Positions 1-64,000 of a DNA stretch of 64,000 nucleotides are shown here, in pieces. Below the pieces are notes generated by a model. That model was not told the origin of the DNA and searched no databases. It was given only the letters and a program-made list of their open reading frames with translations. The translations under genes were made by a program, and so were the position numbers. Position 1 is the stretch's first letter. The number at the start of each line of letters is the position of its first letter. The stretch is from an uncultured Lachnospiraceae bacterium (lineage in GTDB: Bacteria; Bacillota; Clostridia; Lachnospirales; Lachnospiraceae). The stretch lies in NCBI GenBank assembly GCA_945913255.1, contig CAMEDC010000006.1:1-64000 (forward strand), written 5' to 3'.

Positions 1-31
1 CAAAAGTCCGCGTGGGATTGATGTGGTATCT

Positions 32-157
32 TTAACTTTGGGAAACTCCCGTCTCCCATTTCGACAACGTCTGCCGGGATACATTCACTTTCTCCGCCAG
101 TTCCTCCTGGGACATGTGATTCATTTTACGCAGCTGTATCAGGTTCTCGTAAAACAT
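32..157 (-). pseudogene. Truncated XRE-type HTH regulator
   Basis: The 41-codon frame begins with the typical start of small Cro/C1-type regulators: MFYENLIQLRKMNHMSQEEL, then a recognition helix around VSRQTLSKWETG. A good AAGGAG ribosome binding site lies just upstream. After WETG the frame departs from the family and stops four residues later (TAA at 32-34). Relatives usually continue through ESLPDIEKC and a C-terminal or membrane domain. The start lies inside the end of the acyltransferase gene (32-bp overlap), so the two are probably co-transcribed. I read it as a gene broken by frameshift or deletion. An intentional mini-regulator is possible but less likely. Confidence 0.6.
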
Positions 158-1232
158 TCTTTTTCTTCTCCTTCTTTATACCGAGTACACACCATCGAAG
201 TACCGGAATCCTGGATATGATTTCATACAAAAGGTATCCTCCAGCAAAGGCTGCCACACCGCCTATCAGATACGACAACAACGCAGGTGCATTTGCATTC
301 CTGTCCATCCAGTAAGCAACTGCTGCCAGCGGCAGATAATGGAACACATACAGTCCAAAGCTATGCTTCGTCATCCAAGCGGCAAAAGCAGAACTCCTGT
401 CTCCCCATTTTTTCATCACGGCAAATACGGCAAGAATCACCACCCATGCGTATGCAACGGAAAACGGGCTGTTCACAACAGGTGCTTCCGCATAATTCTC
501 TCCAAAATAGCAATACACATAGCCGCATCCCAGGCAGACTGCTGCAGCCGCCAGGATATGCCAGTATCTGCTCAGTTTCTTTACCACTTCCTCGTGAGCA
601 AACACAAAATAGCCAAGCAGGAAGCAGAAGCCATAAATTCCGAAACGATAAACCACAATCACGGGAGTATTCAGCACCTGCGCCGCTCCCCATACCGGGA
701 CCGCCAAAGCGAGAAGAATGATTGGATTTGCCTTACCACAAAGCTGATACAGCTTCCCCTTCTCCAGCTTGCGGATGAGCGCCAGCACAAGGGAGAAAAC
801 CCACAGCATCTGGATATACCAGAGCACACCTGTACCCGATACAGACATAATAAGATAAAGAACAATCTTCGGCATTCCATCCGACATAGGCGCAAAGGCA
901 TTGCTGATTGCCATGTTAAAATATCCCAGAATCCACTGGAACACAAACAGACCGATTGTAGACGGAACCAGCAGCTTTCTGGTTCTTACGGCAATAAATT
1001 CTTTTATGGTATAATTCTCCAGATAATATCTCGAACTCATCCCCGATACCACGAACAGTATCACCATAAACCAGGGATACAGAATATACTGAATGGCATC
1101 CTGGTACTGAATCTCGGAAAAAGGACCAATTACCCCCGAAGTAATCACACTGTTATACATATAGATTACATGATAAAAAACCACAAGCAGAACCGTAATC
1201 CAGCGAATATTATCCACGTAGTGTTTTCTCAT
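126..1232 (-). CDS. Acyltransferase family 3 membrane protein
   Basis: The 368-aa protein has about ten hydrophobic segments and the acyltransferase_3 N-terminus (NIRWITVLLVVFYHV, with the conserved His near residue 21), followed by the SGMSSRYYL region. Members move acetyl or succinyl groups from the cytoplasm onto surface polysaccharides, lipids or antibiotics; the substrate cannot be told here. The start has a GGTGG-like ribosome binding site. The charged C-terminus (KKEKKKN) should be cytoplasmic. The gene overlaps the start of the downstream truncated HTH gene. Family assignment is firm, substrate unknown. Confidence 0.85.
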   Translation of the reverse strand: MRKHYVDNIRWITVLLVVFYHVIYMYNSVITSGVIGPFSEIQYQDAIQYILYPWFMVILFVVSGMSSRYYLENYTIKEFIAVRTRKLLVPSTIGLFVFQWILGYFNMAISNAFAPMSDGMPKIVLYLIMSVSGTGVLWYIQMLWVFSLVLALIRKLEKGKLYQLCGKANPIILLALAVPVWGAAQVLNTPVIVVYRFGIYGFCFLLGYFVFAHEEVVKKLSRYWHILAAAAVCLGCGYVYCYFGENYAEAPVVNSPFSVAYAWVVILAVFAVMKKWGDRSSAFAAWMTKHSFGLYVFHYLPLAAVAYWMDRNANAPALLSYLIGGVAAFAGGYLLYEIISRIPVLRWCVLGIKKEKKKNVLREPDTAA

Positions 1233-1409
1233 ACATTTCCCACCTTTGCAACTATTTTTAACCTATTATACAAAACGGGAAACAATATTTCTACCAACTT
1301 TTCTTAACACGCTGCCTTCTTTTCCGTTAAAATCAGTGGCATTCTAAACAGCCGTTTTCAATCCCATCTCTCTTAATGTCCTCAGTAGCTGAAACACCTC
1401 TGGGTAAAT

Positions 1410-1457
1410 GATTGGCTAAATCTGTACCGGAGAGGATACCGGTGTTGCAAGCCAATC
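1410..1457. other. Inverted repeat, possible terminator
   Basis: GATTGGCT at 1410-1417 pairs with AGCCAATC at 1450-1457, and CCGG motifs lie in the loop. It is 20 bp downstream of the histidine kinase stop codon. There is no clear T-run, so termination is only a suggestion. Nothing else convincing is visible in 1233-1476. Confidence 0.3.
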
Positions 1458-1476
1458 TGAAACAAAGTTACAGCAG

Positions 1477-4269
1477 TTATCCCAGCTTCTCACAAATCTC
1501 CTGCGCAGTCTTCATCACATCTTCCATGGCCACATCCGCCACGTATGCACCAAGCTGCTCCACCATTGGTTGAAGTTCCGGCGGAAATGCATAGGTTTCC
1601 AATTCCTTCATAGCGCTGTCCGCCGCGTCCAAATCAAACTGATCCACGGCATCCCGCAGGCGAAGCAGGGTCTGCTTTATTGTATCATTGGATACCTGTA
1701 CCAGATTTTCCTGCGATGACGCATATCCGGCAAGGGTCTCCCTGTAGCTCCTGAACAGTTCCAGCAGCTGCGGCATTCCTTTTTCAATTTCATCCTGCTT
1801 TCCGGCATTTCCCAGCTGTTCCATCCGGTAAAACATCTGTGACAATTCCATAGCACCTATCATGCGCGCCGTATTTTTCAACGCATGTACCTCTATGGTA
1901 TAATCGCGCAGCATACCGTCTCCCAGACATTTTTCCAGCTTTGTGCACTTTTGGTTAATCAGTTTATGGAAATCTCCCAGCAATTCTGTAAACAATTTTA
2001 CAGAACCGCAATTCTTGATTCCCTCTGCCACATCCAGCCCGGCAATCTTTAAAATTCTACCCGCATCATCCCCTGGCTTACATATGCCTGTTTCTTCCGG
2101 GGATGCCTGTTCCGACATGGTTACCAGTTCCTCCGGAAGCCACTTAAGTATACACTTTGCCAGCTCCTTGGGGCGAATCGGCTTGGCAATAAAGTCGTTC
2201 ATTTCACCTTTCAGGAACATTTCCTTCGCCTCCGCCGTTGTGTTTGCTGACAAAGCTATAATCGGCAGCTTCTTGTACGCTTCTCCGTCCAGAACTCTGA
2301 TGGCGGCAGTTGCCTCCATTCCATCCATCACAGGCATCATATGATCCATAAAAACAATGTCATATTGCTTTTTCTGAACCATTTGCACTGCCTGTTTTCC
2401 GTCCGTCGCCGTATCTATCTGCATCTGATACGGCTCCATCAGCCCCCTTGCCACCTTCAGATTCATGTCATTGTCATCCACCACAAGAATCCTGGCCTGA
2501 GGTGCCGTGAAATTCAGTTCCTCTTCCGCGGCACTTTTATATACCAGTTCTTCCCCATTGATAAGCTGGCAAAAATTCAGGCTGTACAAAGGTTTATTGA
2601 TAATCATCAGTTTTTTATCTGAAAGATTTTCCAGCATGGGATTCTGAAGCACGCAGACTGTTCCTCCTGCCTCTTCCCATCTTTTTCTTTCTTCTTCCGA
2701 GACTGCATCCGCGCTGTCCGTAATCAGGAAATCAGCTATCGTCTCCGGTCTTTCGTCCACACTGAAACAATCTACCCGATAGGATGCCGCAAGATTTTTC
2801 AGTTGTTCCTTCACGACTTCATCGGAAATCCGGAACGCCACCTTCTTTACCGGCACCAGTTCTTTCCGGACTGACGCTGCCGGTCTGGCATTCATCACCT
2901 TCTGGGGAACCGTAAAATAGAAGGTACTACCCTCGCCATAAGTACTTCTGACACCGATATCTCCGTGCATCAGCTGCACCAGCTGCCTGGAAATCGCCAG
3001 CCCCAGACCGGTTCCTTCCTTATTACGGTTTCGCCTGGTATCTACCTGCTGGAAGGACTGGAAAAGCTTCCCCAAATCCTCCTCTTTGATTCCCTGCCCG
3101 GTATCTTCCACCGAAAAGGTCAGATTAATCCTGTCCAGACCCGCCAGACCGATTTCTACCTTTAATTTGACATAACCGCTCTCTGTAAACTTAATTGCAT
3201 TATTCATAAGATTGATAATCACCTGTCTGAGACGTTTGCTGTCTCCATACAGTTTTGCCGGCATGTTTTTATCAATCTCATACAACAGTTCCACCTTTTT
3301 CTCGCCGATTCGATTCAGGAATATCATGGTCAAATCATGGAACATGGACATGGGTTCATACTCTTCTTCCATAATTTCCAGCTTTCCCGATTCAATCTTG
3401 GAAAAATCCAGAATATCATTGATAATCGTCAACAATGCTTCCCCGGAATTTTTGATATTGCTCAGATATTCCCTTGTACTGCGGGATTGCTCCTCCCGCA
3501 ACAGGATGTCCGTCATTCCCACAATGGCGTTCATCGGTGTTCTGATTTCATGGGACATATTGGACAAAAACATGGACTTCGCCTCGTTTGCCTCGTCCGC
3601 ACGCTCCTTTTCAATCCTCAGCTTCTCCATCAACAGCACATCCGGGCTCTCCACCGTCAGGAAAAAAGCCAGATTTATCAGAGTCAACCCCATACTGCTG
3701 ATCAAAGACGCCGGGAAAATCGTCTGAATAACCAAAACAACTATCTGAATCCCGAATGCCAACGCCACCACATACCTCTTCTGGGAATCTATCTCCTTCC
3801 AGTGTTGTAACAGAATCAAAACAATCAATACTATGTAAAACATCACAAGAATATGCACCGTAAACACAGACGGCCCCCAGGAATAGTTTCCTTTTACTGT
3901 CTCCACGTAATCGAACGGCAAAGTAATAAGCCCCAGCCAAGCAATCCAGACCGGAATTGCCATCAGCCAGAATCTTTTTTTATCAAGGGTATTATCAATC
4001 AGAATACGACTATACAAATAGCACAGAAATACCTCCATAATCAAGCTTCCGAGGAAAATAATATGGCATGCCTTGTTCAAAACCGGCGGCACTGTTCTCA
4101 GATGATTTACCGTATAAACCGTAATCATATCAAACACCAGATGTACAACCATTGTCCCCAAAGATAAGGAAAACACAATATGAGAATAAGTCCGTACCCG
4201 CTTTGCACGAAAATAAACCGCTGCCATAAACAAAATAATCAGCAGACAGCAAATCTGTAGTTTTATCAT
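1477..4269 (-). CDS. Hybrid sensor histidine kinase (7TM-HisKA-HATPase-REC-Hpt)
   Basis: The 930-aa hybrid kinase has seven hydrophobic segments in residues 1-205. A HisKA domain follows with MSHEIRTPMN (phospho-acceptor His240), then HATPase_c with N box (NLMNNAIKF), G1 (DTGQG) and G2 (GTGLGLAIS). A degenerate receiver-like stretch (about 470-570) is followed by a full receiver (RILVVDDND; phospho-Asp642 in FMDHMMP) and a C-terminal Hpt domain with His795 in EVHALKN. All residues for a His-Asp-His relay are present, and the final response regulator must be encoded elsewhere. The 7TM input domain suggests sensing of a membrane or extracellular signal. It stands alone with its own GGGGGACAGG ribosome binding site. 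Confidence 0.93.
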   Translation of the reverse strand: MIKLQICCLLIILFMAAVYFRAKRVRTYSHIVFSLSLGTMVVHLVFDMITVYTVNHLRTVPPVLNKACHIIFLGSLIMEVFLCYLYSRILIDNTLDKKRFWLMAIPVWIAWLGLITLPFDYVETVKGNYSWGPSVFTVHILVMFYIVLIVLILLQHWKEIDSQKRYVVALAFGIQIVVLVIQTIFPASLISSMGLTLINLAFFLTVESPDVLLMEKLRIEKERADEANEAKSMFLSNMSHEIRTPMNAIVGMTDILLREEQSRSTREYLSNIKNSGEALLTIINDILDFSKIESGKLEIMEEEYEPMSMFHDLTMIFLNRIGEKKVELLYEIDKNMPAKLYGDSKRLRQVIINLMNNAIKFTESGYVKLKVEIGLAGLDRINLTFSVEDTGQGIKEEDLGKLFQSFQQVDTRRNRNKEGTGLGLAISRQLVQLMHGDIGVRSTYGEGSTFYFTVPQKVMNARPAASVRKELVPVKKVAFRISDEVVKEQLKNLAASYRVDCFSVDERPETIADFLITDSADAVSEEERKRWEEAGGTVCVLQNPMLENLSDKKLMIINKPLYSLNFCQLINGEELVYKSAAEEELNFTAPQARILVVDDNDMNLKVARGLMEPYQMQIDTATDGKQAVQMVQKKQYDIVFMDHMMPVMDGMEATAAIRVLDGEAYKKLPIIALSANTTAEAKEMFLKGEMNDFIAKPIRPKELAKCILKWLPEELVTMSEQASPEETGICKPGDDAGRILKIAGLDVAEGIKNCGSVKLFTELLGDFHKLINQKCTKLEKCLGDGMLRDYTIEVHALKNTARMIGAMELSQMFYRMEQLGNAGKQDEIEKGMPQLLELFRSYRETLAGYASSQENLVQVSNDTIKQTLLRLRDAVDQFDLDAADSAMKELETYAFPPELQPMVEQLGAYVADVAMEDVMKTAQEICEKLG

Positions 4270-4346
4270 ATGCCTGTCCCCCTTGGGTAATTTAACTCTT
4301 CATGTACTTTATTGTATCATAGAAGCAAGCCACAAACAAATAAAAT

Positions 4347-4388
4347 ATCCTCCCGGGCTGCATTCGTTTCCTGTCGGTCCGGGAGGAT
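4347..4388 (-). terminator. Terminator after the CDF gene
   Basis: ATCCTCCCGG (4347-4356) and CCGGGAGGAT (4379-4388) form a 10-bp GC-rich stem. On the minus strand it is followed by ATTTTATTT. It can also act on the plus strand (TTCTGTTTTT). Confidence 0.7.
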
Positions 4389-4444
4389 TTCTGTTTTTCT
4401 TCCACATGGTTTCTGCTAAGTACAGAAAGCTGTACTGTCTTCAC

Positions 4445-5359
4445 TTACATTGCCGGGTTTACATGAACCATGATGTGCTTTACCTTGGGAAAATCATGTT
4501 CAATTTCATCATGTACGGCTTCCGCTATATTGTGCGCTTCCTGCAGGGTACACATAGCATCCGCCTGGATTTCCACATCCACATAAATCTTGTTCCCGAA
4601 AATACGCGTCTGGAGTAAATCAATCCCCAGCACCTTCTCATTCTTCATAACACAGTCATAGATTTGCTTCTCTGTCTCTGCATCACAGGAATGATCTACC
4701 ATTTTATCCATGGCATCCTTAAAAATGTCAACGGCTGCCTTCACAATAAACAGGAAAATCACCAGACTTGCAACCGAATCCATAATCGGGAACCCAAGTC
4801 TTGCTCCTCCGATACCAATCAAAGCTCCAATCGAAGAAAAGGCATCGGAACGATGGTGCCAGGCATCCGCCATCAATGCACTGGAGTCAATTTTTTTCGC
4901 ATAGTACCTCGTATACCAGTACATTCCTTCCTTGGTGACAATGGATATGATTGCCGCCGTAAGCGCCAGAACGCCCGGCACCTGCAAAGAATTGTAATTA
5001 CCCTGCAAAATATTCTTCAATGCTTCCAGCCCAATTACAAGACCGGTAATAAACAAAACCACTGCCAGAATAATTGCCGCCACACACTCCAGGCGCTCAT
5101 GCCCATAAGGATGCTCCTTGTCAGGCTCCTTCGAAGCCAGCTTAATACCAATGATAACCACAATAGTACTGAATACATCCGACGCCGAATGAACGGCATC
5201 ACTAATCATAGCACTGGAGTGCGCTATGATTCCTGCCAGAAGCTTAACCACCGACAACACTACATTTCCAATAATGGTAATGAGTGATACCCTGTTTGCC
5301 ACCTTCTGAAAATCGCTTTCCGTGACATTGTTTTCTCCTGCCGTTTTGATTTTTTCCAT
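4445..5359 (-). CDS. Cation diffusion facilitator (CzcD-like) transporter
   Basis: The 304-aa CDF protein has six membrane segments and a C-terminal cytoplasmic ferredoxin-like domain ending in the His-rich stretch near VKHIMVHVNP. The metal-site motifs SDAVHSASD (second helix) and DAWHHRSDA (fifth helix) are intact. CDF proteins export Zn, Co, Ni, Fe or Mn by proton antiport. The start chosen is the ATG at 5359, seven bases after GGAGG; a TTG five codons upstream is out of place because it overlaps the ribosome binding site. The NiCo riboswitch upstream argues that cobalt and nickel are the relevant ions. Confidence 0.93.
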   Translation of the reverse strand: MEKIKTAGENNVTESDFQKVANRVSLITIIGNVVLSVVKLLAGIIAHSSAMISDAVHSASDVFSTIVVIIGIKLASKEPDKEHPYGHERLECVAAIILAVVLFITGLVIGLEALKNILQGNYNSLQVPGVLALTAAIISIVTKEGMYWYTRYYAKKIDSSALMADAWHHRSDAFSSIGALIGIGGARLGFPIMDSVASLVIFLFIVKAAVDIFKDAMDKMVDHSCDAETEKQIYDCVMKNEKVLGIDLLQTRIFGNKIYVDVEIQADAMCTLQEAHNIAEAVHDEIEHDFPKVKHIMVHVNPAM

Positions 5360-5456
5360 AACAGTTACCTCCAAAATTTTAAGATAGCTCTATGGCACCA
5401 GATATTTGTGGGAGTTAAGCTGAATCGCTTTTTGATAAAAAAGGATAAAAAAACAC

Positions 5457-5490
5457 CCACGAATCAGTATTAGCAACTACTGTCCCGTGG
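5457..5490 (-). terminator. Riboswitch terminator (expression platform)
   Basis: On the minus strand CCACG (5490-5486) pairs with CGTGG (5461-5457), and CAGTA inside pairs with TACTG. The stem is followed by a seven-T run. It reuses the last aptamer segment (CCACGGGACAGT), so metal-dependent folding of the aptamer should prevent the terminator. Confidence 0.75.
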
Positions 5491-5556
5491 ATGATAGATT
5501 CCACTGTCACTCATGTGACCCGACTCCATAACGCTTACGTCACGGCCTGCTCAGTT
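5479..5556 (-). promoter_or_regulatory. NiCo (czcD) riboswitch aptamer
   Basis: Read on the minus strand this leader shows the hallmarks of the NiCo family: ACTGAGCAGGC at the 5' side, then GTGACGTAAGCGTTATG and GTCACATGAGTGAC hairpins, and GGGACAGT closing the helix at the 3' side. The order and core motifs match what I recall of the published cobalt/nickel-binding aptamer. It lies 120 bp upstream of a CDF exporter, the usual target, and runs directly into an overlapping terminator. The expected logic is that Co or Ni binding stabilises the aptamer, prevents termination and turns the exporter on. Confidence 0.88.
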
Positions 5557-5702
5557 TGTACTGTAGATTTATATGCAGTGCAAAGAGTTCCTGTAGAATA
5601 CCATATGCAGCAACATTTGTCAAGACCGTTAGCGCATCGTCCGGGCTGCAGACGGTGCATCCATAAAGTTCTCAGACCGTATTTTGTTTTCTCAATTTTC
5701 TA

Positions 5703-5730
5703 TTGCTTTTCTCTCTGACAGTGCTATACT
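5703..5730 (+). promoter_or_regulatory. Probable promoter of tRNA-Ala
   Basis: TTGCTT, 16 bp, TATACT, ending 8 bp before the mature tRNA 5' end. Confidence 0.45.
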
Positions 5731-5738
5731 TTCCTCAT

Positions 5739-5811
5739 GGGGCATTAGCGCAGCTGGGAGCGCGTAACATTCGCATTGTTAAGGCCACGGGTTCGAATCC
5801 CGTATGCTCCA
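5739..5811 (+). tRNA. tRNA-Ala (anticodon CGC)
   Basis: The cloverleaf can be drawn fully. The acceptor GGGGCAT pairs with ATGCTCC and includes the G3-U70 wobble that identifies alanine tRNAs. The D stem is GCGC/GCGC, the anticodon stem TAACA/TGTTA has loop TTCGCAT (anticodon CGC), and the T arm is ACGGG-TTCGAAT-CCCGT. The discriminator is A. CCA is only partly encoded (AC follows). Confidence 0.95.
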
Positions 5812-5846
5812 CTTCTCTTTCTATTTCTTATTCAATGTGATTTCTG

Positions 5847-7199
5847 CTAATCCTTCACACGCTTCAAATAAATCCTGCACAAAAATAGACATACGACAAA
5901 AGTAAACACAAAAGATAAGGGCTGTGCCTCCTGCACACCGGACATTCCCCGGACATTTTGCAAAAGTAACAGCGTCGGAATAAACAAAAGCCCGCTTCGC
6001 AGACAGGAACCAAAGCTTGCCAGCAGCTTTTCCCCAATACTCTGGAAGCCCATTTCCACCATCATCGTGAGCGGCACAAACAGCTGGCCAACGCACATGA
6101 GCCGCAATGCACGGATGCCCAGTTCAATTACCCGCAGGTCATCTCGAAGCTGCTGTACCAGCGGCCCAGCAAAAATAAAAATCGGAACCGAAATAAGCGC
6201 CAGGACACATTCCGCTCCCACAAGAGCCGACCAGAATGCCTTCCGCACACGATCCTTCCTCTCTGCGCCAAAATTAAAGCTACTGATGGGCTGAAAACCT
6301 TGCCCGATTCCGATTGCCACCGCCATCGGGAAGAAACTGATTCTGGACACAATACTCATGGCCGCTACCGCTTCATCGCCGTACACCCCTGCCGCTCTGT
6401 TTAAAAGCATCGTCGCCACGCTGTTTAACGCCTGTCTGAGCAAGCTGGGGAATCCGGTTGCCATCACATTCCATACTGTTTTAAAATCTCGTGCCGCGTA
6501 TTTCAAGGAAATCCGCGTCTGGGTTTTCCCGCGCAAAAACATGCTGAGCAAAATGCTGAAACTGATCACCTGGGAAACTGCCGTGGAAATACCGGCACCC
6601 GCAATGCCAAGCTTCAACCCAAACATAAGAACAATATCTCCGAAGATATTGATAAATGCACCAATCATAAGTCCAACGGTGCCCAGTTTCGCCTTTCCCT
6701 CATAGCGAAGCAGATTGTTCATCGTCAGGCTGGAGGTGAAAAACGGAGCCGAAAGCAGAATATAAAATATGTAAGTTCCCGCATAAGGTGCGATTGTCTC
6801 TGTGCTTCCCAACAGGTACAGAAGCGGCTTCATAAACACAAAACTGAAAACAGCCATAACAAGCCCCAGTGCAAAGGATAAAAAGAATCCCGTGGAGCTG
6901 TATTTCGTCGCTTCCTCCTGTTCTTTGGCACCCAGCTTTCTGGACATGATGCTTCCCGCACCTTGCCCGCACATAAAGGCTACCGCCTGCAGAATTGCCA
7001 TATAACCAAATACAATTCCGGTTGCCCCGCTCTCACTTGTACCCAAAGTTCCCACAAATGCCGTATCCACCAAATTGTAGATATTGGTAACCATCATACT
7101 GATGATTGTCGGCACCGATAAAGTGAACAGCAGCTTTCCCACCGGCTCCGTTGTCATTCTCTGAAATTGTTTTCTTTGTACTTCCTTCTCTGCTTCCAT
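5847..7199 (-). CDS. MATE family multidrug/sodium antiporter
   Basis: About 450 aa with twelve membrane helices. It has the MATE N-terminus (PVGKLLFTLSVPTIISMMV, then NLVDTAFVG) and the internal repeat seen in both halves (IGQGFQPISSFNFGA). MATE proteins expel drugs or toxic metabolites using a Na or H gradient. The start chosen is the ATG at 7199, preceded by GAGGAAG; longer in-frame starts lack a site. It lies directly downstream of the ABC-F gene on the same strand (55 bp), so the two probably form an antibiotic-tolerance operon. Confidence 0.9.
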   Translation of the reverse strand: MEAEKEVQRKQFQRMTTEPVGKLLFTLSVPTIISMMVTNIYNLVDTAFVGTLGTSESGATGIVFGYMAILQAVAFMCGQGAGSIMSRKLGAKEQEEATKYSSTGFFLSFALGLVMAVFSFVFMKPLLYLLGSTETIAPYAGTYIFYILLSAPFFTSSLTMNNLLRYEGKAKLGTVGLMIGAFINIFGDIVLMFGLKLGIAGAGISTAVSQVISFSILLSMFLRGKTQTRISLKYAARDFKTVWNVMATGFPSLLRQALNSVATMLLNRAAGVYGDEAVAAMSIVSRISFFPMAVAIGIGQGFQPISSFNFGAERKDRVRKAFWSALVGAECVLALISVPIFIFAGPLVQQLRDDLRVIELGIRALRLMCVGQLFVPLTMMVEMGFQSIGEKLLASFGSCLRSGLLFIPTLLLLQNVRGMSGVQEAQPLSFVFTFVVCLFLCRIYLKRVKD

Positions 7200-7254
7200 A
7201 TCTTCCTCATGTTCCTCCCCGTTAGCAAATATTAGTACATTTATTCCCACTATG

Positions 7255-8715
7255 TCAAGCAAGCGTCCTCACTTTTCCCTTCGACACCAGGAGCTTTTCT
7301 GTGGCGATATTGTCCACAAATTCCATATCATGCGACACAAACACAAGCGTCCCCTCATACTCTTTCAATAGGCTCTCAAGTGCTTCTATTGACGGCAGAT
7401 CCAGATAATTGGTAGGCTCGTCAAGCACCAGCAGATTTACATCGGAAACAAACAGCATTGCAAACGCAAGCTTCATCCGCTCGCCTCCCGAGAGCTCGCC
7501 TGCCTTCTTTTCCATATCTCTGCCCGTCAAAAGAAGTCTCGCCAAAACCGTTCTTGTTATATCTTCCTTTTGGATACTTACTTCCTTTGCATTTTGGAGC
7601 ACTGTCTTCTCCATATCGATTTCCGCCATATTCTGGCTGATGTATCCAATCTTTGCCGCCGGCACCACTGACACCTGATTTCCTGTAAGAATCAGGTTCA
7701 ACAGCGTGGTCTTCCCGGCGCCATTATCCCCAAGGATTGCCACTTTACTTTTGTTTTTAATGACAAAGGATGCATCATCATACAAGAGTTTCCCATCGTA
7801 TCCGAATGTTATATGCTCTCCCCGGATTACAATCGGATTTTCGGGCGGACATGTCAATCTGAAATCAGGCCTTATTTTCGGCATCTCCCTGGGCTTATTT
7901 TTGACCTCCATGTGCTCGATTCTCTTAAGCACATTTGCAGCACTCTTTTCCATATTCAAGGCACGATCCATCGGTATGTGTCCACCAATAAAGTTTCGCA
8001 TTTTATACTCGCTGTAGGACATGCCTTTTGGCTTCTTTGCCATGTTCTTTGCCTGACTCTTTTTGTCGAAATAGACCTCCATCAACCTTTTCTTTTCCGA
8101 TGTGTATTGCTCATACTCAACCCATTGTCTCTGAACCTGTTCCTCTTTTTGATGCCGGTAATCATCATAATTTCCGCTGTACTCCGTAAGCTTACCTTCC
8201 GAAATCTCTACGATTTTATTGCACACCTTATTCATCAGCGCCCTGTCATGGCTCACTACGACAAATGTCGTCATCCCGGTCATTCTTTCCGACAAAAGTG
8301 CTCTGCCCTTTCCGTCAAGATTTGCGGTCGGTTCGTCAAGAAATGCCACTGCCTTATTGCTCCCGAACATCTGAGCTAACCTGATTCTTGTATTTTCTCC
8401 TCCGCTAACCTGCTCCTGCCATATTTGTTCTCTCACTCCCATCGTCTTGATTTCTTTTCCGTCAAGTTCGAAAGGATCACAAGTCTCCTCAAATTGTTTA
8501 AAATAAAAGGGATCGCAGTCCATTTTCACACTTCCCCGCTCCGGCTCAAGCTGTCCGCAAAGCACCCTCAAAAGAGTGGTTTTGCCCGCTCCGTTTGCCC
8601 CTACAAGGCCTACTTTATCACCCTCATAGAGCCGGAACTTTTCAAAGTTTAAAACCTCCTGCTCCCCAAATAATACTTTAATATTTTCCGCACATAATAA
8701 CTGTTTCACCGACAT
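7255..8715 (-). CDS. ABC-F ribosomal protection-type ATPase
   Basis: The 486-aa protein has two ABC ATPase domains and no membrane segments. Walker A motifs are GANGAGKTT (first) and GDNGAGKTT (second). Signatures are VSGGE and LSGGE, and Walker B motifs are AVAFLDEPTAN and LLVLDEPTNYLD. The basic interdomain linker around residues 190-250 (KKSQAKNMAKKPKGM) matches the arm with which antibiotic-resistance ABC-F proteins reach the peptidyl transferase centre, and the overall form resembles Lsa/Vga/Sal-type proteins. The start is set at 8715 (MSVKQLL), eight bases after AGGAGG; an in-frame ATG 21 bases upstream lies inside a hairpin loop. The leader suggests induction by translation inhibitors. 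Confidence 0.88.
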   Translation of the reverse strand: MSVKQLLCAENIKVLFGEQEVLNFEKFRLYEGDKVGLVGANGAGKTTLLRVLCGQLEPERGSVKMDCDPFYFKQFEETCDPFELDGKEIKTMGVREQIWQEQVSGGENTRIRLAQMFGSNKAVAFLDEPTANLDGKGRALLSERMTGMTTFVVVSHDRALMNKVCNKIVEISEGKLTEYSGNYDDYRHQKEEQVQRQWVEYEQYTSEKKRLMEVYFDKKSQAKNMAKKPKGMSYSEYKMRNFIGGHIPMDRALNMEKSAANVLKRIEHMEVKNKPREMPKIRPDFRLTCPPENPIVIRGEHITFGYDGKLLYDDASFVIKNKSKVAILGDNGAGKTTLLNLILTGNQVSVVPAAKIGYISQNMAEIDMEKTVLQNAKEVSIQKEDITRTVLARLLLTGRDMEKKAGELSGGERMKLAFAMLFVSDVNLLVLDEPTNYLDLPSIEALESLLKEYEGTLVFVSHDMEFVDNIATEKLLVSKGKVRTLA

Positions 8716-8720
8716 AAAAA

Positions 8721-8747
8721 AATCCCTCCTTTGCATAAAGAGAGATT
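8721..8747 (-). terminator. Attenuator terminator covering the ABC-F ribosome binding site
   Basis: On the minus strand AATCTCTCTTT pairs with AAAGGAGGGATT (11 pairs) and is followed directly by a run of seven Ts. The AGGAGG of the ABC-F gene is the 3' arm of the stem, and the ATG follows the T-run. The hairpin therefore can both stop transcription and hide the ribosome binding site. Upstream, GGAGATT (8812-8818) can pair with AATCTCT to form an alternative antiterminator. Confidence 0.75.
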
Positions 8748-8751
8748 ACCT

Positions 8752-8784
8752 TCACAATACCATAGTACTCCCATGATATTTCAT
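8752..8784 (-). CDS. Candidate leader peptide of ABC-F attenuator
   Basis: The 10-residue frame MKYHGSTMVL stops five bases before the terminator hairpin. A ribosome stalled on it would cover the region between the antiterminator and terminator segments. It has no strong ribosome binding site, so the call rests on position. Another frame starting at the internal ATGGGAG runs through the hairpin and is an alternative. A stable UUCG-capped hairpin (8829-8849) lies upstream. Confidence 0.35.
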   Translation of the reverse strand: MKYHGSTMVL

Positions 8785-8963
8785 ATATGAAAAGATGATA
8801 TGATTCCAGATAATCTCCGCACAAAATCCGGTAAAGCCGAAGCTTTCCGCTAATATACTTGTTCTTTTGGTCAGAAAATTATCTAATAATCAAATCTATC
8901 ACACTTACCCTTTCGTTTCTTTAGGGTTGATTATATTCCCGTATCTTCACTTTGTCAACCCCA

Positions 8964-9107
8964 CTTGGGGACGCTTCTTGACTTTGGGGACGCTTCTCAT
9001 GTCACGGTCATCGCCTTTTGCCAAGACCATTGCCCTTCGTCACGACCACCGCCCTTTGTCACGGATTAGGCCAAAGGGCTATGCTCGTGACGAAAGAAAC
9101 GTCCCCG
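8964..9107. repeat. Palindromic intergenic repeat element
   Basis: Two direct copies of TTGGGGACGCTTCT (near 8964-8998) are followed by three to four degenerate 19-nt units of the form GTCACGACCACCGCCCTTT (9001-9065). The region closes with the inverted arm CGTGACGAAAGAAACGTCCCC near 9086-9106 (21 nt, here split as CGTGACGAAAG and AAACGTCCCC). The arms can fold the whole element into a hairpin. It looks like a dispersed REP-type element. No gene is visible in 8850-9226. Confidence 0.55.
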
Positions 9108-9226
9108 CTAACATTACATTCTGATAAGAACTTGCCATGATATCAGACAACTCATTTATGGTAGGACTTTCCTTACAGAGGTTGACAAGCATCTTTATTA
9201 TCATGCAGGCATCTGTTTCAATATTT

Positions 9227-9736
9227 CTATGTGATTCGATTAAGCCAATACAAAATAGCGATTGTAACGATACCTACTCCTAATAGTACTCCAAAGCATT
9301 TCATGAGTTCATTTTGCACAAATTCTTCTTTGGGAAGGATGCTTTCCTCATTATAACCATAATAAACATGATTCACTGTGTAAGCCGGAATTTTATCTCC
9401 AATCAAGTACTGCATGTATATATCATGCGGTACTTGCATTTTCTTTTGTTCATCATTTCCGTAGTAAAAAAAGTAATTCTCATTTGTACTAAGCTCGGAT
9501 GAAGAATAAGAATCTACCTTTTTCTTTACAATTGTTACATCTTCTATAAAATAGTCTTTTCCAAGAACCATATCTTCCATCTGATCATCAAATTTTGCAG
9601 ACGTCAACGAGACACTTACCCAAACTGTCACAAAAGATATCGTGAGTGCGATAAAACAAAATAAATATATTCTATTTAATCTTTTTTTCTTTCTTCCTTC
9701 TTTCTCTGGTTGGTTCCTTACTAATTTATGTGACAT
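9227..9736 (-). CDS. Hypothetical two-TM protein
   Basis: I do not recognise a family. The 169-aa protein has a basic N-terminus (NQPEKEGRKKKRLNR), one membrane helix (IYLFCFIALTISFVTVWVSV) and a roughly 100-residue polar, Tyr-rich domain likely outside the cell. A second helix near the C-terminus (FGVLLGVGIVTIAILYW) ends the protein. The start at 9736 has GGAGGTATTT upstream, and longer readings lack a site. It sits 52 bp downstream of a GNAT gene and may share its transcript. A membrane-tethered sensor or envelope protein is the most that can be said. Confidence 0.6.
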   Translation of the reverse strand: MSHKLVRNQPEKEGRKKKRLNRIYLFCFIALTISFVTVWVSVSLTSAKFDDQMEDMVLGKDYFIEDVTIVKKKVDSYSSSELSTNENYFFYYGNDEQKKMQVPHDIYMQYLIGDKIPAYTVNHVYYGYNEESILPKEEFVQNELMKCFGVLLGVGIVTIAILYWLNRIT

Positions 9737-9787
9737 AAATACCTCCAAAATAATACAGAATGGACATTTTCCCCAACAAATCACGCT

Positions 9788-10816
9788 TTACAGTATTTTA
9801 ATATTATTCTCAACGAAGTACTTCTCACCGGTTCGAGGGTCCGTCTTTTCTTCAGATAAGTGGTCAAACGAAAATCCGCAGGCCATCTGAAGTCCACGAG
9901 AGGCTTCGTTTTCAGTCCTGTTACTGGCCAGGAATCTAATCGCACCCACCCGCTTTGCCTCATCTGTCAGCGCATTTAAAATCTGTCTGCCGTAACCCTT
10001 TCTCACAAAGTCCGGACCTAAAGCGATTCCTGTTTCCTCGTAAAGTCCATCGCCCGAGTCTCTCATTCCTGCATTGCCGATAGGCTCTCCTGATTCGCGG
10101 AGATACACTAAAAATGTATACTTTTCTATCTTCTGAAAAGCGATTGTTCTGTTCATACGGGCTCTGGCTTCCTCTTCGCTTTCAACAGATGTCCAGAGCA
10201 TATATTTAGCACTATCTGCATGCTTCCAGAGATTATGATATAAAGCTTCCCAGTCCTCAAATTTTGCCTTCTTAAGGACTAAATCCTCAGTTTCAAGTTT
10301 TACATCAGAGTAGTCTGCAAGAGGAATCCAGATATATACACGTTCATCCGTCTGCTTGATCAGTTGTCCTCCATTAGCCTTTGCTACACCTATGGAAGCT
10401 GCATTTGTAGGAAGTACAGTAATTAATACTTTTTCAAGTCCCTTATCTCTGGCCTCTGCCAACAAAAGCTCCAATAACTTTTTGCCATAACCCTTACCTC
10501 GTTCAGAAGGTCTGATGGCATAACCAATATTTCCGCCGACCTCTTTCAGTGCGGGTGTCAGGAAATGTCTGATATCAGCAAAGCCAACCGGCTTTCCATC
10601 TACATAAAGCCAGTATCTTGTTGAAGGAACCTTCCATCCATCAATGATTCCATCCATCCTGGACTCTTCCTCTCGCTTAACCAAAAAATCTTTATATGCT
10701 TCAAGCGAGATTCCATTTACACTATTGTGCATATTATTCTCTTCGGCAGGAATCTCCTGCAACATTTCATAAATATCCATTCCGTCCTGAACAGAAAGTC
10801 TCCTCAACTCAAACAT
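9788..10816 (-). CDS. Tandem GNAT N-acetyltransferase
   Basis: About 342 aa with two GNAT domains in a row. The first (1-150) has the acetyl-CoA loop RPSERGKGYGKKLL, and the second (160-342) has GPDFVRKGYGRQILN. Both keep the (R/Q)xxGxG/A pattern. The first domain resembles acetyltransferases of small amines or amino acids, the second the RimJ/RimL branch. The substrate cannot be predicted. The start at 10816 sits seven bases after GGAG, while an ATG two codons earlier is too close. The neighbouring azlD-like frame ends just upstream. Confidence 0.8.
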   Translation of the reverse strand: MFELRRLSVQDGMDIYEMLQEIPAEENNMHNSVNGISLEAYKDFLVKREEESRMDGIIDGWKVPSTRYWLYVDGKPVGFADIRHFLTPALKEVGGNIGYAIRPSERGKGYGKKLLELLLAEARDKGLEKVLITVLPTNAASIGVAKANGGQLIKQTDERVYIWIPLADYSDVKLETEDLVLKKAKFEDWEALYHNLWKHADSAKYMLWTSVESEEEARARMNRTIAFQKIEKYTFLVYLRESGEPIGNAGMRDSGDGLYEETGIALGPDFVRKGYGRQILNALTDEAKRVGAIRFLASNRTENEASRGLQMACGFSFDHLSEEKTDPRTGEKYFVENNIKIL

Positions 10817-10863
10817 ACCCATTCTCCATCCATTTGCAAAGCATCGATATCCCTATACGCCTC

Positions 10864-11214
10864 CTACATCCCGCTTTGTATCATAATCATGTATAAAAGT
10901 GTACTTACACCAATACTTAATAAAGTGTTCCGCTTCCAATGATGAATCAGTATCGTAACTCCTACACAGATTAGTTCCGGAAATCCATGCTTTCCTTCCA
11001 TAAGATTTATATTTCTTAAGCAATATACCAAAAGCATGCTCATGATTGCCGGTGGTAAAACTTTTCCCAAATAAGAAATCCATCCTGGCAATTGCTCCCC
11101 ATGGTCAAATATCATAAATGGCAGGAACCTAATCAATATCGTTACAATTGCCATTACCGGTATTGTCCGTGGAAATACTTGTTTTATTTCCTTTTCACAA
11201 AGGCACCTCCGCAA
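10864..11214 (-). CDS. azlD: AzlD-type branched-chain amino acid transport subunit (orphan)
   Basis: The frame carries the AzlD pattern with four membrane helices: IRFLPFMIF, then WISYLGKVLPPAIMSMLLVY, PELICVGVTILIHHW and KRNTLLSIGVSTLLYM. AzlD works with AzlC to export branched-chain amino acids, but no AzlC is present nearby. The start is doubtful. The only long start is TTG at 11214 with a weak site, while the good GGAGG site leads to a GTG in another frame that stops after four codons. That suggests a small frameshift or loss of azlC and the original start. It may be a decaying gene. Confidence 0.65.
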   Translation of the reverse strand: MRRCLCEKEIKQVFPRTIPVMAIVTILIRFLPFMIFDHGEQLPGWISYLGKVLPPAIMSMLLVYCLRNINLMEGKHGFPELICVGVTILIHHWKRNTLLSIGVSTLLYMIMIQSGM

Positions 11215-11241
11215 ATTCTGATTGACACCCTGTAAATCTTT

Positions 11242-11287
11242 TCAACCTATGAGCATTATATCAGTTATTTCCATTACTGCATAGTAT
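11242..11287 (-). repeat. 46-nt promoter-bearing repeat, copy 1
   Basis: The segment is 44/46 identical to 13250-13295 in the same orientation. On the minus strand it contains TGATATAATG (a -10 element, complement of 11255-11260) upstream of the azlD-like gene, so it may be its promoter. Confidence 0.7.
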
Positions 11288-11363
11288 TTCCCATTTATGG
11301 TAGGCGGTTCGCCCTTCACGTCTGCAATATGGTGCCAGTCATCCGGTTCTTGGCTCACTTAGG

Positions 11364-11397
11364 AAAAGCCTACCGACAATTTTGTCGATAGGCTTTT
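11364..11397. terminator. Bidirectional terminator
   Basis: AAAAGCCTACCGACAA pairs with TTGTCGATAGGCTTTT (one mismatch). T-rich tails on both sides mean it can end the lipoprotein transcript (minus) as well as plus-strand transcription. Confidence 0.85.
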
Positions 11398-11464
11398 TGA
11401 TTAACAAGGAAATTACATAATTTTTATCTGTTGAAAAGGCAATATTTTCGCGACAGAACAGGTT

Positions 11465-12544
11465 TCAATCCCTATTCTCCAGTATTTCCTTCAATTCATA
11501 TACTCTTGCCTTTGTGATTTCCGCCGCAGCATCATTTTCCAGCATCGGTTGCATAGAACCGCCCTCCGCTCCGGCGCCGGCCTCCTTTACAGCCTCATCC
11601 TTTTGGGCAACCCATTCTCTTTCTTCTGCCCTGAGTTTTTCTTTTTCCTCCGGTGAGAGAACTTTCATCAGAATTCTCCATTCCTCATTAAGCGCTAAAT
11701 CCCATAACTCAAATCGTTTATAAGCATTTTCGGTCATCTCCATCTGGGTCACAAGGCTCTGCAATTGATCTAAATATTCTTTCTCCTGCTCCTCATAAAA
11801 CCGGAAACTCCTCAGAAAATTTTCAACCACATTGTAACTGTAAAAAGCCTCCTCTGCATCTTTGTTGTATAAACACACAAATCTAAGTTCGTCTACGGGA
11901 TTGTAAGCATCATCATACATTGCCTGCCCAACCCACATCAGACAATCCTCTGACAAATCCTCCCTCTTTGTTCCGGGAAGATAGAAATAGAGCGTTCCGG
12001 CATTGTCAAGTCCATAGGCATCCGAATAAATATAGCGAACTCCATCCAAATATTCTTCTTTTCCAACCGGCTCTTCGTAGGCAATATCTATTAATTCAGC
12101 AGTGTAGGTAAGGTCATCTGTTTTTGTAAGCTTACTTAAATGACCACTAAATTTGCAGGAATATCTGGTTCCGTTCGGATATCCTTCTCCCGTATCCCCC
12201 ATATCGGAATCATTATACAATCCCTCAAAAGAACCATCCTCAGAGATTGTCAAATACGTACTCCACGCACCGGCTCCACTGCAAAAAACAAATTCTACTC
12301 CACGCAAGTCAACATAGGAAAAACCGTTTTCGGTTCTGTCCACTTCTGCCTCATCCTCCTTTGATGTTTCACCTTGCGCGGTTTCGTCCCCCCGCATCTC
12401 TTCTTTTGACGTTTCATTCTTCTCCGAAGTACTACTCTCAAACACTTTCTTCTTTACTTCCAGGTCCGGTTTTTCATTCTCACTTCCACAGCCTGACATT
12501 ATCATACACAGCATTGGCAAAATGAATATGTGCAACTTTTTCAT
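11465..12544 (-). CDS. Lipoprotein with C-terminal LprI-like domain
   Basis: The 359-aa protein has a lipoprotein signal (hydrophobic run, then lipobox MSGC with Cys19) and an acidic Ser/Thr/Glu-rich linker to about residue 70. A central domain (75-230, with GAGAWSTYLTISEDGSFEG) follows. The C-terminal helical stretch resembles LprI/DUF1311 proteins (YKRFELWDLALNEEWRILM, then LRAEEREWVAQKDE). DUF1311 members include lysozyme inhibitors, but many are of unknown role. It should be anchored on the outer face of the membrane. It appears to be a single gene ending at the terminator at 11364-11397. Confidence 0.75.
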   Translation of the reverse strand: MKKLHIFILPMLCMIMSGCGSENEKPDLEVKKKVFESSTSEKNETSKEEMRGDETAQGETSKEDEAEVDRTENGFSYVDLRGVEFVFCSGAGAWSTYLTISEDGSFEGLYNDSDMGDTGEGYPNGTRYSCKFSGHLSKLTKTDDLTYTAELIDIAYEEPVGKEEYLDGVRYIYSDAYGLDNAGTLYFYLPGTKREDLSEDCLMWVGQAMYDDAYNPVDELRFVCLYNKDAEEAFYSYNVVENFLRSFRFYEEQEKEYLDQLQSLVTQMEMTENAYKRFELWDLALNEEWRILMKVLSPEEKEKLRAEEREWVAQKDEAVKEAGAGAEGGSMQPMLENDAAAEITKARVYELKEILENRD

Positions 12545-12610
12545 AATATTATTGTCCCCTCCGATTCAATGATTTCATTTTAGTCAAAAGCTAATGATAT
12601 GTTACTTCAA

Positions 12611-13129
12611 TCACATCACAGTTACGATTTCGGTAATACTCTTTCTGTCATCATGACTTGGCGACGGTGCTGCATTCTGGGAAGGATATCCCATTACAAG
12701 TATGCATACCGGTATTATATCCTCAGATAATGAAAACTCAACCGAAACAGCTTCCGGAATAAAATGCATAATCCATGTAGAGCCGATGCCCTGATTCCAA
12801 GCTGCAAGCATCATATGAGTAGCAACAATGGAAGCATCCACTTCTCCACTTCCTTTTTGATCAAACTCTCGCACCCAGCATTCCGACTTATCATAGCAAA
12901 TAATAAAGGCAAGCGTTTCTCCGAAATGGGAGAATTTACATTTTTGAAGAGTCTCAAGAGCTTTGTCACTTCTCAGCATATATATTTTAATTGGCTGTTT
13001 ATTACATGCTGTCGGAGCAAGTTGTCCGGCACGCAAAATATAATCTATTTTTTTATCTTCGACTTTAGTACTTGCAAAAGACCTAACGGAATAACGTTCC
13101 TTGCATAAATTAATGAATTCATCACGCAT
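12611..13129 (-). CDS. Nitroreductase family FMN oxidoreductase
   Basis: The 172-aa single-domain nitroreductase fold protein has the FMN-binding ERYSVRSF near the N-terminus, RAGQLAPTACNKQPIKIY and the C-terminal VMGYPSQNAAPSP segment. Members use NAD(P)H and FMN to reduce nitro compounds, quinones or iodinated or enone substrates as homodimers. The length is typical of the short clade. It is flanked by the lipoprotein gene (67 bp downstream) and a gene-poor region upstream, and no operon partner suggests a substrate. Confidence 0.85.
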   Translation of the reverse strand: MRDEFINLCKERYSVRSFASTKVEDKKIDYILRAGQLAPTACNKQPIKIYMLRSDKALETLQKCKFSHFGETLAFIICYDKSECWVREFDQKGSGEVDASIVATHMMLAAWNQGIGSTWIMHFIPEAVSVEFSLSEDIIPVCILVMGYPSQNAAPSPSHDDRKSITEIVTVM

Positions 13130-13249
13130 ATTTGCATCCTCCCCTTGCTAGCAAAAAACAAATAACCTGTATATATTCCATTATTTACACAGTTTATAAA
13201 TCGGATTTTACCCAATAGACAAATTCATATTGCCATCTTATAAAACTTC

Positions 13250-13295
13250 TCAACCTATGAGCATTATATCAGTTATTTTCATTACTGTATAGTAT
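13250..13295 (-). repeat. 46-nt promoter-bearing repeat, copy 2
   Basis: Two mismatches to 11242-11287, same orientation, including the TATAAT (complement of 13263-13268). It lies 120 bp upstream of the nitroreductase gene and could drive it. Beyond it, 13296-13584 holds no supported gene, only short broken frames (one with a membrane-like stretch near 13345-13440, minus) that may be a gene remnant. Confidence 0.65.
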
Positions 13296-13584
13296 GATAG
13301 AACAAACACCCTTGCATTAGAGTGAGAAGCGCAAGTGCATGACCTTACGCACTCTTTACCCGGAATGGTTTGCCTACAAATGGCAGGACACCAACAATTC
13401 CAGTTATATGAACCAAAACACAAAAAATACGGTAAGCGATTGCGGAAGATGGAGTGAGGTGGAAAAGTGCACCGGAAGGCGCACGCAGAAAAAGGTCCGG
13501 TGGACCTTTTTCCCACCGAACCGACCGACGAGCCATTTATGGCGAGGAGACCTTGAGCCCTGGGCTCAAGGGACTCCTCGGCAG

Positions 13585-13628
13585 AAAAGAAAAAGGGCTA
13601 AGCCGTAAGGCTTAACCCTTTTCTTTTC
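13585..13628. terminator. Long hairpin at the left edge of the mobile element
   Basis: AAAAGAAAAAGGGCTAAGCC pairs with GGCTTAACCCTTTTCTTTT around a GTAA loop. T-rich and A-rich flanks make it a bidirectional terminator. It abuts the displaced tRNA-Leu end, so it is probably the original terminator of the tRNA-Leu transcript, moved away by integration. Confidence 0.75.
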
Positions 13629-13629
13629 C

Positions 13630-13650
13630 TGCGGAAGATGGGACTTGAAC
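13630..13650. other. Attachment site (displaced tRNA-Leu 3' end)
   Basis: The 21 bp are identical to 18376-18396, and the sequences diverge right after (GCATGC versus CCACAC). This is the copy carried away from the tRNA gene by insertion. Confidence 0.88.
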
Positions 13651-14013
13651 GCATGCCCACACCCGTAAATACCGATTATAAAGGAGAAAGATAGCATCGT
13701 CACTTCTTGTCTCACCTTAGGTCTCACCTCACAATAGGTGTTATTTTTTTGACTATTCTCCAGACCAAATTGTTCTGATTTTTCAGACATATTATAGCAT
13801 AGTCAAAAATAATATACAAGTTATCTTGACTTTTAACAAGATTTACGATATTATAACGATATATAATTAAATATTGTTGTCACAACGGGGAGCAAACAGT
13901 AAGAGACACTCCTGCAATCTAAAACGAAGTTATGCGGTGACAGATATTCAAGAAACAATCTTGATTATCTGTTGCCGCTTTTTTGTTGCCCAAACAAGAA
14001 AGGAAGCGAGACT

Positions 14014-14208
14014 ATGGAAAACGAAAAAGTATTACTGTCAATCAAAGAAGCAAGCGAGTTGAGCGGGCTCGGTCAATCAAAGCTGTACGAATTATGCCGC
14101 CAGCCAGACTGTGAGTTTGTTATAAAGCTCGGCGACAAGAAATTGAAGAAGAATCTGATACATCGTGCAAAGCTTCTAGCGTGGCTGGATGGTGTCAAAG
14201 AGATTTAA
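14014..14208 (+). CDS. xis: Excisionase-like small DNA-binding protein
   Basis: The 64-aa protein has a winged-helix/MerR-like fold as in Tn916-type Xis: LLSIKEASELSGLGQSKLYE is the HTH, followed by a wing (FVIKLGDKKLKKNLI) and a basic end. Such proteins bend DNA at the element ends and shift integrase toward excision. The start at ATG 14014 follows GAAAGGAAG. It is the first gene of the element, next to the left attachment site, with 190 bp to rep. Confidence 0.8.
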   Translation: MENEKVLLSIKEASELSGLGQSKLYELCRQPDCEFVIKLGDKKLKKNLIHRAKLLAWLDGVKEI

Positions 14209-14265
14209 CGAGTTTTACCAATTTTGATACCATTTTTTGCGCATTACTGAAAAACACGCAAAAAT

Positions 14266-14380
14266 CATGTAACCATGTAACCAGAATCTATATACACCCG
14301 ATTGTAAGCCGATTTTTCACACCTGCGGGCTGGCTACATCGCTACGGCAAATGATGTAGCCAGCGTGTATCCATGTAACC
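14266..14380 (+). other. Candidate double-strand replication origin
   Basis: CATGTAACC occurs at 14266-14274, 14274-14282 and 14372-14380. Between them lies a perfect 12-bp inverted repeat, GCTGGCTACATC (14329-14340) and GATGTAGCCAGC (14353-14364), with a 12-nt loop. Iterons plus an extruding hairpin just upstream of a HUH-type rep gene is the usual layout of a rolling-circle origin. The nick site is not identified. Confidence 0.55.
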
Positions 14381-14401
14381 AAGAAAGGAGTTAAGAATTG
14401 T

Positions 14402-15742
14402 ATGGAAAATGACATAAAAAATGAAGCCGCCGACATAATGTCAACGACCTCAAACCCTATTGATAATTTACCACAAACATCACTAAAAATCAATGGTAAG
14501 AAGAAAAACAAATATACTATTCGCAGTTCAGTCAGAACACTTTCAGTCAAGTGTTATGCAGAACAGTTACCTGACGGCTGGGACGCAACCAAGCAGGCTA
14601 TACAATCAGCAGATAAAACAAAATATCAAATTCTCGCGATTGAACATAATCGAGACTATAACAACGATAGCATCTGGACTCCGTCTTTTGAGAAGTCACA
14701 TTTTCACATTATTGTAAGATTATTACAAAACTCTGAACACATTCAGACACTGCTCTCAATGCTGAAAGTTGTTTATAGAACGCCCGAAGATGATGAACTT
14801 TGGCGAAATCACGGAGTTGAAACATGCAGAGATTTCTCAGCAATGGCAAACTATCTCACTCACGATACAGAACAAGCACAGCTCGATGGCAAAACACAAT
14901 ATCAGCTTGATGAAATTGTAAGCAATCTTGATGTTGATGAAATCAAAAGTGTTCGGGATGGTTATGTTCGGGTATCTGATATCAAAAGGGTTGCAAGCGA
15001 AGACTTAGAAGTCCTTGATGGTCTCGCGTATGCTCTGGGATTGTCTCTCGAAGACTTCAATGAATGGTATGGTAATCTCCCATTTGCTGTAAGAGCTCAT
15101 GCCAAAATGAAAACGATAAAGGAAAGTTACCAGCGCGGAATCGAAGACCGAACAGCAAAGCGAGAGGAAGTCAATAGACTCTGCGTTTTCATCCAAGGCA
15201 CGCCAAACATCGGTAAGACCTATGCCGCAAAAAAAGTGCTGGAACATAAACACATAAAAACGTACTCAGTGTCTGGTGGCGGCTCTGGGAAATTCGATAA
15301 GCTAAAGCCAACACACCAAGCTATTATACTTGATGACTATACGTCGAGCAATCTTCTAAATATGTCAGATAACTACATGACTGAAGTGTATCGGCGTAAT
15401 AATAACAATCCAATCTGGGCGGGTACATATTTCATCGTCACAAGTAATTTATCATTCCAAGATTGGCTTATAGAATGTAAAGTTGCGCGAAAACATTTTG
15501 AAGCAATGTACACTCGTTTTTATGTACTTGAAGTGCTTGAACATGATACTCAAATTGATATAAAAATTCATAATGAATCGACGCGCGGAACTGCAACAGA
15601 AATTGCAGAACGTAAAAAGAAATTCGACGAATTTTTGACAGATTATTCAGTGTTAATAACAGACTATTTTAATGAGCGAAAAGCTGGCTCCCCGCAGGGG
15701 CGAACCGAAAGTGGGGCTCCCACTTTCTTAGGTTCGTTCTAA
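14402..15742 (+). CDS. rep: HUH-endonuclease plus SF3-helicase replication initiator
   Basis: The 446-aa protein has an N-terminal HUH nickase domain (about 40-170): HFHIIV gives the metal-binding His100/His102, and Tyr151 in NYLTHD is the likely nucleophile. This is the Rep_2/pMV158-type motif. A superfamily-3 helicase domain follows, with Walker A GTPNIGKT (266-273), Walker B AIILDDYT and the sensor Asn in YFIVTSN. The protein should nick the origin, stay covalently attached to the 5' end and unwind DNA for rolling-circle replication of the excised circle. This HUH plus SF3 layout is shared with bacterial relatives of CRESS-DNA virus Reps. The start follows AAAGGAG. Confidence 0.88.
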   Translation: MENDIKNEAADIMSTTSNPIDNLPQTSLKINGKKKNKYTIRSSVRTLSVKCYAEQLPDGWDATKQAIQSADKTKYQILAIEHNRDYNNDSIWTPSFEKSHFHIIVRLLQNSEHIQTLLSMLKVVYRTPEDDELWRNHGVETCRDFSAMANYLTHDTEQAQLDGKTQYQLDEIVSNLDVDEIKSVRDGYVRVSDIKRVASEDLEVLDGLAYALGLSLEDFNEWYGNLPFAVRAHAKMKTIKESYQRGIEDRTAKREEVNRLCVFIQGTPNIGKTYAAKKVLEHKHIKTYSVSGGGSGKFDKLKPTHQAIILDDYTSSNLLNMSDNYMTEVYRRNNNNPIWAGTYFIVTSNLSFQDWLIECKVARKHFEAMYTRFYVLEVLEHDTQIDIKIHNESTRGTATEIAERKKKFDEFLTDYSVLITDYFNERKAGSPQGRTESGAPTFLGSF

Positions 15743-15760
15743 CAATGTGGGAGCTCCACA
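15701..15760 (+). other. Strong hairpins between rep and mob (candidate oriT)
   Basis: CGAACC and GAAAGTGGG at 15701-15715 pair with CCCACTTTC and GGTTCG at 15719-15736, inside the last codons of rep. A second near-palindrome, TGTGGGAGCTCCACA, follows at 15746-15760, ending 20 bp before the relaxase start. Origins of transfer of MobV relaxases usually carry such inverted repeats just upstream of mob. Confidence 0.45.
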
Positions 15761-15780
15761 TTCAAAAAGGAGTTGAGACT

Positions 15781-16860
15781 ATGGGAAAAATTAAGATGAC
15801 ATGTCAGCAGAAACATGCTGACTCAAGCAAATACAGTAAGGAACATAATTCACGAGAAAAAGTCGCAAAAGATGTTGTCGTTGAAGCGTACAGCGATTAC
15901 TTCAAAATTATTAAAAATGAGAATATCGAAGACGCATATCATGACGAATTTGATGAAGCTGTTGCTGAATATAATTCTCGTCAAATTCCTAAACATCTTG
16001 ACAGAATCATTGATGATTATTATTCACAAATCAAGCTCAACGAAGACAAGCACGAACATGCTAAAACAATGTATGAATCAGTGTTCAAGGTGGGTCGTAT
16101 GGAAGACTATGAATCAGGCAAGATTGACCGCTCCACTGCTATGCGAATGTGCGAAGATTATATCCAAGAATGGCAACAACAGAATCCCCAAATGAGACTT
16201 TTTGGTGCTTATATTCACGGGGATGAAAAGGGAGCAGTTCATTTGCATTATGATTATTTCCCAGTTGCAACTGGTTACAAGAAAGGTCTCTCGAAACAAG
16301 TGAGTATGTCTCGTGCTCTCAAGCAACAGTATGACGAACAAGGTATAGACTTGCAAGGCAAGCAGCCTACGACGGTTTTTGCGGAACGCGAGCAGGCTCT
16401 TGCGACTGAAATCTATGAAAGATATGGCTACGAACGGGTGAAATCAGATGATGATTACATAGAGCAGGACTTGTACGAATCTACCATGCAGAAAGCTGAT
16501 TCTGATATTTTTGCAACGAAACATCAGCTTGACATTCAGCAACAGTCTGTTGAAATTGCTCGTCGTAAGAATCAGCGCGACAAAGAAGCTATCGAAAAGT
16601 ATGTTGATGACGAAGAAGCTCGTATCGAAGCTATGAAAGCTGAGCTGGAAGTCGAGAGACAGAATATCGAAAAGACTGTTCAAGAACGTACAGAAGCTGA
16701 AAGACAGCGCTTGCAGTCTGAATTTGCAAGACGCGAAGCTCAGAGACAAGCTGAATTTAATGCTCACAAGCAAGCAGTTGACAATGCTATGCGCGCGAAC
16801 GAGCGAACCGCAGAACGCACAGTTCGTCAATTCGGCGGTAATATTGGCAAATTTATGTAG
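15781..16860 (+). CDS. mob: MobV/Pre-like relaxase
   Basis: The 359-aa protein has a relaxase core in residues 1-230 with the HxHxD metal motif GAVHLHYDYFPVA (His154, His156, Asp158), followed by the GYKKGLSKQVSMSRALKQQ segment found in Pre/Mob proteins. Residues 235-335 are a long Glu/Arg/Gln-rich coiled coil. It should nick the element's oriT and pilot the strand into a recipient through a helper conjugation system. The start at 15781 is supported by AAAGGAG. The N-terminus is less canonical than in plasmid MobV proteins, so the exact subfamily is uncertain. Confidence 0.78.
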   Translation: MGKIKMTCQQKHADSSKYSKEHNSREKVAKDVVVEAYSDYFKIIKNENIEDAYHDEFDEAVAEYNSRQIPKHLDRIIDDYYSQIKLNEDKHEHAKTMYESVFKVGRMEDYESGKIDRSTAMRMCEDYIQEWQQQNPQMRLFGAYIHGDEKGAVHLHYDYFPVATGYKKGLSKQVSMSRALKQQYDEQGIDLQGKQPTTVFAEREQALATEIYERYGYERVKSDDDYIEQDLYESTMQKADSDIFATKHQLDIQQQSVEIARRKNQRDKEAIEKYVDDEEARIEAMKAELEVERQNIEKTVQERTEAERQRLQSEFARREAQRQAEFNAHKQAVDNAMRANERTAERTVRQFGGNIGKFM

Positions 16861-16861
16861 T

Positions 16862-16953
16862 GTCAAGGGTGGCTCTGCCACTTACGAAGCCCTTGACGCT
16901 CTCACACTTCTCATAATGGATGTTGTCAGCTAAGACACTCTATGTCTTAGCTG
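16862..16953 (+). other. Two hairpins between mob and int
   Basis: GTCAAGGG (16862-16869) pairs with CCCTTGAC (16890-16897) around an inner TGGC/GCCA. CAGCTAAGACA (16927-16937) pairs with TGTCTTAGCTG (16943-16953). No T-runs follow, so these may be single-strand origin or mRNA structures rather than terminators. Confidence 0.45.
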
Positions 16954-16978
16954 GCTTAGCTACAAAGGTAATATAGAC

Positions 16979-18304
16979 ATGATGAAAAGCGGAATTTTTG
17001 ACATCGAACAGCAAAAAAATGCTGTGCAAACTCTTATCAAATATGATATGCTATCTCTCGACGATGCTATCAACATTAAAAAAATGACTGATAGAAACGA
17101 GAGAAATATGAAAAAGCAAGCTGTTGACGCTGTTCATAGAACACTCAATGGCGAGCAAAGAACAATTAAATATTTGGAATCAAAGGGTCTGTATCAGACG
17201 ATTATGGCTGACAAGTCCAGAATCACAGCAAAAACGCTCGATGATTTGTATGACAAGCTTTTCGTCTATTACAATCTTGCTATTGACAGCACTGTTTTGA
17301 GCGAAGTGTTTAAACGAGCTCTGGACGAGAAAGCTCAGACTGAAAACAATAGTCCACAGACGATTACTCGCTATGAATACGACTTCAAGCGCTCCATATC
17401 AGCTGATTTCGCAAAGCGAGATATCAGACAAATCACAAAACAGGACTTGAAAGCATACACGCAATCGTATGTAAACAGCTCACATCCTACCAGAAAATCA
17501 TTTCTGGCTTACAAAGGAGTGTTGAATCTGATTTTCGACTATGCTGTCGAACATGATATCATTGCAACAAGCCCAGTCCCAGCGATTCGTAACAGCGTGT
17601 ATCTGAAAAGCTGTGTAGCGCCTCAGAATCGACCAGAAGACAAGATTTTCTCACCAGATGAAATAAATATCATCAAGAAGAAAATAATGGCTTATATGGG
17701 CTCTAAACGTTATAGCGGATACTTCATTAACGGATATGCAATGCTACTTTCAATCGAGACTGGTATGCGGTCAGCTGAGCTCTGTGCTCTGAAATGGACT
17801 GATATTGACGAAGCTGGTAAGACGATACACATTCACGCTCAACAGCTGTCACAGAAGCCCAAGGGAGCTCACAAAAAGCAATATGTCTATGCAGAGTACA
17901 CAAAGGACGAGAAAGGCATTTCACGAGGTGGAAGGTATTTTCCTTTAACAGTTGCAATCAAAGCCATTCTGGACGAGCTGAGAGCTCTACAGACACGTTT
18001 GAACATTAGCTCGGAGTTCATCTTCTGTCACGAAAACGGTGACTGGATAAAGACAGACGCATACGAGACATGCTTGCGGCGTTTGTGCAGGAACATCGGC
18101 TTGGATGTAACGAACAATCACGCATTCAGAATGAGCTTGAATTCAAACGTATTCATATCACAGCTGAATCTGCCCGTGACAGAAAGAGCGAGGTTGCTGG
18201 GACACTCAGTCGAGACAAATTTACGTTATTACAGTTATGCAGCCAAAGATAATTTGTGTGATATTTGTGAGCTTTTAAACAATGTCTCACCCAGTCTCAC
18301 CTAA
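16979..18304 (+). CDS. int: Tyrosine site-specific integrase
   Basis: The 441-aa recombinase has an Arm/SAM-like DNA-binding region (about 90-215) and a catalytic domain with Arg264 (TGMRSAELCALKW), His381 and Arg384 (NNHAFRM), His409 (LLGHS) and nucleophile Tyr418 (LRYYSY). All catalytic residues are in place. It integrates the element into the 3' end of tRNA-Leu and, with Xis, excises it. The gene ends 72 bp from the attachment core and points at the tRNA. A roughly 90-residue N-terminal extension precedes the usual phage-integrase start. Confidence 0.92.
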   Translation: MMKSGIFDIEQQKNAVQTLIKYDMLSLDDAINIKKMTDRNERNMKKQAVDAVHRTLNGEQRTIKYLESKGLYQTIMADKSRITAKTLDDLYDKLFVYYNLAIDSTVLSEVFKRALDEKAQTENNSPQTITRYEYDFKRSISADFAKRDIRQITKQDLKAYTQSYVNSSHPTRKSFLAYKGVLNLIFDYAVEHDIIATSPVPAIRNSVYLKSCVAPQNRPEDKIFSPDEINIIKKKIMAYMGSKRYSGYFINGYAMLLSIETGMRSAELCALKWTDIDEAGKTIHIHAQQLSQKPKGAHKKQYVYAEYTKDEKGISRGGRYFPLTVAIKAILDELRALQTRLNISSEFIFCHENGDWIKTDAYETCLRRLCRNIGLDVTNNHAFRMSLNSNVFISQLNLPVTERARLLGHSVETNLRYYSYAAKDNLCDICELLNNVSPSLT

Positions 18305-18375
18305 TTCAAAAATTAACAGACAAAAAAAGAACCTCAAATCCGCCAAAATTCAAGGTTCTTACAAAAAACAACTAA

Positions 18376-18396
18376 TGCGGAAGATGGGACTTGAAC
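18376..18396. other. Attachment site within tRNA-Leu
   Basis: Second copy of the 21-bp repeat, forming the acceptor and T-arm end of the intact tRNA-Leu gene. Confidence 0.88.
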
Positions 18397-18459
18397 CCAC
18401 ACGGTATTGCTACCACAAGATCCTTAGTCTTGCTCGTCTGCCAGTTCCGACACTTCCGC
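18376..18459 (-). tRNA. tRNA-Leu (anticodon AAG)
   Basis: The class II tRNA is 84 nt. The acceptor GCGGAAG pairs with CTTCCGC, and the anticodon stem CAAGA/TCTTG has loop CTAAGGA (anticodon AAG). The long variable arm is GTGGTAGCAATAC-like, and the T arm is GTGGG-TTCAAGT-CCCAT with discriminator A. CCA is not encoded. An A34 anticodon implies inosine modification for wobble reading of CUN codons. Confidence 0.93.
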
Positions 18460-18504
18460 ATGCGATATTCAATGCATTTACGCATTACGCACCGCGCAAG
18501 TATC

Positions 18505-18533
18505 ATATTAGCATCTCAAGCCATAAAAGTCAA
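18505..18533 (-). promoter_or_regulatory. Promoter of tRNA-Leu
   Basis: On the minus strand TTGACT, a 17-bp spacer and TAATAT end 45 bp upstream of the tRNA. Confidence 0.7.
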
Positions 18534-18598
18534 CAAATTTTTGAAAAAATTTGCACAATTACTCCACCCGGATCTGAGAGTTCACTCCGCAAGGCAGT

Positions 18599-20824
18599 TT
18601 ACTCCGCCAGATACATTTTCAAGCCGCCCTCTATCCGTGATACCGTGTCCTCCAGGCTTCTGCTGCCGTCCAGATAAGAGCCGAGCTCGTCAATCAGCAC
18701 TTCCCGTATCTTGGCATCCTCCACAACCGGTCTGTCAAGCTGTCTGCACAGAGCCATCAGTTTGTCAGCTGTCTCCTGCGGATAGGCATTAATATTGAAT
18801 ATTTCCGAGCCGCCGTCTCCAACCTCAATCTCCGTGCAGGCAGCGATATCCGAACGATCAACTGCCGACAGTTTTTCCAGGCAGGACACATTGACAGGGT
18901 ATCCTGTATAGTAATCAGTGCCCTGCACTGCCTCAGATAACGAGAACCTAACAAAATCCTTCGCCGTATCCTGATACTTGCTCTTGCTACAAACACTCAT
19001 CAGGCAGGAGGGTACAAAACAATTTTCAAAAGCCGTAAAGTCACCTTTGATAAAATCCACAATTGCCACATCAAACATACTGCCGTTAAAGCCTGTGCTC
19101 TCATCAAATGCCAGCTTCACACGGGATGCCAGATCCCATTCATTATATGCATGCCCGTTTCTGCCGTTACTGTCGTCATGCTTTTCTACCACGCCGCTGT
19201 TCTTGGCGATTTTTTTCAGATATTCAAGATTCTCTTTCAATATATCCTGATTCAATTTTCCGTCAGATACCATTTCCCCGCAAAAATACGGATAAAACAA
19301 ATCCACCAGTTCTTCAACCGTCTGGGCTCCCAGATAGCTTTCCTGCTTTCCTTCCAGAAAAGCGGAAAGTGTCTTCAGTGAAGCCATATTCTCTGCCGAG
19401 ATATCCCTTCCCATTGCAAAAGTAAAGCCGAATTCCATGGGCACTGTAAAGCGTCTGCCGTCCTCGCGGACATAAGCTCCCGTCACATTGGCAAGAATTT
19501 CTCCCGATTCCTCCAAGGGCGCCACTGTCTCCTGCAAATCTGCCAAAAGCCCCTTTTCCGCATAAGATTCCATATCCAGATGATCCAGCACCAGAATATC
19601 AGGTGCCTCCTCTCCCATCAGCATGGTATTGAGTTTCTGATAGACTTCATTATAATCAAGCGTCTTTCCCGCATATTTATCATTGTAGGAATAAGCGTAC
19701 TCCAGTTCAATCAGAACCTCCGGGTGCTCCCGGTGATAAAGTGCTGCCGCATTCTGTAACAGAAAGCTTTCTTCCACCGCAACGAGTTTTAAAACTTCCG
19801 TTACTTCATTGACAGCATCCGGGTCATATTGATATTTCTCCAAAGTAATGCTGCCATTTTCCTGTTGGAACAACGCATGGATACTGCCGTCCGACAGAGC
19901 AGCCATCCCGATGCACCAGCAGTTAGTCAGGGCAAAGCCCGTTTCCGAACCGTCCAGCAGTTTTTCCCATTCTGTCTTACCTGCTTCGCAGCGGAAGATG
20001 CCATCCCCTCCCGCAGAAATCAGGGTTCCGTCCGGCAACACACAAAACTCTATTCCAACCGGGCTACTCCGGTCAAAAGGAATAATTTCTGAATTATTGC
20101 TTTCCCCGCCTTTCCACTTCTCAATGCTGTTTACTCCTCCCCCGTTGTCCAGCGCCGCCAGATACAGGTTTTCGCCGTCTGACAAAATGTTATCATCATA
20201 GTAATTGCCTGTATTTTGCTCGCTTTTCAAAATGCTTCCGTCTTCACCGGACAGCGTATCAAGAGACAGCCCCGAATAAGTGAGAAGCGTTCCATTATCC
20301 AGAGCTGCTATCCCATTTATGACCTCATAGCAGCCCCAGTCTTCATTTAGCTCCGTCCACCTTTCCGGCGTAATATCCCGTGCCGTTTTCCCATCACTTC
20401 TCCAGAGGTGTCCCTTATAGGAATCTTCCTCCGAATCCGTATAAGCCGCATACAGGTATTGGGTATTGTCTCCTGCCTCCATCAGCCTTACATCCAGCCA
20501 CTTCTGCGCCGGAATCGCTATTGTCTGAAGCCACTCCCGGGTCACATCTGTAAACTTTTCATTCTGATATTCCCATTCCTGTAAGGCAAGATTCTCGCCC
20601 TGCTCCTTTGCCATCAAAAGATGTAACCTGCCATCTGACACAAACAGCTGCTTTGCTGTCCAGCCGTCCCATTCGTCCGGAAGCTGTTGCTGCGTCTGCA
20701 CAAATCTTCCCTTTATCTCCTCCGGTTGTTCCTTTTTCGTCTCTTCTTTTGCTCCACAGCCTGTCAGTGCTCCCAGAAATAATGCCGCACTGATAAACCA
20801 GGCCAAAACTTTTTTCGTTCTCAT
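18599..20824 (-). CDS. Extracellular solute-binding lipoprotein with N-terminal propeller-like region
   Basis: About 741 aa. The lipoprotein signal has lipobox LTGC (start at 20824, GGAGG eight bases upstream). The first half (about 40-350) has repeating W/G-rich blades (for example GSILKSEQNTG, then DGENLYLAALDNG) suggesting a beta-propeller. The second half resembles family 1 solute-binding proteins (YHREHPEVLIELEYAYSYND, then LLADLQETVAPLEESGE). Such proteins normally deliver sugars to ABC importers, but no permease genes are adjacent and the gene stands alone. The propeller fusion is unusual, and the ligand is unknown. Confidence 0.75.
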   Translation of the reverse strand: MRTKKVLAWFISAALFLGALTGCGAKEETKKEQPEEIKGRFVQTQQQLPDEWDGWTAKQLFVSDGRLHLLMAKEQGENLALQEWEYQNEKFTDVTREWLQTIAIPAQKWLDVRLMEAGDNTQYLYAAYTDSEEDSYKGHLWRSDGKTARDITPERWTELNEDWGCYEVINGIAALDNGTLLTYSGLSLDTLSGEDGSILKSEQNTGNYYDDNILSDGENLYLAALDNGGGVNSIEKWKGGESNNSEIIPFDRSSPVGIEFCVLPDGTLISAGGDGIFRCEAGKTEWEKLLDGSETGFALTNCWCIGMAALSDGSIHALFQQENGSITLEKYQYDPDAVNEVTEVLKLVAVEESFLLQNAAALYHREHPEVLIELEYAYSYNDKYAGKTLDYNEVYQKLNTMLMGEEAPDILVLDHLDMESYAEKGLLADLQETVAPLEESGEILANVTGAYVREDGRRFTVPMEFGFTFAMGRDISAENMASLKTLSAFLEGKQESYLGAQTVEELVDLFYPYFCGEMVSDGKLNQDILKENLEYLKKIAKNSGVVEKHDDSNGRNGHAYNEWDLASRVKLAFDESTGFNGSMFDVAIVDFIKGDFTAFENCFVPSCLMSVCSKSKYQDTAKDFVRFSLSEAVQGTDYYTGYPVNVSCLEKLSAVDRSDIAACTEIEVGDGGSEIFNINAYPQETADKLMALCRQLDRPVVEDAKIREVLIDELGSYLDGSRSLEDTVSRIEGGLKMYLAE

Positions 20825-21062
20825 TTTCACTACCTCCTGCATGCCGCAATTTACGACTGCAAATTTCTCTTCCAAAACACAATAGCATACTACACACATT
20901 TCGTATCTTAACCGTATCCTAAATGTATCATGAGAAAGTATTAAGATTTAAAATGAGATTCAATGACTTCCAGAGAAAAATGTTACTTTTTTCAGACAGA
21001 ATCAAAAAAGTGTAGCTTCCACTACACAGAAGAAAAGAGGAAAATCTTTAGGAGGAGAAAGG

Positions 21063-22067
21063 GTGTCGATTATGCAACAAAAAAAATGGTGGAAATTATT
21101 GTTCATACTGATTTTATTGGGTATTCTGTACTATACCTTCCGGGATTCTATGGGGGATATTCTGCAACAGCTTGCCGCAACGCCACTGTACCTATTGCTT
21201 CTCATCAGTCTCTGCCCGGTGGGCTACCTGCTTCTGGAAGGACATATAGTATGGCTCGTTGCACACAGAAATACCAGTAGCTTCACTTATGGAAATGGAA
21301 CAAAAAACGCATTCTGCTGCGCTTTTTACCGTGTCGCCACACTGGGCAGCGGTTCCGGCGTTGCAGGCATCTATTATCTGAACAAAGTTGGACTTCCCAT
21401 CGCCAATGCCACGGGGATGGTCCTCTTCCAATACACACTCCACAAAGCATCCATGTCCCTCTACAGTCTGATCATGCTTCTCCTTCAATTTTCTTTCATC
21501 AAAAAGACTTACGACTCCTATATCCACTATATTTTTGTTGGCTTTTTGCTGACAATTCTCATTGCCGGAGTTCTTCTGTCTGTAACACTTATCCCGCAGG
21601 TGCAGAACTGGTACCAGTTCCTCAGCCGGAAAATCATAGAGAGAAATCCGAAATGGGAGGATAAACTGGAAAAAATCGGAACACAGCTTGCTCTTTTACA
21701 GTCAGAAGGTAGTGCCATCGCAAAAGATAAAGTGCTGCTCCTACGCATCGTCCTGACAAACCTTGCAAAATTCTCCTGCTGGTACATAATTCCCTTTATC
21801 ATACTACACTCTCAGACAGAACTCACATTGCTTCAGACACTGACAGTCACCTCCCTTGTCCTGTCACTGGCCGGAGTGATTCCTACCCCTGCAGGTATCG
21901 GCTCTATCGAGGCACTGTTTCTGCTTCTGTATTCCAGGCTGATTTCTCAGTCTCTCGCAGCTTCTGCCATGCTATTATTCCGCTATGCCACAATGCTTCT
22001 GCCCTGTATCCTTGGTGGAGTGATTATTCTCATCGAAAAATTACAAGAAAAGAACCGGACAGCTTAA
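21063..22067 (+). CDS. Flippase-like integral membrane protein (UPF0104/LPG synthase TM family)
   Basis: The 334-aa protein has eight or more helices of the lysylphosphatidylglycerol synthase transmembrane (YbhN/AglD-like) family. Recognisable segments are the helix 4 region and the conserved LAGVIPTPAGIGSIEALFLLLY near residue 275. Family members are membrane-flippase domains for lipids or lipid-linked saccharides. The GTG start at 21063 is seven bases after AGGAGG, and an ATG three codons later is an alternative. It is divergent from the solute-binding lipoprotein gene, with 238 bp between them that hold promoters but no gene. Confidence 0.8.
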   Translation: MSIMQQKKWWKLLFILILLGILYYTFRDSMGDILQQLAATPLYLLLLISLCPVGYLLLEGHIVWLVAHRNTSSFTYGNGTKNAFCCAFYRVATLGSGSGVAGIYYLNKVGLPIANATGMVLFQYTLHKASMSLYSLIMLLLQFSFIKKTYDSYIHYIFVGFLLTILIAGVLLSVTLIPQVQNWYQFLSRKIIERNPKWEDKLEKIGTQLALLQSEGSAIAKDKVLLLRIVLTNLAKFSCWYIIPFIILHSQTELTLLQTLTVTSLVLSLAGVIPTPAGIGSIEALFLLLYSRLISQSLAASAMLLFRYATMLLPCILGGVIILIEKLQEKNRTA

Positions 22068-22080
22068 CTGCCCGGTTCTT
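22049..22080. terminator. Convergent terminator
   Basis: AAGAACCGGACAG pairs with CTGCCCGGTTCTT (one mismatch). It lies between the flippase-like gene and kdgK, with a T-rich tail on the minus strand (TTCTTTTCTTG). Confidence 0.75.
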
Positions 22081-22107
22081 ACTATAGTATTGAGATTTCT
22101 CCTGTCT

Positions 22108-23139
22108 TTATCTCTGAACACGTCCGGAAGCATCGCCGCCAGCCAGAGTCTCAACTTCCTTTCTGGAAACCAGATTGAAGTCGCCGGGGATGGTGTGCTT
22201 CAATGCGGAAGCAGCTACACCGAACTCAAGAGCATCCTTGAAGTTCTTGCCATCCAGCATACCGCAGATTACGCCGCCTGCGAAAGAGTCGCCGCCGCCG
22301 ACACGGTCAACGATGGGATGAATGCTGTACTCCTTGGAGTGATAGAACTCCTTGGTATCTCTGGAGTAAATACATGCGGACCAGCCGTTGTCAGATGCGG
22401 AATGGCTGACACGCAGGGAGGAAATGCAGTACTCAAAGTTGTAGTCTGCTACCATCTGCTCGAAGATGGACTTGTATCCAGCCAGTTCCAGGTCACCACT
22501 GGTAACGTCAGTCTTACCGGGCTTATAGCCAAGAACCAGTTCAGCATCCTCTTCGTTTCCGATACATACATCAACATACTGCATCAGGTTCTTCATAACC
22601 TTCTGAGCCTTCTCGGAAGACCACAACTTCTTACGGAAGTTCAAGTCTACGGAAACCTTTACGCCATGCTTCTTGGCAGCCTTCAGAGCTTCCTCGGTCA
22701 GAACTGCTGCTGCATCGGATACAGCGGGAGTAATGCCGGTGAAATGGAACCAATCTGCATCCTTGAAAATATCATCAAAATCAAAGTCTGCTGCTGTTGC
22801 GGTAGAAATAGAGGAATGTGCTCTGTCGTAAACAACCTTGGAAGGTCTCATGGAAGAACCGCTCTCCAAGAAGTAGATACCAAGTCTCTCACCGCACTTT
22901 GCGATGTGCTTTGTGCCTACATTGTACTTTCTCAGGGCAGCTACTGCGCACTCACCAATCTCATTGTTAGGAACTGCAGTTACGAATTCTGCATCGTGGC
23001 CGTAGTTAGCCAGAGATACTGCTACGTTAGCCTCGCCGCCGCCGTAGCAAACATCAAACTCGTCTGCCTGGATAAATTTCTCATTGTTGGGGGTGGACAG
23101 TCTCAGCATAATCTCACCCATGGTAATCACTTTTGCCAT
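22108..23139 (-). CDS. kdgK: 2-keto-3-deoxygluconate kinase
   Basis: The 343-aa PfkB-family sugar kinase has the first signature YGGGEANVAVSLANYG and the C-terminal ATP/anion-hole signature DRVGGGDSFAGG with catalytic Asp. In this operon it should phosphorylate KDG to KDPG for the aldolase encoded just upstream. The start is ATG 23139 after GAAAGGAA; a longer reading has no site. It is the last gene of the uronate operon, ending at the terminator at 22049-22080. The length and the neighbouring eda favour KdgK over fructokinase. Confidence 0.9.
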   Translation of the reverse strand: MAKVITMGEIMLRLSTPNNEKFIQADEFDVCYGGGEANVAVSLANYGHDAEFVTAVPNNEIGECAVAALRKYNVGTKHIAKCGERLGIYFLESGSSMRPSKVVYDRAHSSISTATAADFDFDDIFKDADWFHFTGITPAVSDAAAVLTEEALKAAKKHGVKVSVDLNFRKKLWSSEKAQKVMKNLMQYVDVCIGNEEDAELVLGYKPGKTDVTSGDLELAGYKSIFEQMVADYNFEYCISSLRVSHSASDNGWSACIYSRDTKEFYHSKEYSIHPIVDRVGGGDSFAGGVICGMLDGKNFKDALEFGVAASALKHTIPGDFNLVSRKEVETLAGGDASGRVQR

Positions 23140-23218
23140 TGTTGTAAATTCCTTTCTATTTTCGTTTGCGGATACTGTTTGCATACAAATCCGCTCGTGA
23201 TACATTTTCTATGTGCTC

Positions 23219-24178
23219 TTATTTCTGCAGAAGATGGATTGCGAATCCGCCTACTTCTTCCTTCAGATAGATTGCCTTGTACTTACCCTTGTCGTCCTTC
23301 TTGGGCTCTTCAAATTCAACGCCGAGAACAGTGCTCATGTAATTGACAGCTCTCTCGATATAGTTTGTTCTGATAGCAATGTGACCGTTGGTGCCCTTGA
23401 AAGGCGTCTTCATCACTTCTACAACAGCACCGGAGAAGATGGAGCTGTTACCAACCTTAACAGGCAGACCAAACAGGAAACCGTAACGGTTTGCAATCTT
23501 CAAAGCCTCTTCTTCATTTTCAGCATTGATGCCGATGTGAGCAAGTTCAAATCCGAGCATGGTCTGAACGGCTTCTCTGGTCAGCTGCTCAATCTTATCC
23601 CACTCACCTGCATTAATCAAGTCGCCGGGAACCATCCAGGAACCGCCGCAAGCGATAATCTTGGGGAAGTCAAGATAAGAGGTCAGGTTCTTAGCATTGA
23701 TTCCGCCGGTAGGCATGAACTTCATGTTTACATAAGGAGCTGCCATAGCCTTAATTTTTGCAAGACCGCCGGACTGCTCTGCAGGGAAGAATTTTACAAC
23801 ATCAAGGCCAAGCTCAATTGCCTGCTCAATGTCGGAAGGGCTGGAAGTACCGGGAGTGATGGGCACACCCTTCTCAATACAATACTTCACTGTGTTGGGA
23901 TTTAAGCCGGGGCTGACAATAAACTTAGCACCTGCTGCAACCGCTGCATCCACCTGCTCTGCATTCAGTACGGTACCTGCACCGACACACATCTCAGGGA
24001 AGTTCTCGGTCATAATCTTGATAGCGCCTGCTGCTGCGCTGGTACGGAAAGTAACTTCTGCACAGGGAAGTCCGCCTGCACAAAGAGCTTTCGCAAGAGG
24101 AAGTGCATCCTCTTCTCTGTCGATCTTAACGACAGGAACAATACCGATTTTGCTGATTTGCTCTAATACTGCGTTCAT
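23219..24178 (-). CDS. eda: KDPG aldolase fused to a VOC-type domain
   Basis: In the 319-aa protein, residues 1-205 are a complete KDPG/KHG aldolase: Glu41 and Arg45 in CAEVTFRT, Schiff-base Lys130 in DVVKFFPAE, and the phosphate loop CGGSWMVP. It splits KDPG to pyruvate and glyceraldehyde 3-phosphate. Residues 210-319 add a glyoxalase/VOC-like domain (FELAHIGINAENEEEA, then HIAIRTNYIERAVNYM). It may be structural or may act on a related sugar acid. Ordinary Eda is about 210 aa, so the extension is a true fusion. It lies between the dhuI-like gene and kdgK in one operon. Confidence 0.9.
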   Translation of the reverse strand: MNAVLEQISKIGIVPVVKIDREEDALPLAKALCAGGLPCAEVTFRTSAAAGAIKIMTENFPEMCVGAGTVLNAEQVDAAVAAGAKFIVSPGLNPNTVKYCIEKGVPITPGTSSPSDIEQAIELGLDVVKFFPAEQSGGLAKIKAMAAPYVNMKFMPTGGINAKNLTSYLDFPKIIACGGSWMVPGDLINAGEWDKIEQLTREAVQTMLGFELAHIGINAENEEEALKIANRYGFLFGLPVKVGNSSIFSGAVVEVMKTPFKGTNGHIAIRTNYIERAVNYMSTVLGVEFEEPKKDDKGKYKAIYLKEEVGGFAIHLLQK

Positions 24179-24245
24179 AATTTCCTCTTTCTGTATGCTT
24201 TCGCATACGATTTTTATTCTTTAAGTTAATCGATACTCTGCTTTA

Positions 24246-24884
24246 CTAAGCAAGAATCTCTTTTACTGCCGCTGCGATTTTGTCACACTTACAGTTTGCA
24301 AAGAAATACTCCTTAAACTTGTCACCGGACAACGCACCCTTTACAAGGTCTCTGTCAAGATTCTGCAGAATGGTAACCATATCCTTATGAGTTACCTCCT
24401 TCACCTTGTCCAGAATCTTCTTGTTTCTCTGCTCAGGCTCCACTCTCTCAGGGGGATAACCGCCGCCACCGGGTGCACAGAACAGTTTCTCGAAGGTGTA
24501 CTGCAGATTCAGCTCACCGCCCCAGCCGAAATTCTCAGCGAAAGGCAACGCCACACAGTTTCCGTCGTTTACCTGGGAAAACAGGTAAGCATCCAGAGGA
24601 GACTCGATGTGTCCGCAGAGAACCTTGGGGAAGGAATTGCAGGCAAGCATTGCGCCTTCGCCGGTACCACAGCCTGTGATGACATAATCGGCTGCTCCGG
24701 AGTTAAGCAGTACAGCTGCCAGAATACCGTTCTGCACATAGGTCAGGGGATTGGGATCCTCCGCACCGCACATACCGTAGTTGAACACTTCATGTCCCAT
24801 GGGTTCCACAACCTTCTTCAGGGTTGCACAGATCATTTCATTTTTGGCTGCCTGGCTGTTTTCATTGATTAATGCGATTTTCAT
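24246..24884 (-). CDS. RpiB/LacA/LacB-family isomerase (DhuI-like)
   Basis: The 212-aa protein has the RpiB-family core: the nucleotide-like start MKIALINENSQAAKNE, NYG, then the anion-hole CGTGEGAMLACNSFP with the catalytic Cys. It is longer than RpiB (about 150 aa). Its place beside kduD, eda and kdgK matches the streptococcal DhuI type, which isomerises 4-deoxy-5-hexosulose uronate, the step usually assigned to KduI. Because kduI is also in the operon, it might instead act on another uronate intermediate. The start at 24884 has GGAGG seven bases upstream; upstream in-frame codons run into a structured intergenic element. Confidence 0.8.
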   Translation of the reverse strand: MKIALINENSQAAKNEMICATLKKVVEPMGHEVFNYGMCGAEDPNPLTYVQNGILAAVLLNSGAADYVITGCGTGEGAMLACNSFPKVLCGHIESPLDAYLFSQVNDGNCVALPFAENFGWGGELNLQYTFEKLFCAPGGGGYPPERVEPEQRNKKILDKVKEVTHKDMVTILQNLDRDLVKGALSGDKFKEYFFANCKCDKIAAAVKEILA

Positions 24885-24914
24885 GAAATTGCCTCCATTT
24901 CTTTTATCTCGTTC

Positions 24915-25031
24915 ACACCACACGCCGAAACGCTTTGCATTCCGGCGGCGTTTTACGCGCCAAAAAGTCTGCCACGCATATACGCGTGCAAGCACGGTAT
25001 ATGCACTTCAGACTTCTTGGCTTTGTGGTGT
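24915..25031 (-). other. Large multi-stem structure within the uronate operon
   Basis: ACACCACA (24915-24922) pairs with TGTGGTGT (25024-25031). Inside, GCCAAAAAGTCTG pairs with CAGACTTCTTGGC, and GCATATAC with GTATATGC. A side hairpin CGCCG/CGGCG makes a three-way junction. It lies between kduD and the dhuI-like gene, without a T-run, so an RNA-processing or expression-balancing element is likely. Confidence 0.6.
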
Positions 25032-25035
25032 TCGA

Positions 25036-25839
25036 CTACTCGGGCTGCTTGCCGATGTAAGCAAGGATACCGCCGTCAACGTAAAGGATATGTCCGTTTA
25101 CCGCATTGGATGCTTCAGAAGCAAGGAATACAGCGGGACCGGTCAGTTCTTCGGGCTTTAACCATCTGTTTGCAGGAGTCTTCGCGCAGATGAACTGGTC
25201 GAAAGGATGTCTGCTTCCGTCAGGCTGCTTCTCACGCAGAGGTGCTGTCTGAGGAGTCTCGATATAGCCGGGTCCAAGGCCGTTACACTGGATATTATAC
25301 TGACCGTACTCGGAACAGATATTCTTTGTCAGCATCTTCAGACCGCCCTTTGCTGCCGCATATGCGGATACGGTCTCACGACCAAGCTCGGACATCATGG
25401 AGCAGATGTTGATAATCTTTCCGTGACCCTTCTTAATCATAGCAGGAATGACTGCCTTGGATACGATAAAGGGAGCATTCAGGTCAACATCAATCACCTG
25501 TCTGAACTGCTCTGCGGTCATGTCTGTCATGGGAATTCTCTTGATGATACCGGCATTGTTTACCAGAATATCAATCACACCGACTTCCTTCTCAATCTGA
25601 GCTACCATCGCATTTACTGCTTCCTCATTGGTAACATCACATACATAGCCGTGAGCCTTGATGCCTTTTTCAGCATATGCTGCCAGACCCTTGTCAACCA
25701 GCTCCTGCTTGATGTCGTTGAAGCAAATGGTTGCGCCTGCCTCAGCGTATGCGGATGCAATTGCAAAACCGATACCGTAAGATGCTCCGGTTACCAATGC
25801 TACTTTGCCTTCCAGGGAAAAATTGATAAAGTCACTCAT
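25036..25839 (-). CDS. kduD: 2-dehydro-3-deoxy-D-gluconate 5-dehydrogenase (SDR)
   Basis: The 267-aa classical short-chain dehydrogenase has the cofactor loop VTGASYGIGFAIA, NNAG, catalytic Ser (ICSMMSELG), Tyr and Lys (YAAAKG). It closely matches the KduD/gluconate 5-dehydrogenase branch. In the pathway it reduces 2,5-diketo-3-deoxygluconate to KDG with NADH. It is the second gene of the operon, 63 bp after kduI. The C-terminus (DGGILAYIGKQPE) is typical. Confidence 0.9.
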   Translation of the reverse strand: MSDFINFSLEGKVALVTGASYGIGFAIASAYAEAGATICFNDIKQELVDKGLAAYAEKGIKAHGYVCDVTNEEAVNAMVAQIEKEVGVIDILVNNAGIIKRIPMTDMTAEQFRQVIDVDLNAPFIVSKAVIPAMIKKGHGKIINICSMMSELGRETVSAYAAAKGGLKMLTKNICSEYGQYNIQCNGLGPGYIETPQTAPLREKQPDGSRHPFDQFICAKTPANRWLKPEELTGPAVFLASEASNAVNGHILYVDGGILAYIGKQPE

Positions 25840-25902
25840 GTTTCTTTCTCCTTTTCTTCATTATGATATTTATGAAAAATGCTATACACTTTTCATAATA
25901 AA

Positions 25903-26763
25903 TTACATCAAATCTTTCATTGCAACGCCGTCCATGTCATCGAAATCCTGATTTTCTCCGACCATACCCCAGATAAAGGTATAGGCTCTGGAACCGCATC
26001 CTGAATGGATGGACCAGCTGGGAGAAATAACAGCCTCCTCATTTCTCATCACAATGTGTCGTGTCTCGTTGGGCTCGCCCATGTAATGCATCACGAAGGC
26101 ATCCTCCGGCATTTCAAAATACAGATAAACCTCCATACGTCTGTCATGGGTGTGACAGGGCATTGTATTCCATACACTTCCGGGCTCCAGCTTCGTCATA
26201 CCCATCTCCAGCTGACAACTTTCCACCTGTCCGGGAAGTATGTACTTGCAGATAACTCTGTGATTCGCATCCTCCAGGGAACCAAGTTCCACCTTATTCT
26301 CAGGCTTTACAATGACAACGCCCTCTTCGGGAGTTCCCTCCGGCTTTATCAGCACGGTAGGGCAGGTTCTGTGTGCAGGAGCGGAGTTCAGATAAAATTT
26401 CGCAGGTTTCGCTGCGTCCTCACTTGCAAATACAATATCCTTTGAACCCATACCGATGTACATTGCCTCCTTGAAGCCTACCTTGTACACCTTGCCGTCA
26501 ACGGTGATGGTGCCTGCACCTCCGATGTTGATAACGCCAAGTTCTCTTCTCTGGCAGAAATACTCCGCACGAAGCTCGTCTCCTGCTGTCAGCTTGATAG
26601 GTTCTACGGGTACTGCCGCACCTGTGATGATTCTGTCAATGTGGCTGTATACCAGTTTGATTTCGCCGGGTACGAAAAGATTCTGAATCAGAAACTCTTC
26701 TCTCAGACGCTCTGTGGTATAGTGCTTTACATCTCTTGGTGATACTGCTGTTCTAAGTTCCAC
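25903..26763 (-). CDS. kduI: 5-keto-4-deoxyuronate isomerase
   Basis: The 286-aa cupin-fold enzyme agrees with KduI over its whole length. The metal ligands are visible as the two His of MPCHTHDRR, the Glu of MEVYLYFE and the His of [12 protein letters not shown]. It converts 4-deoxy-5-hexosulose uronate, released from unsaturated pectin oligomers or host glycosaminoglycans, to 2,5-diketo-3-deoxygluconate. It is the first gene of the operon. Promoter and probable activator sites lie immediately upstream. Confidence 0.94.
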
Positions 26764-26854
26764 CTTTACGCCTCTCTTTCCTCAGTATTCGGTTTCCATG
26801 CCATTTTAGAGAATGCACCGATACTGATTGCTACCGATTTATGAAAGTGCTTAC

Positions 26855-26883
26855 ATTATACCATACAATGACCGCCATTTCCA
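26855..26883 (-). promoter_or_regulatory. Promoter of the kduI-kdgK operon
   Basis: Minus strand: TGGAAA, 17 bp, TATAAT with an extended -10 TGG. The start of transcription falls near 26848, about 85 bp upstream of kduI. Confidence 0.7.
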
Positions 26884-26887
26884 TAAA

Positions 26888-26930
26888 ATTTTCTGTTTTT
26901 CTCTAAAAATCTTGTGGCATTTTCTGTTTT
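26888..26930 (-). promoter_or_regulatory. Probable AraC-type activator sites
   Basis: ATTTTCTGTTTT occurs at 26888-26899 and 26919-26930, same orientation, 31 bp apart (three helical turns). The nearer copy lies five bases upstream of the -35 box. This is the usual arrangement for an AraC-family dimer contacting RNA polymerase. Confidence 0.6.
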
Positions 26931-27071
26931 ATGATTCAAGTATAGTCGAAAAAATTCTCCAAGTCTATTCAAATATTCTTAAAAACCTTGCAAATTTTGA
27001 ACTTTTCGAATATGATTGGAACTGTAAGTGGAAATTCGAGAAAATCCGAGGTAAATTCGAGCAGAAATCAA

Positions 27072-27197
27072 TTCAAATCTTGATATTAATTCAAATTCTG
27101 ATACCAATTCAGGTTCTGGAAGCATTTCATGTTCTGATAGCAATTCAGGTTTTGATACCATTTCAGGTTCGGATAGCATTTCAGGTTCGGATACCAA
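27072..27197. repeat. Seven tandem 18-nt repeats
   Basis: Seven exact-length units of the form TTCAGGTTCTGATACCAA lie in the divergent region between kduI and the araC gene. The outer left units are most diverged. Near-duplicate segments CCAGTATTT...GAAAA at 27329 and 27412 follow. The rest of 26932-27582 contains no gene. Confidence 0.9.
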
Positions 27198-27582
27198 TTG
27201 CAAATTACATAAATACTGTCCATTTCCCTTTTTTTTAATCTTCGACCAGTATATTGGATGAGTTTTAGCAGTTTACACCAGACCATTTGAAGCTATATAC
27301 TGATGATTTAGTATTTTGCGCAGTACCACCAGTATTTCGAGAAAATTTTGTGTTTCAAGAACAAAGATTTTCAGGAAAAAGCTGGTGAGCAATGTTCAAT
27401 ATCAAATTTTGCCAGTATTTTGGGAAAAATCAGACTCAAGAGGCAGGTCTGAGCAAAGAGCCGGCCTAAGCAAGAAAACAACTTCAAGCCATAAATCGGT
27501 CTAAGAAAGAAAACAGTCACAAACAATAGAAAAACGTAAGCAAGTGAACAGTCACAAACAAAAAGATAGGAGTAAGAACACC

Positions 27583-28440
27583 ATGGAAGAAGTAACATCC
27601 TGTAAAATAGCAATGGAAAACTGTGTCCGTACCAAAACCTTTTCCGTTGCTCACCTCTATAAAGAAGAAAAAGCCATGGAAATGCATATCCATGACTGTT
27701 ATGAACTGTATTATTCGATTTCCGGCGGCAAACAGTTTCTGATTGACAACCGCTTCTATTCCATTGTCCCGGGAGACCTGTTTATAATCAACCAATACGA
27801 AAGCCACAAGCTGACCCAGATTGACAATCAGCTGCATGAACGCATTGTCCTGTCCGTGCATCCCGATTTTGTCAAGCGGATTTCCACACCGGATACGGAT
27901 TTGGACTACTGCTTCACCAACAGAGGCAGCCGCTTCCAGCACAAGGTGTCTCTGAACAAGGATCAGCAGAAACGGTTTCTCTATTACATCAATAAAATCA
28001 CTTCCGCTAAAGGCTATGCCCATGACATCATAGAACAGGCCGCATTCATGGAGCTTATGGTTATGATTAACACGCTGTCCGATACCAATGCAGAGGCTGC
28101 TGCGGAGAGTGAATACAAATACAACCATCAGGTTGACGATATTCTGGCCTACATTAACCTGAACATCGGACAGCCAATCACCGTGGAACAGCTTGCTGAG
28201 CATTTTTTCTTAAGCGAATCTTATATCTGTCGCATTTTCAAGCAGGCAACCGGTACGACTGTCGGCAAGTACATCACCGCCCGGCGCATCAGCATTGCGA
28301 AAGCTCATTTAAATGAGGGTGCGAGCGTAAACGAAGCCTTCGAAAAAAGCGGCTTCGGGGATTACAGCAATTTCTTCAAGGCATTTACCAAGGCAGTCGG
28401 CGTATCTCCAAAAAAATATGCGAATCTGAGTGTGTCATAA
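27583..28440 (+). CDS. AraC-family transcriptional activator
   Basis: The 285-aa protein has an N-terminal cupin-type sensing domain (MEMHIHDCYELYYSISGGKQFLID) and a C-terminal AraC HTH pair (residues about 185-285: LAEHFFLSESYICRIFKQAT, then FEKSGFGDYSNFFKAFTKAVG). It is divergent from kduI and most likely turns on the uronate operon when a pathway intermediate binds. The start at 27583 has AGGAG upstream. The leader is more than 300 bp long and repeat-rich, which may reflect autoregulation. Confidence 0.88.
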   Translation: MEEVTSCKIAMENCVRTKTFSVAHLYKEEKAMEMHIHDCYELYYSISGGKQFLIDNRFYSIVPGDLFIINQYESHKLTQIDNQLHERIVLSVHPDFVKRISTPDTDLDYCFTNRGSRFQHKVSLNKDQQKRFLYYINKITSAKGYAHDIIEQAAFMELMVMINTLSDTNAEAAAESEYKYNHQVDDILAYINLNIGQPITVEQLAEHFFLSESYICRIFKQATGTTVGKYITARRISIAKAHLNEGASVNEAFEKSGFGDYSNFFKAFTKAVGVSPKKYANLSVS

Positions 28441-28481
28441 CGTGGGAACCTGCAGTAGATTTCCACTCTGCCACACCGCCT

Positions 28482-29042
28482 TTATTCCATCCCCGTTTTC
28501 CTTCTGGAATCCTCTCTCACCGCATTCCGAAGTTCATTGATATATTCCGAAAAACCGCATTCCTTTGTCCCATAAGTCATTTGCAGGTCATATTCCAGAG
28601 GAATCCAGGTGGAAAGGTCGGCCTCATTGTGCTGAATCAGTGCTTCCAGCTTGTCCAAAGCTTTATACAGTTTTGCTTCTATCGTCTGCTGCGCATCCAT
28701 TTCGGCAAACAATTCTCCCACCTCATCATAATATGGTTCCGGGAGCTGTTCCAGTAATCTGGACACGGCAGTACTTTCCACTTCTTCATCCTGCTTCGTC
28801 TTTTCAAAGGCGGGAATGTCACCTGTTACTGCTTCCCCCATATCGTGAAACAGGCACATGCGGATTACCCTGTCAATATTTACCTCAGGGAATTCATCTT
28901 TTACCAGATATGCCATCAGAGCCAATCTCCAGCTGTGCTCCGCAACACTCTCATGCCGCCCCGAAGAGGTATAGGAATGTCTCGTATTGCATTTTAATTT
29001 TTCCGCAATGTTCAAAAAATCCAGAAAAGCCCTGATTTCCAT
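28482..29042 (-). CDS. HD-domain hydrolase (YfbR/5'-deoxynucleotidase-like)
   Basis: The 186-aa HD-domain protein has metal ligands RHESVAEHSWR (His), CLFHDMGE (HD) and a later Asp in YKALDKLEAL. The HSWR and MGEAVTGDIP segments resemble YfbR-type deoxynucleoside 5'-monophosphatases. It probably removes phosphate from excess deoxynucleotides. It is three bases downstream of an ASCH-domain gene on the same strand, and the two are likely translated together. AraC converges 41 bp away. Confidence 0.82.
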   Translation of the reverse strand: MEIRAFLDFLNIAEKLKCNTRHSYTSSGRHESVAEHSWRLALMAYLVKDEFPEVNIDRVIRMCLFHDMGEAVTGDIPAFEKTKQDEEVESTAVSRLLEQLPEPYYDEVGELFAEMDAQQTIEAKLYKALDKLEALIQHNEADLSTWIPLEYDLQMTYGTKECGFSEYINELRNAVREDSRRKTGME

Positions 29043-29045
29043 AGA

Positions 29046-29468
29046 TTACCTCTCCAATATCTCCAGCACTTCAAATTCTTCAAAAATAACCGGCATGTCT
29101 TCATTAAACTCATAACCGATTTCTTTTCCCTCTTCCGTAAAAAACTCTATGTGGTTCTTCTGCCAAGACTCGAGGGTATCGTCTTCCCCCTCCAGCACGG
29201 CGATTTCAAAGGTGATATCCCGATAAGGAAGAATTCTCACATTTGTTGTCTGAATCACACATCCGGGCGTTCCGTCCCAATAGGTAATCACACTCTTCTG
29301 ACCTGCTTTCGGGATTTCTTCCCCTTCTATTTCATATGCCCACAGACTGCTTGCGGTAGCCCGCTTTTTTCCTTCCAGAACAAGCCCCAGCAGGTAATTT
29401 GCTGCTCCTTCCGTGATTTCAAAATGCCATTTTTCAAGCTTGCTGATATCCGTTTTTACCATTCTCAA
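29046..29468 (-). CDS. ASCH-domain protein
   Basis: The 140-aa ASCH (PUA-like) fold has LVLEGKKRATASSLWAYE near residue 30, the WDGTPGCVIQTTNV strand and EGEDDTLESWQKNHIEFF. ASCH proteins bind nucleosides or RNA, and some hydrolyse N4-acetylcytidine. The gene shares an apparent operon with HD-type phosphohydrolases, which fits a nucleotide-salvage or housecleaning role. The function of this copy is not known. Confidence 0.8.
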   Translation of the reverse strand: MRMVKTDISKLEKWHFEITEGAANYLLGLVLEGKKRATASSLWAYEIEGEEIPKAGQKSVITYWDGTPGCVIQTTNVRILPYRDITFEIAVLEGEDDTLESWQKNHIEFFTEEGKEIGYEFNEDMPVIFEEFEVLEILER

Positions 29469-29538
29469 TATCCTCTGATAAATCCAGTTTATCCTTTCTT
29501 CGAAGTCCTGGATCTTTTTCCTTTCCGTTCTTGTTTTT

Positions 29539-30126
29539 TTACTGTAATTGCTCCATCTCTTTGTTCACGCTCTCCTCACAGGATCGCATTGCCAGAATTG
29601 TCTTTTCCAGCAGTTCATCCAGTTCCCAGCCCAGTCTTTCCGCACCGGTTGCAATCACGTCACGGGAACAGCCTGCCGCAAATTTTTTATCCTTATACTT
29701 CTTTTTCAGGCTGGATAATTCCATATCCATAACGCTTTTGGAGGGACGCATTCTGGCCGCCGCTCCGATTAAGCCCGTCAATTCATCACAGGCAAACAAA
29801 ATTTTCTCCATCTCATGCTTCGGCTCCACCTCACAGCAAAGCCCATAACCATGGCTGCAAATGGAATAAACCATGTCCTCACCCACGCCTGCTGCCCGCA
29901 AAAGCTCCGGTGCCTTGATGCAGTGTTCCTCCGGGTAAAGTTCGAAATCAATATCATGAAGCAAACCGACGATTCCCCAATACTCCTCATCCTCACCGTT
30001 CCCGGTCTCTTCGGCAAAATACCGCATCACGCCTTCTACAGTCAAACCATGCAGAATGTGAAACGACTCCTTGTTATACTTCTTTAACAATTCCAGTGCT
30101 TCTTCTCTTGTCAGATTACTTTTCAT
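29539..30126 (-). CDS. HD-domain hydrolase
   Basis: The 195-aa HD-domain protein has metal-binding His in FHILHGLTVEGVM, the HD pair in GLLHDIDFELYPEEHC, then CSHGYG and CDELTG. It follows the HDIG-like pattern of bacterial proteins annotated only as hydrolases. No signal peptide is visible. It lies in the row of minus-strand genes from DUF89 to the YfbR-like HD gene. Substrate unknown. Confidence 0.75.
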   Translation of the reverse strand: MKSNLTREEALELLKKYNKESFHILHGLTVEGVMRYFAEETGNGEDEEYWGIVGLLHDIDFELYPEEHCIKAPELLRAAGVGEDMVYSICSHGYGLCCEVEPKHEMEKILFACDELTGLIGAAARMRPSKSVMDMELSSLKKKYKDKKFAAGCSRDVIATGAERLGWELDELLEKTILAMRSCEESVNKEMEQLQ

Positions 30127-30168
30127 ATTTCTGGTCCCCTTTCCTGTTTTTTTGCATTTTCTCTCAAT

Positions 30169-30660
30169 CTAAAATTTCAACCTCATCTGATACCAGACCG
30201 CACCACCGTGCACGGATTCGGAAATACCCTCCTGCACAAAGCCAAACTTTGCATAATACGGCACCAGTTTGTCCTTACAGGTCAGCACAAGTCCCTCTCT
30301 GCCCTGCTCTCTTGCCTGATCAATCACATACCTTAACAGCTTTCCGGCACATCCCCTGCGCCGATAATCCGGCAGGGTATCCACACCGAATATCATCTGC
30401 CATTTGCCTCCTTCCTTGTGGATAGCGGCATTCTCATACATTTCATCTGTGAGATCGGGTAAATCCGTCACCATACCGTTTACAAAGCTTATCACTTTGT
30501 CCCCATCCTGCAGCAGCCAGAAATGATTCGGGTAGACTGTCAGCCGCTCCTGCAAACTTTCTCTTGTTGCCGCCTCTGCCGCCGGAAAGCAGCACCTTTC
30601 AATCTCTGTAAGAACATCCAAATCTCCGATACCGGCTGTTCTTATCGTCACATTCTCCAT
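30169..30660 (-). CDS. GNAT N-acetyltransferase
   Basis: The 163-aa single GNAT domain has FGVDTLPDYRRRGCAGKLLRY as its acetyl-CoA loop and the YYAKFGF motif near the C-terminus. It resembles GNATs acting on small amines or peptides. The ribosome binding site is GGAGCAG. It lies 30 bp downstream of the DUF89 gene and 42 bp upstream of the HD gene, so probably in one transcript. Confidence 0.8.
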   Translation of the reverse strand: MENVTIRTAGIGDLDVLTEIERCCFPAAEAATRESLQERLTVYPNHFWLLQDGDKVISFVNGMVTDLPDLTDEMYENAAIHKEGGKWQMIFGVDTLPDYRRRGCAGKLLRYVIDQAREQGREGLVLTCKDKLVPYYAKFGFVQEGISESVHGGAVWYQMRLKF

Positions 30661-30690
30661 CTGTTTCTGCTCCTTATTATCTACACATTA

Positions 30691-31575
30691 TTATATATTC
30701 CGCATCTTGATATGATCTTCTCTCGCAAATACGGAAGCATACTGCTCCAGTCCGAATCTTCGCACAAAAAGTTCACATTTGCACAAAAAGAAATAATAGG
30801 GATTAACACCGTTTCCGTAAAGTCCCTCAAAGTTTCCCTGCCCTTTGGAAATAACAATGTCCGCAGTCAACAGACGCACTCTTGCCGCATCACTCATTTC
30901 ATCCGGTACCGTTCCTGCAGTTTTGCATCCGCTGCCCATACAGTCTGCTATCTTCGTCAACCCCACTTCCGCCGCATCTTCCATTGTAGCATCATTGAGC
31001 ACATCCTGACCGCGCACCATTACCGTAATATGTAAGTTTGGGTACCGTTCTTGCAGAAGTTTGATAAAAATCTTATCCAGCACGATTTCCCCACAGTTGT
31101 CTGTCAGGTAGACAAGTTCCCCTGCCTCTGCCAAATCAGACAAAAAGCCATCGTATTCCTGATCCGGCACGCTCTCTTCACCCGCCTTCTTCAGCAATTC
31201 GGAAAGCATTTTTTCGTTCACATCTGTCACCGCAGAAAAGTCAATATAGTTTCCGGCACAAACATACTGAATACAGGCCCGAATTGGGTCTGATGCTTCT
31301 CGAATTCTCCCTTCCAACATTTCTTCCTGCCTCAACATCAGCTGATTATAGGTATGCTTTATCTCTTTGTAATTCATTTGTGCACCAAAATACCGGATGT
31401 AAATCTCATCCACCCTGGCAGCCAGCTGCGGAGCGGACTCCTGCTGCCCGTACTGATATAGCACACCCAGTACCTCATGGAAATAAGCTGCTTTTTTCTC
31501 ATCATTTTCAAGATTCCGAGTCAGCTTGTCCTGCTTTGATAAAATGCAGGACAGACAGGTTCCGTTTGCATGCAC
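30691..31575 (-). CDS. DUF89/ARMT1-like metal-dependent phosphatase
   Basis: The 294-aa protein has the DUF89 core: N-terminal CLSCILSKQ, then TDNCGEIVLDK, VRGQDVLNDATMEDA, and SKGQGNFEGLYG. These Asp/Asn residues bind the metal. Characterised relatives dephosphorylate damaged or side-product phosphometabolites such as fructose 1-phosphate or 4'-phosphopantetheine. The GTG start has GGAGG eight bases upstream. It is the first gene of the HD/ASCH/GNAT cluster, which supports a metabolite-repair theme. Confidence 0.85.
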   Translation of the reverse strand: MHANGTCLSCILSKQDKLTRNLENDEKKAAYFHEVLGVLYQYGQQESAPQLAARVDEIYIRYFGAQMNYKEIKHTYNQLMLRQEEMLEGRIREASDPIRACIQYVCAGNYIDFSAVTDVNEKMLSELLKKAGEESVPDQEYDGFLSDLAEAGELVYLTDNCGEIVLDKIFIKLLQERYPNLHITVMVRGQDVLNDATMEDAAEVGLTKIADCMGSGCKTAGTVPDEMSDAARVRLLTADIVISKGQGNFEGLYGNGVNPYYFFLCKCELFVRRFGLEQYASVFAREDHIKMRNI

Positions 31576-31591
31576 AGCCGTTCCCTCCTTT

Positions 31592-32032
31592 TTAGCGTTC
31601 TGCTACATTTTTATAGGAAATTACAATGTGGCTCGGACCAAACAGCATTGACGAAATAATCAGTAAAACTGACCTGCTCATGATTCCGCTGAACAAAAAC
31701 AGCACCGATGGAATAACAGAAAGAGCCAATGCCCTGAAAATGTTGTTTCTTCTAAAGCAAATGATCCAAATCACACAGTAAAGCATTACAAGTAGTACAT
31801 CCACAACCAGATATACCGCAAATGCTTCGTCAGACCACCAACCAAACCATGTACCCGGAATATTGATGATCATAAACCCGAAACAGCCAAATCTACCAAT
31901 TTGCTCTATCGTCTCAACTAATTTGTGGTTCCACTTGTTTTCAAAACCATCTTTGCATTTCAGTGCAAATACGATGTTGGGAATCATGATAACAACAATC
32001 ATAAACAATCCATAAGCATTAAGCCATTCCAC
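31592..32032 (-). CDS. Hypothetical multi-pass membrane protein
   Basis: About 146 aa with four or five hydrophobic helices (LFMIVVIMIPNIVFAL, VYLVVDVLLVMLYCVIWIICF, then a C-terminal pair). A conserved-looking NIPGTWFGWWSDE loop lies between helices 2 and 3. I do not recognise the family. The start is taken as GTG 32032, seven bases after AGGAGG, because longer in-frame readings include the binding site itself. The stop lies 16 bp from the DUF89 start, so it may be co-transcribed. Confidence 0.6.
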   Translation of the reverse strand: MEWLNAYGLFMIVVIMIPNIVFALKCKDGFENKWNHKLVETIEQIGRFGCFGFMIINIPGTWFGWWSDEAFAVYLVVDVLLVMLYCVIWIICFRRNNIFRALALSVIPSVLFLFSGIMSRSVLLIISSMLFGPSHIVISYKNVAER

Positions 32033-32047
32033 ATAACCCCTCCTCAC

Positions 32048-32619
32048 TTCTTACTGAATGTTACATTTCTCATCGTATATCTCCTTGCATTCAAACTCTA
32101 CCCTTTTACAAGTGCTCTTACTGGCATATACTGCTTGTTCCCCTCTTATATTAGTTTAAGCTGTAGTTTTTCCATTCCGCATTTGAATGAATACGGCTCA
32201 CCCTATGATTGCCTTTTTTCAGGCAGTAATTTTTTACTCATCAGCATCATTTTGATTGCACCAACATCATTTTGTACGCAAAAAGTACCGCTTCATCGAG
32301 TCACAATATATTGTAAGCAGTAACCTTCCCTTTTCGCAAAGTAAGCGAATGTTTTAGCAATTCACGCAATAACTATCCATCATTTTACCGCCACAGGTAC
32401 ACTTACGTCAATTAATCATCGCCTGTTTTTTCTTCCGGCATAATACTTGAAAAATTTGATTTTCAAGCCCAATACTCAAAAGTTTGATTTGACATTTTCC
32501 GGCAGGAAATGCACAATATTGATACAAACCATTATGCAAGTTTCAAGGCCAACCGAATAATATCAGAGAACCGCAAGTTCTCAGGCCAACCTAGTAAAAA
32601 TAAAAGGAGATAAGCTACC
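32048..32619. other. Gene-free A+T-rich stretch upstream of GH43-like gene
   Basis: No supported gene is visible. GAGAAC-CGCAA-GTTCTC at 32570-32586 is a small palindrome, flanked by a direct repeat GGCCAACC (two copies), 35-70 bp before the GH43-like start. These are reasonable operator candidates. TTGACA occurs near 32500 without a good -10 partner. Confidence 0.4.
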
Positions 32620-33570
32620 ATGAGCGCATATCTTTTTGTCCATTTTAAGGAAAAACGTACCCCTGACGGGGAACAGGTTTACTTCGGCATCAGCCGCGAC
32701 GGTTTCCACTGGGAAACCGTAAACGATGGTAATCCAATCCTCTGGAGCTATGAAGGGGACAAGGGTGTCAGAGATTTCACCATTACCCGCACAAAAGAGG
32801 GGCAGTTTGTCATTCTCGCCACAGATTTGAGTCTGTCTTACGGAATGCCTTATCAATATAAAAATTCCTGGGCAGAGGTTTCCAGAAACGGCAGTAAGTG
32901 CCTTGTCATGTGGAAATCCGACGATTTGATTCACTGGAGCAATCAGGAAATGGTAAAGCTGGGAGACGAGAATTTTGGCTGTCTCTGGGCACCTGACATC
33001 ATCTTCGACAAGGAAAGCGAAGATTACATTGTCCACTGGTCTTCTTCCCATGCCATGAACGACTTCGGTCCCAAGGCAATTTTCTATTCCCGCACAAAGG
33101 ATTTCAAGAGTTTTTCCAAACCGGATGTACTTTACCGCAAAGAGGACGGCGGCCCCGTCATCGATTCCGCCATGTACGAAGAGAACGGCAGATACTACTG
33201 CTTTTTAAAAAGTGAGGGTGACCCCGCTCACGTTATTCTGGTAGCATCCGACCATGTAACCGGTCCTTTCACAAGAGTCGAATCATTTGACCGCTGCATG
33301 GAGACTCTGGAATCTGGACGCTACGAAGCACCCACGGCATTTATCACCGCCGATGGCAGATGGTGTCTGATGCTGGACTACTATGGTTGCAGTGCCGCCG
33401 GGCAGGGATATGTTCCCTTCCTCGCCGACAGCCTTGCAAGCGGAGCATTTGTGCGCTCCGATGCCTCTTTCTCCTTCCCCTATGGCTTCAAGCACGGTAC
33501 AGTGCTTTCCATCACGGATGAAGAATATGACAGGCTGAAAGTGTTCCGGAAATCTCCGGACGAAAGGTAA
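32620..33570 (+). CDS. GH43-like five-bladed propeller glycosidase
   Basis: The 316-aa protein has repeating blade motifs typical of clan GH-F: DGFHWETV, DLIHWSNQ, CLWAPDIIFDKESEDYIVHWSS, and a conserved Glu in YEAPTAFI that matches the general acid position. There is no signal peptide, so it should act on imported oligosaccharides such as arabinan or xylan side chains. The usual N-terminal general-base Asp is not obvious, so activity is uncertain. The ribosome binding site is AAAGGAG. It is the only carbohydrate hydrolase in the window and fits the pectin theme. Confidence 0.78.
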   Translation: MSAYLFVHFKEKRTPDGEQVYFGISRDGFHWETVNDGNPILWSYEGDKGVRDFTITRTKEGQFVILATDLSLSYGMPYQYKNSWAEVSRNGSKCLVMWKSDDLIHWSNQEMVKLGDENFGCLWAPDIIFDKESEDYIVHWSSSHAMNDFGPKAIFYSRTKDFKSFSKPDVLYRKEDGGPVIDSAMYEENGRYYCFLKSEGDPAHVILVASDHVTGPFTRVESFDRCMETLESGRYEAPTAFITADGRWCLMLDYYGCSAAGQGYVPFLADSLASGAFVRSDASFSFPYGFKHGTVLSITDEEYDRLKVFRKSPDER

Positions 33571-33578
33571 TTTGAGTT

Positions 33579-33904
33579 CTAATTGGATACACCTTTTCCT
33601 CTATAAATAAATCGCGGCCCCTCTTCACCGATTTCCCCTGTTGCTTCGAAGCCTGCATTGCGCAGAACGTGTATTGCAGTTTCCGTGTACGCTCCTTATC
33701 ATCAAGACTCTTTCTGAATTCTTGTACTCCTTCTTCTGAGTATTCCGGTGCCTCGAATTGAAGAAACACATCCCAGCTTAAATCCAGTGCGGTCTGAATT
33801 TCTTCCGGATACAATCTTCTTACCGGGAACTGCGTATCCTGCCTTGTATAGGCGTATAAAGCCATGTCCAACACCTGTCCGTTCTTGACAGCATTATCAT
33901 TCAT
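33579..33904 (-). pseudogene. GNAT acetyltransferase remnant
   Basis: The first about 70 codons (MNDNAVKNGQVLDMALYAY, then TALDLSWDVFLQFEAPEYSE) look like the N-terminus of a GNAT protein. A different frame then gives its C-terminal end (TAIHVLRNAGFEATGEI, then GPRFIYRGKGVSN, stop at 33579-33581). The central acetyl-CoA-binding part is missing. So an internal deletion has joined the ends out of frame. Reading the first frame on instead runs into antisense of the GH43-like gene. Confidence 0.75.
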
Positions 33905-33913
33905 TTTCTCACC

Positions 33914-34582
33914 CTAATTCTTTCCACCGTTTTCCTTTATCCATTCCTGCTCCCTGCGAGCTTCCTCCAGGGAAGCTTCATAGCCCTTCAGGATATCACA
34001 TATCTTTTTCACACTGGTTATTCCGCTGGCTTTCCGGTCCGGGCACTCCATCCAGGGATGCTGTTTTTCGGGCGGATAAATATTCTCTATGGTATTCTCA
34101 CCAATTCTGATCCATTTCCCCTGAAAACAGACTGCATTCTTATCTGCATCCAAAAAAGCTGGAAGCTCTGACAACAGATGGGTCTCCTCTGCTAATATCC
34201 TGTTGCTATCATTCCCTTGCAGCATACTGACTCTGACACTGTCTTCCGACAGCTTAATCCGCAGCCATTCCGACTCCGCAGGTCTCCCCCAGATTCGATC
34301 CAGAATCCAATTGAGAGGACCCAATATCAGAATTGTCATAATCACAGCCAGTACATAACATGCTTCCTCCATCCATCCGCTCTGTACAATAATCTGAAAC
34401 CACAGATGCTCTTCTTCCCGCACGCCCCAGACTCTTGTGACGATACAAACCGCAGCAAGCAGATAGATAAACGCAGCAGCAATCCCAAAGGGCACCAGAA
34501 CTTTCTCTTTCTTCATTCCCCATGCGGCATATGCCGTTTTTTCCTCTTCGGTGAATTTCACCGGCAATTCGTAGCTTTCCAT
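33914..34582 (-). CDS. Hypothetical membrane protein
   Basis: About 222 aa. It has two membrane helices (VLVPFGIAAAFIYLLAAVCIV and CYVLAVIMTILILGPLNWIL) followed by a roughly 120-residue cytoplasmic domain resembling a PH-like/YcxB-type fold (KLSEDSVRVSMLQGNDS, FLDADKNAVCFQGKWIRI). The family is not certain. The start at 34582 has GAGGG upstream and follows the YfhO-like stop by 17 bp, so the two are one transcript. A YcxB-like role remains unproven. Confidence 0.6.
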   Translation of the reverse strand: MESYELPVKFTEEEKTAYAAWGMKKEKVLVPFGIAAAFIYLLAAVCIVTRVWGVREEEHLWFQIIVQSGWMEEACYVLAVIMTILILGPLNWILDRIWGRPAESEWLRIKLSEDSVRVSMLQGNDSNRILAEETHLLSELPAFLDADKNAVCFQGKWIRIGENTIENIYPPEKQHPWMECPDRKASGITSVKKICDILKGYEASLEEARREQEWIKENGGKN

Positions 34583-34598
34583 CTGATTTCCCTCATCC

Positions 34599-37094
34599 TT
34601 ACTCCTGAAATTCTCTTTCTTTCGCATTTCTCTTTCTTCTGCGCAGGAATACAAGTACCAAAAAGATACCGATACTCACCACGCTCACCGCAATTCCCGC
34701 ATAGAATCCCTTTGGCACATAATGCATTTCTATCCGGTATTCTCCCGGCTCCAGATCAAAAGCCATCAGACAGCCCCCGAACAGTTCTCCCACCGTCTTT
34801 TTACCGTTCATATACACTGTCCAGCCGTCTTCATAGGGAACAGAAAGAATCAGTCTTCCGGCAGTCTGCATGGAAATCTCACCGGAAATCCTGTCACTCT
34901 CCCACTCCACATTCTCCATATGTTGTTCGGAGAGAAGCTGTAATGCCTCTTCCAACACAGTCTCGTCCAGCCGGTAAATGTCCGCATGGATTTCAGGCGT
35001 TTCATCCTCTTCATTTCCGTTTTCCAGAGTAATCCGCTGCCCCTGTTCCAGATATCCGAGATACAAAACGGAACCGTTCTTCAGGTCACTGAAGGTTTCC
35101 TCCACAGTACTTCCGCCAATGTATGTCACTTTTCCTGTTCCACCCGCCGTCAAAGCGGCATAATAGATGCTACCCTCTTTTGCGGTAAATTGGATGTTTT
35201 CTCCTTCATCTTCTGAACTGACTTTCGTAAACAGTTTCCCGGAAATCCCCAGTTCCTCCGTCAACTCGTTCTGAATTCTAATGGCCTGTGTTCCTTCCGG
35301 GATATCGAAGCCCGTAGGCGCAACATACCCAAAAGGCAATACAGCCGTGCACTCATACAGATAGACATCCCCACTCTGCTCCAGCACATGGTAAAGATTG
35401 TTTTCATATTCATCTGAATTTCCAAACATATAGTTGACATTAAGCAATGCCGAAGTAAGTGCCGTCGCACCGTCAAAGCCGTAAAACACCTTACTGTGCC
35501 GCATCCCCAGCTTCTTGTACAAATCCATCACATCGGAATTCATCGTAGATGAAAATACGCTCGCTGTGGGATACCCTGTCAACGTCCCGTCATTTTTTGT
35601 CTTTCGGTCAAATTTTTCCAGACGATAAAGGCTTTCTTCCCTCGCCTTTGTCAGTTCATACAGTGACTGATAATCCTCCTGCTGCCCCAGATAAGCAGAA
35701 CGGCTGGTAGTTGAAATACTGGTATCCAGCGTGTTGATGCTGCACTCTGCAATCACCGCCACAAATGCAACTATTGCAATGGCTTTGTGCGCCTCACGGC
35801 CTTCTCTTGTGCGGTACAAATACAAAAGTACGGCATACAGCGTCACGAACATTAGTGTCAGTAGCTTTACCCCCAGTTCAAAATCCTCATGCTCCACAAA
35901 TTTTTCGCAGAACAGCAAAAAGCCGGCTGCCGCAAGATAGCCGTAGACAATCTGCTGAGAATCCACTTCCTTCACACGCAAATAGGCTTCATAGCACATA
36001 ACCAGAATTAAGAAAATATATATAAAAGATTGCCTTGCCGGAAGAGAATCCGGATAATTCAGCCCGTGCCAGAGAAAGTCCAGCAGATTGGTACTGAAGC
36101 TTAACAGCAGGAAGCCGGCAAGCAGCATCCGGCAGAATTTTTCGCGGATTGCTATCTTTTTGTTCATGAGATACATAGGTACCAGCATCAACACAACGCT
36201 GCCACAGTAGATGTTTGGCCAGTGATCCAGTCCTCTCTCCGTGAACACGCACATGCAATGCCTTGCCAATATATCAAGAATCGGGAAATAGGTCTCCAAT
36301 TTCTCCGGGAAATCCATATCACCAAAGTCCGTCTGAATGATTGCACAGACCTCCGGAATCAGAAGAATCGCCGCCATCCCGCCCGCCAGCAGGGAAAACA
36401 GCGCAAAATATCCGATGCTGCGAAGCCTGCTTTTTTCTGTCACAAGCAAAAGGCAAAAATACAGCACCAGGAAAATGCAAATCATGATGGAAATGTAGTA
36501 ATTTGTCAGGATAGACAGGGCAAGCGTGACACAATACAGCCCCCATTTTCCCTCCTTCACCAGACGTTCCAGCCCCAGGACAATCAGCGGCAGCAAGATC
36601 ACGCAGTCCACCCACATGATGTTATAATTGTATGCCGCCATAAATCCCGAGAATGTATAGAAGCAGGAAAACAGAACCGTTCCCCATTCTTTCGTTCCGA
36701 AATGTCTGCGCAGATAGATGCAGGCGGTAAGTCCGCAAAGTCCCGTTTTTACCACAATCAGGTACCCGATGAATTCAATCAGATAGCGTTCCGGCACGAG
36801 AAGTGCCAGCATATGCAGCGGGCTTGCCAGATAATAGACAAACAGCGCAAGAAAATTGGAACCAATACCCACATTGAAGGAGAAATACAACGTTTCCCCG
36901 CCTCTGATTTTGTGCAGCAATTCACTGAAAAACGGCATGTACTGATGATACAGATCTGCTGACAGAAAACTTCTGTCTCCGAAGGGATAGATTTCGTTTG
37001 CAATAAACATAAGCAGCATGACAAACAGTGGAATCAGAAAGGACATCAATAACGAAACTGTTCCGGAATCTATGGATTTACTCTTTTTTTTCAT
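34599..37094 (-). CDS. YfhO-family membrane glycosyltransferase-like protein
   Basis: The 831-aa protein has about twelve to fourteen membrane helices, with the early luminal loop FGDRSFLSADLYHQYMPFF and an Asp characteristic of GT-C folds. A long extracellular domain follows (about 430-800), with one C-terminal helix and a basic tail. Bacillus and Listeria YfhO-type proteins add sugars to lipoteichoic acid. The start at 37094 has AGGAG seven bases upstream. A pair of palindromic repeats lies directly upstream, and the small membrane protein gene follows. Confidence 0.85.
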   Translation of the reverse strand: MKKKSKSIDSGTVSLLMSFLIPLFVMLLMFIANEIYPFGDRSFLSADLYHQYMPFFSELLHKIRGGETLYFSFNVGIGSNFLALFVYYLASPLHMLALLVPERYLIEFIGYLIVVKTGLCGLTACIYLRRHFGTKEWGTVLFSCFYTFSGFMAAYNYNIMWVDCVILLPLIVLGLERLVKEGKWGLYCVTLALSILTNYYISIMICIFLVLYFCLLLVTEKSRLRSIGYFALFSLLAGGMAAILLIPEVCAIIQTDFGDMDFPEKLETYFPILDILARHCMCVFTERGLDHWPNIYCGSVVLMLVPMYLMNKKIAIREKFCRMLLAGFLLLSFSTNLLDFLWHGLNYPDSLPARQSFIYIFLILVMCYEAYLRVKEVDSQQIVYGYLAAAGFLLFCEKFVEHEDFELGVKLLTLMFVTLYAVLLYLYRTREGREAHKAIAIVAFVAVIAECSINTLDTSISTTSRSAYLGQQEDYQSLYELTKAREESLYRLEKFDRKTKNDGTLTGYPTASVFSSTMNSDVMDLYKKLGMRHSKVFYGFDGATALTSALLNVNYMFGNSDEYENNLYHVLEQSGDVYLYECTAVLPFGYVAPTGFDIPEGTQAIRIQNELTEELGISGKLFTKVSSEDEGENIQFTAKEGSIYYAALTAGGTGKVTYIGGSTVEETFSDLKNGSVLYLGYLEQGQRITLENGNEEDETPEIHADIYRLDETVLEEALQLLSEQHMENVEWESDRISGEISMQTAGRLILSVPYEDGWTVYMNGKKTVGELFGGCLMAFDLEPGEYRIEMHYVPKGFYAGIAVSVVSIGIFLVLVFLRRRKRNAKEREFQE

Positions 37095-37138
37095 GGTTAC
37101 TCCTACTTTTATCAAAAATGAAAGCCCGCCAAAATGCT

Positions 37139-37303
37139 GCGGGCAGAACCTCGAAAATGCTCCGCATTTCCGAGGCCGCTTCGCTCGCCAAATAAGCCAG
37201 CGGGCAGAACCTCGAAAATGCTCCGCATTTCCGAGGCCGCTTCGCTCGCCAAATAATTTCAGGCATGTCAGCTTGTGCTAGCACAGCCGCCATGCCTGAA
37301 ATT
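37139..37303. repeat. Tandem palindromic intergenic repeats
   Basis: Two identical 57-nt units (37139-37195 and 37200-37256) each contain the stem CCTCG...CGAGG. An inverted repeat AATTTCAGGCATG (37255-37267) with CATGCCTGAAATT (37291-37303) follows. No coding function is visible. The second structure may also serve as a terminator. Confidence 0.8.
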
Positions 37304-37441
37304 ACTTGGCTCTGCCCTTTTCGCATATTATACCATCTTTTCTTTTACCTGAAAACTATTATTGATGCATGGGTTTTTCGGTAGTATAATCAGGAACAGC
37401 ATAATATATTGACAAAAGAGTAATTTTATGGGGTCTTCAAA

Positions 37442-38089
37442 ATGAGAATTGCAATTGTAGGAAAAAAAACAGAAACAAATAATTATGTAAAGTATGTGAA
37501 ATCTATCGGTGCAGAGCCGGTTGTTACTTTCAGTATGGGCGATGTTGTACACTGCGGCGGGCTTATCCTGCCGGGCGGTGGAGATATCACCCCTGCTTTT
37601 TACGGTGAAAAAAATCATGGTTCCCGCAATATCAACACCGAGCTTGACATTCTGCAGCTTCAGGCACTGGATCTCTGTATCAGAGAATCCATCCCTGTTC
37701 TCGGCATCTGTAAAGGGCTTCAGATTATCAATGTAGGCTTTGGCGGATCCCTGATACAGGACCTGCCCACTGCCTCAATCCACCGCTATGAGGACGGTGA
37801 CAAATACCATTCCACTGTCACTCTGGAAGATTCCATATTGCACAAGCTGTACGGTGAAAGCCCTGTTGTCAACAGCGCTCATCATCAGGCAATTAAAGAA
37901 CTGGGCAGCGGGCTTTCCGCCATTCAATGGTGCCCCGATGATAACTGCATCGAGGCCATCGTGCATACGCGACTGCCCATTCTTGGCGTACAATGGCACC
38001 CTGAGCGCATTGATGAGAAAAGGGCTATGATTTCCGGGCAGAAGCTTTTGACTTATTTTGCCTCCCTAATCTCTTCTTCCCGGGAATAG
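37442..38089 (+). CDS. Class I glutamine amidotransferase-like hydrolase (peptidase C26)
   Basis: The 215-aa protein belongs to the gamma-glutamyl hydrolase/PuuD group. It has the oxyanion strand ILPGGGDITPAFYGE, nucleophile Cys90 in GICKG, and the catalytic His-x-Glu in GVQWHPE. PuuD enzymes cleave gamma-glutamyl-GABA in polyamine breakdown, and related proteins act on other gamma-glutamyl compounds. The family's GICRG is here GICKG. It converges on and overlaps the Mbeg1-like gene by 65 bp at the 3' ends. Confidence 0.82.
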   Translation: MRIAIVGKKTETNNYVKYVKSIGAEPVVTFSMGDVVHCGGLILPGGGDITPAFYGEKNHGSRNINTELDILQLQALDLCIRESIPVLGICKGLQIINVGFGGSLIQDLPTASIHRYEDGDKYHSTVTLEDSILHKLYGESPVVNSAHHQAIKELGSGLSAIQWCPDDNCIEAIVHTRLPILGVQWHPERIDEKRAMISGQKLLTYFASLISSSRE

Positions 38090-39188
38090 CGTTCTGCGTC
38101 ATTTTCTCCTTCATGTGTTCTCCCGCAATTTCAAACAGTGATTTTACAACCTCCTTCAAAATTTTCGAGGTTTCTCCGTCCACTTCCTTCAGTGCCGCCA
38201 CAATCCCATTCATACTCCGCTTCCATTCAGCTGTAAAATCGATGAGATTGTCGGCCTGGGATGCGGAAATCACCTGATAAAGCGTATCCACAAAGGTTCT
38301 CAACTGCTCCTCATTCAGAGAAAGAATCCACTCATTTAAAGTGTTATCCATCTGCTTTCTCCGCTCGTAGATGTCATTTGCCCTCGCTAGATGTTCCCCC
38401 TCCACAAGCCAGGTATAGGGATCATGCTGTGCAAGCCCGAAGGTTTTGCTTTTTACCACCTGATAGTGCATATCCGACTCAAAAAGCATTCCAACCAGTG
38501 AAGAATTGGGAAGAATTTTCACCACACGATTACGTATCATATCATAATTACATTTCTCCAGGACCTCCGGTCGAAAGCCCGGTCCATCCATACTGTATAT
38601 CTTGATGATGCGCTCCTGTATTTCAGGTCTGCAATTCATCGCGCTGTATACGGCCAGATTTCCCCCCTTCGAGTGACCACCCACATAAAATGGACGCTTG
38701 ATTCGTGATGCCACCGTATTAAGATACCTGACGCTGTACTCCTGCCCGGGAACAGGCGACAGAAATGCCATATTGAAATCCTCTTTCCAACCCACTATCG
38801 TCTCATCCGTACCGCGGTATGCAATATAGATGGTTCCGTCCTCCAGAATGAAAGTAATGGCAGAAAACTGCGTCTCCCACTTTTTTTCTATCACATTGAT
38901 ATAACAATTCAGTTTCAGATTCCGATACCTTCTGCCCGCCAGCATCGCCGATACCAAAGCACGATTCACACTCTCGTATCTCACATCGGCAAACAATTTG
39001 TCAAAATCATCCCGCTCAGCGAGACTGCTCAGCGTTACCGAAGGTCGATTTTCATTCACCTCCGGCACCATGCCGTCAAATTTCAAATAGGAAAGTTGGC
39101 ACAATGCAAGACTGTCCACCTCTGTCATTGGCATTTCCATGAAAGAATAATCTCCGAATTCCTTTAAATAGTTGAGTACTGTTGCCAT
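38025..39188 (-). CDS. Mbeg1-like (DUF2974) alpha/beta hydrolase
   Basis: The 387-aa protein contains the lipase-like nucleophile elbow YVGGHSKGGNLAVYSA and the upstream AYRGTDETIVGWKEDF segment typical of DUF2974 proteins, common in gut Firmicutes. It is predicted to be a cytoplasmic esterase or lipase. The basic C-terminus (KKRLGRQNKSKASARKS) is likely disordered. The substrate is unknown. A hairpin-rich repeat region lies upstream of its start. Confidence 0.85.
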   Translation of the reverse strand: MATVLNYLKEFGDYSFMEMPMTEVDSLALCQLSYLKFDGMVPEVNENRPSVTLSSLAERDDFDKLFADVRYESVNRALVSAMLAGRRYRNLKLNCYINVIEKKWETQFSAITFILEDGTIYIAYRGTDETIVGWKEDFNMAFLSPVPGQEYSVRYLNTVASRIKRPFYVGGHSKGGNLAVYSAMNCRPEIQERIIKIYSMDGPGFRPEVLEKCNYDMIRNRVVKILPNSSLVGMLFESDMHYQVVKSKTFGLAQHDPYTWLVEGEHLARANDIYERRKQMDNTLNEWILSLNEEQLRTFVDTLYQVISASQADNLIDFTAEWKRSMNGIVAALKEVDGETSKILKEVVKSLFEIAGEHMKEKMTQNAIPGKKRLGRQNKSKASARKS

Positions 39189-39220
39189 ATTGATATCTCC
39201 AGATTAATACTTTACTAAAG

Positions 39221-39390
39221 CTGCTTCACGCGACCACTCGCAAACTCGCTGCTTACGCAGCTTTACGCGACCACTCGCAAACCCGCGCTGTCGCGCTCTA
39301 TTGTCTGCTGCGCAGACTGTTTGCTCGTTAATACGGCTGGAAAAATGAATGTCGCTTCGCGCCGCTCATTTTTCTTCAGCCTGTATTATA
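39221..39390. repeat. Hairpin-rich repeat between Mbeg1-like and MCP genes
   Basis: ACGCGACCACTCGCAAAC occurs at 39228-39245 and 39265-39282, with hairpins GCTGC/GCAGC and GTCTGC/GCAGAC. A long imperfect stem TAATACGGCTGG...AAAAATGA pairs with TCATTTTT...CAGCCTGTATTA (about 39329-39388). It is probably a dispersed repeat. Confidence 0.7.
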
Positions 39391-39513
39391 TCATTAATAT
39401 CTCACGAATCACACTGAATCGTGAAATTTAATTGAATTTTAATCTTATTTGTGGTATTTTATTATTATAATTTTACAAATTTTTTCCAAATTATACATCC
39501 ATGGAGGCACATT

Positions 39514-41244
39514 ATGTCAAAATCCAAAAAGACTGGAAAGAAAATCTTTGGATTACAAAAAAAAATCCTGTTAGTTACCATTCCTCTGCTGGTGGTTTCT
39601 TTTGTCACCACTGCTGCCATTATATTCACGAGTACCGGACAGACTCTTCTCGCAAATTCTAAACGGGCTCTTGTATCGGAAACAAATGCCAATACTACAT
39701 TGGTAGAAAATTCCATTCTGGCTTCTACAGGAAGCAGAACCCTATCTGATGCATACCTTCAGCTCATTTATCTTCCCCAAAAGCTGGAACCCGTTTTTGA
39801 GACTGTTTCACAGATTACCATTATGGAAGACGGATATATGTTTATGGTAAACAGTGAAAATTATAAAATCATTGCACACCATGATTCCGCTTTGGTTGAC
39901 ACTGTTCTCACAGAATATACAGCCGGGAGCTTTTTAGGTGATATTGCTACAGAAATATCAAATAATACCACCGGACTTTTCTCTGTCTCAGATGGTCTGA
40001 CCGAGTACTATGCCATTCTCTCCTATATAGAAGGCACCCCTTATGTTCTCGTCGCCTGCATTAACCAGAATACCATACTGAGCGAACTTGCATACCTGCT
40101 CATGAATATCTCTATTGTATTTATCGTGGTTTTGGTACTGATTATTATTTCGCTTACCCTGTTCCTGCAAAAGACACTGAAGCCCATCAATGTACTGACC
40201 AATACCCTGACCACCATTACTGACGGTGATTTCACGGTTAACGTATCCGCCAGGGGAAATGATGAAATTTCTCATATGGGAAATTCCCTCAACAACTTTG
40301 TTACCATTATGAGGGATATTATTTCCGATATCCGCACCATTTCCGAACAGCTGGATCAATCCGGCAAAACCACGAAACAAATAGCCGGAAATCTGAATCA
40401 GTCCGCAGCTTCTCAGGCAGACTCCATGAGTGATGTCAAGGTTACAATCGACCAGGTTGCTACCGGTATTCAGGATCTTGCCCTGCATGCCACCACTCTT
40501 TCACAGGTAGTAGACGACACCAATCAGCGCGGTGGTGAGGCAAAGCAAAGCATGCAGCAGACTGTCGATGTTGCAACGCGCGGTCGGGCAGACATGGAAG
40601 AAGTAAACAGAGCCATGGATTCCATTGTAGATTCTATGGAACAGCTGGAAAAGCTCGTAATGAATGTCGGAAATTCAACAGAACAGATTAATACCATGGT
40701 AGGTATCATCAGCGACATCTCCGACCAGACAAACCTGTTGTCACTGAATGCCGCTATTGAAGCCGCCAGAGCCGGTGAAGCCGGAAGAGGATTTGCAGTC
40801 GTAGCGGAAGAAATCCGGAAGCTGGCAGAGGTAAGCGCCTCTTCCGCATCCCAGATTTCAGACATCATAGCACAGGTTAACTCGCAGGTTTCTTATATGG
40901 TACAGCAGACCTCACAGAGTGTTTCCTATATCAAAGATAATTCCGCAAAGATTACCGCCTCCTGTGATATTTTTGAACGAATTTACAAAAATGTGGCAGA
41001 CGCCGATGTACTGCTGACTGAAATTGTAAATCAGATTGCCCATGTGGATGACGTGGCTACCAATATCGCCGCTCTCTCCGAGGAGCAGTCAGCCAGCACG
41101 GAAGAAATTCTGGCATCCACCGAAGTTCTGGCGGAAGCTTCTCTACAGTTTTCAGAAGACAGCCGCCAGGTTGCCAAAGGAGCGGATGAAGTTGCTGATG
41201 CCTCCTTTGCGCTTGCAGAGCATATGCGGAAATTCAAGATTTAA
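39514..41244 (+). CDS. Methyl-accepting chemotaxis protein
   Basis: The 576-aa protein has an N-terminal helix (30-55), a Cache-type extracellular sensor (about 60-215, with [20 protein letters not shown]), a second helix (220-245) and HAMP ([20 protein letters not shown]). A long signalling coiled coil carries the conserved hairpin tip [20 protein letters not shown]. It signals to CheA/CheW and so implies motility. The start at 39514 follows GGAGG. The ligand is unknown. It stands alone, ending at the terminator at 41322-41364. Confidence 0.93.
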
Positions 41245-41321
41245 TACAAGCTATCGTTTGGAACTTCAAAATATAGAGTACCTGATACAAAAGATTTCAT
41301 ATACATTTGCTGAATGTACAT

Positions 41322-41364
41322 AAAAAGCAGCTGGTCGTCCGTATATTGGATCAGCTGCTTTTTT
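41322..41364. terminator. Convergent terminator
   Basis: AAAAAGCAGCTG (41322-41333) pairs with CAGCTGCTTTTTT (41352-41364). It serves both the chemoreceptor (plus) and citrate synthase (minus). Confidence 0.88.
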
Positions 41365-41410
41365 CTGCTTTTTTGCCTGTTTCTTTTATTCTGTTTCTTT
41401 TGAACCTTTA

Positions 41411-42757
41411 TTATCGTTCTTCCATATCCACATATTCCCGCTCCTGCATCACGCTCTTGTAGGCAGGACGGATGATCTTATCCATATTGATTAACTCTTC
41501 TATCCGATGGGCACTCCACCCAACGATTCTGGCAATGGCAAAAATCGGTGTATACATTTCCAGCGGGATTTCCAGCATGCTGTACACAAAACCGCTGTAA
41601 AAGTCCACATTGGCACTGACGCCTTTATAGATACGTGCTTTCTCCGAGATAACTTCCGGTGCCAGACGCTCTATCATGGAATACAGTGCAAAATCCTTTT
41701 CGCGTCCCTTTGCCGTGGCAAGCTGATGTACAAACCCCTTAAACACCTGGGCTCTTGGATCAGACAAAGAGTATACCGCATGCCCCATTCCATAAATCAG
41801 TCCCTTTTTGTCAAAAGCCTCCTTGTTCAGGATTTTCTTCAGATAAACTCTCACCGCATCCTCGTCTTCCCAGTCGGACACGTTCGCTTCAATATCACGC
41901 ATCATTTCCACAACCTTGATATTGGCTCCGCCATGCTTCGGTCCTTTCAGTGAGGATAATGCTGCTGCAATAACTGAATAAGTATCCGCTCCGGAGGACG
42001 TCACCACACGTGTCGTAAAGGTCGAATTATTACCGCCGCCGTGCTCCATATGCAGTACCAGCGCAATGTCAAGCACGGTTGCCTCGAGCTCTGTATATTG
42101 TTTATCCGGTCTGAGCATCATCAGAAGATTTTCTGCCGTGGAAAGCTTCTTGGAAGGCCGGTGAATATACATGCTTTCGTCATTCTGGTAATGATTGTAG
42201 GCATGATACCCATAAACTGCCAGCATGGGAAATACACTGATTAATCCGATACATTGACGTAGCACGTTCTCTACGGATGTATCACTGCAGTTTTTATCAT
42301 ACGATGCCAGTGTTAAAACGCTTCTCGTCAACGAATTCATGATATCGCTGCTGGGTGCTTTCATAATAACATCCCTGGTAAAATTTGTCGGAAGCGTTCT
42401 GTGGGAAGCCAGTATGTCTCTGAATTCCTTCAACTGTGCCTCTGTGGGAAGTTCACCGAACAGCAACAGATAAGCCACTTCCTCAAACCCGTAATGCTTT
42501 CCCCGAAATCCCCGGACAAGTTCAATACAGTCATAGCCTCGATACCAGAGTTTTCCCTCACACGGTGTCTTAACCCCATCCACCATCTGAAAGGATTCAA
42601 TTCTGGAAATATTCGTCAGCCCTGTCACCACACCGTTTCCGTTTTTATCACGTAGCCCTCTCTGTACATCATACTCATCAAAAAGAGCCGGCTCCAGTTT
42701 ATCCGCATGCCTGCATAATAATGCGTAATCCTTTAAATAACTTTCATTCTTCTTCAA
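41411..42757 (-). CDS. gltA: Citrate synthase
   Basis: The 448-aa protein has the citrate synthase signature region LHMEHGGGNNSTFTTR, catalytic His in GPKHGGAN and a downstream GMGHAVYSLSDPRAQVF loop with the third catalytic residue. It condenses oxaloacetate and acetyl-CoA, probably as the first step of glutamate synthesis in this anaerobe. It lies alone between two terminators. The length and N-terminal KDYALLCRHADKLEP match the clostridial type. Confidence 0.92.
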   Translation of the reverse strand: MKKNESYLKDYALLCRHADKLEPALFDEYDVQRGLRDKNGNGVVTGLTNISRIESFQMVDGVKTPCEGKLWYRGYDCIELVRGFRGKHYGFEEVAYLLLFGELPTEAQLKEFRDILASHRTLPTNFTRDVIMKAPSSDIMNSLTRSVLTLASYDKNCSDTSVENVLRQCIGLISVFPMLAVYGYHAYNHYQNDESMYIHRPSKKLSTAENLLMMLRPDKQYTELEATVLDIALVLHMEHGGGNNSTFTTRVVTSSGADTYSVIAAALSSLKGPKHGGANIKVVEMMRDIEANVSDWEDEDAVRVYLKKILNKEAFDKKGLIYGMGHAVYSLSDPRAQVFKGFVHQLATAKGREKDFALYSMIERLAPEVISEKARIYKGVSANVDFYSGFVYSMLEIPLEMYTPIFAIARIVGWSAHRIEELINMDKIIRPAYKSVMQEREYVDMEER

Positions 42758-42899
42758 TAAAACTACCTCCTTATATCCCTTATGAACCCCTTGGCGTATC
42801 CACGCGGAGATTTCCGCTTCTGCGACTTGTATATCTATCTTATCTTTTTTTGAGGTGTCATGTCAATTAAAAAAACATAAAATTATATAAGGAAATGAT

Positions 42900-42931
42900 A
42901 AAAGGGTTCCGCCTTTACACGAAACCCTTTT
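42900..42931 (-). terminator. Terminator at the end of the BMC operon
   Basis: AAAAGGGTT pairs with AACCCTTTT. It is downstream of the YqeY-like gene on the minus strand and has a moderate T-tail (TTTTATCATTT). Confidence 0.65.
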
Positions 42932-42964
42932 ACGCATATTCATACAGTTTATGCAGTATAGACC

Positions 42965-43402
42965 TTATTTACACAGTTCAGCTACAGTCTCATTGATTAC
43001 TTTGCCGTCTGCCTTGCCCTTTAATTCTGCCATAACAGCCTTCATAATCTGCCCTTTGTTTTTCGTGGCGACTATCTCAGCGAAGTGTGTTTCTATATAT
43101 GCCTTCACTTCTTCCGAAGACATCATCTTCGGCGCATATTCTGAAATCACATCGTACCGTGTCTGATATTCAGCCAAAAGGTCAGTTCGATCTGCCGGGC
43201 AGGCATCGAGCTGCTCCTTCACAGTCTTTAACTCTTTGAGAATCACCCGGTCAACAAGATCTGTCGGCACATCCTCGCGGCATCCTTCGTCAATAGCAGC
43301 CTTCTTTACAGCTGACACCAGAGAGGAAATGGCATCCTTTCTCTCCTTATCACGTGCTTTCATGGCTGCAACCATGTCACTTCTCAACTGTTCTAATTCC
43401 AT
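42965..43402 (-). CDS. GatB/YqeY domain protein
   Basis: The 145-aa all-helical YqeY domain has the N-terminal MVAAMKARDKERKDAISSLVSAVK and the C-terminal NKGQIMKAVMAELKGKADGKVINETV, typical of the tRNA-amidotransferase-related tail. Stand-alone YqeY proteins have no firm function. The gene is 40 bp downstream of fucO and may simply be the last gene read by the microcompartment transcript. Confidence 0.88.
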   Translation of the reverse strand: MELEQLRSDMVAAMKARDKERKDAISSLVSAVKKAAIDEGCREDVPTDLVDRVILKELKTVKEQLDACPADRTDLLAEYQTRYDVISEYAPKMMSSEEVKAYIETHFAEIVATKNKGQIMKAVMAELKGKADGKVINETVAELCK

Positions 43403-43442
43403 TCTGATACCTTGCCTTTCCGTTTACCTTACAGCTTATCCC

Positions 43443-44591
43443 TTACAAAAGAGATTCATACAATTTGGTGATATCTTCCACGCTGGTCTCCTTCGGATTA
43501 CCGGGTCTGCAGGCATCATCATATGCTGACTGTGCCAGGAAAGGAATATCCTCTCTCTTGACAATATCCTTCAGATCCGCAGGGATGCCCACGTCCTGAG
43601 AAAGCTTCTTCACAGCATCGATGGCAGCCTTTCTATATTCTGCCTGACTCATGGAATCAACACCCTCTACGCCCATGGCTCTCGCAATCTCACGATACTT
43701 CTCACCGGTTGCCTCTGCGTTATATTCCATAACAGTAGGAAGAATAATAGCATTTGCCACACCGTGAGGGGTATCATACAATGCACCCAGAGGATGTGCC
43801 ATAGAATGAACAATTCCCAATCCAACGTTGGAGAATCCCATGCCTGCAACATACTGTCCCAGTGCCATTCCTTCACGGCCTTCCGGTGTGTTTGCAACTG
43901 CGCCTCGCAGGCTTCTGGCAATAATTTCAATTGCTTTCAGGTGGAACATATCGGAAAGTTCCCAAGCACCTGCCGTAATGTATCCCTCAATAGCATGGGT
44001 CAATGCATCCATACCGGTCGCAGCGGTCAGACCTTTCGGCATGGAGGACATCATATCAGAATCAACGAATGCCACCACGGGAATATCCTTAGGGTCAACG
44101 CAAACCATCTTACGATTCTTTTCCGTATCGGTAATAACATAATTAATGGTAACCTCTGCTGCTGTTCCCGCTGTGGTAGGTACCGCAAAAATAGGAACCG
44201 ACTTATTCTTTGTAGGTGCCACACCCTCCAGACTTCTGATATCCGCAAAATCAGGGTTTGCAATTACAATACCGATACCTTTTGCCGTATCCATGGAAGA
44301 ACCGCCGCCGATTGCAATCAGATAATCTGCTCCTGCTTTCTTAAATGCCTCCACACCAAGCTGAACATTCTCGATGGTGGGATTGGGTTTAATGTTGGAA
44401 TAAATCTCATAGACAAGTCCCGCCTTGTCCAAAACATCCGTAACCTTCTTTGTCACACCGAAACGAATCAAATCCGGATCAGAACAAATTAATGCCTTCT
44501 GAAATCCCCTGCCCTTAGCTTCGGTAGCAATCTCCTGAATTGCACCCGCTCCATGATATGAAGTCTCATTCAATACAAATCTGTTTGCCAT
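43443..44591 (-). CDS. fucO: Lactaldehyde reductase (1,2-propanediol oxidoreductase)
   Basis: The 382-aa group III iron-dependent alcohol dehydrogenase has the NAD loop IGGGSSMDTAKG and metal ligands in DALTHAIEGY and HSMAHPLGALYDTPHG. It agrees with FucO from start to end. It reduces the lactaldehyde made by RhaD and FucA to 1,2-propanediol, the substrate of the glycyl radical dehydratase. It has no encapsulation peptide, so it may work in the cytosol. It is near the end of the long operon, 62 bp after the small unknown gene. Confidence 0.92.
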   Translation of the reverse strand: MANRFVLNETSYHGAGAIQEIATEAKGRGFQKALICSDPDLIRFGVTKKVTDVLDKAGLVYEIYSNIKPNPTIENVQLGVEAFKKAGADYLIAIGGGSSMDTAKGIGIVIANPDFADIRSLEGVAPTKNKSVPIFAVPTTAGTAAEVTINYVITDTEKNRKMVCVDPKDIPVVAFVDSDMMSSMPKGLTAATGMDALTHAIEGYITAGAWELSDMFHLKAIEIIARSLRGAVANTPEGREGMALGQYVAGMGFSNVGLGIVHSMAHPLGALYDTPHGVANAIILPTVMEYNAEATGEKYREIARAMGVEGVDSMSQAEYRKAAIDAVKKLSQDVGIPADLKDIVKREDIPFLAQSAYDDACRPGNPKETSVEDITKLYESLL

Positions 44592-44653
44592 AAGTAATTC
44601 CTCCTGTTCTTTTTCTTTGCTATATTTTGCCGCCTCTTCCGGCGAAAAACTAC

Positions 44654-45127
44654 TTACTGTACAACACCGACAAAATGCTTCTGAATCAGATCCTTACGCT
44701 GCTGTTCCAGGACGAAAAACGCAAGATCCTTTGGCTCATCAATATGATACCTGGCACGGATAAAGCGCTCCATGGCATTCTGAATATTGAAAAGCGTAGC
44801 TTTCGTCGTCTCTTTTGCAGTGGCATCTCTACAGGTTTCAAACCGGAATATAATACTCCAGTTTCCAAGAATCTCGTTGTGATTTTTCCCGGTCTCATCC
44901 TGCACCACCTCTGCAGTAATGCGGATTCCTGTCACATCCATCCGTTCCGGCGGTTCCTCAATCCACTTGTATCCCGTCACATTTCGCAGGGCACCGCAGA
45001 ACATTCCCCTGAGTATCTCGTTAGCCTTGTGCTCCAATCCGTCACACTGCAGACTGATTGTCTCCAGGAACCAGGCAAACTCAAAATCCGGGTCTATCTT
45101 CCCATTGCTCTTTACTCCATCGTACAT
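44654..45127 (-). CDS. Unknown protein in the BMC operon
   Basis: I do not recognise this protein of about 157 aa. It looks like a mixed alpha/beta domain with strands IRITAEVVQDETG and WSIIFRFETCRD and a C-terminal helical end (FNIQNAMERFIRARYHI). The start is taken at 45127 because AAAAGG sits nine bases upstream; GTG 45145 is possible. It lies 25 bp after the small basic protein gene and before fucO. Its steady place beside a ParA-like ATPase suggests a partner or adaptor role, by context only. Confidence 0.65.
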   Translation of the reverse strand: MYDGVKSNGKIDPDFEFAWFLETISLQCDGLEHKANEILRGMFCGALRNVTGYKWIEEPPERMDVTGIRITAEVVQDETGKNHNEILGNWSIIFRFETCRDATAKETTKATLFNIQNAMERFIRARYHIDEPKDLAFFVLEQQRKDLIQKHFVGVVQ

Positions 45128-45152
45128 CCGTCTCATCCTTTTCACTGAGAAT

Positions 45153-45401
45153 TTACATCAGATAAATTGGCAGTTCCTCTCCCACACCATAACGTCTTTC
45201 CTGTTTTGTATCGGGCTTTTTTGTGTCAATTTTTTTTGCTCTTGTATCGGCTGTTTTCCTGCTTACCGGCTTTGCCTCCTTCGGCTTTTCCGTCTTTGAC
45301 TCTGCCTTTGCTGCCGTAGCCGTCACCTCCGTTTTTTTCTCCTGCGGCTTTACCGCTGCTGCTTTTGCAGCTCTTTTGATACTACCTGCTCCTACGGACA
45401 T
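45153..45401 (-). CDS. Small Lys/Ala-rich disordered protein
   Basis: The 82-aa protein is rich in Lys, Ala, Glu and Thr (KRAAKAAAVKPQEKKTEV, then KAESKTEKPKEAKP), with almost no hydrophobic core except the end VGEELPIYLM. It is predicted to be disordered and basic. It has a strong GGAGG site and overlaps the end of the ParA-like gene by 20 bp, which implies translational coupling. Small charged proteins next to ParA-type ATPases often act as their activator or cargo adaptor (ParB or McdB). That role is inference here. Confidence 0.7.
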   Translation of the reverse strand: MSVGAGSIKRAAKAAAVKPQEKKTEVTATAAKAESKTEKPKEAKPVSRKTADTRAKKIDTKKPDTKQERRYGVGEELPIYLM

Positions 45402-46185
45402 TTTTATCTACCTCCTTTGCCAGCTCCAGATATTCTCCTGCGCTTCTTGCACTTTTTTTATAAGCCATCACGGGCTTGGAATGGTCCTGCGCCCATTCTA
45501 TCTCGCTGTCCACACGAATCACCGTATCAAATACCGTAACCTCACTAAACTCCTTTAAAACCTCCAGCGTCTGCTTTCCGTAATTTTTTCTGGCATCCAT
45601 CTTCGTAATCACAACTCCCAGCAGTTCCAGCTTTGGAGCAACCTTCTTCACATTTTCCAGAAATTCAAACATATTTGCCACACCGAAAAGTCCCCAGGGA
45701 GAAGCTTCCACCGGCAGAATACAGTAATCCGATGTGCAGAGAATGTTCATTACCCAGCCACCCAATGTCGGCGGCGCATCAATCAAAATATAGTCATACA
45801 CTCCGCTTTCCCTGATTTTTTTCAGTCCTCTGTTCAGAATTGTCTCCCTCTGCCACTTGGTAAACAATTCAAATTCAATACCGCTCATCAGCGTGGAAGA
45901 CGGAATCAAATCGAGATTTTCATAAGGCGTATGTACCACATAATCCGTCAGGTCTTCTTCCTTTTTCACGGCATTGTACAAATTTTTCTCCCCGGCTGCG
46001 AACTGTAACACTTCGTCTTCTCCGAAAAAGGAAAGAGAGAGGTTTAGCTGCATATCCCCATCCACCAGAAGAACCTTTCTTCCCATCGCAGACAGAGAAT
46101 ATCCCAGATTTGCACAGGTAGTCGTCTTGCCGCTTCCTCCCTTGTTATTGGTAAAAGCTATCGTCTTCGTCGTTTTCTTTGCCAT
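45382..46185 (-). CDS. ParA/Soj-type ATPase in BMC operon
   Basis: The 267-aa ParA-family ATPase has the deviant Walker A NKGGSGKTT (Lys15, Lys20), A' motif ILIDAPPTLGGWVMN, and PVEASPWGLFGV. It lacks an N-terminal HTH, as do chromosomal Soj and McdA. Such ATPases form gradients on the nucleoid to position plasmids, chromosomes or carboxysomes. No parB or parS is nearby. Instead it is embedded in the microcompartment operon between deoR and two small genes. The start at 46185 overlaps the deoR end by 41 bp. A role in spacing compartments is the best guess. Confidence 0.85.
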   Translation of the reverse strand: MAKKTTKTIAFTNNKGGSGKTTTCANLGYSLSAMGRKVLLVDGDMQLNLSLSFFGEDEVLQFAAGEKNLYNAVKKEEDLTDYVVHTPYENLDLIPSSTLMSGIEFELFTKWQRETILNRGLKKIRESGVYDYILIDAPPTLGGWVMNILCTSDYCILPVEASPWGLFGVANMFEFLENVKKVAPKLELLGVVITKMDARKNYGKQTLEVLKEFSEVTVFDTVIRVDSEIEWAQDHSKPVMAYKKSARSAGEYLELAKEVDKNVRRSR

Positions 46186-46939
46186 AGAGACATTCGATTC
46201 CTTTCTCTGCAAAATATCCCATCCACTCCTCAGAAGGTCGGATATCTGTTACCACCATATCAATATCCGATAACTCACAGATTTTCGAGAAAGCAACATT
46301 ATTGAATTTCGTATAATCGACTGCCAGTATCCGCTGCTTTGCAGATTTTAGCATTGTCTGCTTTACCTGTGAAAACATCTCGTTGGCATCCGTAATTCCC
46401 TTCTGCATATCAATCCCCTTGCAGGACAGAATCACCTTTTCCGCATTAAAAGAGCTGATACCGTCCATAGCCTTGGGACCTACCAATGCCAGATAACTCT
46501 CCCGAAGTGTACCGCCTGTGGAAATAATGTCCCAGCCGCTCACATCGGAAAGCTCCACCAGTACCTCAATAGAATTCGTAATCACGGTCAGATGCTTTTT
46601 GCTTTTCAATGCCTTGACAATGGCTACCGCCGTGGTACTGGGATCTACAATAATATGCTCTCCCTCCTGTACCAGTCCGCTCACCAGTTCTGCGATAATC
46701 TGCTTGCCGCGCATATTCCGTTTCTTTCGTACATTAAAAGGCATATCAAAGCTGGTGTTCTCATTCAGGATTGCTCCGCCATAGCTTTTGGTGGCAAGAC
46801 CATCCTTGTCCAGCTTGTCAAGATCCCTTCTGATGGTTTCTTCAGAAACGTCAAAAAGAGTGCTCAGTTCGCTGACCACTACCTTTTTTTCGTCCTGCAA
46901 TTTCTCCAGAATCAAATTCCGGCGCTCCACTGCAAGCAT
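46145..46939 (-). CDS. DeoR-family regulator
   Basis: The 264-aa protein has an N-terminal winged HTH (MLAVERRNLILEKLQDEKKV, then LFDVSEETIRRDLDKLDKDG) and a C-terminal sugar-phosphate sensing domain (VDPSTTAVAIVKAL, TGGTLRESYLALVGPKA). It resembles FucR/RhaR-type DeoR proteins, so fuculose 1-phosphate or rhamnulose 1-phosphate are plausible effectors. It lies inside the operon after pduT. Shared motifs at two operon promoters (55367-55382 and 60021-60036) are candidate binding sites. Confidence 0.88.
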   Translation of the reverse strand: MLAVERRNLILEKLQDEKKVVVSELSTLFDVSEETIRRDLDKLDKDGLATKSYGGAILNENTSFDMPFNVRKKRNMRGKQIIAELVSGLVQEGEHIIVDPSTTAVAIVKALKSKKHLTVITNSIEVLVELSDVSGWDIISTGGTLRESYLALVGPKAMDGISSFNAEKVILSCKGIDMQKGITDANEMFSQVKQTMLKSAKQRILAVDYTKFNNVAFSKICELSDIDMVVTDIRPSEEWMGYFAEKGIECLYGKENDEDDSFYQ

Positions 46940-47022
46940 TATTTTCTCCCCTTCCTACCCCATACTGCTGTTTTTATATATAATTCAGCTTGGCACACAA
47001 TATAAAATACGGCAGCACCTGC

Positions 47023-47571
47023 TTAGATGATTGACCTGATAATCTGCTCATCAGGATGCGCAATCACGGTAGAATCCAGGAACATACCGCTTCCCGCCAC
47101 ACTCTCTTTTGCTCTTGAAATTGCCGCATCTACGGCAGACACCTCACCACACAGATAAACATAGGATTTTCCGCACATTCCCTTCGCAATACGAAGTTCA
47201 ATCAGTTCCACTTCCGCCGTCTTTGCGGCCACATCAGCCGCCACGATAATCGCTGCCGCATCAAAGGTTTCCAGTACCCCCAATGCGCTCACATGCTCCA
47301 CATGAGTTGTTCCGTAGATGGCGGGGAAAATTCCCTCATGCGGATTTCCCAGCACAAAGCTGTCTATCAGCTGCTCCGGATAATGGTTTTTTGCCGATGC
47401 GACTGACGCATCAACCGCACTTAAGTCTCCTGTAATCAGGGCAATATATTTACCGGGGCAGACAACCTGTGCTTCTATCAGTTCGACTGCCGCCGTCTTC
47501 ACCATGAGATCTGCGGCAGTCACACCTGCCGAAACCGTCTTAAATTCTATCATTCCGATTGCTCTGCTCAT
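47023..47571 (-). CDS. pduT: BMC-T shell protein, PduT-like with Fe-S cysteine
   Basis: The 182-aa protein has two tandem BMC domains (1-90 and 95-182), forming a trimer that looks like a hexamer. Cys38 in VVCPGKY matches the position whose three copies hold a [4Fe-4S] cluster at the PduT pore. It should pass electrons across the shell together with PduS, encoded 14 bp upstream. The start has AAGGAGAAG upstream. Confidence 0.9.
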   Translation of the reverse strand: MSRAIGMIEFKTVSAGVTAADLMVKTAAVELIEAQVVCPGKYIALITGDLSAVDASVASAKNHYPEQLIDSFVLGNPHEGIFPAIYGTTHVEHVSALGVLETFDAAAIIVAADVAAKTAEVELIELRIAKGMCGKSYVYLCGEVSAVDAAISRAKESVAGSGMFLDSTVIAHPDEQIIRSII

Positions 47572-47585
47572 GTGAAATCTTCTCC

Positions 47586-48932
47586 TTACTTCGATTCTGC
47601 TATTGTAATATACTCAGAAGTCACTTCCTGTACCACACCGTCTATGGAAGCATGAATGGCAACGCTCAACCCTTTTCCGGGTTCCGCAATTTTGTCTCCT
47701 GCCTTCACCACCGCGCCTTTTTCCACACAGGCTACGGCAGGTGCCCCGATATGCTGGCTCAAACGAATCTTTACTTTATGTATCTGACAATTTTCCTTCC
47801 AGAACGCATCCGGCTGCAAGGGAGCATCCACATCATACTTCGACACACCGAGTCTCGCTGCAAGTCTCTCCTCCGGCACCTTCCGGTATTCTCTGCTCTT
47901 TAAAACCGCCGACGACTGCACATCCGCAGGGGGCTTCACACCTGCCTTACGCAGACCGTTCTTATATTCCGTTATCAGCGTTCTGGGAGCCAGACCCTGT
48001 GGGCAGGAAAAATTCTCACACAATCCGCAGGAACTGCAGAACATGGTATTGATAAAAACATTGGTATCCTGAAAATCCTGGTTTGCCGCGCTTCTCATAA
48101 ACTTGTGCGGCTCAATGGGATGTCCCAGCGCATGTCTGGGGCAAAGGCTTGTACAGGTCTCACACTGACAGCAGGAAGAGGCCGCACGCTTTAAATCAAT
48201 GGCGGTATTCCTGTTTTTCCTCTGTATCAGGGAATGATTTTTATCCAGTACAATAATAGCGTTGGTGGTTTTTGTGACGGTCGTATTTTCGTCTCCAAGA
48301 TTACCCATCATCGGTCCGCCAATCAGATAAGCCGGATTCTTTACTTTGGTTTCTCCCGCATACGCCACGACATCCCTGACGGCTGCTCCGATAGGCACAC
48401 GCAGAGTAATGGGATACTCCACCTCACCCACAACGGAAACCAGCTTATCCTGCACAGGAATATTTTGTTCCACTGCCCTGTATATATTGTAAACCGTCTC
48501 AACGTTAAAAACGGCTACTCCTTCCTCGATGGGAAGTCCGCCGGGGCGAATCACTCTCCCGGTAGCCTCGTATATCAATACTACTTCGTCCCCCATGGGA
48601 TATGCACTGTCCAGCAGCTGCACTCTCATGTTGGGGTATGCATCTATATATCTGTCTATGGCCTTTAAAGTGGCCTTGTATTCTCTCTTAATTCCGATAA
48701 CTGCCTCAGAAGCGCCAACCGTCTGAGCTATCACCTGGAAGGTACGCAGAATTTCTTCCGCATGATGCTCCAGAAGCTGTCTGTGCAGCTTCAGAAGAGG
48801 TTCACATTCCGCACAGTTCATGAGAATGATTTCTGCCCGCTCATCCAGCTTGGCATAGGTAGGAAAGCCCGCGCCGCCGGCACCTGCCACACCCTCATTC
48901 TGCAGAATCTGTTTTAAAGTTGCAATATCCAT
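47586..48932 (-). CDS. pduS: PduS-like RnfC-type electron-transfer flavoprotein
   Basis: The 448-aa protein has an N-terminal RnfC/NuoF-like NADH/FMN-binding domain (GVAGAGGAGFPTYAKL). Two cysteine clusters for [4Fe-4S] centres follow (CCQCETCTSLCP and CSSCGLCENFSCP), then a lipoyl-like end (EKGAVVKAGDKIA). It oxidises or reduces NADH at the shell and couples to PduT, recycling cofactor for the lumenal dehydrogenases. The start is ATG 48932. It is adjacent to the vertex protein and pduT genes. Confidence 0.9.
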   Translation of the reverse strand: MDIATLKQILQNEGVAGAGGAGFPTYAKLDERAEIILMNCAECEPLLKLHRQLLEHHAEEILRTFQVIAQTVGASEAVIGIKREYKATLKAIDRYIDAYPNMRVQLLDSAYPMGDEVVLIYEATGRVIRPGGLPIEEGVAVFNVETVYNIYRAVEQNIPVQDKLVSVVGEVEYPITLRVPIGAAVRDVVAYAGETKVKNPAYLIGGPMMGNLGDENTTVTKTTNAIIVLDKNHSLIQRKNRNTAIDLKRAASSCCQCETCTSLCPRHALGHPIEPHKFMRSAANQDFQDTNVFINTMFCSSCGLCENFSCPQGLAPRTLITEYKNGLRKAGVKPPADVQSSAVLKSREYRKVPEERLAARLGVSKYDVDAPLQPDAFWKENCQIHKVKIRLSQHIGAPAVACVEKGAVVKAGDKIAEPGKGLSVAIHASIDGVVQEVTSEYITIAESK

Positions 48933-48972
48933 ACTATTTCTCCAAAACAACGGGAAATTTCCCTGTCATTTC

Positions 48973-49221
48973 TTATTTTTCATCCACAATGCCGACAATC
49001 GCCGCATCCACCGGTGCACTTTCCATGCCAACTCTGGCTGCACTTCCGGTTGCCACAAGAACCGTTTCTCCGATACCGGCTCCGATATTGTCAATCGCCA
49101 CAAAGCGGGAAGCGCATGCTCCCATTTCTTCAAGAGGCTCGATAATCATAAATTTATTTCCAATCAGGTTTTCACATTTCCGTGTGGAAACAATACTTCC
49201 CACTACCCTGCCTATCACCAT
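48973..49221 (-). CDS. EutN/CcmL-type pentameric vertex protein
   Basis: The 82-aa single EutN_CcmL domain has MVIGRVVGSIVSTRKCENL, FMIIEPLE, VAIDNIGAGIGETVLVA and a final AAIVGIVDE. Five copies cap the vertices of the compartment. The size and sequence are typical. The gene follows pduL after a 99-bp spacer holding a hairpin. Confidence 0.93.
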   Translation of the reverse strand: MVIGRVVGSIVSTRKCENLIGNKFMIIEPLEEMGACASRFVAIDNIGAGIGETVLVATGSAARVGMESAPVDAAIVGIVDEK

Positions 49222-49271
49222 GGTATCTACTCTCCTCTATATAATACTTCAGAGCCATACAGATTCAGCAT

Positions 49272-49308
49272 AAATTGACCTTGAGAGCTTACTCGTCAAG
49301 GTCAATTT
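49272..49308 (-). other. Intra-operon hairpin upstream of vertex gene
   Basis: AAATTGACCTTGA (49272-49284) pairs perfectly with TCAAGGTCAATTT (49296-49308). The T-run is short, so a partial terminator or processing stem that lowers vertex protein output is likely. Low vertex stoichiometry fits compartment geometry. Confidence 0.55.
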
Positions 49309-49320
49309 TGCTCTGAAACA

Positions 49321-49965
49321 TTACTTCATAATTGTCACCTTGTCACCGGTTTTGATTTTAGAAGCATTTGCTTCATCCGTATCAATGTGCATTTCCAATG
49401 TAAAGCTGTCGTGTACGCGAATCTTCACCTGATTAAACACCGTGCCGCGCTCATTGTCTGCCCTGACGGAAACAATGTCACCGTCATGCACACCTGCCGC
49501 CGCAGCGTCAGCCGGAGACATATGAATATGCCGCATGGCAATGATGCAGCCCTCTTTTAGATAAATTGCACCCTGGGGACCAACTACTGCAACCGGAGCA
49601 CTTCCTGCCACGTTGCCGGACTCTCTGATTGGAGCCGCAATTCCCAGTTTCATGGCATCGGTTGCCGAGATTTCCAGCTGGGATGCCTTTCTGACAGGAC
49701 CAAGCACACGCACATTTTCGATTGCACGAAGCTTCAGCCCCACAACAGTAACCGTTTCGTTGCAGGCATACTGCCCGCCCATCAAATCCTTTTTCTTTGT
49801 CAGCTGATAGCCCTCGCCGAAAAGAATTTCCACATGCTCCTGTGTCAGATGGATGTGTCTCGCAGACACACCCACCGGCACCTGAAAGCCATTTGACTTC
49901 GTCTCCATCTGGTTCAGAGACTGAAGTACCATTTTCGTAATCATTTCAACAGTCTGCTGTTCCAT
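49321..49965 (-). CDS. pduL: Phosphate propanoyltransferase
   Basis: The 214-aa PduL has an N-terminal encapsulation peptide (about residues 3-19, TVEMITKMVLQSL) followed by two PduL beta-barrel halves. The zinc-binding His motifs VGVSARHIHLT and MRHIHMSP are both present. It converts propionyl-CoA to propionyl phosphate and frees CoA inside the shell. The gene lies between a BMC-H gene and the vertex gene. Confidence 0.93.
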   Translation of the reverse strand: MEQQTVEMITKMVLQSLNQMETKSNGFQVPVGVSARHIHLTQEHVEILFGEGYQLTKKKDLMGGQYACNETVTVVGLKLRAIENVRVLGPVRKASQLEISATDAMKLGIAAPIRESGNVAGSAPVAVVGPQGAIYLKEGCIIAMRHIHMSPADAAAAGVHDGDIVSVRADNERGTVFNQVKIRVHDSFTLEMHIDTDEANASKIKTGDKVTIMK

Positions 49966-49983
49966 GATTCTCCTCCCGGTCTA

Positions 49984-50268
49984 TTATTTTACTTTGGGCA
50001 GAATCATCTCAACATCAGTATGAGGACGAGGGATTACATGGGTAGCTACCAGCTCGCCGAGCTTGGATGCACTTGCGGAACCTGCTTCTACGGAAGACTT
50101 TACTGCTCCCACATCGCCGCGTACCATAACGGTTACCAGTCCGGAACCAATCTTCTCGGTACCTACCAGAGTAACGTTTGCTGCCTTACACATTGCATCT
50201 GCAGCCTCGATTGCTGCTACCAGACCTCTTGTTTCTACCATTCCCAATGCTTCCTGTGCCATTTTCAT
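49984..50268 (-). CDS. BMC-H shell protein (PduA/EutM type)
   Basis: The 94-aa single BMC domain has ALGMVETRG, the pore loop [15 protein letters not shown] as in PduA, and [10 protein letters not shown] at the end. Hexamers tile the facets and admit propanediol through a Ser-lined pore. It is nearly the same as the gene at 50687-50962 (see findings). The start has AGGAGG. Confidence 0.95.
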
Positions 50269-50297
50269 TTCCTCCTGTTTTTAAAAATTTTGGCGTT

Positions 50298-50636
50298 TTA
50301 TACTTCCTGAATTGTTCTCTCGTCAAGCGAATCTGCCTCCGCCTGCTTATTCATGAATCTGCTTGCACTCAGGTTCACAAGTCTCATGATTTCCTCGTGA
50401 GGATTTGCAATAATTCCCTTTGCCACGGGCTTCTTGATTGCTTTCTTTGCAGCTGTCTCCACCGCTTCCGTGACAGACGCCACATCACCTTTTACGATAA
50501 CCGTGACAAGTCGTCCGCCGAGCTTTCGCTCCCAGGTGGCCAGCTCCACGCCGGAGGTTTTGCACATAATATCCAGTGCATCCACCGCGGCAACCACACC
50601 TGAAATTTCAATAAAGCCTAATGATGTATTGCTCAT
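50298..50636 (-). CDS. BMC-H shell protein with C-terminal extension
   Basis: The 112-aa BMC domain has LGFIEISGVVAAVDALD, the pore region KLGGRLVTVIVKG and the end IIANPHEEIMRL. A roughly 20-residue acidic C-terminal tail follows (SRFMNKQAEADSLDERTIQ). The pore loop carries Arg instead of Ser, so it should pass different solutes from the PduA-like neighbours. It lies between the two duplicated BMC-H genes. Confidence 0.92.
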   Translation of the reverse strand: MSNTSLGFIEISGVVAAVDALDIMCKTSGVELATWERKLGGRLVTVIVKGDVASVTEAVETAAKKAIKKPVAKGIIANPHEEIMRLVNLSASRFMNKQAEADSLDERTIQEV

Positions 50637-50686
50637 TGTCCGGCTCCTTCTTTATTCTTTACTTTCCTTCGTGTCCGCTTGACTTC

Positions 50687-50962
50687 CTAGATGCGGGGCA
50701 AAATCTTCTCAACATCAGCGTGAGGACGGGGAATCACGTGTGCTGCTACCAGTTCTCCCAGTCTGCTTGCTGCTGCGGAACCGCTCTCTACAGATGCCTT
50801 TACTGCTCCCACATCACCGCGTACCATAACGGTTACCAGTCCGGAACCGATCTTCTCAGTACCTACCAGAGTTACCTCTGCGGACTTGGTCATTGCATCA
50901 GCTGCCTCAATTGCTGCTGTCAGACCTCTTGTTTCTACCATTCCCAATGCTTCCTGTGCCAT
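50687..50962 (-). CDS. BMC-H shell protein (PduA/EutM type), second copy
   Basis: The 91-aa BMC domain is almost identical to the 49984-50268 product, including the pore loop [15 protein letters not shown]. Differences are clustered around residues 15-30 and at the C-terminus. The start follows AAGGAGAAC. Two copies may raise dosage or give mixed hexamers. Confidence 0.95.
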
Positions 50963-51003
50963 AATGTTCTCCTTTCATATAGGCAAATAAAATATGTACT
51001 GTT

Positions 51004-51318
51004 TTAGTTTTTGTCGAAAGCGTTCAGCTTCAACATTTTTTCCGTATCGGAAGTCGGTCTTGCGATGATGTGCTTTTGCACGACGCCCGTGAGGGATTTT
51101 GCCATCTCCTCCCCCGCCGCCATAGCAGCTTCCACATCTGCGACGCTTCCGCGGAACTTGATTGTCACCAGTAAGGGTACCGGCAACGAATCTGCATTTG
51201 CAGGTTTATTTTTATCGAAGGTTTCAAGTCTGACATTTGATGCCTTACAGCCTGCATCGGCTGCGATAAATGCACAGGTCAGTCCGTATACCTCCAAAAG
51301 TCCTACCGCTTCTTCCAT
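51004..51318 (-). CDS. Divergent BMC-H shell protein
   Basis: The 104-aa BMC domain begins EEAVGLLEVYGLTCAFIAAD and ends HIIARPTSDTEKML. An insertion of about ten residues (TFDKNKPANADSLPVP) replaces the short pore-side loop. The pore sequence is therefore unlike PduA. It is the fourth BMC-H-type gene in a row, 41 bp upstream of the duplicated copy. Confidence 0.9.
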   Translation of the reverse strand: MEEAVGLLEVYGLTCAFIAADAGCKASNVRLETFDKNKPANADSLPVPLLVTIKFRGSVADVEAAMAAGEEMAKSLTGVVQKHIIARPTSDTEKMLKLNAFDKN

Positions 51319-51339
51319 AGCTTCCTCGTTTTCAAACTA

Positions 51340-52554
51340 TTACTTGTTAATAATTGCAATCTTCAGTCCTGTCATTGCCAGATTGGTCTTCAGGGCTTCG
51401 TTGATTTCCTCAAGCGGATATGTATGAGTAATCAGCTTCTCAATGGGAAGACCGATTTTCTTCGCACTCTTTAAGAAATCAAAGGTTGTCGCATAATCTC
51501 TCAGGGTATATACCCAGCTGCCCACGGTGGTAATTTCCTTGGAGCAGATGTCAAAGTGAGGATTGATGGTTGCATCTCCGCCGTTGATGAAGAATCCCAG
51601 TTCGCAAAGTCCGCCGCCGTTGCGGATGAACTTATAGATATTGGAATGTCCTGCGGGAGAACCGGTACACTGGAAAGCGAAATCTGCCAGATGTCCGTCA
51701 CATTTCTCCTGCACAGCTGCGGTCAGCGCCTCAATACCCTTGTGAGCCTTGAAGTTTACCGCATCGGATGCGCCCAGCTCCTTTGCAAAGTCGAGACGCT
51801 TCTGTTCCCCATCTACCGCTACTATCTTGTTAATACCCATTGTACGCAAAATTGCGATACAAATCAAGCCAATCGGGCCACATCCCTGTACAACTACTCT
51901 GGAATTGAAACGAAGGATGCCTGTGCTCTTTGCTCTCTCTACCGCATGCACCAGAACCGCACAGGGCTCAATCAGTACACGGGAGTATAAATCCAGATCA
52001 CTCACATTAAATACAGTAGAGCCGCCCCTGACTAAGATATAGTCGGAAAACCATCCGTTTAAGTGAATGTCATCATCGGGAAGCAGACCATATACATCCG
52101 CACCGCCCACATTCTGCTTGTTTAAGTCGAACATGGTGATGTCCGGGTTGTCCTTGAAAATCATGCAGGTAACAACCTTATCTCCCACCTTCAAATCCTT
52201 GCCTGCGCTGTCCTTCTTGACGTTCTTACCCATCTTTACGATTTCACCGGTTCCTTCATGTCCCAGTGCCACGGGAATCAGGCTGAAGGGGTCACGCTTG
52301 AACTCATGGGCATCTGTGCCGCAGACACCGCAGCCTTCCACCTTCACCAGAATGTCGTCATCCCCAACCTCAGGCATGGGGAACTCTTTTATATCAAAGT
52401 GCTCGAGACTGGTGAGCATTGCAACATGTGCCGTCTTCGGAATTGATCCGTTTGCTGTGCCGGCGCTTGCCACAGGATGATTTGCACTCACCGTACCGGA
52501 CATACTCGCCAGTACCTGCTTTACAATCTCTTCAATCTGTGCTGTATCAGCCAT
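51340..52554 (-). CDS. Encapsulated zinc-type alcohol dehydrogenase
   Basis: The 404-aa protein has an N-terminal encapsulation helix (residues 4-17, AQIEEIVKQVLASM), a Gly/Ser/Pro-like linker, then a medium-chain dehydrogenase. Catalytic zinc ligands are in EGCGVCGTDAHE and GHEGTGEIVKMG, and the NAD fold is VVQGCGPIGLICIAILR. The usual four-Cys structural zinc loop looks replaced. It probably reduces propionaldehyde to 1-propanol, regenerating NAD for PduP within the shell. This is the task of iron-type PduQ in enteric bacteria, so the enzyme class differs. Confidence 0.88.
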   Translation of the reverse strand: MADTAQIEEIVKQVLASMSGTVSANHPVASAGTANGSIPKTAHVAMLTSLEHFDIKEFPMPEVGDDDILVKVEGCGVCGTDAHEFKRDPFSLIPVALGHEGTGEIVKMGKNVKKDSAGKDLKVGDKVVTCMIFKDNPDITMFDLNKQNVGGADVYGLLPDDDIHLNGWFSDYILVRGGSTVFNVSDLDLYSRVLIEPCAVLVHAVERAKSTGILRFNSRVVVQGCGPIGLICIAILRTMGINKIVAVDGEQKRLDFAKELGASDAVNFKAHKGIEALTAAVQEKCDGHLADFAFQCTGSPAGHSNIYKFIRNGGGLCELGFFINGGDATINPHFDICSKEITTVGSWVYTLRDYATTFDFLKSAKKIGLPIEKLITHTYPLEEINEALKTNLAMTGLKIAIINK

Positions 52555-52572
52555 TGTTGTTCTCCTTTCGTT

Positions 52573-53961
52573 CTAACGTATGCAAAGACTGTCCGCCATG
52601 ACGCAGCGTCTGCTCTTGGTAAAGGTCTTTGCACTGGTAAGCCCCTCACCGGTACGGCTGGCAATGGTGAAGGTGCAATACCCTTCTCCGCCGAACCCGA
52701 GTGCTGCGTAAGAAGGTGCATTCTTTACCAGAATTGCGGTATCAATCTCCCTCGCATATTTCGTAATGTTGTCGATGTTCTTGGAATGGATATGTGCGGA
52801 GTGGCGGTTTCCGTGCTCCAGCCATACAGCCTTCTCAATGGCATCATCGATATCCTTTGCGCGAACCATGCCCAGAATCGGCATCATCAGTTCTGTCGCA
52901 ATCAGCGGATGCTCTTTCTCACCCTCGAACACGATACAGCGGATATTGTCCGGAACGGTAACACCAATCATGCCAAGCAGTGTCTTCGCGTCACGTCCCA
53001 CACATTTCCTGTTCAGTCCCTTCGGAGTAATTACCGTTGCCGTTAGCTTGTCCTGTTCTTCCTTAGAAGCCAGATAGCAGCCCTGCTCGGTAATCATATA
53101 ATTCATCAGCTCGTCCGCAATGGCATCCACTGCCACGATTTCCTTCTCTGCAATGCAGGGAAGATTGTTGTCAAAGGTGCATCCGTTGACAATATCCTGA
53201 GCTGCTTTTCTGACATCGGCTGTCTCATCTACCACTGCGGGAGGATTTCCTGCGCCGGCTCCGATGCCTCTCTTACCGGAAGAAAGCACCGCCGTAACAA
53301 CACCGGGACCACCGGTAGCCGCAATCAAGGGGATGTCCTTGTGTTTCATCATAATATTGCTGGTTTCCAATGTAGGCTTTTCCACCGTACAAGCCACGTT
53401 ATCCGGGCCACCTGCTTCAAGGGATGCCTCGTTAATCAGATTGATGGCATACATGGATGTCTTGATTGCCTGAGGGTGCGGGTTGAATACAACCGTGTTG
53501 CCTGCTGCAATCATGCCGATGGAATTACAGATTACTGTCTCGCTGGGGTTTGTACAGGGAGTGATTGCTCCGATGACACCAAAGGGGCCCATCTCAATCA
53601 GGGTCAGTCCTCTGTCGCCGCTCCATGCGGTTGTCTTTAAGTCCTCGGTTCCGGGGGTCTTATCTGCCACCAGATGATGTTTTAAAATTTTGTGTCCCAC
53701 ATTTCCCATACCGGTTTCGTCAACGCCCATTCTGGCAATGGTTTCCGCCTGCTCGTGGGTCTTTCTGCGGATATTTGAAATAATCTGTTCTCTCTGGTCA
53801 AGGGACATTCTGCGCACAATTGCCTGTGACTTCTTTGCAGCCGCGATTGCATCGTTCATATCAGTGAACACACCGTGATAATTTGATGCCGGCTCCTGAA
53901 TATTCAGTTTCGCCACAACCTCCTGTACAATATCCTGTACCAGGCTTTCATTTACAAGCAC
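52573..53961 (-). CDS. pduP: CoA-acylating propionaldehyde dehydrogenase
   Basis: The 462-aa protein starts with an encapsulation peptide (residues 4-19, NESLVQDIVQEVVAKL). The aldehyde dehydrogenase fold has ITPCTNPSETVICN and GNTVVFNPHPQA. The catalytic Cys lies in NNLPCIAEKE. It oxidises propionaldehyde to propionyl-CoA with NAD. The stop is followed 18 bp later by the alcohol dehydrogenase gene. The start overlaps the end of the HbpS-like gene by 10 bp. Confidence 0.94.
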   Translation of the reverse strand: MLVNESLVQDIVQEVVAKLNIQEPASNYHGVFTDMNDAIAAAKKSQAIVRRMSLDQREQIISNIRRKTHEQAETIARMGVDETGMGNVGHKILKHHLVADKTPGTEDLKTTAWSGDRGLTLIEMGPFGVIGAITPCTNPSETVICNSIGMIAAGNTVVFNPHPQAIKTSMYAINLINEASLEAGGPDNVACTVEKPTLETSNIMMKHKDIPLIAATGGPGVVTAVLSSGKRGIGAGAGNPPAVVDETADVRKAAQDIVNGCTFDNNLPCIAEKEIVAVDAIADELMNYMITEQGCYLASKEEQDKLTATVITPKGLNRKCVGRDAKTLLGMIGVTVPDNIRCIVFEGEKEHPLIATELMMPILGMVRAKDIDDAIEKAVWLEHGNRHSAHIHSKNIDNITKYAREIDTAILVKNAPSYAALGFGGEGYCTFTIASRTGEGLTSAKTFTKSRRCVMADSLCIR

Positions 53962-54464
53962 GTGATTACCTCCTCAAAAATGGATTTTCCGTAGGCTGCC
54001 AGATTGGTGTCCTGCTCTGCAGTACCGCCGCTGACGCCCAGTGCTCCGATAATGACTCCATTGCGCTCCAGCACCTCACCTCCGCCAAAGATGACTATCT
54101 TTCCTCCGTTGGTGAACTGGATGCCGTAAAGGCTTTCTCCCGGCTGGCTGAGCCTTCCGAGCTGCGCCGTAGACATCTGAAAGGCAATGGAAGTATATGT
54201 TTTGTTTAATGCCACATCAAAGCTTCCTATGTATGCACCGTCCATGCAGTGAACCGCAACCGGCCTGCCGGAGGCATCCGATACCGCCGTCACCACTCTC
54301 ATATTCCACTCTGCTGCCTTCGCCTCGATTCTTTCAATAAGCTTTAACGCGAGGGCAAGGGACATGGATGTTTGAATCAAGCCACCGTTTGCGTTACTTT
54401 GATGTTCCGAAAGTTTCTGTAAAACTTCCCTTACAATTTTCTCGATTTCATTATTATTCATCAT
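53952..54464 (-). CDS. HbpS/PduO-C-like protein with encapsulation peptide
   Basis: The 170-aa protein has an N-terminal amphipathic tag (residues 4-17, NEIEKIVREVLQKL), then a GlcG/HbpS (PF03928) domain: MSLALALKLIERIEAKAAEW, VAVHCMDGAYIGSFDVALNK, and GALGVSGGTAEQDTNLA. The same domain forms the C-terminal half of PduO, which binds heme. Its role in glycyl radical compartments is not settled; redox or cobalamin-free cofactor handling has been proposed. It overlaps pduP, so it is translated with the lumenal enzymes. Confidence 0.85.
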   Translation of the reverse strand: MMNNNEIEKIVREVLQKLSEHQSNANGGLIQTSMSLALALKLIERIEAKAAEWNMRVVTAVSDASGRPVAVHCMDGAYIGSFDVALNKTYTSIAFQMSTAQLGRLSQPGESLYGIQFTNGGKIVIFGGGEVLERNGVIIGALGVSGGTAEQDTNLAAYGKSIFEEVITCL

Positions 54465-54486
54465 TATCCTGTTTATGAAGAATCTC

Positions 54487-55293
54487 TTATTTGCCTAACT
54501 GCTCCAGAACTCTCTTGGTAATCTCTGCTACCAGTTCAGGAGATGCTGCAGATGCATCCTTCTTGGTGCCACATCCACCGCCGCAGGTATGGCAGCTGGG
54601 CTTTCCTTCCTTTGCATTCGGGCAAAGATTTGCGGGATGACGTCCTTTCATGCCAAACTGTCTTCTGATCTCGTACAGGTCTTCTACCTGCTGAGGAGTA
54701 AACTCCTTGGGACCACCCAGCATTCTGGACTGGTATAACAGCTGTGCATAAAACTCAACGGATTCCATCTTCAGATATGCGCTGAGCAGAGAATCGGAAT
54801 AAGTCAGAGCGCCGTGGTTCTCCAGCAATACAGCGTCGAAATACTGCACGTACTCGGAAACCGCATCAGGAATTTCCATGGTGGAAGGTCTGCCGTACTT
54901 AGCGATAGGCACACATCCAAGTGCGATAACTGCCTCGGGCATGATAGGCTGAGTAAGGGGAATACCTGCAATCGCAAAGCTGGTTGCATATACGGGATGT
55001 GCATGTACCACGCTTCTTACATCAGGTCTCTCCTGGTATACTCTCATATGCATTTTGATTTCAGATGAGGGCTTAAAATTACCGTTTGCCTGAAGAACAT
55101 TACCCTGTGCATCCACCTTACAGATGTACTCCGGGGTCATGAATCCCTTGGACACGCCGGTAGGGGTGCAAAGGAACTCATTGTCATTCAGCTTCACGGA
55201 AATGTTACCATCGTTTGCAGCAACCATGTTTCTGTTGTAGATTCTCTTTCCGATGTCGCAGATCTCTTTTTTGATTTCGTACTCGTTTTGCAT
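54487..55293 (-). CDS. fucA: Encapsulated L-fuculose-phosphate aldolase
   Basis: The 268-aa class II aldolase has the phosphate-binding VAANDGNISVKL, zinc ligands HAHPVYATSFA and a later ENHGALTYS. It splits fuculose 1-phosphate to lactaldehyde and DHAP. After the usual about 215-residue fold comes a Cys-rich linker (SCHTCGGGCGTKK) and a C-terminal encapsulation helix (ELVAEITKRVLEQLGK). So this aldolase is sent into the compartment, a mark of the fucose/rhamnose-type loci. A strong promoter lies just upstream. Confidence 0.92.
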   Translation of the reverse strand: MQNEYEIKKEICDIGKRIYNRNMVAANDGNISVKLNDNEFLCTPTGVSKGFMTPEYICKVDAQGNVLQANGNFKPSSEIKMHMRVYQERPDVRSVVHAHPVYATSFAIAGIPLTQPIMPEAVIALGCVPIAKYGRPSTMEIPDAVSEYVQYFDAVLLENHGALTYSDSLLSAYLKMESVEFYAQLLYQSRMLGGPKEFTPQQVEDLYEIRRQFGMKGRHPANLCPNAKEGKPSCHTCGGGCGTKKDASAASPELVAEITKRVLEQLGK

Positions 55294-55332
55294 TTTGATT
55301 CCTCCTGGATAGTTTTTGTTGCTTTTGGCTCT

Positions 55333-55361
55333 ATTATAAGCCTATATACCACACAAGTCAA
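55333..55361 (-). promoter_or_regulatory. Internal promoter before fucA
   Basis: Minus strand: TTGACT, exactly 17 bp, TATAAT, then about 40 bp to fucA. It lets the core enzyme and shell genes be expressed apart from the dehydratase. Confidence 0.85.
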
Positions 55362-55366
55362 CAAAT

Positions 55367-55382
55367 TAGTGTTGGTTTTGTG
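55367..55382. promoter_or_regulatory. Candidate DeoR operator, fucA promoter
   Basis: TAGTGTTGGTTTTGTG lies immediately upstream of the -35 box. Twelve of 16 bases match the motif at 60021-60036. Confidence 0.45.
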
Positions 55383-55454
55383 TCGCTTTTTGTGGTTTTT
55401 CAGTTCACTCATTTTGCGAATGGCGTTCGTGAACTTGCGCTCCCGGACTTCACA

Positions 55455-55880
55455 CTATCTCCTCAGATACTCCAGCACCTTATCTATGCCTTCTCCTGTT
55501 GCGGAATCCACAAAGAAAATGTCCTTGCAGCCGGAATTTTTCAGCCACCGCTCTGCCAGAGCCACATTGGCACCGGGATCATTGATTTTAGTTACAATGC
55601 CGATTACATCTCTGTTTACCATACATGTGATATTTGGTGGGAAGAGCGTATAGGGTTCCGTCGCTGCCACAAGCAGCCCCACCACGTCCGCCTCGTAGGC
55701 ATATAAGGCAAGTGCATACCCCAGATGCTTTGTCTGGGCATATTCGCCCGGTGTGTCAATCAACACATCATTATAATGAATATACTGCGTTTTGTCGTAA
55801 TGAATTTTTTCTCCGGTCAGCGCCTGCTTCAGGGTTGTTTTCCCGCTTTCGCTGCGCCCCATCAGGATTAGTTTTTTCAT
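55455..55880 (-). CDS. EutP/PduV-type GTPase
   Basis: The 141-aa Ras-like P-loop protein has GRSESGKTTLKQAL, switch DTPGEYAQ and the specificity motif TKIND. EutP/PduV proteins associate with compartments, and some act as acetate kinases or link shells to the cell's interior. Its presence is usual but its role is unsettled. It is 56 bp after the EutS-like shell gene. Confidence 0.9.
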   Translation of the reverse strand: MKKLILMGRSESGKTTLKQALTGEKIHYDKTQYIHYNDVLIDTPGEYAQTKHLGYALALYAYEADVVGLLVAATEPYTLFPPNITCMVNRDVIGIVTKINDPGANVALAERWLKNSGCKDIFFVDSATGEGIDKVLEYLRR

Positions 55881-55936
55881 AATGAAAATTCCATTTTATT
55901 CTTAAGGTGTTCCGTTTCTGCTGTTTCTTCCCGGAA

Positions 55937-56311
55937 TCAGGTTTTTGTGATTCCGCAGGTGGTATATTTCAGATTCTCCCGCACATAATCAAGAATCGCA
56001 TGCTCGGAAGCTTCCACTTCGGACACGGTTCCCGTGATAATCAGAGAACCGCTGAAACGGTCTACAAAACCAAGTTCAACAGCAGCCGACTTCAGCGCCA
56101 CATCCGCCATGATGATAGCTGTCTCCGCAGGGGAAACCGTCATAATACCGATAGCCGCCCTGGCGTAATCCAGAGCCGGATTTAATCCAAGCTTTTCATA
56201 CAATATGGGATCAGGGCTTGCAATAATGTGCGCCAGGGTAATCTGCTTACCCGGCACAAGCTCCTGCACAATTCTCTGTTTGTTTTTGTCATCCAGCCAA
56301 TCCATAATCAA
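55937..56311 (-). CDS. EutS/PduU-type permuted BMC shell protein
   Basis: In the 124-aa permuted BMC domain, the N-terminal segment KQRIVQELVPGKQITLAHII forms the beta-barrel cap over the pore seen in EutS and PduU. It is followed by the core AAIGIMTVSPAETAIIMAD. The permutation and length are typical. It lies between the activase and the EutP-like gene, with an unusual repeat-rich leader. Confidence 0.92.
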   Translation of the reverse strand: MIMDWLDDKNKQRIVQELVPGKQITLAHIIASPDPILYEKLGLNPALDYARAAIGIMTVSPAETAIIMADVALKSAAVELGFVDRFSGSLIITGTVSEVEASEHAILDYVRENLKYTTCGITKT

Positions 56312-56334
56312 TCTCCCAGATTATTATTTTATTG

Positions 56335-56470
56335 TTTCCCTCGTTTTTGGGGGTATTTCTCTTCTTCCTTTACCCCCAGATTTTTAATTTCCCCCCGTTT
56401 TTGAGGGTAATTCCTGTCTTCCCTTACCCCCACATCTTCACTTTTCCTTGTTTTTGGGGTAATTCCCATC
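56335..56470 (-). repeat. Three tandem hairpin repeats in the BMC operon
   Basis: Three units of 53-54 nt share the core GTTTTTGGGGGTA. The first two can each form a stem between GGGGGTA and TACCCCC. They fill the gap between the activase stop and the EutS-like start. Such repeats may stabilise or attenuate the transcript. Confidence 0.75.
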
Positions 56471-56586
56471 TATGCCAACCACCCTGCGGCATATACTTCT
56501 CCAATATTTCCAAAATATCAGACCGGTAAACATTTCCACCCAGCACACCGCCATCCGGAGCAACACAGATTTTATTATAGTTTGCC

Positions 56587-57378
56587 CTACCCGCCAATCT
56601 GGCACCGAAGCTTCGTATTTGTCTCCACAACCTTTTTCAGCATCTGCATCTGCTCCGGTTCGGGTGGAAGAATGTCGGGAAGCAGATAGGTTCTGCCCAG
56701 TCCCTCATACTTATCCTGTCCCAGCCTGTGGTAAGGAAGCAGGTAGATATCGTCCACCCCGGGCAGCTTGTCCGCAAACACTGCGATTGCCTTAATTTCC
56801 TCGGGAGTATCGTTAAAAGTGGGAATCACAGGTACACGGATGCTCAGCTTCGTCTGTCCTGACTCTGCAATCCGTCTGGCATTCTCCAGCATCAGTTCAT
56901 TGCTCTTTCCCGTAAATTCTTTATGCTTCGCACCGTTCATGTGCTTAATGTCCATCAGATAATGGTCGAGGTACGGCAGAATCTGCTCAATCACCTCCCA
57001 CTTGGCGCATCCCATGCTCTCCATGGCAGTATTGATACCGCTATCCTTTGCTGCACGCAGCAGGTCTCTCGCAAACTCCGGCTGACAGAGGCTTTCCCCG
57101 CCGGACAAAGTCAGCCCACCGCCGGAACGGTCATAGTAGGGTCTGTCGCGCTCCACGGTCTCCATGACCTCTGCCACCGTCACATCCTGGCCAACTATTT
57201 TTTCCTTTCCTCGAACCATCATCTCCTGAATGGCGTATTCCTGGGATTCAGGATTACAGCACCATTTACACCGCAGCACGCACCCCTTCAAAAAGCAGAT
57301 AGTGCGGATGCCGGTGCCGTCGTGGATGGAATAACGCTGAATGTCAAATATCCGTCCCTTTGTTTCCAAGTAACTCAT
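56587..57378 (-). CDS. Glycyl radical enzyme activase
   Basis: The 263-aa radical SAM protein has the cluster motif GCVLRCKWC (Cys33, Cys37, Cys40) and the SAM-binding LTLSGGE. It makes the glycyl radical on the dehydratase encoded nine bases upstream. The region between the radical SAM motif and SGGE is short and lacks the eight-cysteine ferredoxin-like insert found in many activases of this group. So it carries only one Fe-S cluster. Confidence 0.93.
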   Translation of the reverse strand: MSYLETKGRIFDIQRYSIHDGTGIRTICFLKGCVLRCKWCCNPESQEYAIQEMMVRGKEKIVGQDVTVAEVMETVERDRPYYDRSGGGLTLSGGESLCQPEFARDLLRAAKDSGINTAMESMGCAKWEVIEQILPYLDHYLMDIKHMNGAKHKEFTGKSNELMLENARRIAESGQTKLSIRVPVIPTFNDTPEEIKAIAVFADKLPGVDDIYLLPYHRLGQDKYEGLGRTYLLPDILPPEPEQMQMLKKVVETNTKLRCQIGG

Positions 57379-57386
57379 ATTTCCCC

Positions 57387-59912
57387 CTACCAGCCCTGCT
57401 CTGTTCTGCGGATAATGTCGTCCTGCAGGGACTTGGACAGTGTTGTAAACAGTGCACTGTAACCCGCCACACGGACTACCAGATGCGCATATTTTTCAGG
57501 ATGCGCCTGTGCGTCAAGCAGGGTATCTCTGTCCACCACATTAAACTGCATGTGGCTTCCCTTCTGGTCAAAATAGGAGCGAATCAACGCCACAAAGTTT
57601 TCCAGTCCCTGCTGACCCGAAAGGGCTGTCGGATGGAACTTCTGGTTAAACAGCGTTCCGTTGGAGGCAATGCCGTGATCCAGCTTCGAAACGGAGTTTG
57701 CCGCAGCAGTCGGGCCGTGAACATCCTTTCCGGCAGAAGGAGAAACCCCGTCTGCCACAGGGGTATGTGCCAGTCTGCCGTCCGGTGTTGCTCCGGTCTG
57801 TGCACCCAGGGGCACATTTGCGGAAACCGGATACAGACCTGCCTGGAACTGTCCGCCCCTGGGATTCTTGTATTGCAGCAAAGGTCTTGTGTAGGTGTAC
57901 GCCACATCCCTTGCGAACATGTCCACTTCCTCAATATCGTTTCCGAATTTGGGAACCTCGTCAATCATCGCCCGCAGTTTCTCATACTTCTTCTTTTCCT
58001 CTGCGGGAAGCTCCATATTCATCACTGTGGTAATCATGGCAGCAATCTGGCTCTCATCGACTTGCATGCCGTTCTCCGCCATTTCTTTTACAATCTGCGT
58101 CACGATTTCCGCAGCGCTGATTTCATCAAAGCCCTGTCCGTAGTTCATGGCAAGCGCACGCTTCCACTCTGTCAGGGTAACCTTCTTCTCATCGAACACC
58201 AGCTTCTTGATGGCATATAGGGAGTCTGCCATGTTTGCAATGCCGAAGCCCTGAGGCCCGGTAAAGTTATAAACCGCACCACCCTCCTGCACGGTCTTTC
58301 CTCTCTTGATGCAGTCATCCACCATACAGGAAAGAAAAGGCAGCGGGCAGCGGGTTGCATGTGCCACATCAATGGCATTGTCCGCATTCACCAGCAGGGA
58401 AATATTGTAGTCCATCTGCTTCTTGTATGCATCATAGAACTCGTCGAAGGTAGTCATATCCTCTACCCTTCCGGTCTCTATGCTGATTTTCTCTCCCTTG
58501 TCCCAGCCGTTGGAAAATACCAGTTCCAGCGGACGGCACATATTATAGAAAGCGGCATCATGCCACCCTTCGGTCTTGCCTGCCTTCTGCGGCTCCACAC
58601 AGCCAATGATATTGTATTCTCTCGCATCTTCCAGCGTCAGTCCCCTGCTGAGCAGGGAAGGAATAATCACTTCGTCATTATAGTAAGCGGGAAGTCCGAT
58701 TCCCGTTCTTGTCAAATCCGCCGCCTTCAAAAGCAGATCATGGGGACTCTTGTTCCACACACGAATGGAAAGAGACGGCTGAGGCAGGAAAACATGCTTG
58801 GAAGCCGTGATACACATAAAGGACAAATCGTTTGTCACATCGCAGGCATCCTTGTCCTGTCCTCCCACAATCAGATTCTGGAACAGGCTGTAGCCCGCAA
58901 AGCCCTCTGCACTGGCAGCATCACGACACTTGTTCAGGTCGTTTAATTTTACCCAGATACAGTCAAGCAGCTCCTGCGCAAATTCTCTCGTCAGTTTGCC
59001 GACATCCAGATCCTTCTTGTAATAAGGATACATATACTGGTCGAAACGTCCGGGAGAAATGGAGTGACCGCTGGATTCCAGCTGCAAAAGCTGCTGTACA
59101 AACCAGAAGCTCTGACACGCCTCATAGAAGGATGTCGCGCCCTTCGCAGGCACACGGCGGCAGTTTGCCGCAATCTGCAAAAGCTCCTTCTTTCTGACAG
59201 CGTCCGTGCAGGAAGCCGCTTCTTCTTCCGCAAGAATCGCATAACGATTCGCATAACGAATCACCGCCTTACAGCTGATGATAACCGCCTGCAGGAACTG
59301 GCTCTTGGTACAGTAATCCATGTCTCCCGGATTACAATTTGCCAGTTCTTCCTCTACCTGGGCGATAATTCCCTCATAACCGATTGCCAGCACCTTGTCG
59401 TATTGAACAGTCACATGTCCCACACCGTTATAAAAATAATTGCCTGGTGTGAAAATATTGTGCTCCATGGCTTTCAGGGTTTCCGGTGCCATCAGCGAAG
59501 TTGCCAGTTCACTGGTGGTTTTTCCCTCCCAGTAAGCGTCTGCCTCCAAAAGTTCTTTCTTAGTCTGCTCCGATATGTAAAAAGGGTCTGCCTTCCTGGT
59601 TGCTACGGTATCAAACTCCGCCTCCAGCCATTTATAGGAAAATTCCGGGTAGGTCTGGCATCCTCTGGGGGCAAGCGTAGTACTTCCCACAATCAGCTCA
59701 CCGGGTCTGATTACAATGGGAATATTGTCCAGAATATGCTCAAAAGCCAGAGCACGGCGCATCACAATGGGCTTGTCCTCCGTACTCCGGTAGCTCTCGG
59801 TAATCAGTTTTGCTCGCGCGGATTCAATCTCCGGCATCTTTGCAAAAAGGTCGGATACCAGTTTCGGAATTCTGTCTGTTTTCGGAATTTCAAGAGTGTA
59901 ATATTTTGCCAT
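57387..59912 (-). CDS. B12-independent propanediol dehydratase (glycyl radical)
   Basis: The 841-aa protein has a PFL-like barrel, the catalytic thiyl site GCVEP (Cys438, Glu440) and glycyl radical loop RVAGYSA (Gly817). GCVEP marks diol/glycerol dehydratases. It dehydrates 1,2-propanediol to propionaldehyde. The N-terminus begins directly with the fold (YYTLEIPKTDRIPKLVSDLF) and shows no separate encapsulation peptide, unlike the other enzymes of the locus. It is the first gene of the operon. The nearest alternatives, glycerol dehydratase and choline lyase, are disfavoured by the fucose/rhamnose context. Confidence 0.92.
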   Translation of the reverse strand: MAKYYTLEIPKTDRIPKLVSDLFAKMPEIESARAKLITESYRSTEDKPIVMRRALAFEHILDNIPIVIRPGELIVGSTTLAPRGCQTYPEFSYKWLEAEFDTVATRKADPFYISEQTKKELLEADAYWEGKTTSELATSLMAPETLKAMEHNIFTPGNYFYNGVGHVTVQYDKVLAIGYEGIIAQVEEELANCNPGDMDYCTKSQFLQAVIISCKAVIRYANRYAILAEEEAASCTDAVRKKELLQIAANCRRVPAKGATSFYEACQSFWFVQQLLQLESSGHSISPGRFDQYMYPYYKKDLDVGKLTREFAQELLDCIWVKLNDLNKCRDAASAEGFAGYSLFQNLIVGGQDKDACDVTNDLSFMCITASKHVFLPQPSLSIRVWNKSPHDLLLKAADLTRTGIGLPAYYNDEVIIPSLLSRGLTLEDAREYNIIGCVEPQKAGKTEGWHDAAFYNMCRPLELVFSNGWDKGEKISIETGRVEDMTTFDEFYDAYKKQMDYNISLLVNADNAIDVAHATRCPLPFLSCMVDDCIKRGKTVQEGGAVYNFTGPQGFGIANMADSLYAIKKLVFDEKKVTLTEWKRALAMNYGQGFDEISAAEIVTQIVKEMAENGMQVDESQIAAMITTVMNMELPAEEKKKYEKLRAMIDEVPKFGNDIEEVDMFARDVAYTYTRPLLQYKNPRGGQFQAGLYPVSANVPLGAQTGATPDGRLAHTPVADGVSPSAGKDVHGPTAAANSVSKLDHGIASNGTLFNQKFHPTALSGQQGLENFVALIRSYFDQKGSHMQFNVVDRDTLLDAQAHPEKYAHLVVRVAGYSALFTTLSKSLQDDIIRRTEQGW

Positions 59913-59993
59913 GATAACTCCTCTCCATCTTCATCATACAATAGTTTTATTTCAAAACCCGCCGAACCAAGCGGGCATACTGTGCTAATTTTC

Positions 59994-60022
59994 AGTATAT
60001 TCTTCCTTTCATGAAATGTCAA
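59994..60022 (-). promoter_or_regulatory. Main promoter of the BMC operon
   Basis: Minus strand: TTGACA, exactly 17 bp, TATACT. It lies about 75 bp upstream of the dehydratase start. A short GC-rich hairpin (CCCGC/GCGGG) follows in the leader. Confidence 0.85.
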
Positions 60023-60036
60023 CGAAACAAACACTA
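60021..60036. promoter_or_regulatory. Candidate DeoR operator, main BMC promoter
   Basis: On the minus strand TAGTGTTTGTTTCGTT abuts the -35 box. It matches the motif at the fucA promoter. Confidence 0.45.
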
Positions 60037-60154
60037 TTTTTCTAACTTTTATGTGGTATTTATTTTGATTCTGTTGGTTTTAGATGTGGTTTTCTTGATT
60101 TTTCCAGAAAATCAGGCAAGAATTATCCTGTTTATTCTTGACTTTGCAAAGGAT

Positions 60155-60898
60155 ATGAGCAATACTGTAGCTATGAAAAATGAGAGTCAAACAAATATTT
60201 CAAGAATAGAATATCACTACCTGCGGACTGACCTTCACACTCACACCATCGCCAGTGGCCATGCCACCACTGACCGGGTAACGGATCTGGCAAAGGAGGC
60301 CGCCGCACGCGGCATGGAAATTCTGGGCATCAGTGATCACGGCCCTGCCACACCGGGCAGCGCCAATCTATCCTATTTCCGGAATCTTTTTTTGTGTGAG
60401 CGGAAACGCTTCGGAATTGAACTTCGATATGGAGTCGAGGCTAACATTCTGGACAAAGACGGCACCCTGGATGTGCCGGATGAAATACTGGAAACGTTGG
60501 ACTACTGCATTGTCAGTATGCACCGCCCGATTTTCACCTCCGGTTCCGCCCTTGAAAACACACGGGCATATATCCGCGCCATGCGCCATCCGAAGGTAAA
60601 AATCATTGGGCACTGTGATGACTCCCGCTTTCCCGTTGACTATCGGGAACTGGTGGCAGCTGCTCTCTCCTGCAATGTGTTGCCGGAGTTAAACAATGTA
60701 TCCCTGCTGCCCGACAGCTACCGAATAGATTGTCGTACCAACGCCGCAAAGCTGCTGCAGACCTGCGAGGCGCTCTCCTGCCCCATTCTGCTTTCCAGCG
60801 ACAGCCACGGAAAGCAGAATATCGGGGAAGCTGATGAGGCATGGAAGCTGATTCGGGAAGTAGGGTTCCCGGAGGAGTTGATTCAGAATGGGAGGTAA
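60155..60898 (+). CDS. PHP-domain phosphoesterase (YcdX-like)
   Basis: About 247 aa from the ATG at 60155. It has the PHP metal motifs DLHTHTIASGHAT, SDHGPATPG, EANILD, HCDDSRFPV and LLSSDSHGKQ. Relatives are trinuclear-metal phosphatases of the YcdX group. The start is uncertain. ATG 60155 has AAAGG rather close, 60173 lacks a site, and a longer reading from 60011 would run through the divergent promoter with a membrane-like segment, which is unlikely. It is divergent from the BMC operon, with no clear pathway link. Confidence 0.8.
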   Translation: MSNTVAMKNESQTNISRIEYHYLRTDLHTHTIASGHATTDRVTDLAKEAAARGMEILGISDHGPATPGSANLSYFRNLFLCERKRFGIELRYGVEANILDKDGTLDVPDEILETLDYCIVSMHRPIFTSGSALENTRAYIRAMRHPKVKIIGHCDDSRFPVDYRELVAAALSCNVLPELNNVSLLPDSYRIDCRTNAAKLLQTCEALSCPILLSSDSHGKQNIGEADEAWKLIREVGFPEELIQNGR

Positions 60899-60958
60899 TC
60901 TTTTCGGAATCCTGTGATTCATGAAGACAAGTGATGTTTACAGAAAGTAAAGGATAAT

Positions 60959-60985
60959 TAAATCTCACCATAAGTTTGAGATTTA
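60959..60985 (+). terminator. Weak terminator after the PHP gene
   Basis: TAAATCTCA pairs with TGAGATTTA. The T-run is poor. Confidence 0.4.
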
Positions 60986-61038
60986 TTGCAAATTGAAGTT
61001 TACCTCGCGAGGGACGTCGCCGGATTTCACCTACTGCC

Positions 61039-61182
61039 GTCGGGGTTGGCGTATCATGTTCCTTCTTCGACACGTTTTCACTCGGGGGCGCGACGTAGCG
61101 GATGCGTAAGCGACCAAAGTACGGTCGCTAAGCACCGACGTCTTGCACGGTCGAATAAGGAACATGATACGCCAACCCCGAC
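61039..61182 (-). ncRNA. Structured element, copy A
   Basis: A perfect 26-bp outer stem joins 61039-61064 (GTCGGGGTTGGCGTATC...) and 61157-61182. After one mismatch it continues as TTCGA/TCGAA. Inner stems, read on the minus strand, are GACGT/ACGTC, CGGTGC/GCATCCG with one bulge, and AGCGACC/GGTCGCT around a GTACTTT loop. It may be an RNA or a hairpin-forming mobile DNA. The orientation is chosen to match copy B. Confidence 0.6.
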
Positions 61183-61297
61183 TGGTCGCAGAAAAGTTTC
61201 GGCGACTGTCTTTTGAAAGCAATCTGCAAGCGTAGTTTCCGGAAAAGCTGTGATGATAATATTTTGAGCTACGTTATTTCTATTTTCATGAAAGCAG

Positions 61298-61439
61298 TCG
61301 GGAGAACGCTTGATATGCCTGGCTCGGCCGTGCAAGACGTCGGTGCTTGGCGGCTGTATTGTAGCCGCCTATGCATCCGTTACGTCGCGCCTTCGAGCGA
61401 AAGCGTGTCGAGTCAGGCATATCATGCGGTAAGCCCGAC
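61298..61439 (+). ncRNA. Structured element, copy B
   Basis: Inverted relative of copy A. The outer stem is GTCGGG/CCCGAC plus a 20-position stem with 19 pairs (CGCTTGATATGCCTGGCTCG with CGAGTCAGGCATATCATGCG). Inner stems are GACGT/ACGTC, CGGTGC/GCATCCG and GGCGGCT/AGCCGCC with a GTATTGT loop. Many stem positions differ from copy A but remain paired. Confidence 0.6.
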
Positions 61440-61518
61440 GGAAACTGCAATAACCTAAGTGAGCGAGGTAAACTTCAATTTACCTCTATCCTTAAATTTA
61501 CCCCCTTAACCTCAAAAT

Positions 61519-61555
61519 AAAAATGGTGCAAATTCTTACGAATTGCACCATTTTT
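61519..61555. terminator. Terminator after rhaD
   Basis: AAAAATGGTGCAA pairs with TTGCACCATTTTT, extended by TTC/GAA. A T-rich tail lies on both strands. Confidence 0.88.
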
Positions 61556-61613
61556 CCTCTGTATTCAGAATATTATTTCAATATTACATCATCAAAGCTA
61601 CGGGATCGTAATC

Positions 61614-62477
61614 CTAGCAGAAAATCTCATCCGGTTCAGGCTGGTAATTCAGAATTTCCTCATTCAGTTCCACGCCGAAGTCTCTTCCGATGGCACGGAT
61701 GTTGTCATCGGTAATCATCTGTCTGGGTGCTTTTCCGCCGTTTGCGGCCAGTGCAATGGAAGCAATCTGAGCTGCCTTCTCGATGGTGTGCATCAGTCCA
61801 AATGCGGTATCAAAGTCGGGACCGGATACAAACAATCCATGGAAGGACCAGATTGCCGCATCATACTTTTCCATGAGCACACAGGTTGCCTTTGCGATTT
61901 CGGGACCGCCGGGAACCATCCAGGGAACAACGCCGACACCGCCGGGGAATACCACACAGCACTCCGTTGCACTCTTCCAGAGCATTCTGGTAAACACCTC
62001 AGCCTTCAGTGGCAATACATAGGTCAGTGCAATTACATAAGGTGTATGCGCATGGTAAATTACTCGGTTTGCACCGTTTGTTACCCGTTTTCTGACGGAA
62101 TGATTCATAAAGTGGGTAGGAAACTCACTGGTAGGTCTTCCGCCATTCTCCAGACCCCAAACGATACGATAAGAATCACCCTTATCATTGATTTCCACGA
62201 TACAGATGCTGTTCTGGGGTTCCAGGCCTACATTCTGAAGGAACTTTCCGCTTCCGGTAGAGATAAAATATTCTCCCTTCAGGTTATCTGCCTGAACACC
62301 AAGCTCCACCCAGGGTCCGGGCTCCGCCTTGAAATAAGGACGGCACTCTGCAACTTCCTCTTCTTTCATACGATAGGTCAGGTTTCCGCCGTTCCTCTCA
62401 TGCCAGCCCTGTCTTACACCGTCATGGCACATACGGATATAGTCTTCCATTACCTTTACACCAAATATACTGTTCAT
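61614..62477 (-). CDS. rhaD: Rhamnulose-1-phosphate aldolase
   Basis: The 287-aa class II aldolase of the RhaD type has GWHERNGGNLTYRM for phosphate and Glu, and zinc His in VIYHAHTPYVIALT and SFHGLFVSG. It cleaves rhamnulose 1-phosphate to lactaldehyde and DHAP. The start at 62477 has GGAGG upstream. Unlike FucA here, it has no terminal encapsulation helix (it ends YQPEPDEIFC), so it probably works in the cytosol. It lies 181 bp after rhaA, with a hairpin between them. Confidence 0.93.
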   Translation of the reverse strand: MNSIFGVKVMEDYIRMCHDGVRQGWHERNGGNLTYRMKEEEVAECRPYFKAEPGPWVELGVQADNLKGEYFISTGSGKFLQNVGLEPQNSICIVEINDKGDSYRIVWGLENGGRPTSEFPTHFMNHSVRKRVTNGANRVIYHAHTPYVIALTYVLPLKAEVFTRMLWKSATECCVVFPGGVGVVPWMVPGGPEIAKATCVLMEKYDAAIWSFHGLFVSGPDFDTAFGLMHTIEKAAQIASIALAANGGKAPRQMITDDNIRAIGRDFGVELNEEILNYQPEPDEIFC

Positions 62478-62625
62478 CTTAATCCTCCATTCCGCAGATG
62501 CATCTCGCCAAAGGAATCGCGTGCCATATATCAAAAATCAGGCTCTTCGATTAAGGCTCTGGGGATGTCTGCGACGCAAATAACCTTGTACATGTTCTGA
62601 GATAATCAGCTGTCTTCGTTCAAAC

Positions 62626-62645
62626 GGGGTGCCGAAAGGCACCCC
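62626..62645 (-). terminator. Hairpin between rhaA and rhaD
   Basis: GGGGTGCC-TTTC-GGCACCCC on the minus strand is followed by only a short T-run (CGTTTG). It is likely a partial terminator or mRNA stabiliser. Confidence 0.55.
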
Positions 62646-62658
62646 CACACATTTCAGA

Positions 62659-63909
62659 TTAATCTCTCTTAGAGAGAACCTCATCCTCATACTTCTTTAC
62701 TTCTGCATAGAACTCCTTGTCGGATACAACACCCTGACGCTCACAGTATTCATTCCAGATGTCGCCCAGAGGCAGTGTCTTGATTGCTTCCTGCTCTACC
62801 ATCAGTTCGGTCATCTTTGCTTCATCCTGCAGTTTCTTCAGTGCCTCGTTGGGCGTACACATTGCCGCAAGAAGTGCCTTCTGCCAGCTTCTGAAGCCCA
62901 TAGCCCATGCGGATACACGGTTGATGCTTGCATCGAAGTAATCCAGTGCCATGTATACACGGTCAAGCCCGTCACAGCGAACGATTTCCTTTGCCATCTC
63001 CTTTGTCTCATCATCGAAGAGTACTACATGGTCACTGTCCCAGCGAATGGGTCTTGTGATATGCAGTGCAATCTCAGGGAAGAAACAAAGCAGTGCGGGA
63101 ATCTTATCGGAAACCACCTCCGTGGGATGATAATGTCCATTGTCCATCAAAGGCAGGCAGCCTTCGTGGGTAGCGGCAAAGCTTAAGGTAAACTCAGCAC
63201 TTCCTGCTGTATAGGCTTCCACACCGATACCGAACACCTTGCTCTCTACACAGGGCTTCACCAGCTTTTTGTCAAAGGGCTCAGCCAGAATTGCTTCGAT
63301 GGATTCCTTATATCTCATGCGGGGTCCCATTCTGTCAGCGGGAACATCTTTAAAGCCGTCTCCTGTCCAGATATTCATAACGCAGGGAACGCCTGTCTCC
63401 TTCGCAAAATACTCGGAAATACGGATACATGCCTTGCCGTGCTCAATCCAGAAGTTTCTTACCTCAGGGTCGGGGCTGGACAATGTCAGACCGTCTTTTA
63501 CCATGGGATGAGAGAAGAAAGTGGGATTAAAATCGATACCCATGTTTCTCTCTTTTGCAAACTCCACCCATTTTGCAAAATGCTTAGGCTCCAGCTTGTC
63601 ACGGTCAACAAACTCACCGGGCTCAAAAATAGCATAGCATGCATGAAGATTCAGCTTTTTCTTTCCGGGCATCAGGCTCATTGCCTTATCCATATCAGCC
63701 ATCAGCTGCTCGGGAGTCTTAGCCTTTCCGGGGTAATTGCCGGTAGTCTGGATGCCTCCGGTCAGAGGACCGTCATGGTCAAAACCGGTCACATCATCTC
63801 CCTGCCAGCAGTGAAGTGCTACGGGAGCCTCAGCCAGCTTCTTCATTGCTGCTTCTACGTCAACTCCGTAAGAAGCATAAATTTCTTTTGCAGATTCAAA
63901 TCTTGTCAT
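62659..63909 (-). CDS. rhaA: L-rhamnose isomerase
   Basis: The 416-aa RhaA spans its whole normal length: ALHCWQGDDVTGFD, GGIQTTGNYPGKA, LNLHACYAIFE, the metal region MNIWTGDGFKDVPADR, MDNGHYHPTE and IRWDSDHVVLFDDE. It converts rhamnose to rhamnulose. The kinase (rhaB) and transporter are not in the window and should lie upstream of 64000. The 91 bp from its start to the window end show no feature. Confidence 0.95.
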   Translation of the reverse strand: MTRFESAKEIYASYGVDVEAAMKKLAEAPVALHCWQGDDVTGFDHDGPLTGGIQTTGNYPGKAKTPEQLMADMDKAMSLMPGKKKLNLHACYAIFEPGEFVDRDKLEPKHFAKWVEFAKERNMGIDFNPTFFSHPMVKDGLTLSSPDPEVRNFWIEHGKACIRISEYFAKETGVPCVMNIWTGDGFKDVPADRMGPRMRYKESIEAILAEPFDKKLVKPCVESKVFGIGVEAYTAGSAEFTLSFAATHEGCLPLMDNGHYHPTEVVSDKIPALLCFFPEIALHITRPIRWDSDHVVLFDDETKEMAKEIVRCDGLDRVYMALDYFDASINRVSAWAMGFRSWQKALLAAMCTPNEALKKLQDEAKMTELMVEQEAIKTLPLGDIWNEYCERQGVVSDKEFYAEVKKYEDEVLSKRD

Positions 63910-64000
63910 TTTCGTTTCCTCACTTTCAGAATTTTCATTGTTTCTACCTGTTACTATGGTTTTTTACTTCCTTTTATCCCTTTTTTGATCCCATTTTTGC

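Follow-up and report, generated by a model that had tools for sequence, protein, structure and literature searches.

The general view of MITEs is that they are transposon ends with nothing between them. The element described here resembles bacterial MITEs in being short, TIR-bounded and dispersed, with no gene found in it, and in one lineage alone (the TAGG lineage) also in having target duplications and a TIR common to a full insertion sequence (IS); it differs in its specific, covarying three-way-junction fold, conserved over many genomes, and in its occasional arrangement as inverted pairs or tandem arrays. Among the features by which MITEs are recognized, the TIR and the short, multi-copy state without a transposase gene are found in the copy within our window (the whole 64,000-nt stretch of Lachnospiraceae DNA analysed), and the target-site duplication (TSD) and shared IS TIR in the TAGG lineage.

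Three described systems come close to this element. Passages in PMC5678879 describe palindrome-targeting members of the IS1182 family and propose structure-dependent transposition for one member, IS1272, which is reported there to insert by stem-loop replacement, with no duplication left behind; in this it differs from the IS1182-like ISs found here, which leave 10-14 bp. REP/REPIN elements with RAYT, including CGTC-tagged REPs, are likewise intergenic palindromes with inverted dimers and a short hairpin-side tag, but REPs measure 20-40 bp in all according to passages in PMC3733652, whereas our element has a core of about 85 nt plus a long stem, shows TSDs in one lineage and had no RAYT association that we saw. 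The TwoAYGGAY RNA (RF01731) shares with it a long outer stem round a core and occurrence in the same bacteria, yet in L031, a locus with both, neither model matches the other's place. The TwoAYGGAY RNA of that locus (1176-1338, 87.7 bits) has a long outer stem and lies about 1 kb from a hairpin copy, and mobile hairpins may make up this Rfam family, too. Finally, PMC8040213 reports 250 palindromic RNA candidates, among which the present element may be included; in our literature comparison, which covered listed titles and the opening lines of abstracts, none describing the element was found.

Results

The window element (Table 1) is flanked on one side by a PHP-domain gene (60011-60898, +) and on the other by a gene for a class-II aldolase (61614-62534, -), the latter adjoining rhaA, and the ORFs listed within it encode 63-85 aa, besides longer ORFs overlapping its ends. 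A sequence-only reading had described two inverted relatives that keep their pairing, and this was borne out: hairpins A and B are 77% identical across 129 nt in inverted orientation, their 5' ends facing each other, with arms that are 97% complementary in A (61039-61071/61150-61182, 33 nt) and 90% in B (61307-61326/61409-61428, 20 nt). The three covarying pairs that it had noted in the apical stem can be read directly from the sequence (61109-61115/61123-61129 in A versus 61349-61355/61363-61369 in B), and the perfect inverted repeat that it saw enclosing both hairpins is present, although at 19 bp it is one base longer than the 18 bp claimed. At hairpin A, the tag lies immediately beyond the foot of the extended stem. 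Folding of the element is beyond chance, the + strand reaching -270 kcal/mol versus -163 +/- 6 in 100 shuffles (z -17.4) and the - strand a z of -12.7 versus shuffled sequence. The earlier reading could name no known family, and no Rfam 15 family matched the window hairpins at gathering score; the best overlap, Twister-P5 (12.7 bits, E 7.6), was at chance level. Elsewhere in the window, a NiCo riboswitch aptamer was detected at 5478-5564 (-) with 73 bits.

Table 1. Features of the window element (positions within the window)
Feature	Position	Strand	Details
Whole element, TIR to TIR	60990..61481		492 bp; second copy at 98%; Pfam of neighbours
Left TIR	60990..61008	+	AAATTGAAGTTTACCTCGC; also at other G000 sites
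Right TIR	61463..61481	-	Matches left TIR perfectly
Tag	61007..61015	-	GTCCCTCGC, read on - strand; variant of family tag GTSACTYGC
Hairpin A, covariance-model match	61049..61168	-	117.8 bits, highest listed; A is among the model's 30 copies
Hairpin B, covariance-model match	61310..61429	+	109.4 bits; B is also among the model copies
Apical stem of A	61109..61129	-	AGCGACC/GGTCGCT; 7-nt loop GTACTTT (on - strand)
Apical stem of B	61349..61369	+	GGCGGCT/AGCCGCC; loop GTATTGT
Side hairpin of A	61074..61081	-	GT-GAAA-AC, GNRA loop of three-way junction
Side hairpin of B	61397..61404	+	GC-GAAA-GC, GNRA loop

The same genome (G000) contains a second copy, 98% identical, at G000:C28:42-535, and pieces of 96-98% identity that run out where contigs C53, C7 (on either side), C57, C41 and C36 stop, a pattern expected of repeats that break assemblies; diverged copies occur at C6:87375, C10, C3, C12 and C1. 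No flanking duplication of at least 6 bp was found within 24 nt of the window copy, nor any target duplication at the paired contig ends. A search for empty sites, proposed in the sequence-only reading, covered the downstream side of the window copy and found none, the best relatives being at most 84% identical and matching flanking genes only. Replacement of a stem-loop by the window copy without duplication, in the manner of IS1272, would fit.

The window TIR is TGTAAATTGAAGTTTACC-like and differs from the TIR of the TAGG lineage. It is common to other repeats of the same genome in which no such hairpin was seen, for example near ruvA-ruvB (L064; gene names assigned by similarity). Four such repeats (L064, L068, L062, L060) begin with AAATTGAAGTTT as the window element does; one of the AAATTGAAGTTT-starting repeats sits in the ruvA-ruvB gap, and they include a set of three direct repeats, each some 18 bp long, at C4:27812. 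No obvious transposase was apparent on inspection of the ORFs around the C4 repeat, and no transposase with a window-type TIR was found. IS21, considered as a possible origin of this TIR, gave four partial matches to the IstB model, two of them above the cut-off, and was left. Derivation of the window element from a plasmid or phage was also dropped, since a plasmid and phage nucleotide search with the element gave no match and viral contigs contained no exact core match.

The fold is a three-way junction in which a long outer stem, of a sequence that varies between lineages with its pairing kept, encloses an inner stem and a side hairpin. The inner stem is conserved in sequence and bears at its tip a variable stem with a 7-nt loop; the side hairpin has 2 bp and a GNRA loop in 92 of 92 copies (GAAA 50, GAGA 18, GCAA 10, GGAA 6, GGGA 4, GCGA 4). 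The 7-nt loop motif and the junction are also conserved among copies. The covariation first noted in the apical stem generalizes across the fold: in an alignment of 30 copies, from which the odd copy L033 and both L002 copies (near-identical to those of the window) were left out, double compensating changes were present in 31 of 38 pairs, with a covariation score of 0.542 versus 0.186 in shuffled and at most 0.147 in slid controls. The corresponding values for 92 copies were 35 of 38 pairs and 0.687 versus 0.187 and at most 0.139, from an alignment that was fitted to the model and so leans towards structure. One copy (L440, 1567-1821) has an 11-bp duplication, and its apical loop houses an additional hairpin of about 46 nt, which shows that this loop tolerates insertion.

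Searching group genomes with a covariance model, another proposal of the earlier reading, gave matches in 104 of the 138 genomes of the window's group (model from 30 copies, E <= 1e-4), with up to at least 26 in one genome, 26 being the number of candidates scored per genome. Across the phylum, 5 of 398 genomes were positive (the genome of the window, three others from its family and one from a different family), and a nucleotide search of 99 genomes, including that of the window, found matches in 12. A pattern scan of named genomes matched at least 119 stretches; among the 80 matches listed, 67 were labelled Lachnospiraceae or genera that we take as belonging to it (Acetatifactor, Kineothrix, Anaerobium, Dorea) and 13 had other labels, mostly metagenome bins, six of them Gastranaerophilales. 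The element is a real, widespread, structured, multi-copy interspersed MITE-like family.

The hairpins occur singly, in tandem (e.g., L025, L040, L148) and as inverted pairs. All 11 inverted pairs listed have their 5' ends inward as in the window, with tags, where present, outermost; among these pairs L001/L002 are near-identical, L024/L082 resemble each other, and the spacing is 295 bp in L080 and 500 bp in L097. The sets of 193, 235, 252 and 256 hairpins used for the counts below were collected by a regular expression that allows 3 substitutions and may take in false ones; one hairpin so collected, in L469, was unconfirmed by the covariance model. A tag near GTSACTYGC (one mismatch allowed) followed 40 of 252 hairpins, clustered about 51 nt past the core, compared with counts of 14, 9 and 17 in three other placements.

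The hairpins are located in gene gaps, including those within operons (atpG-atpD, gltB-gltD; all four names assigned by similarity). They take mixed orientations with respect to their neighbours: besides those between co-directional genes, 33 of 193 had convergent and 19 divergent genes on either side, one had no neighbour, and 12 were inside an ORF of at least 120 aa, some of these ORFs being tandem-array artefacts. An associated gene was considered and rejected; no recurrent neighbour beyond apparent host genes was found in 20 loci of few-copy genomes or in 102 loci. For the atpG-atpD gap, 61 genomes were searched and 30 loci fetched, of which two were unparsed; judged by reading, the hairpin was present in two of the 28 parsed loci, in opposite orientations, and absent from the other 26, where the gap measured 16-150 bp. 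We read these as two independent insertions into one operon. Strong transcription termination by the element is unlikely, because it is inserted between two atp genes. In the gltB-gltD gap of three loci (L139, L140 and L141, from G173, G130 and G132), another large palindromic element adjoins the family hairpin, with conserved inner motifs TTTACTGAGCTATTGAGAGGAGACTCAAGTC ... GGTTTGAGGCTC.

Evidence of transposition comes from the TAGG lineage, an element of about 211 bp with the TIR TAGGYRWTTGCGAAAC. The TIR TAGGYRATTGCGAAACT or a close variant bounds 63 of 252 hairpins on at least one side, part of these having been fetched by that TIR. For a survey of target duplications, two genomes were chosen for the TIR, 40 regions were fetched and 30 elements delimited, with three doubtful candidates retained (L429, the second of L436, and L452) and, in cases of overlapping TIR pairs, preference given to those with a TSD; the hairpin core is carried by 26 of the 30 (fuzzy motif). 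A TSD with at most one mismatch was present at the TIR edge in 16 of the 30 (15 with the core), measuring 9, 10, 11, 12 and 13 bp in 1, 3, 5, 5 and 2 cases, whereas the flanks of different elements match likewise in 4 of 870 pairings; 14 of the 30 TIR-bounded candidates had no visible TSD. A separate scan found a direct repeat with the TIR at 13 of 235 hairpins versus 0.67 per 235 in shuffled pairings, of which we disregarded the six belonging to tandem arrays (L025, L040, L294), leaving seven. Fifteen full-length copies of one genome, with a mean identity of 89% and a duplication in 10, fold end to end and show compensated double changes in 4 of 75 predicted pairs, so that pairing has been kept during recent movement.

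Two further MITE types carry the TIR of the TAGG lineage. In G017, a second hairpin type with the core GACAAAATAAGGGCGACTTGCCACTGCTTCGGAGCCCGTTTTTGTC lies inside the same TIRs (L345 and L360), the L345 copy being tagged with GTCACTTGC and having the 10-bp duplication AACAGGATAA. In G573, elements of 85-90 bp with the same TIR have a short conserved centre ATACGTTGTAGAAAATATACAA (L439, L444, L446).

The TAGG-lineage TIR, deviating from its pattern by no more than one mismatch, stands at both ends of five insertion sequences of 1752-1796 bp. When viral contigs were scanned for this TIR, 16 were obtained, several looking like chance matches; L464 contains a TIR-bounded element of 1796 bp with a protein of 485 aa, L469 one of 1767 bp with a protein of 507 aa, L458 a partial IS copy, and L472, a related contig, a 1756-bp copy. 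Relatives of the transposase are encoded on plasmids in Roseburia sp. 831b, with 81% identity, and in Butyrivibrio proteoclasticus, with 66%, within ISs of 1752 and 1766 bp that have one TIR mismatch at one end each; a further relative is present in pieces in Agathobacter rectalis (39% covered). Three of the five ISs inspected have target duplications, of 10 bp in L472 (TACAACTTTC), 14 bp in L474 (Butyrivibrio pCY360; CATTTATTTATAAA) and 11 bp with one mismatch in L464; none was seen in L469 and L473.

Like the IS1182 family, this partner transposase combines a Pfam DUF772 match with a DDE domain, the latter above the cut-off in L469 alone, and is related to the NCBIfam IS1182 model (NF033551); its scores of 68.4 and 69.3 bits are, however, far below the family cut-off of 270. 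Judged by these models, it is a distant IS1182 relative outside the family cut-off. The hairpin is absent from the ISs (no covariance-model match at E <= 1 in the five contigs), and the fold is therefore dispensable for their own transposition. Exact TIR patterns of seven host genomes included no inward pair at full-IS spacing, a search that diverged TIRs would escape, and the nearest pair (G572:C15, 1.4 kb, L416) was without such a transposase; the present-day copies may therefore depend on elements elsewhere or be stranded.

Discussion

We consider it fairly probable that the element is a non-autonomous Lachnospiraceae MITE with one or two conserved three-way-junction hairpins as cargo, moved in trans and kept paired at the DNA level. 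The TAGG lineage would probably be mobilized by an IS1182-like DDE transposase and the two-hairpin version of the window, with its other TIRs, likewise by another transposase; with less assurance, the pairing would be held in DNA, through a cruciform or hairpin used in transposition and/or through arm-to-arm copying, and not in a strand-specific RNA. In favor of this reading, the 9-13 bp duplications of the TAGG lineage resemble the 10-14 bp of the IS1182-like ISs with the same TIR; against it stand the different TIR of the window copy, for which neither TSD nor transposase was found, the hairpin-free ISs and the strict GNRA loops.

Such loops are typical of RNA, although GCGAAAGC is a very stable DNA mini-hairpin too, and it is somewhat unlikely that the MITE instead carries a functional RNA, its GNRA strand transcribed from its own promoter or by read-through and its junction serving as an RNA module or small RNA that, for example, makes insertions in operons harmless through processing. 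The six GNRA variants that fill every one of the side-hairpin loops, the conserved 7-nt loop motif and junction, the very strong compensating changes and the location in gene gaps, including inside the atp and glt operons, are all in keeping with an RNA; both orientations in the single atpG-atpD gap are not, nor is the count between co-directional genes, where 82 of 128 hairpins have an antisense GNRA strand and 46 a sense one. Base pair states also weigh against it: core G.U is rare (17 of 1902 standard pairs versus 23 of 366 in 17 tRNAs of the fetched loci), and the outer stem, counted free of structure bias in 211 of 256 hairpins, shows no strand preference (G.T 393 versus A.C 354; per hairpin, 85 favor G.T, 73 A.C and 53 neither, p 0.38). 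A tolerance of G.U on the GNRA strand (G.T 73 versus A.C 21 in the outer stem of the model-fitted alignment) was dropped after this recount. With G.T and A.C symmetric, also in the core (17 versus 15 of 1991 cells), the folded strand is indistinguishable by these data, and the pairing may be maintained in DNA, through selection or correction of one arm by the other. The same symmetry, the few non-Watson-Crick states of the core (106 of 1991 cells) and an outer stem that differs between lineages and is still paired would agree with covariation that arises without selection, where long inverted repeats self-correct by template switching in replication and one-sided mutations become paired changes. 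This process cannot preserve loop and junction bases, yet these are strongly conserved, and as the explanation of the fold it is unlikely; the conserved loops argue that at least part of the maintenance is selection. Pairing thus seems to be kept at the DNA level or by hairpin-templated correction, with the GNRA loops and junction suggesting RNA; we rank DNA-level maintenance first and an RNA role second.

The sequence-only reading had offered a structured RNA or the single-stranded DNA hairpin of a mobile element. Mobility and a fold maintained across species both stand, whereas the single-stranded route is unsupported by the 24 Y1 loci, the TIRs and the TSDs. A REP/REPIN-like element that a RAYT (Y1) transposase moves in the form of single-stranded DNA is very improbable: the hairpins, tandem arrays and intergenic position recall such elements, as do the inward 5' ends of all 11 listed inverted pairs (some at loci with related copies), but Y1 matches occur in 49 of 138 genomes and in neither of the hairpin-rich G100 and G017, none of the 24 Y1 loci scanned is hairpin-flanked (one match lies about 6.6 kb from the gene), the RAYT-like genes here are flanked by other repeats, and the TSDs contradict this route in the lineage tested. 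The RAYT-like Y1 genes of the group (L166-L174) are mostly located between GGGACGG-type repeats unrelated to the hairpin.

It is possible, though doubtful, that one three-way-junction module with an obligatory GNRA loop has become the cargo of at least two transposon end systems and spread by an advantage of its fold. If true, that advantage would lie in a DNA substrate for structure-sensitive IS1182-type transposases, or in a new class of RNA that neutralizes operon insertions.

A MITE-like element whose elaborate fold is preserved through compensating changes across many genomes, recently moved copies included, is a warning that strong covariation alone is no proof of a functional RNA, and similar mobile hairpins may be among the candidates in RNA screens of gut genomes. 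The host being an abundant family of gut bacteria, the element makes it testable whether transposases read DNA structure or genomic parasites carry structured RNA.
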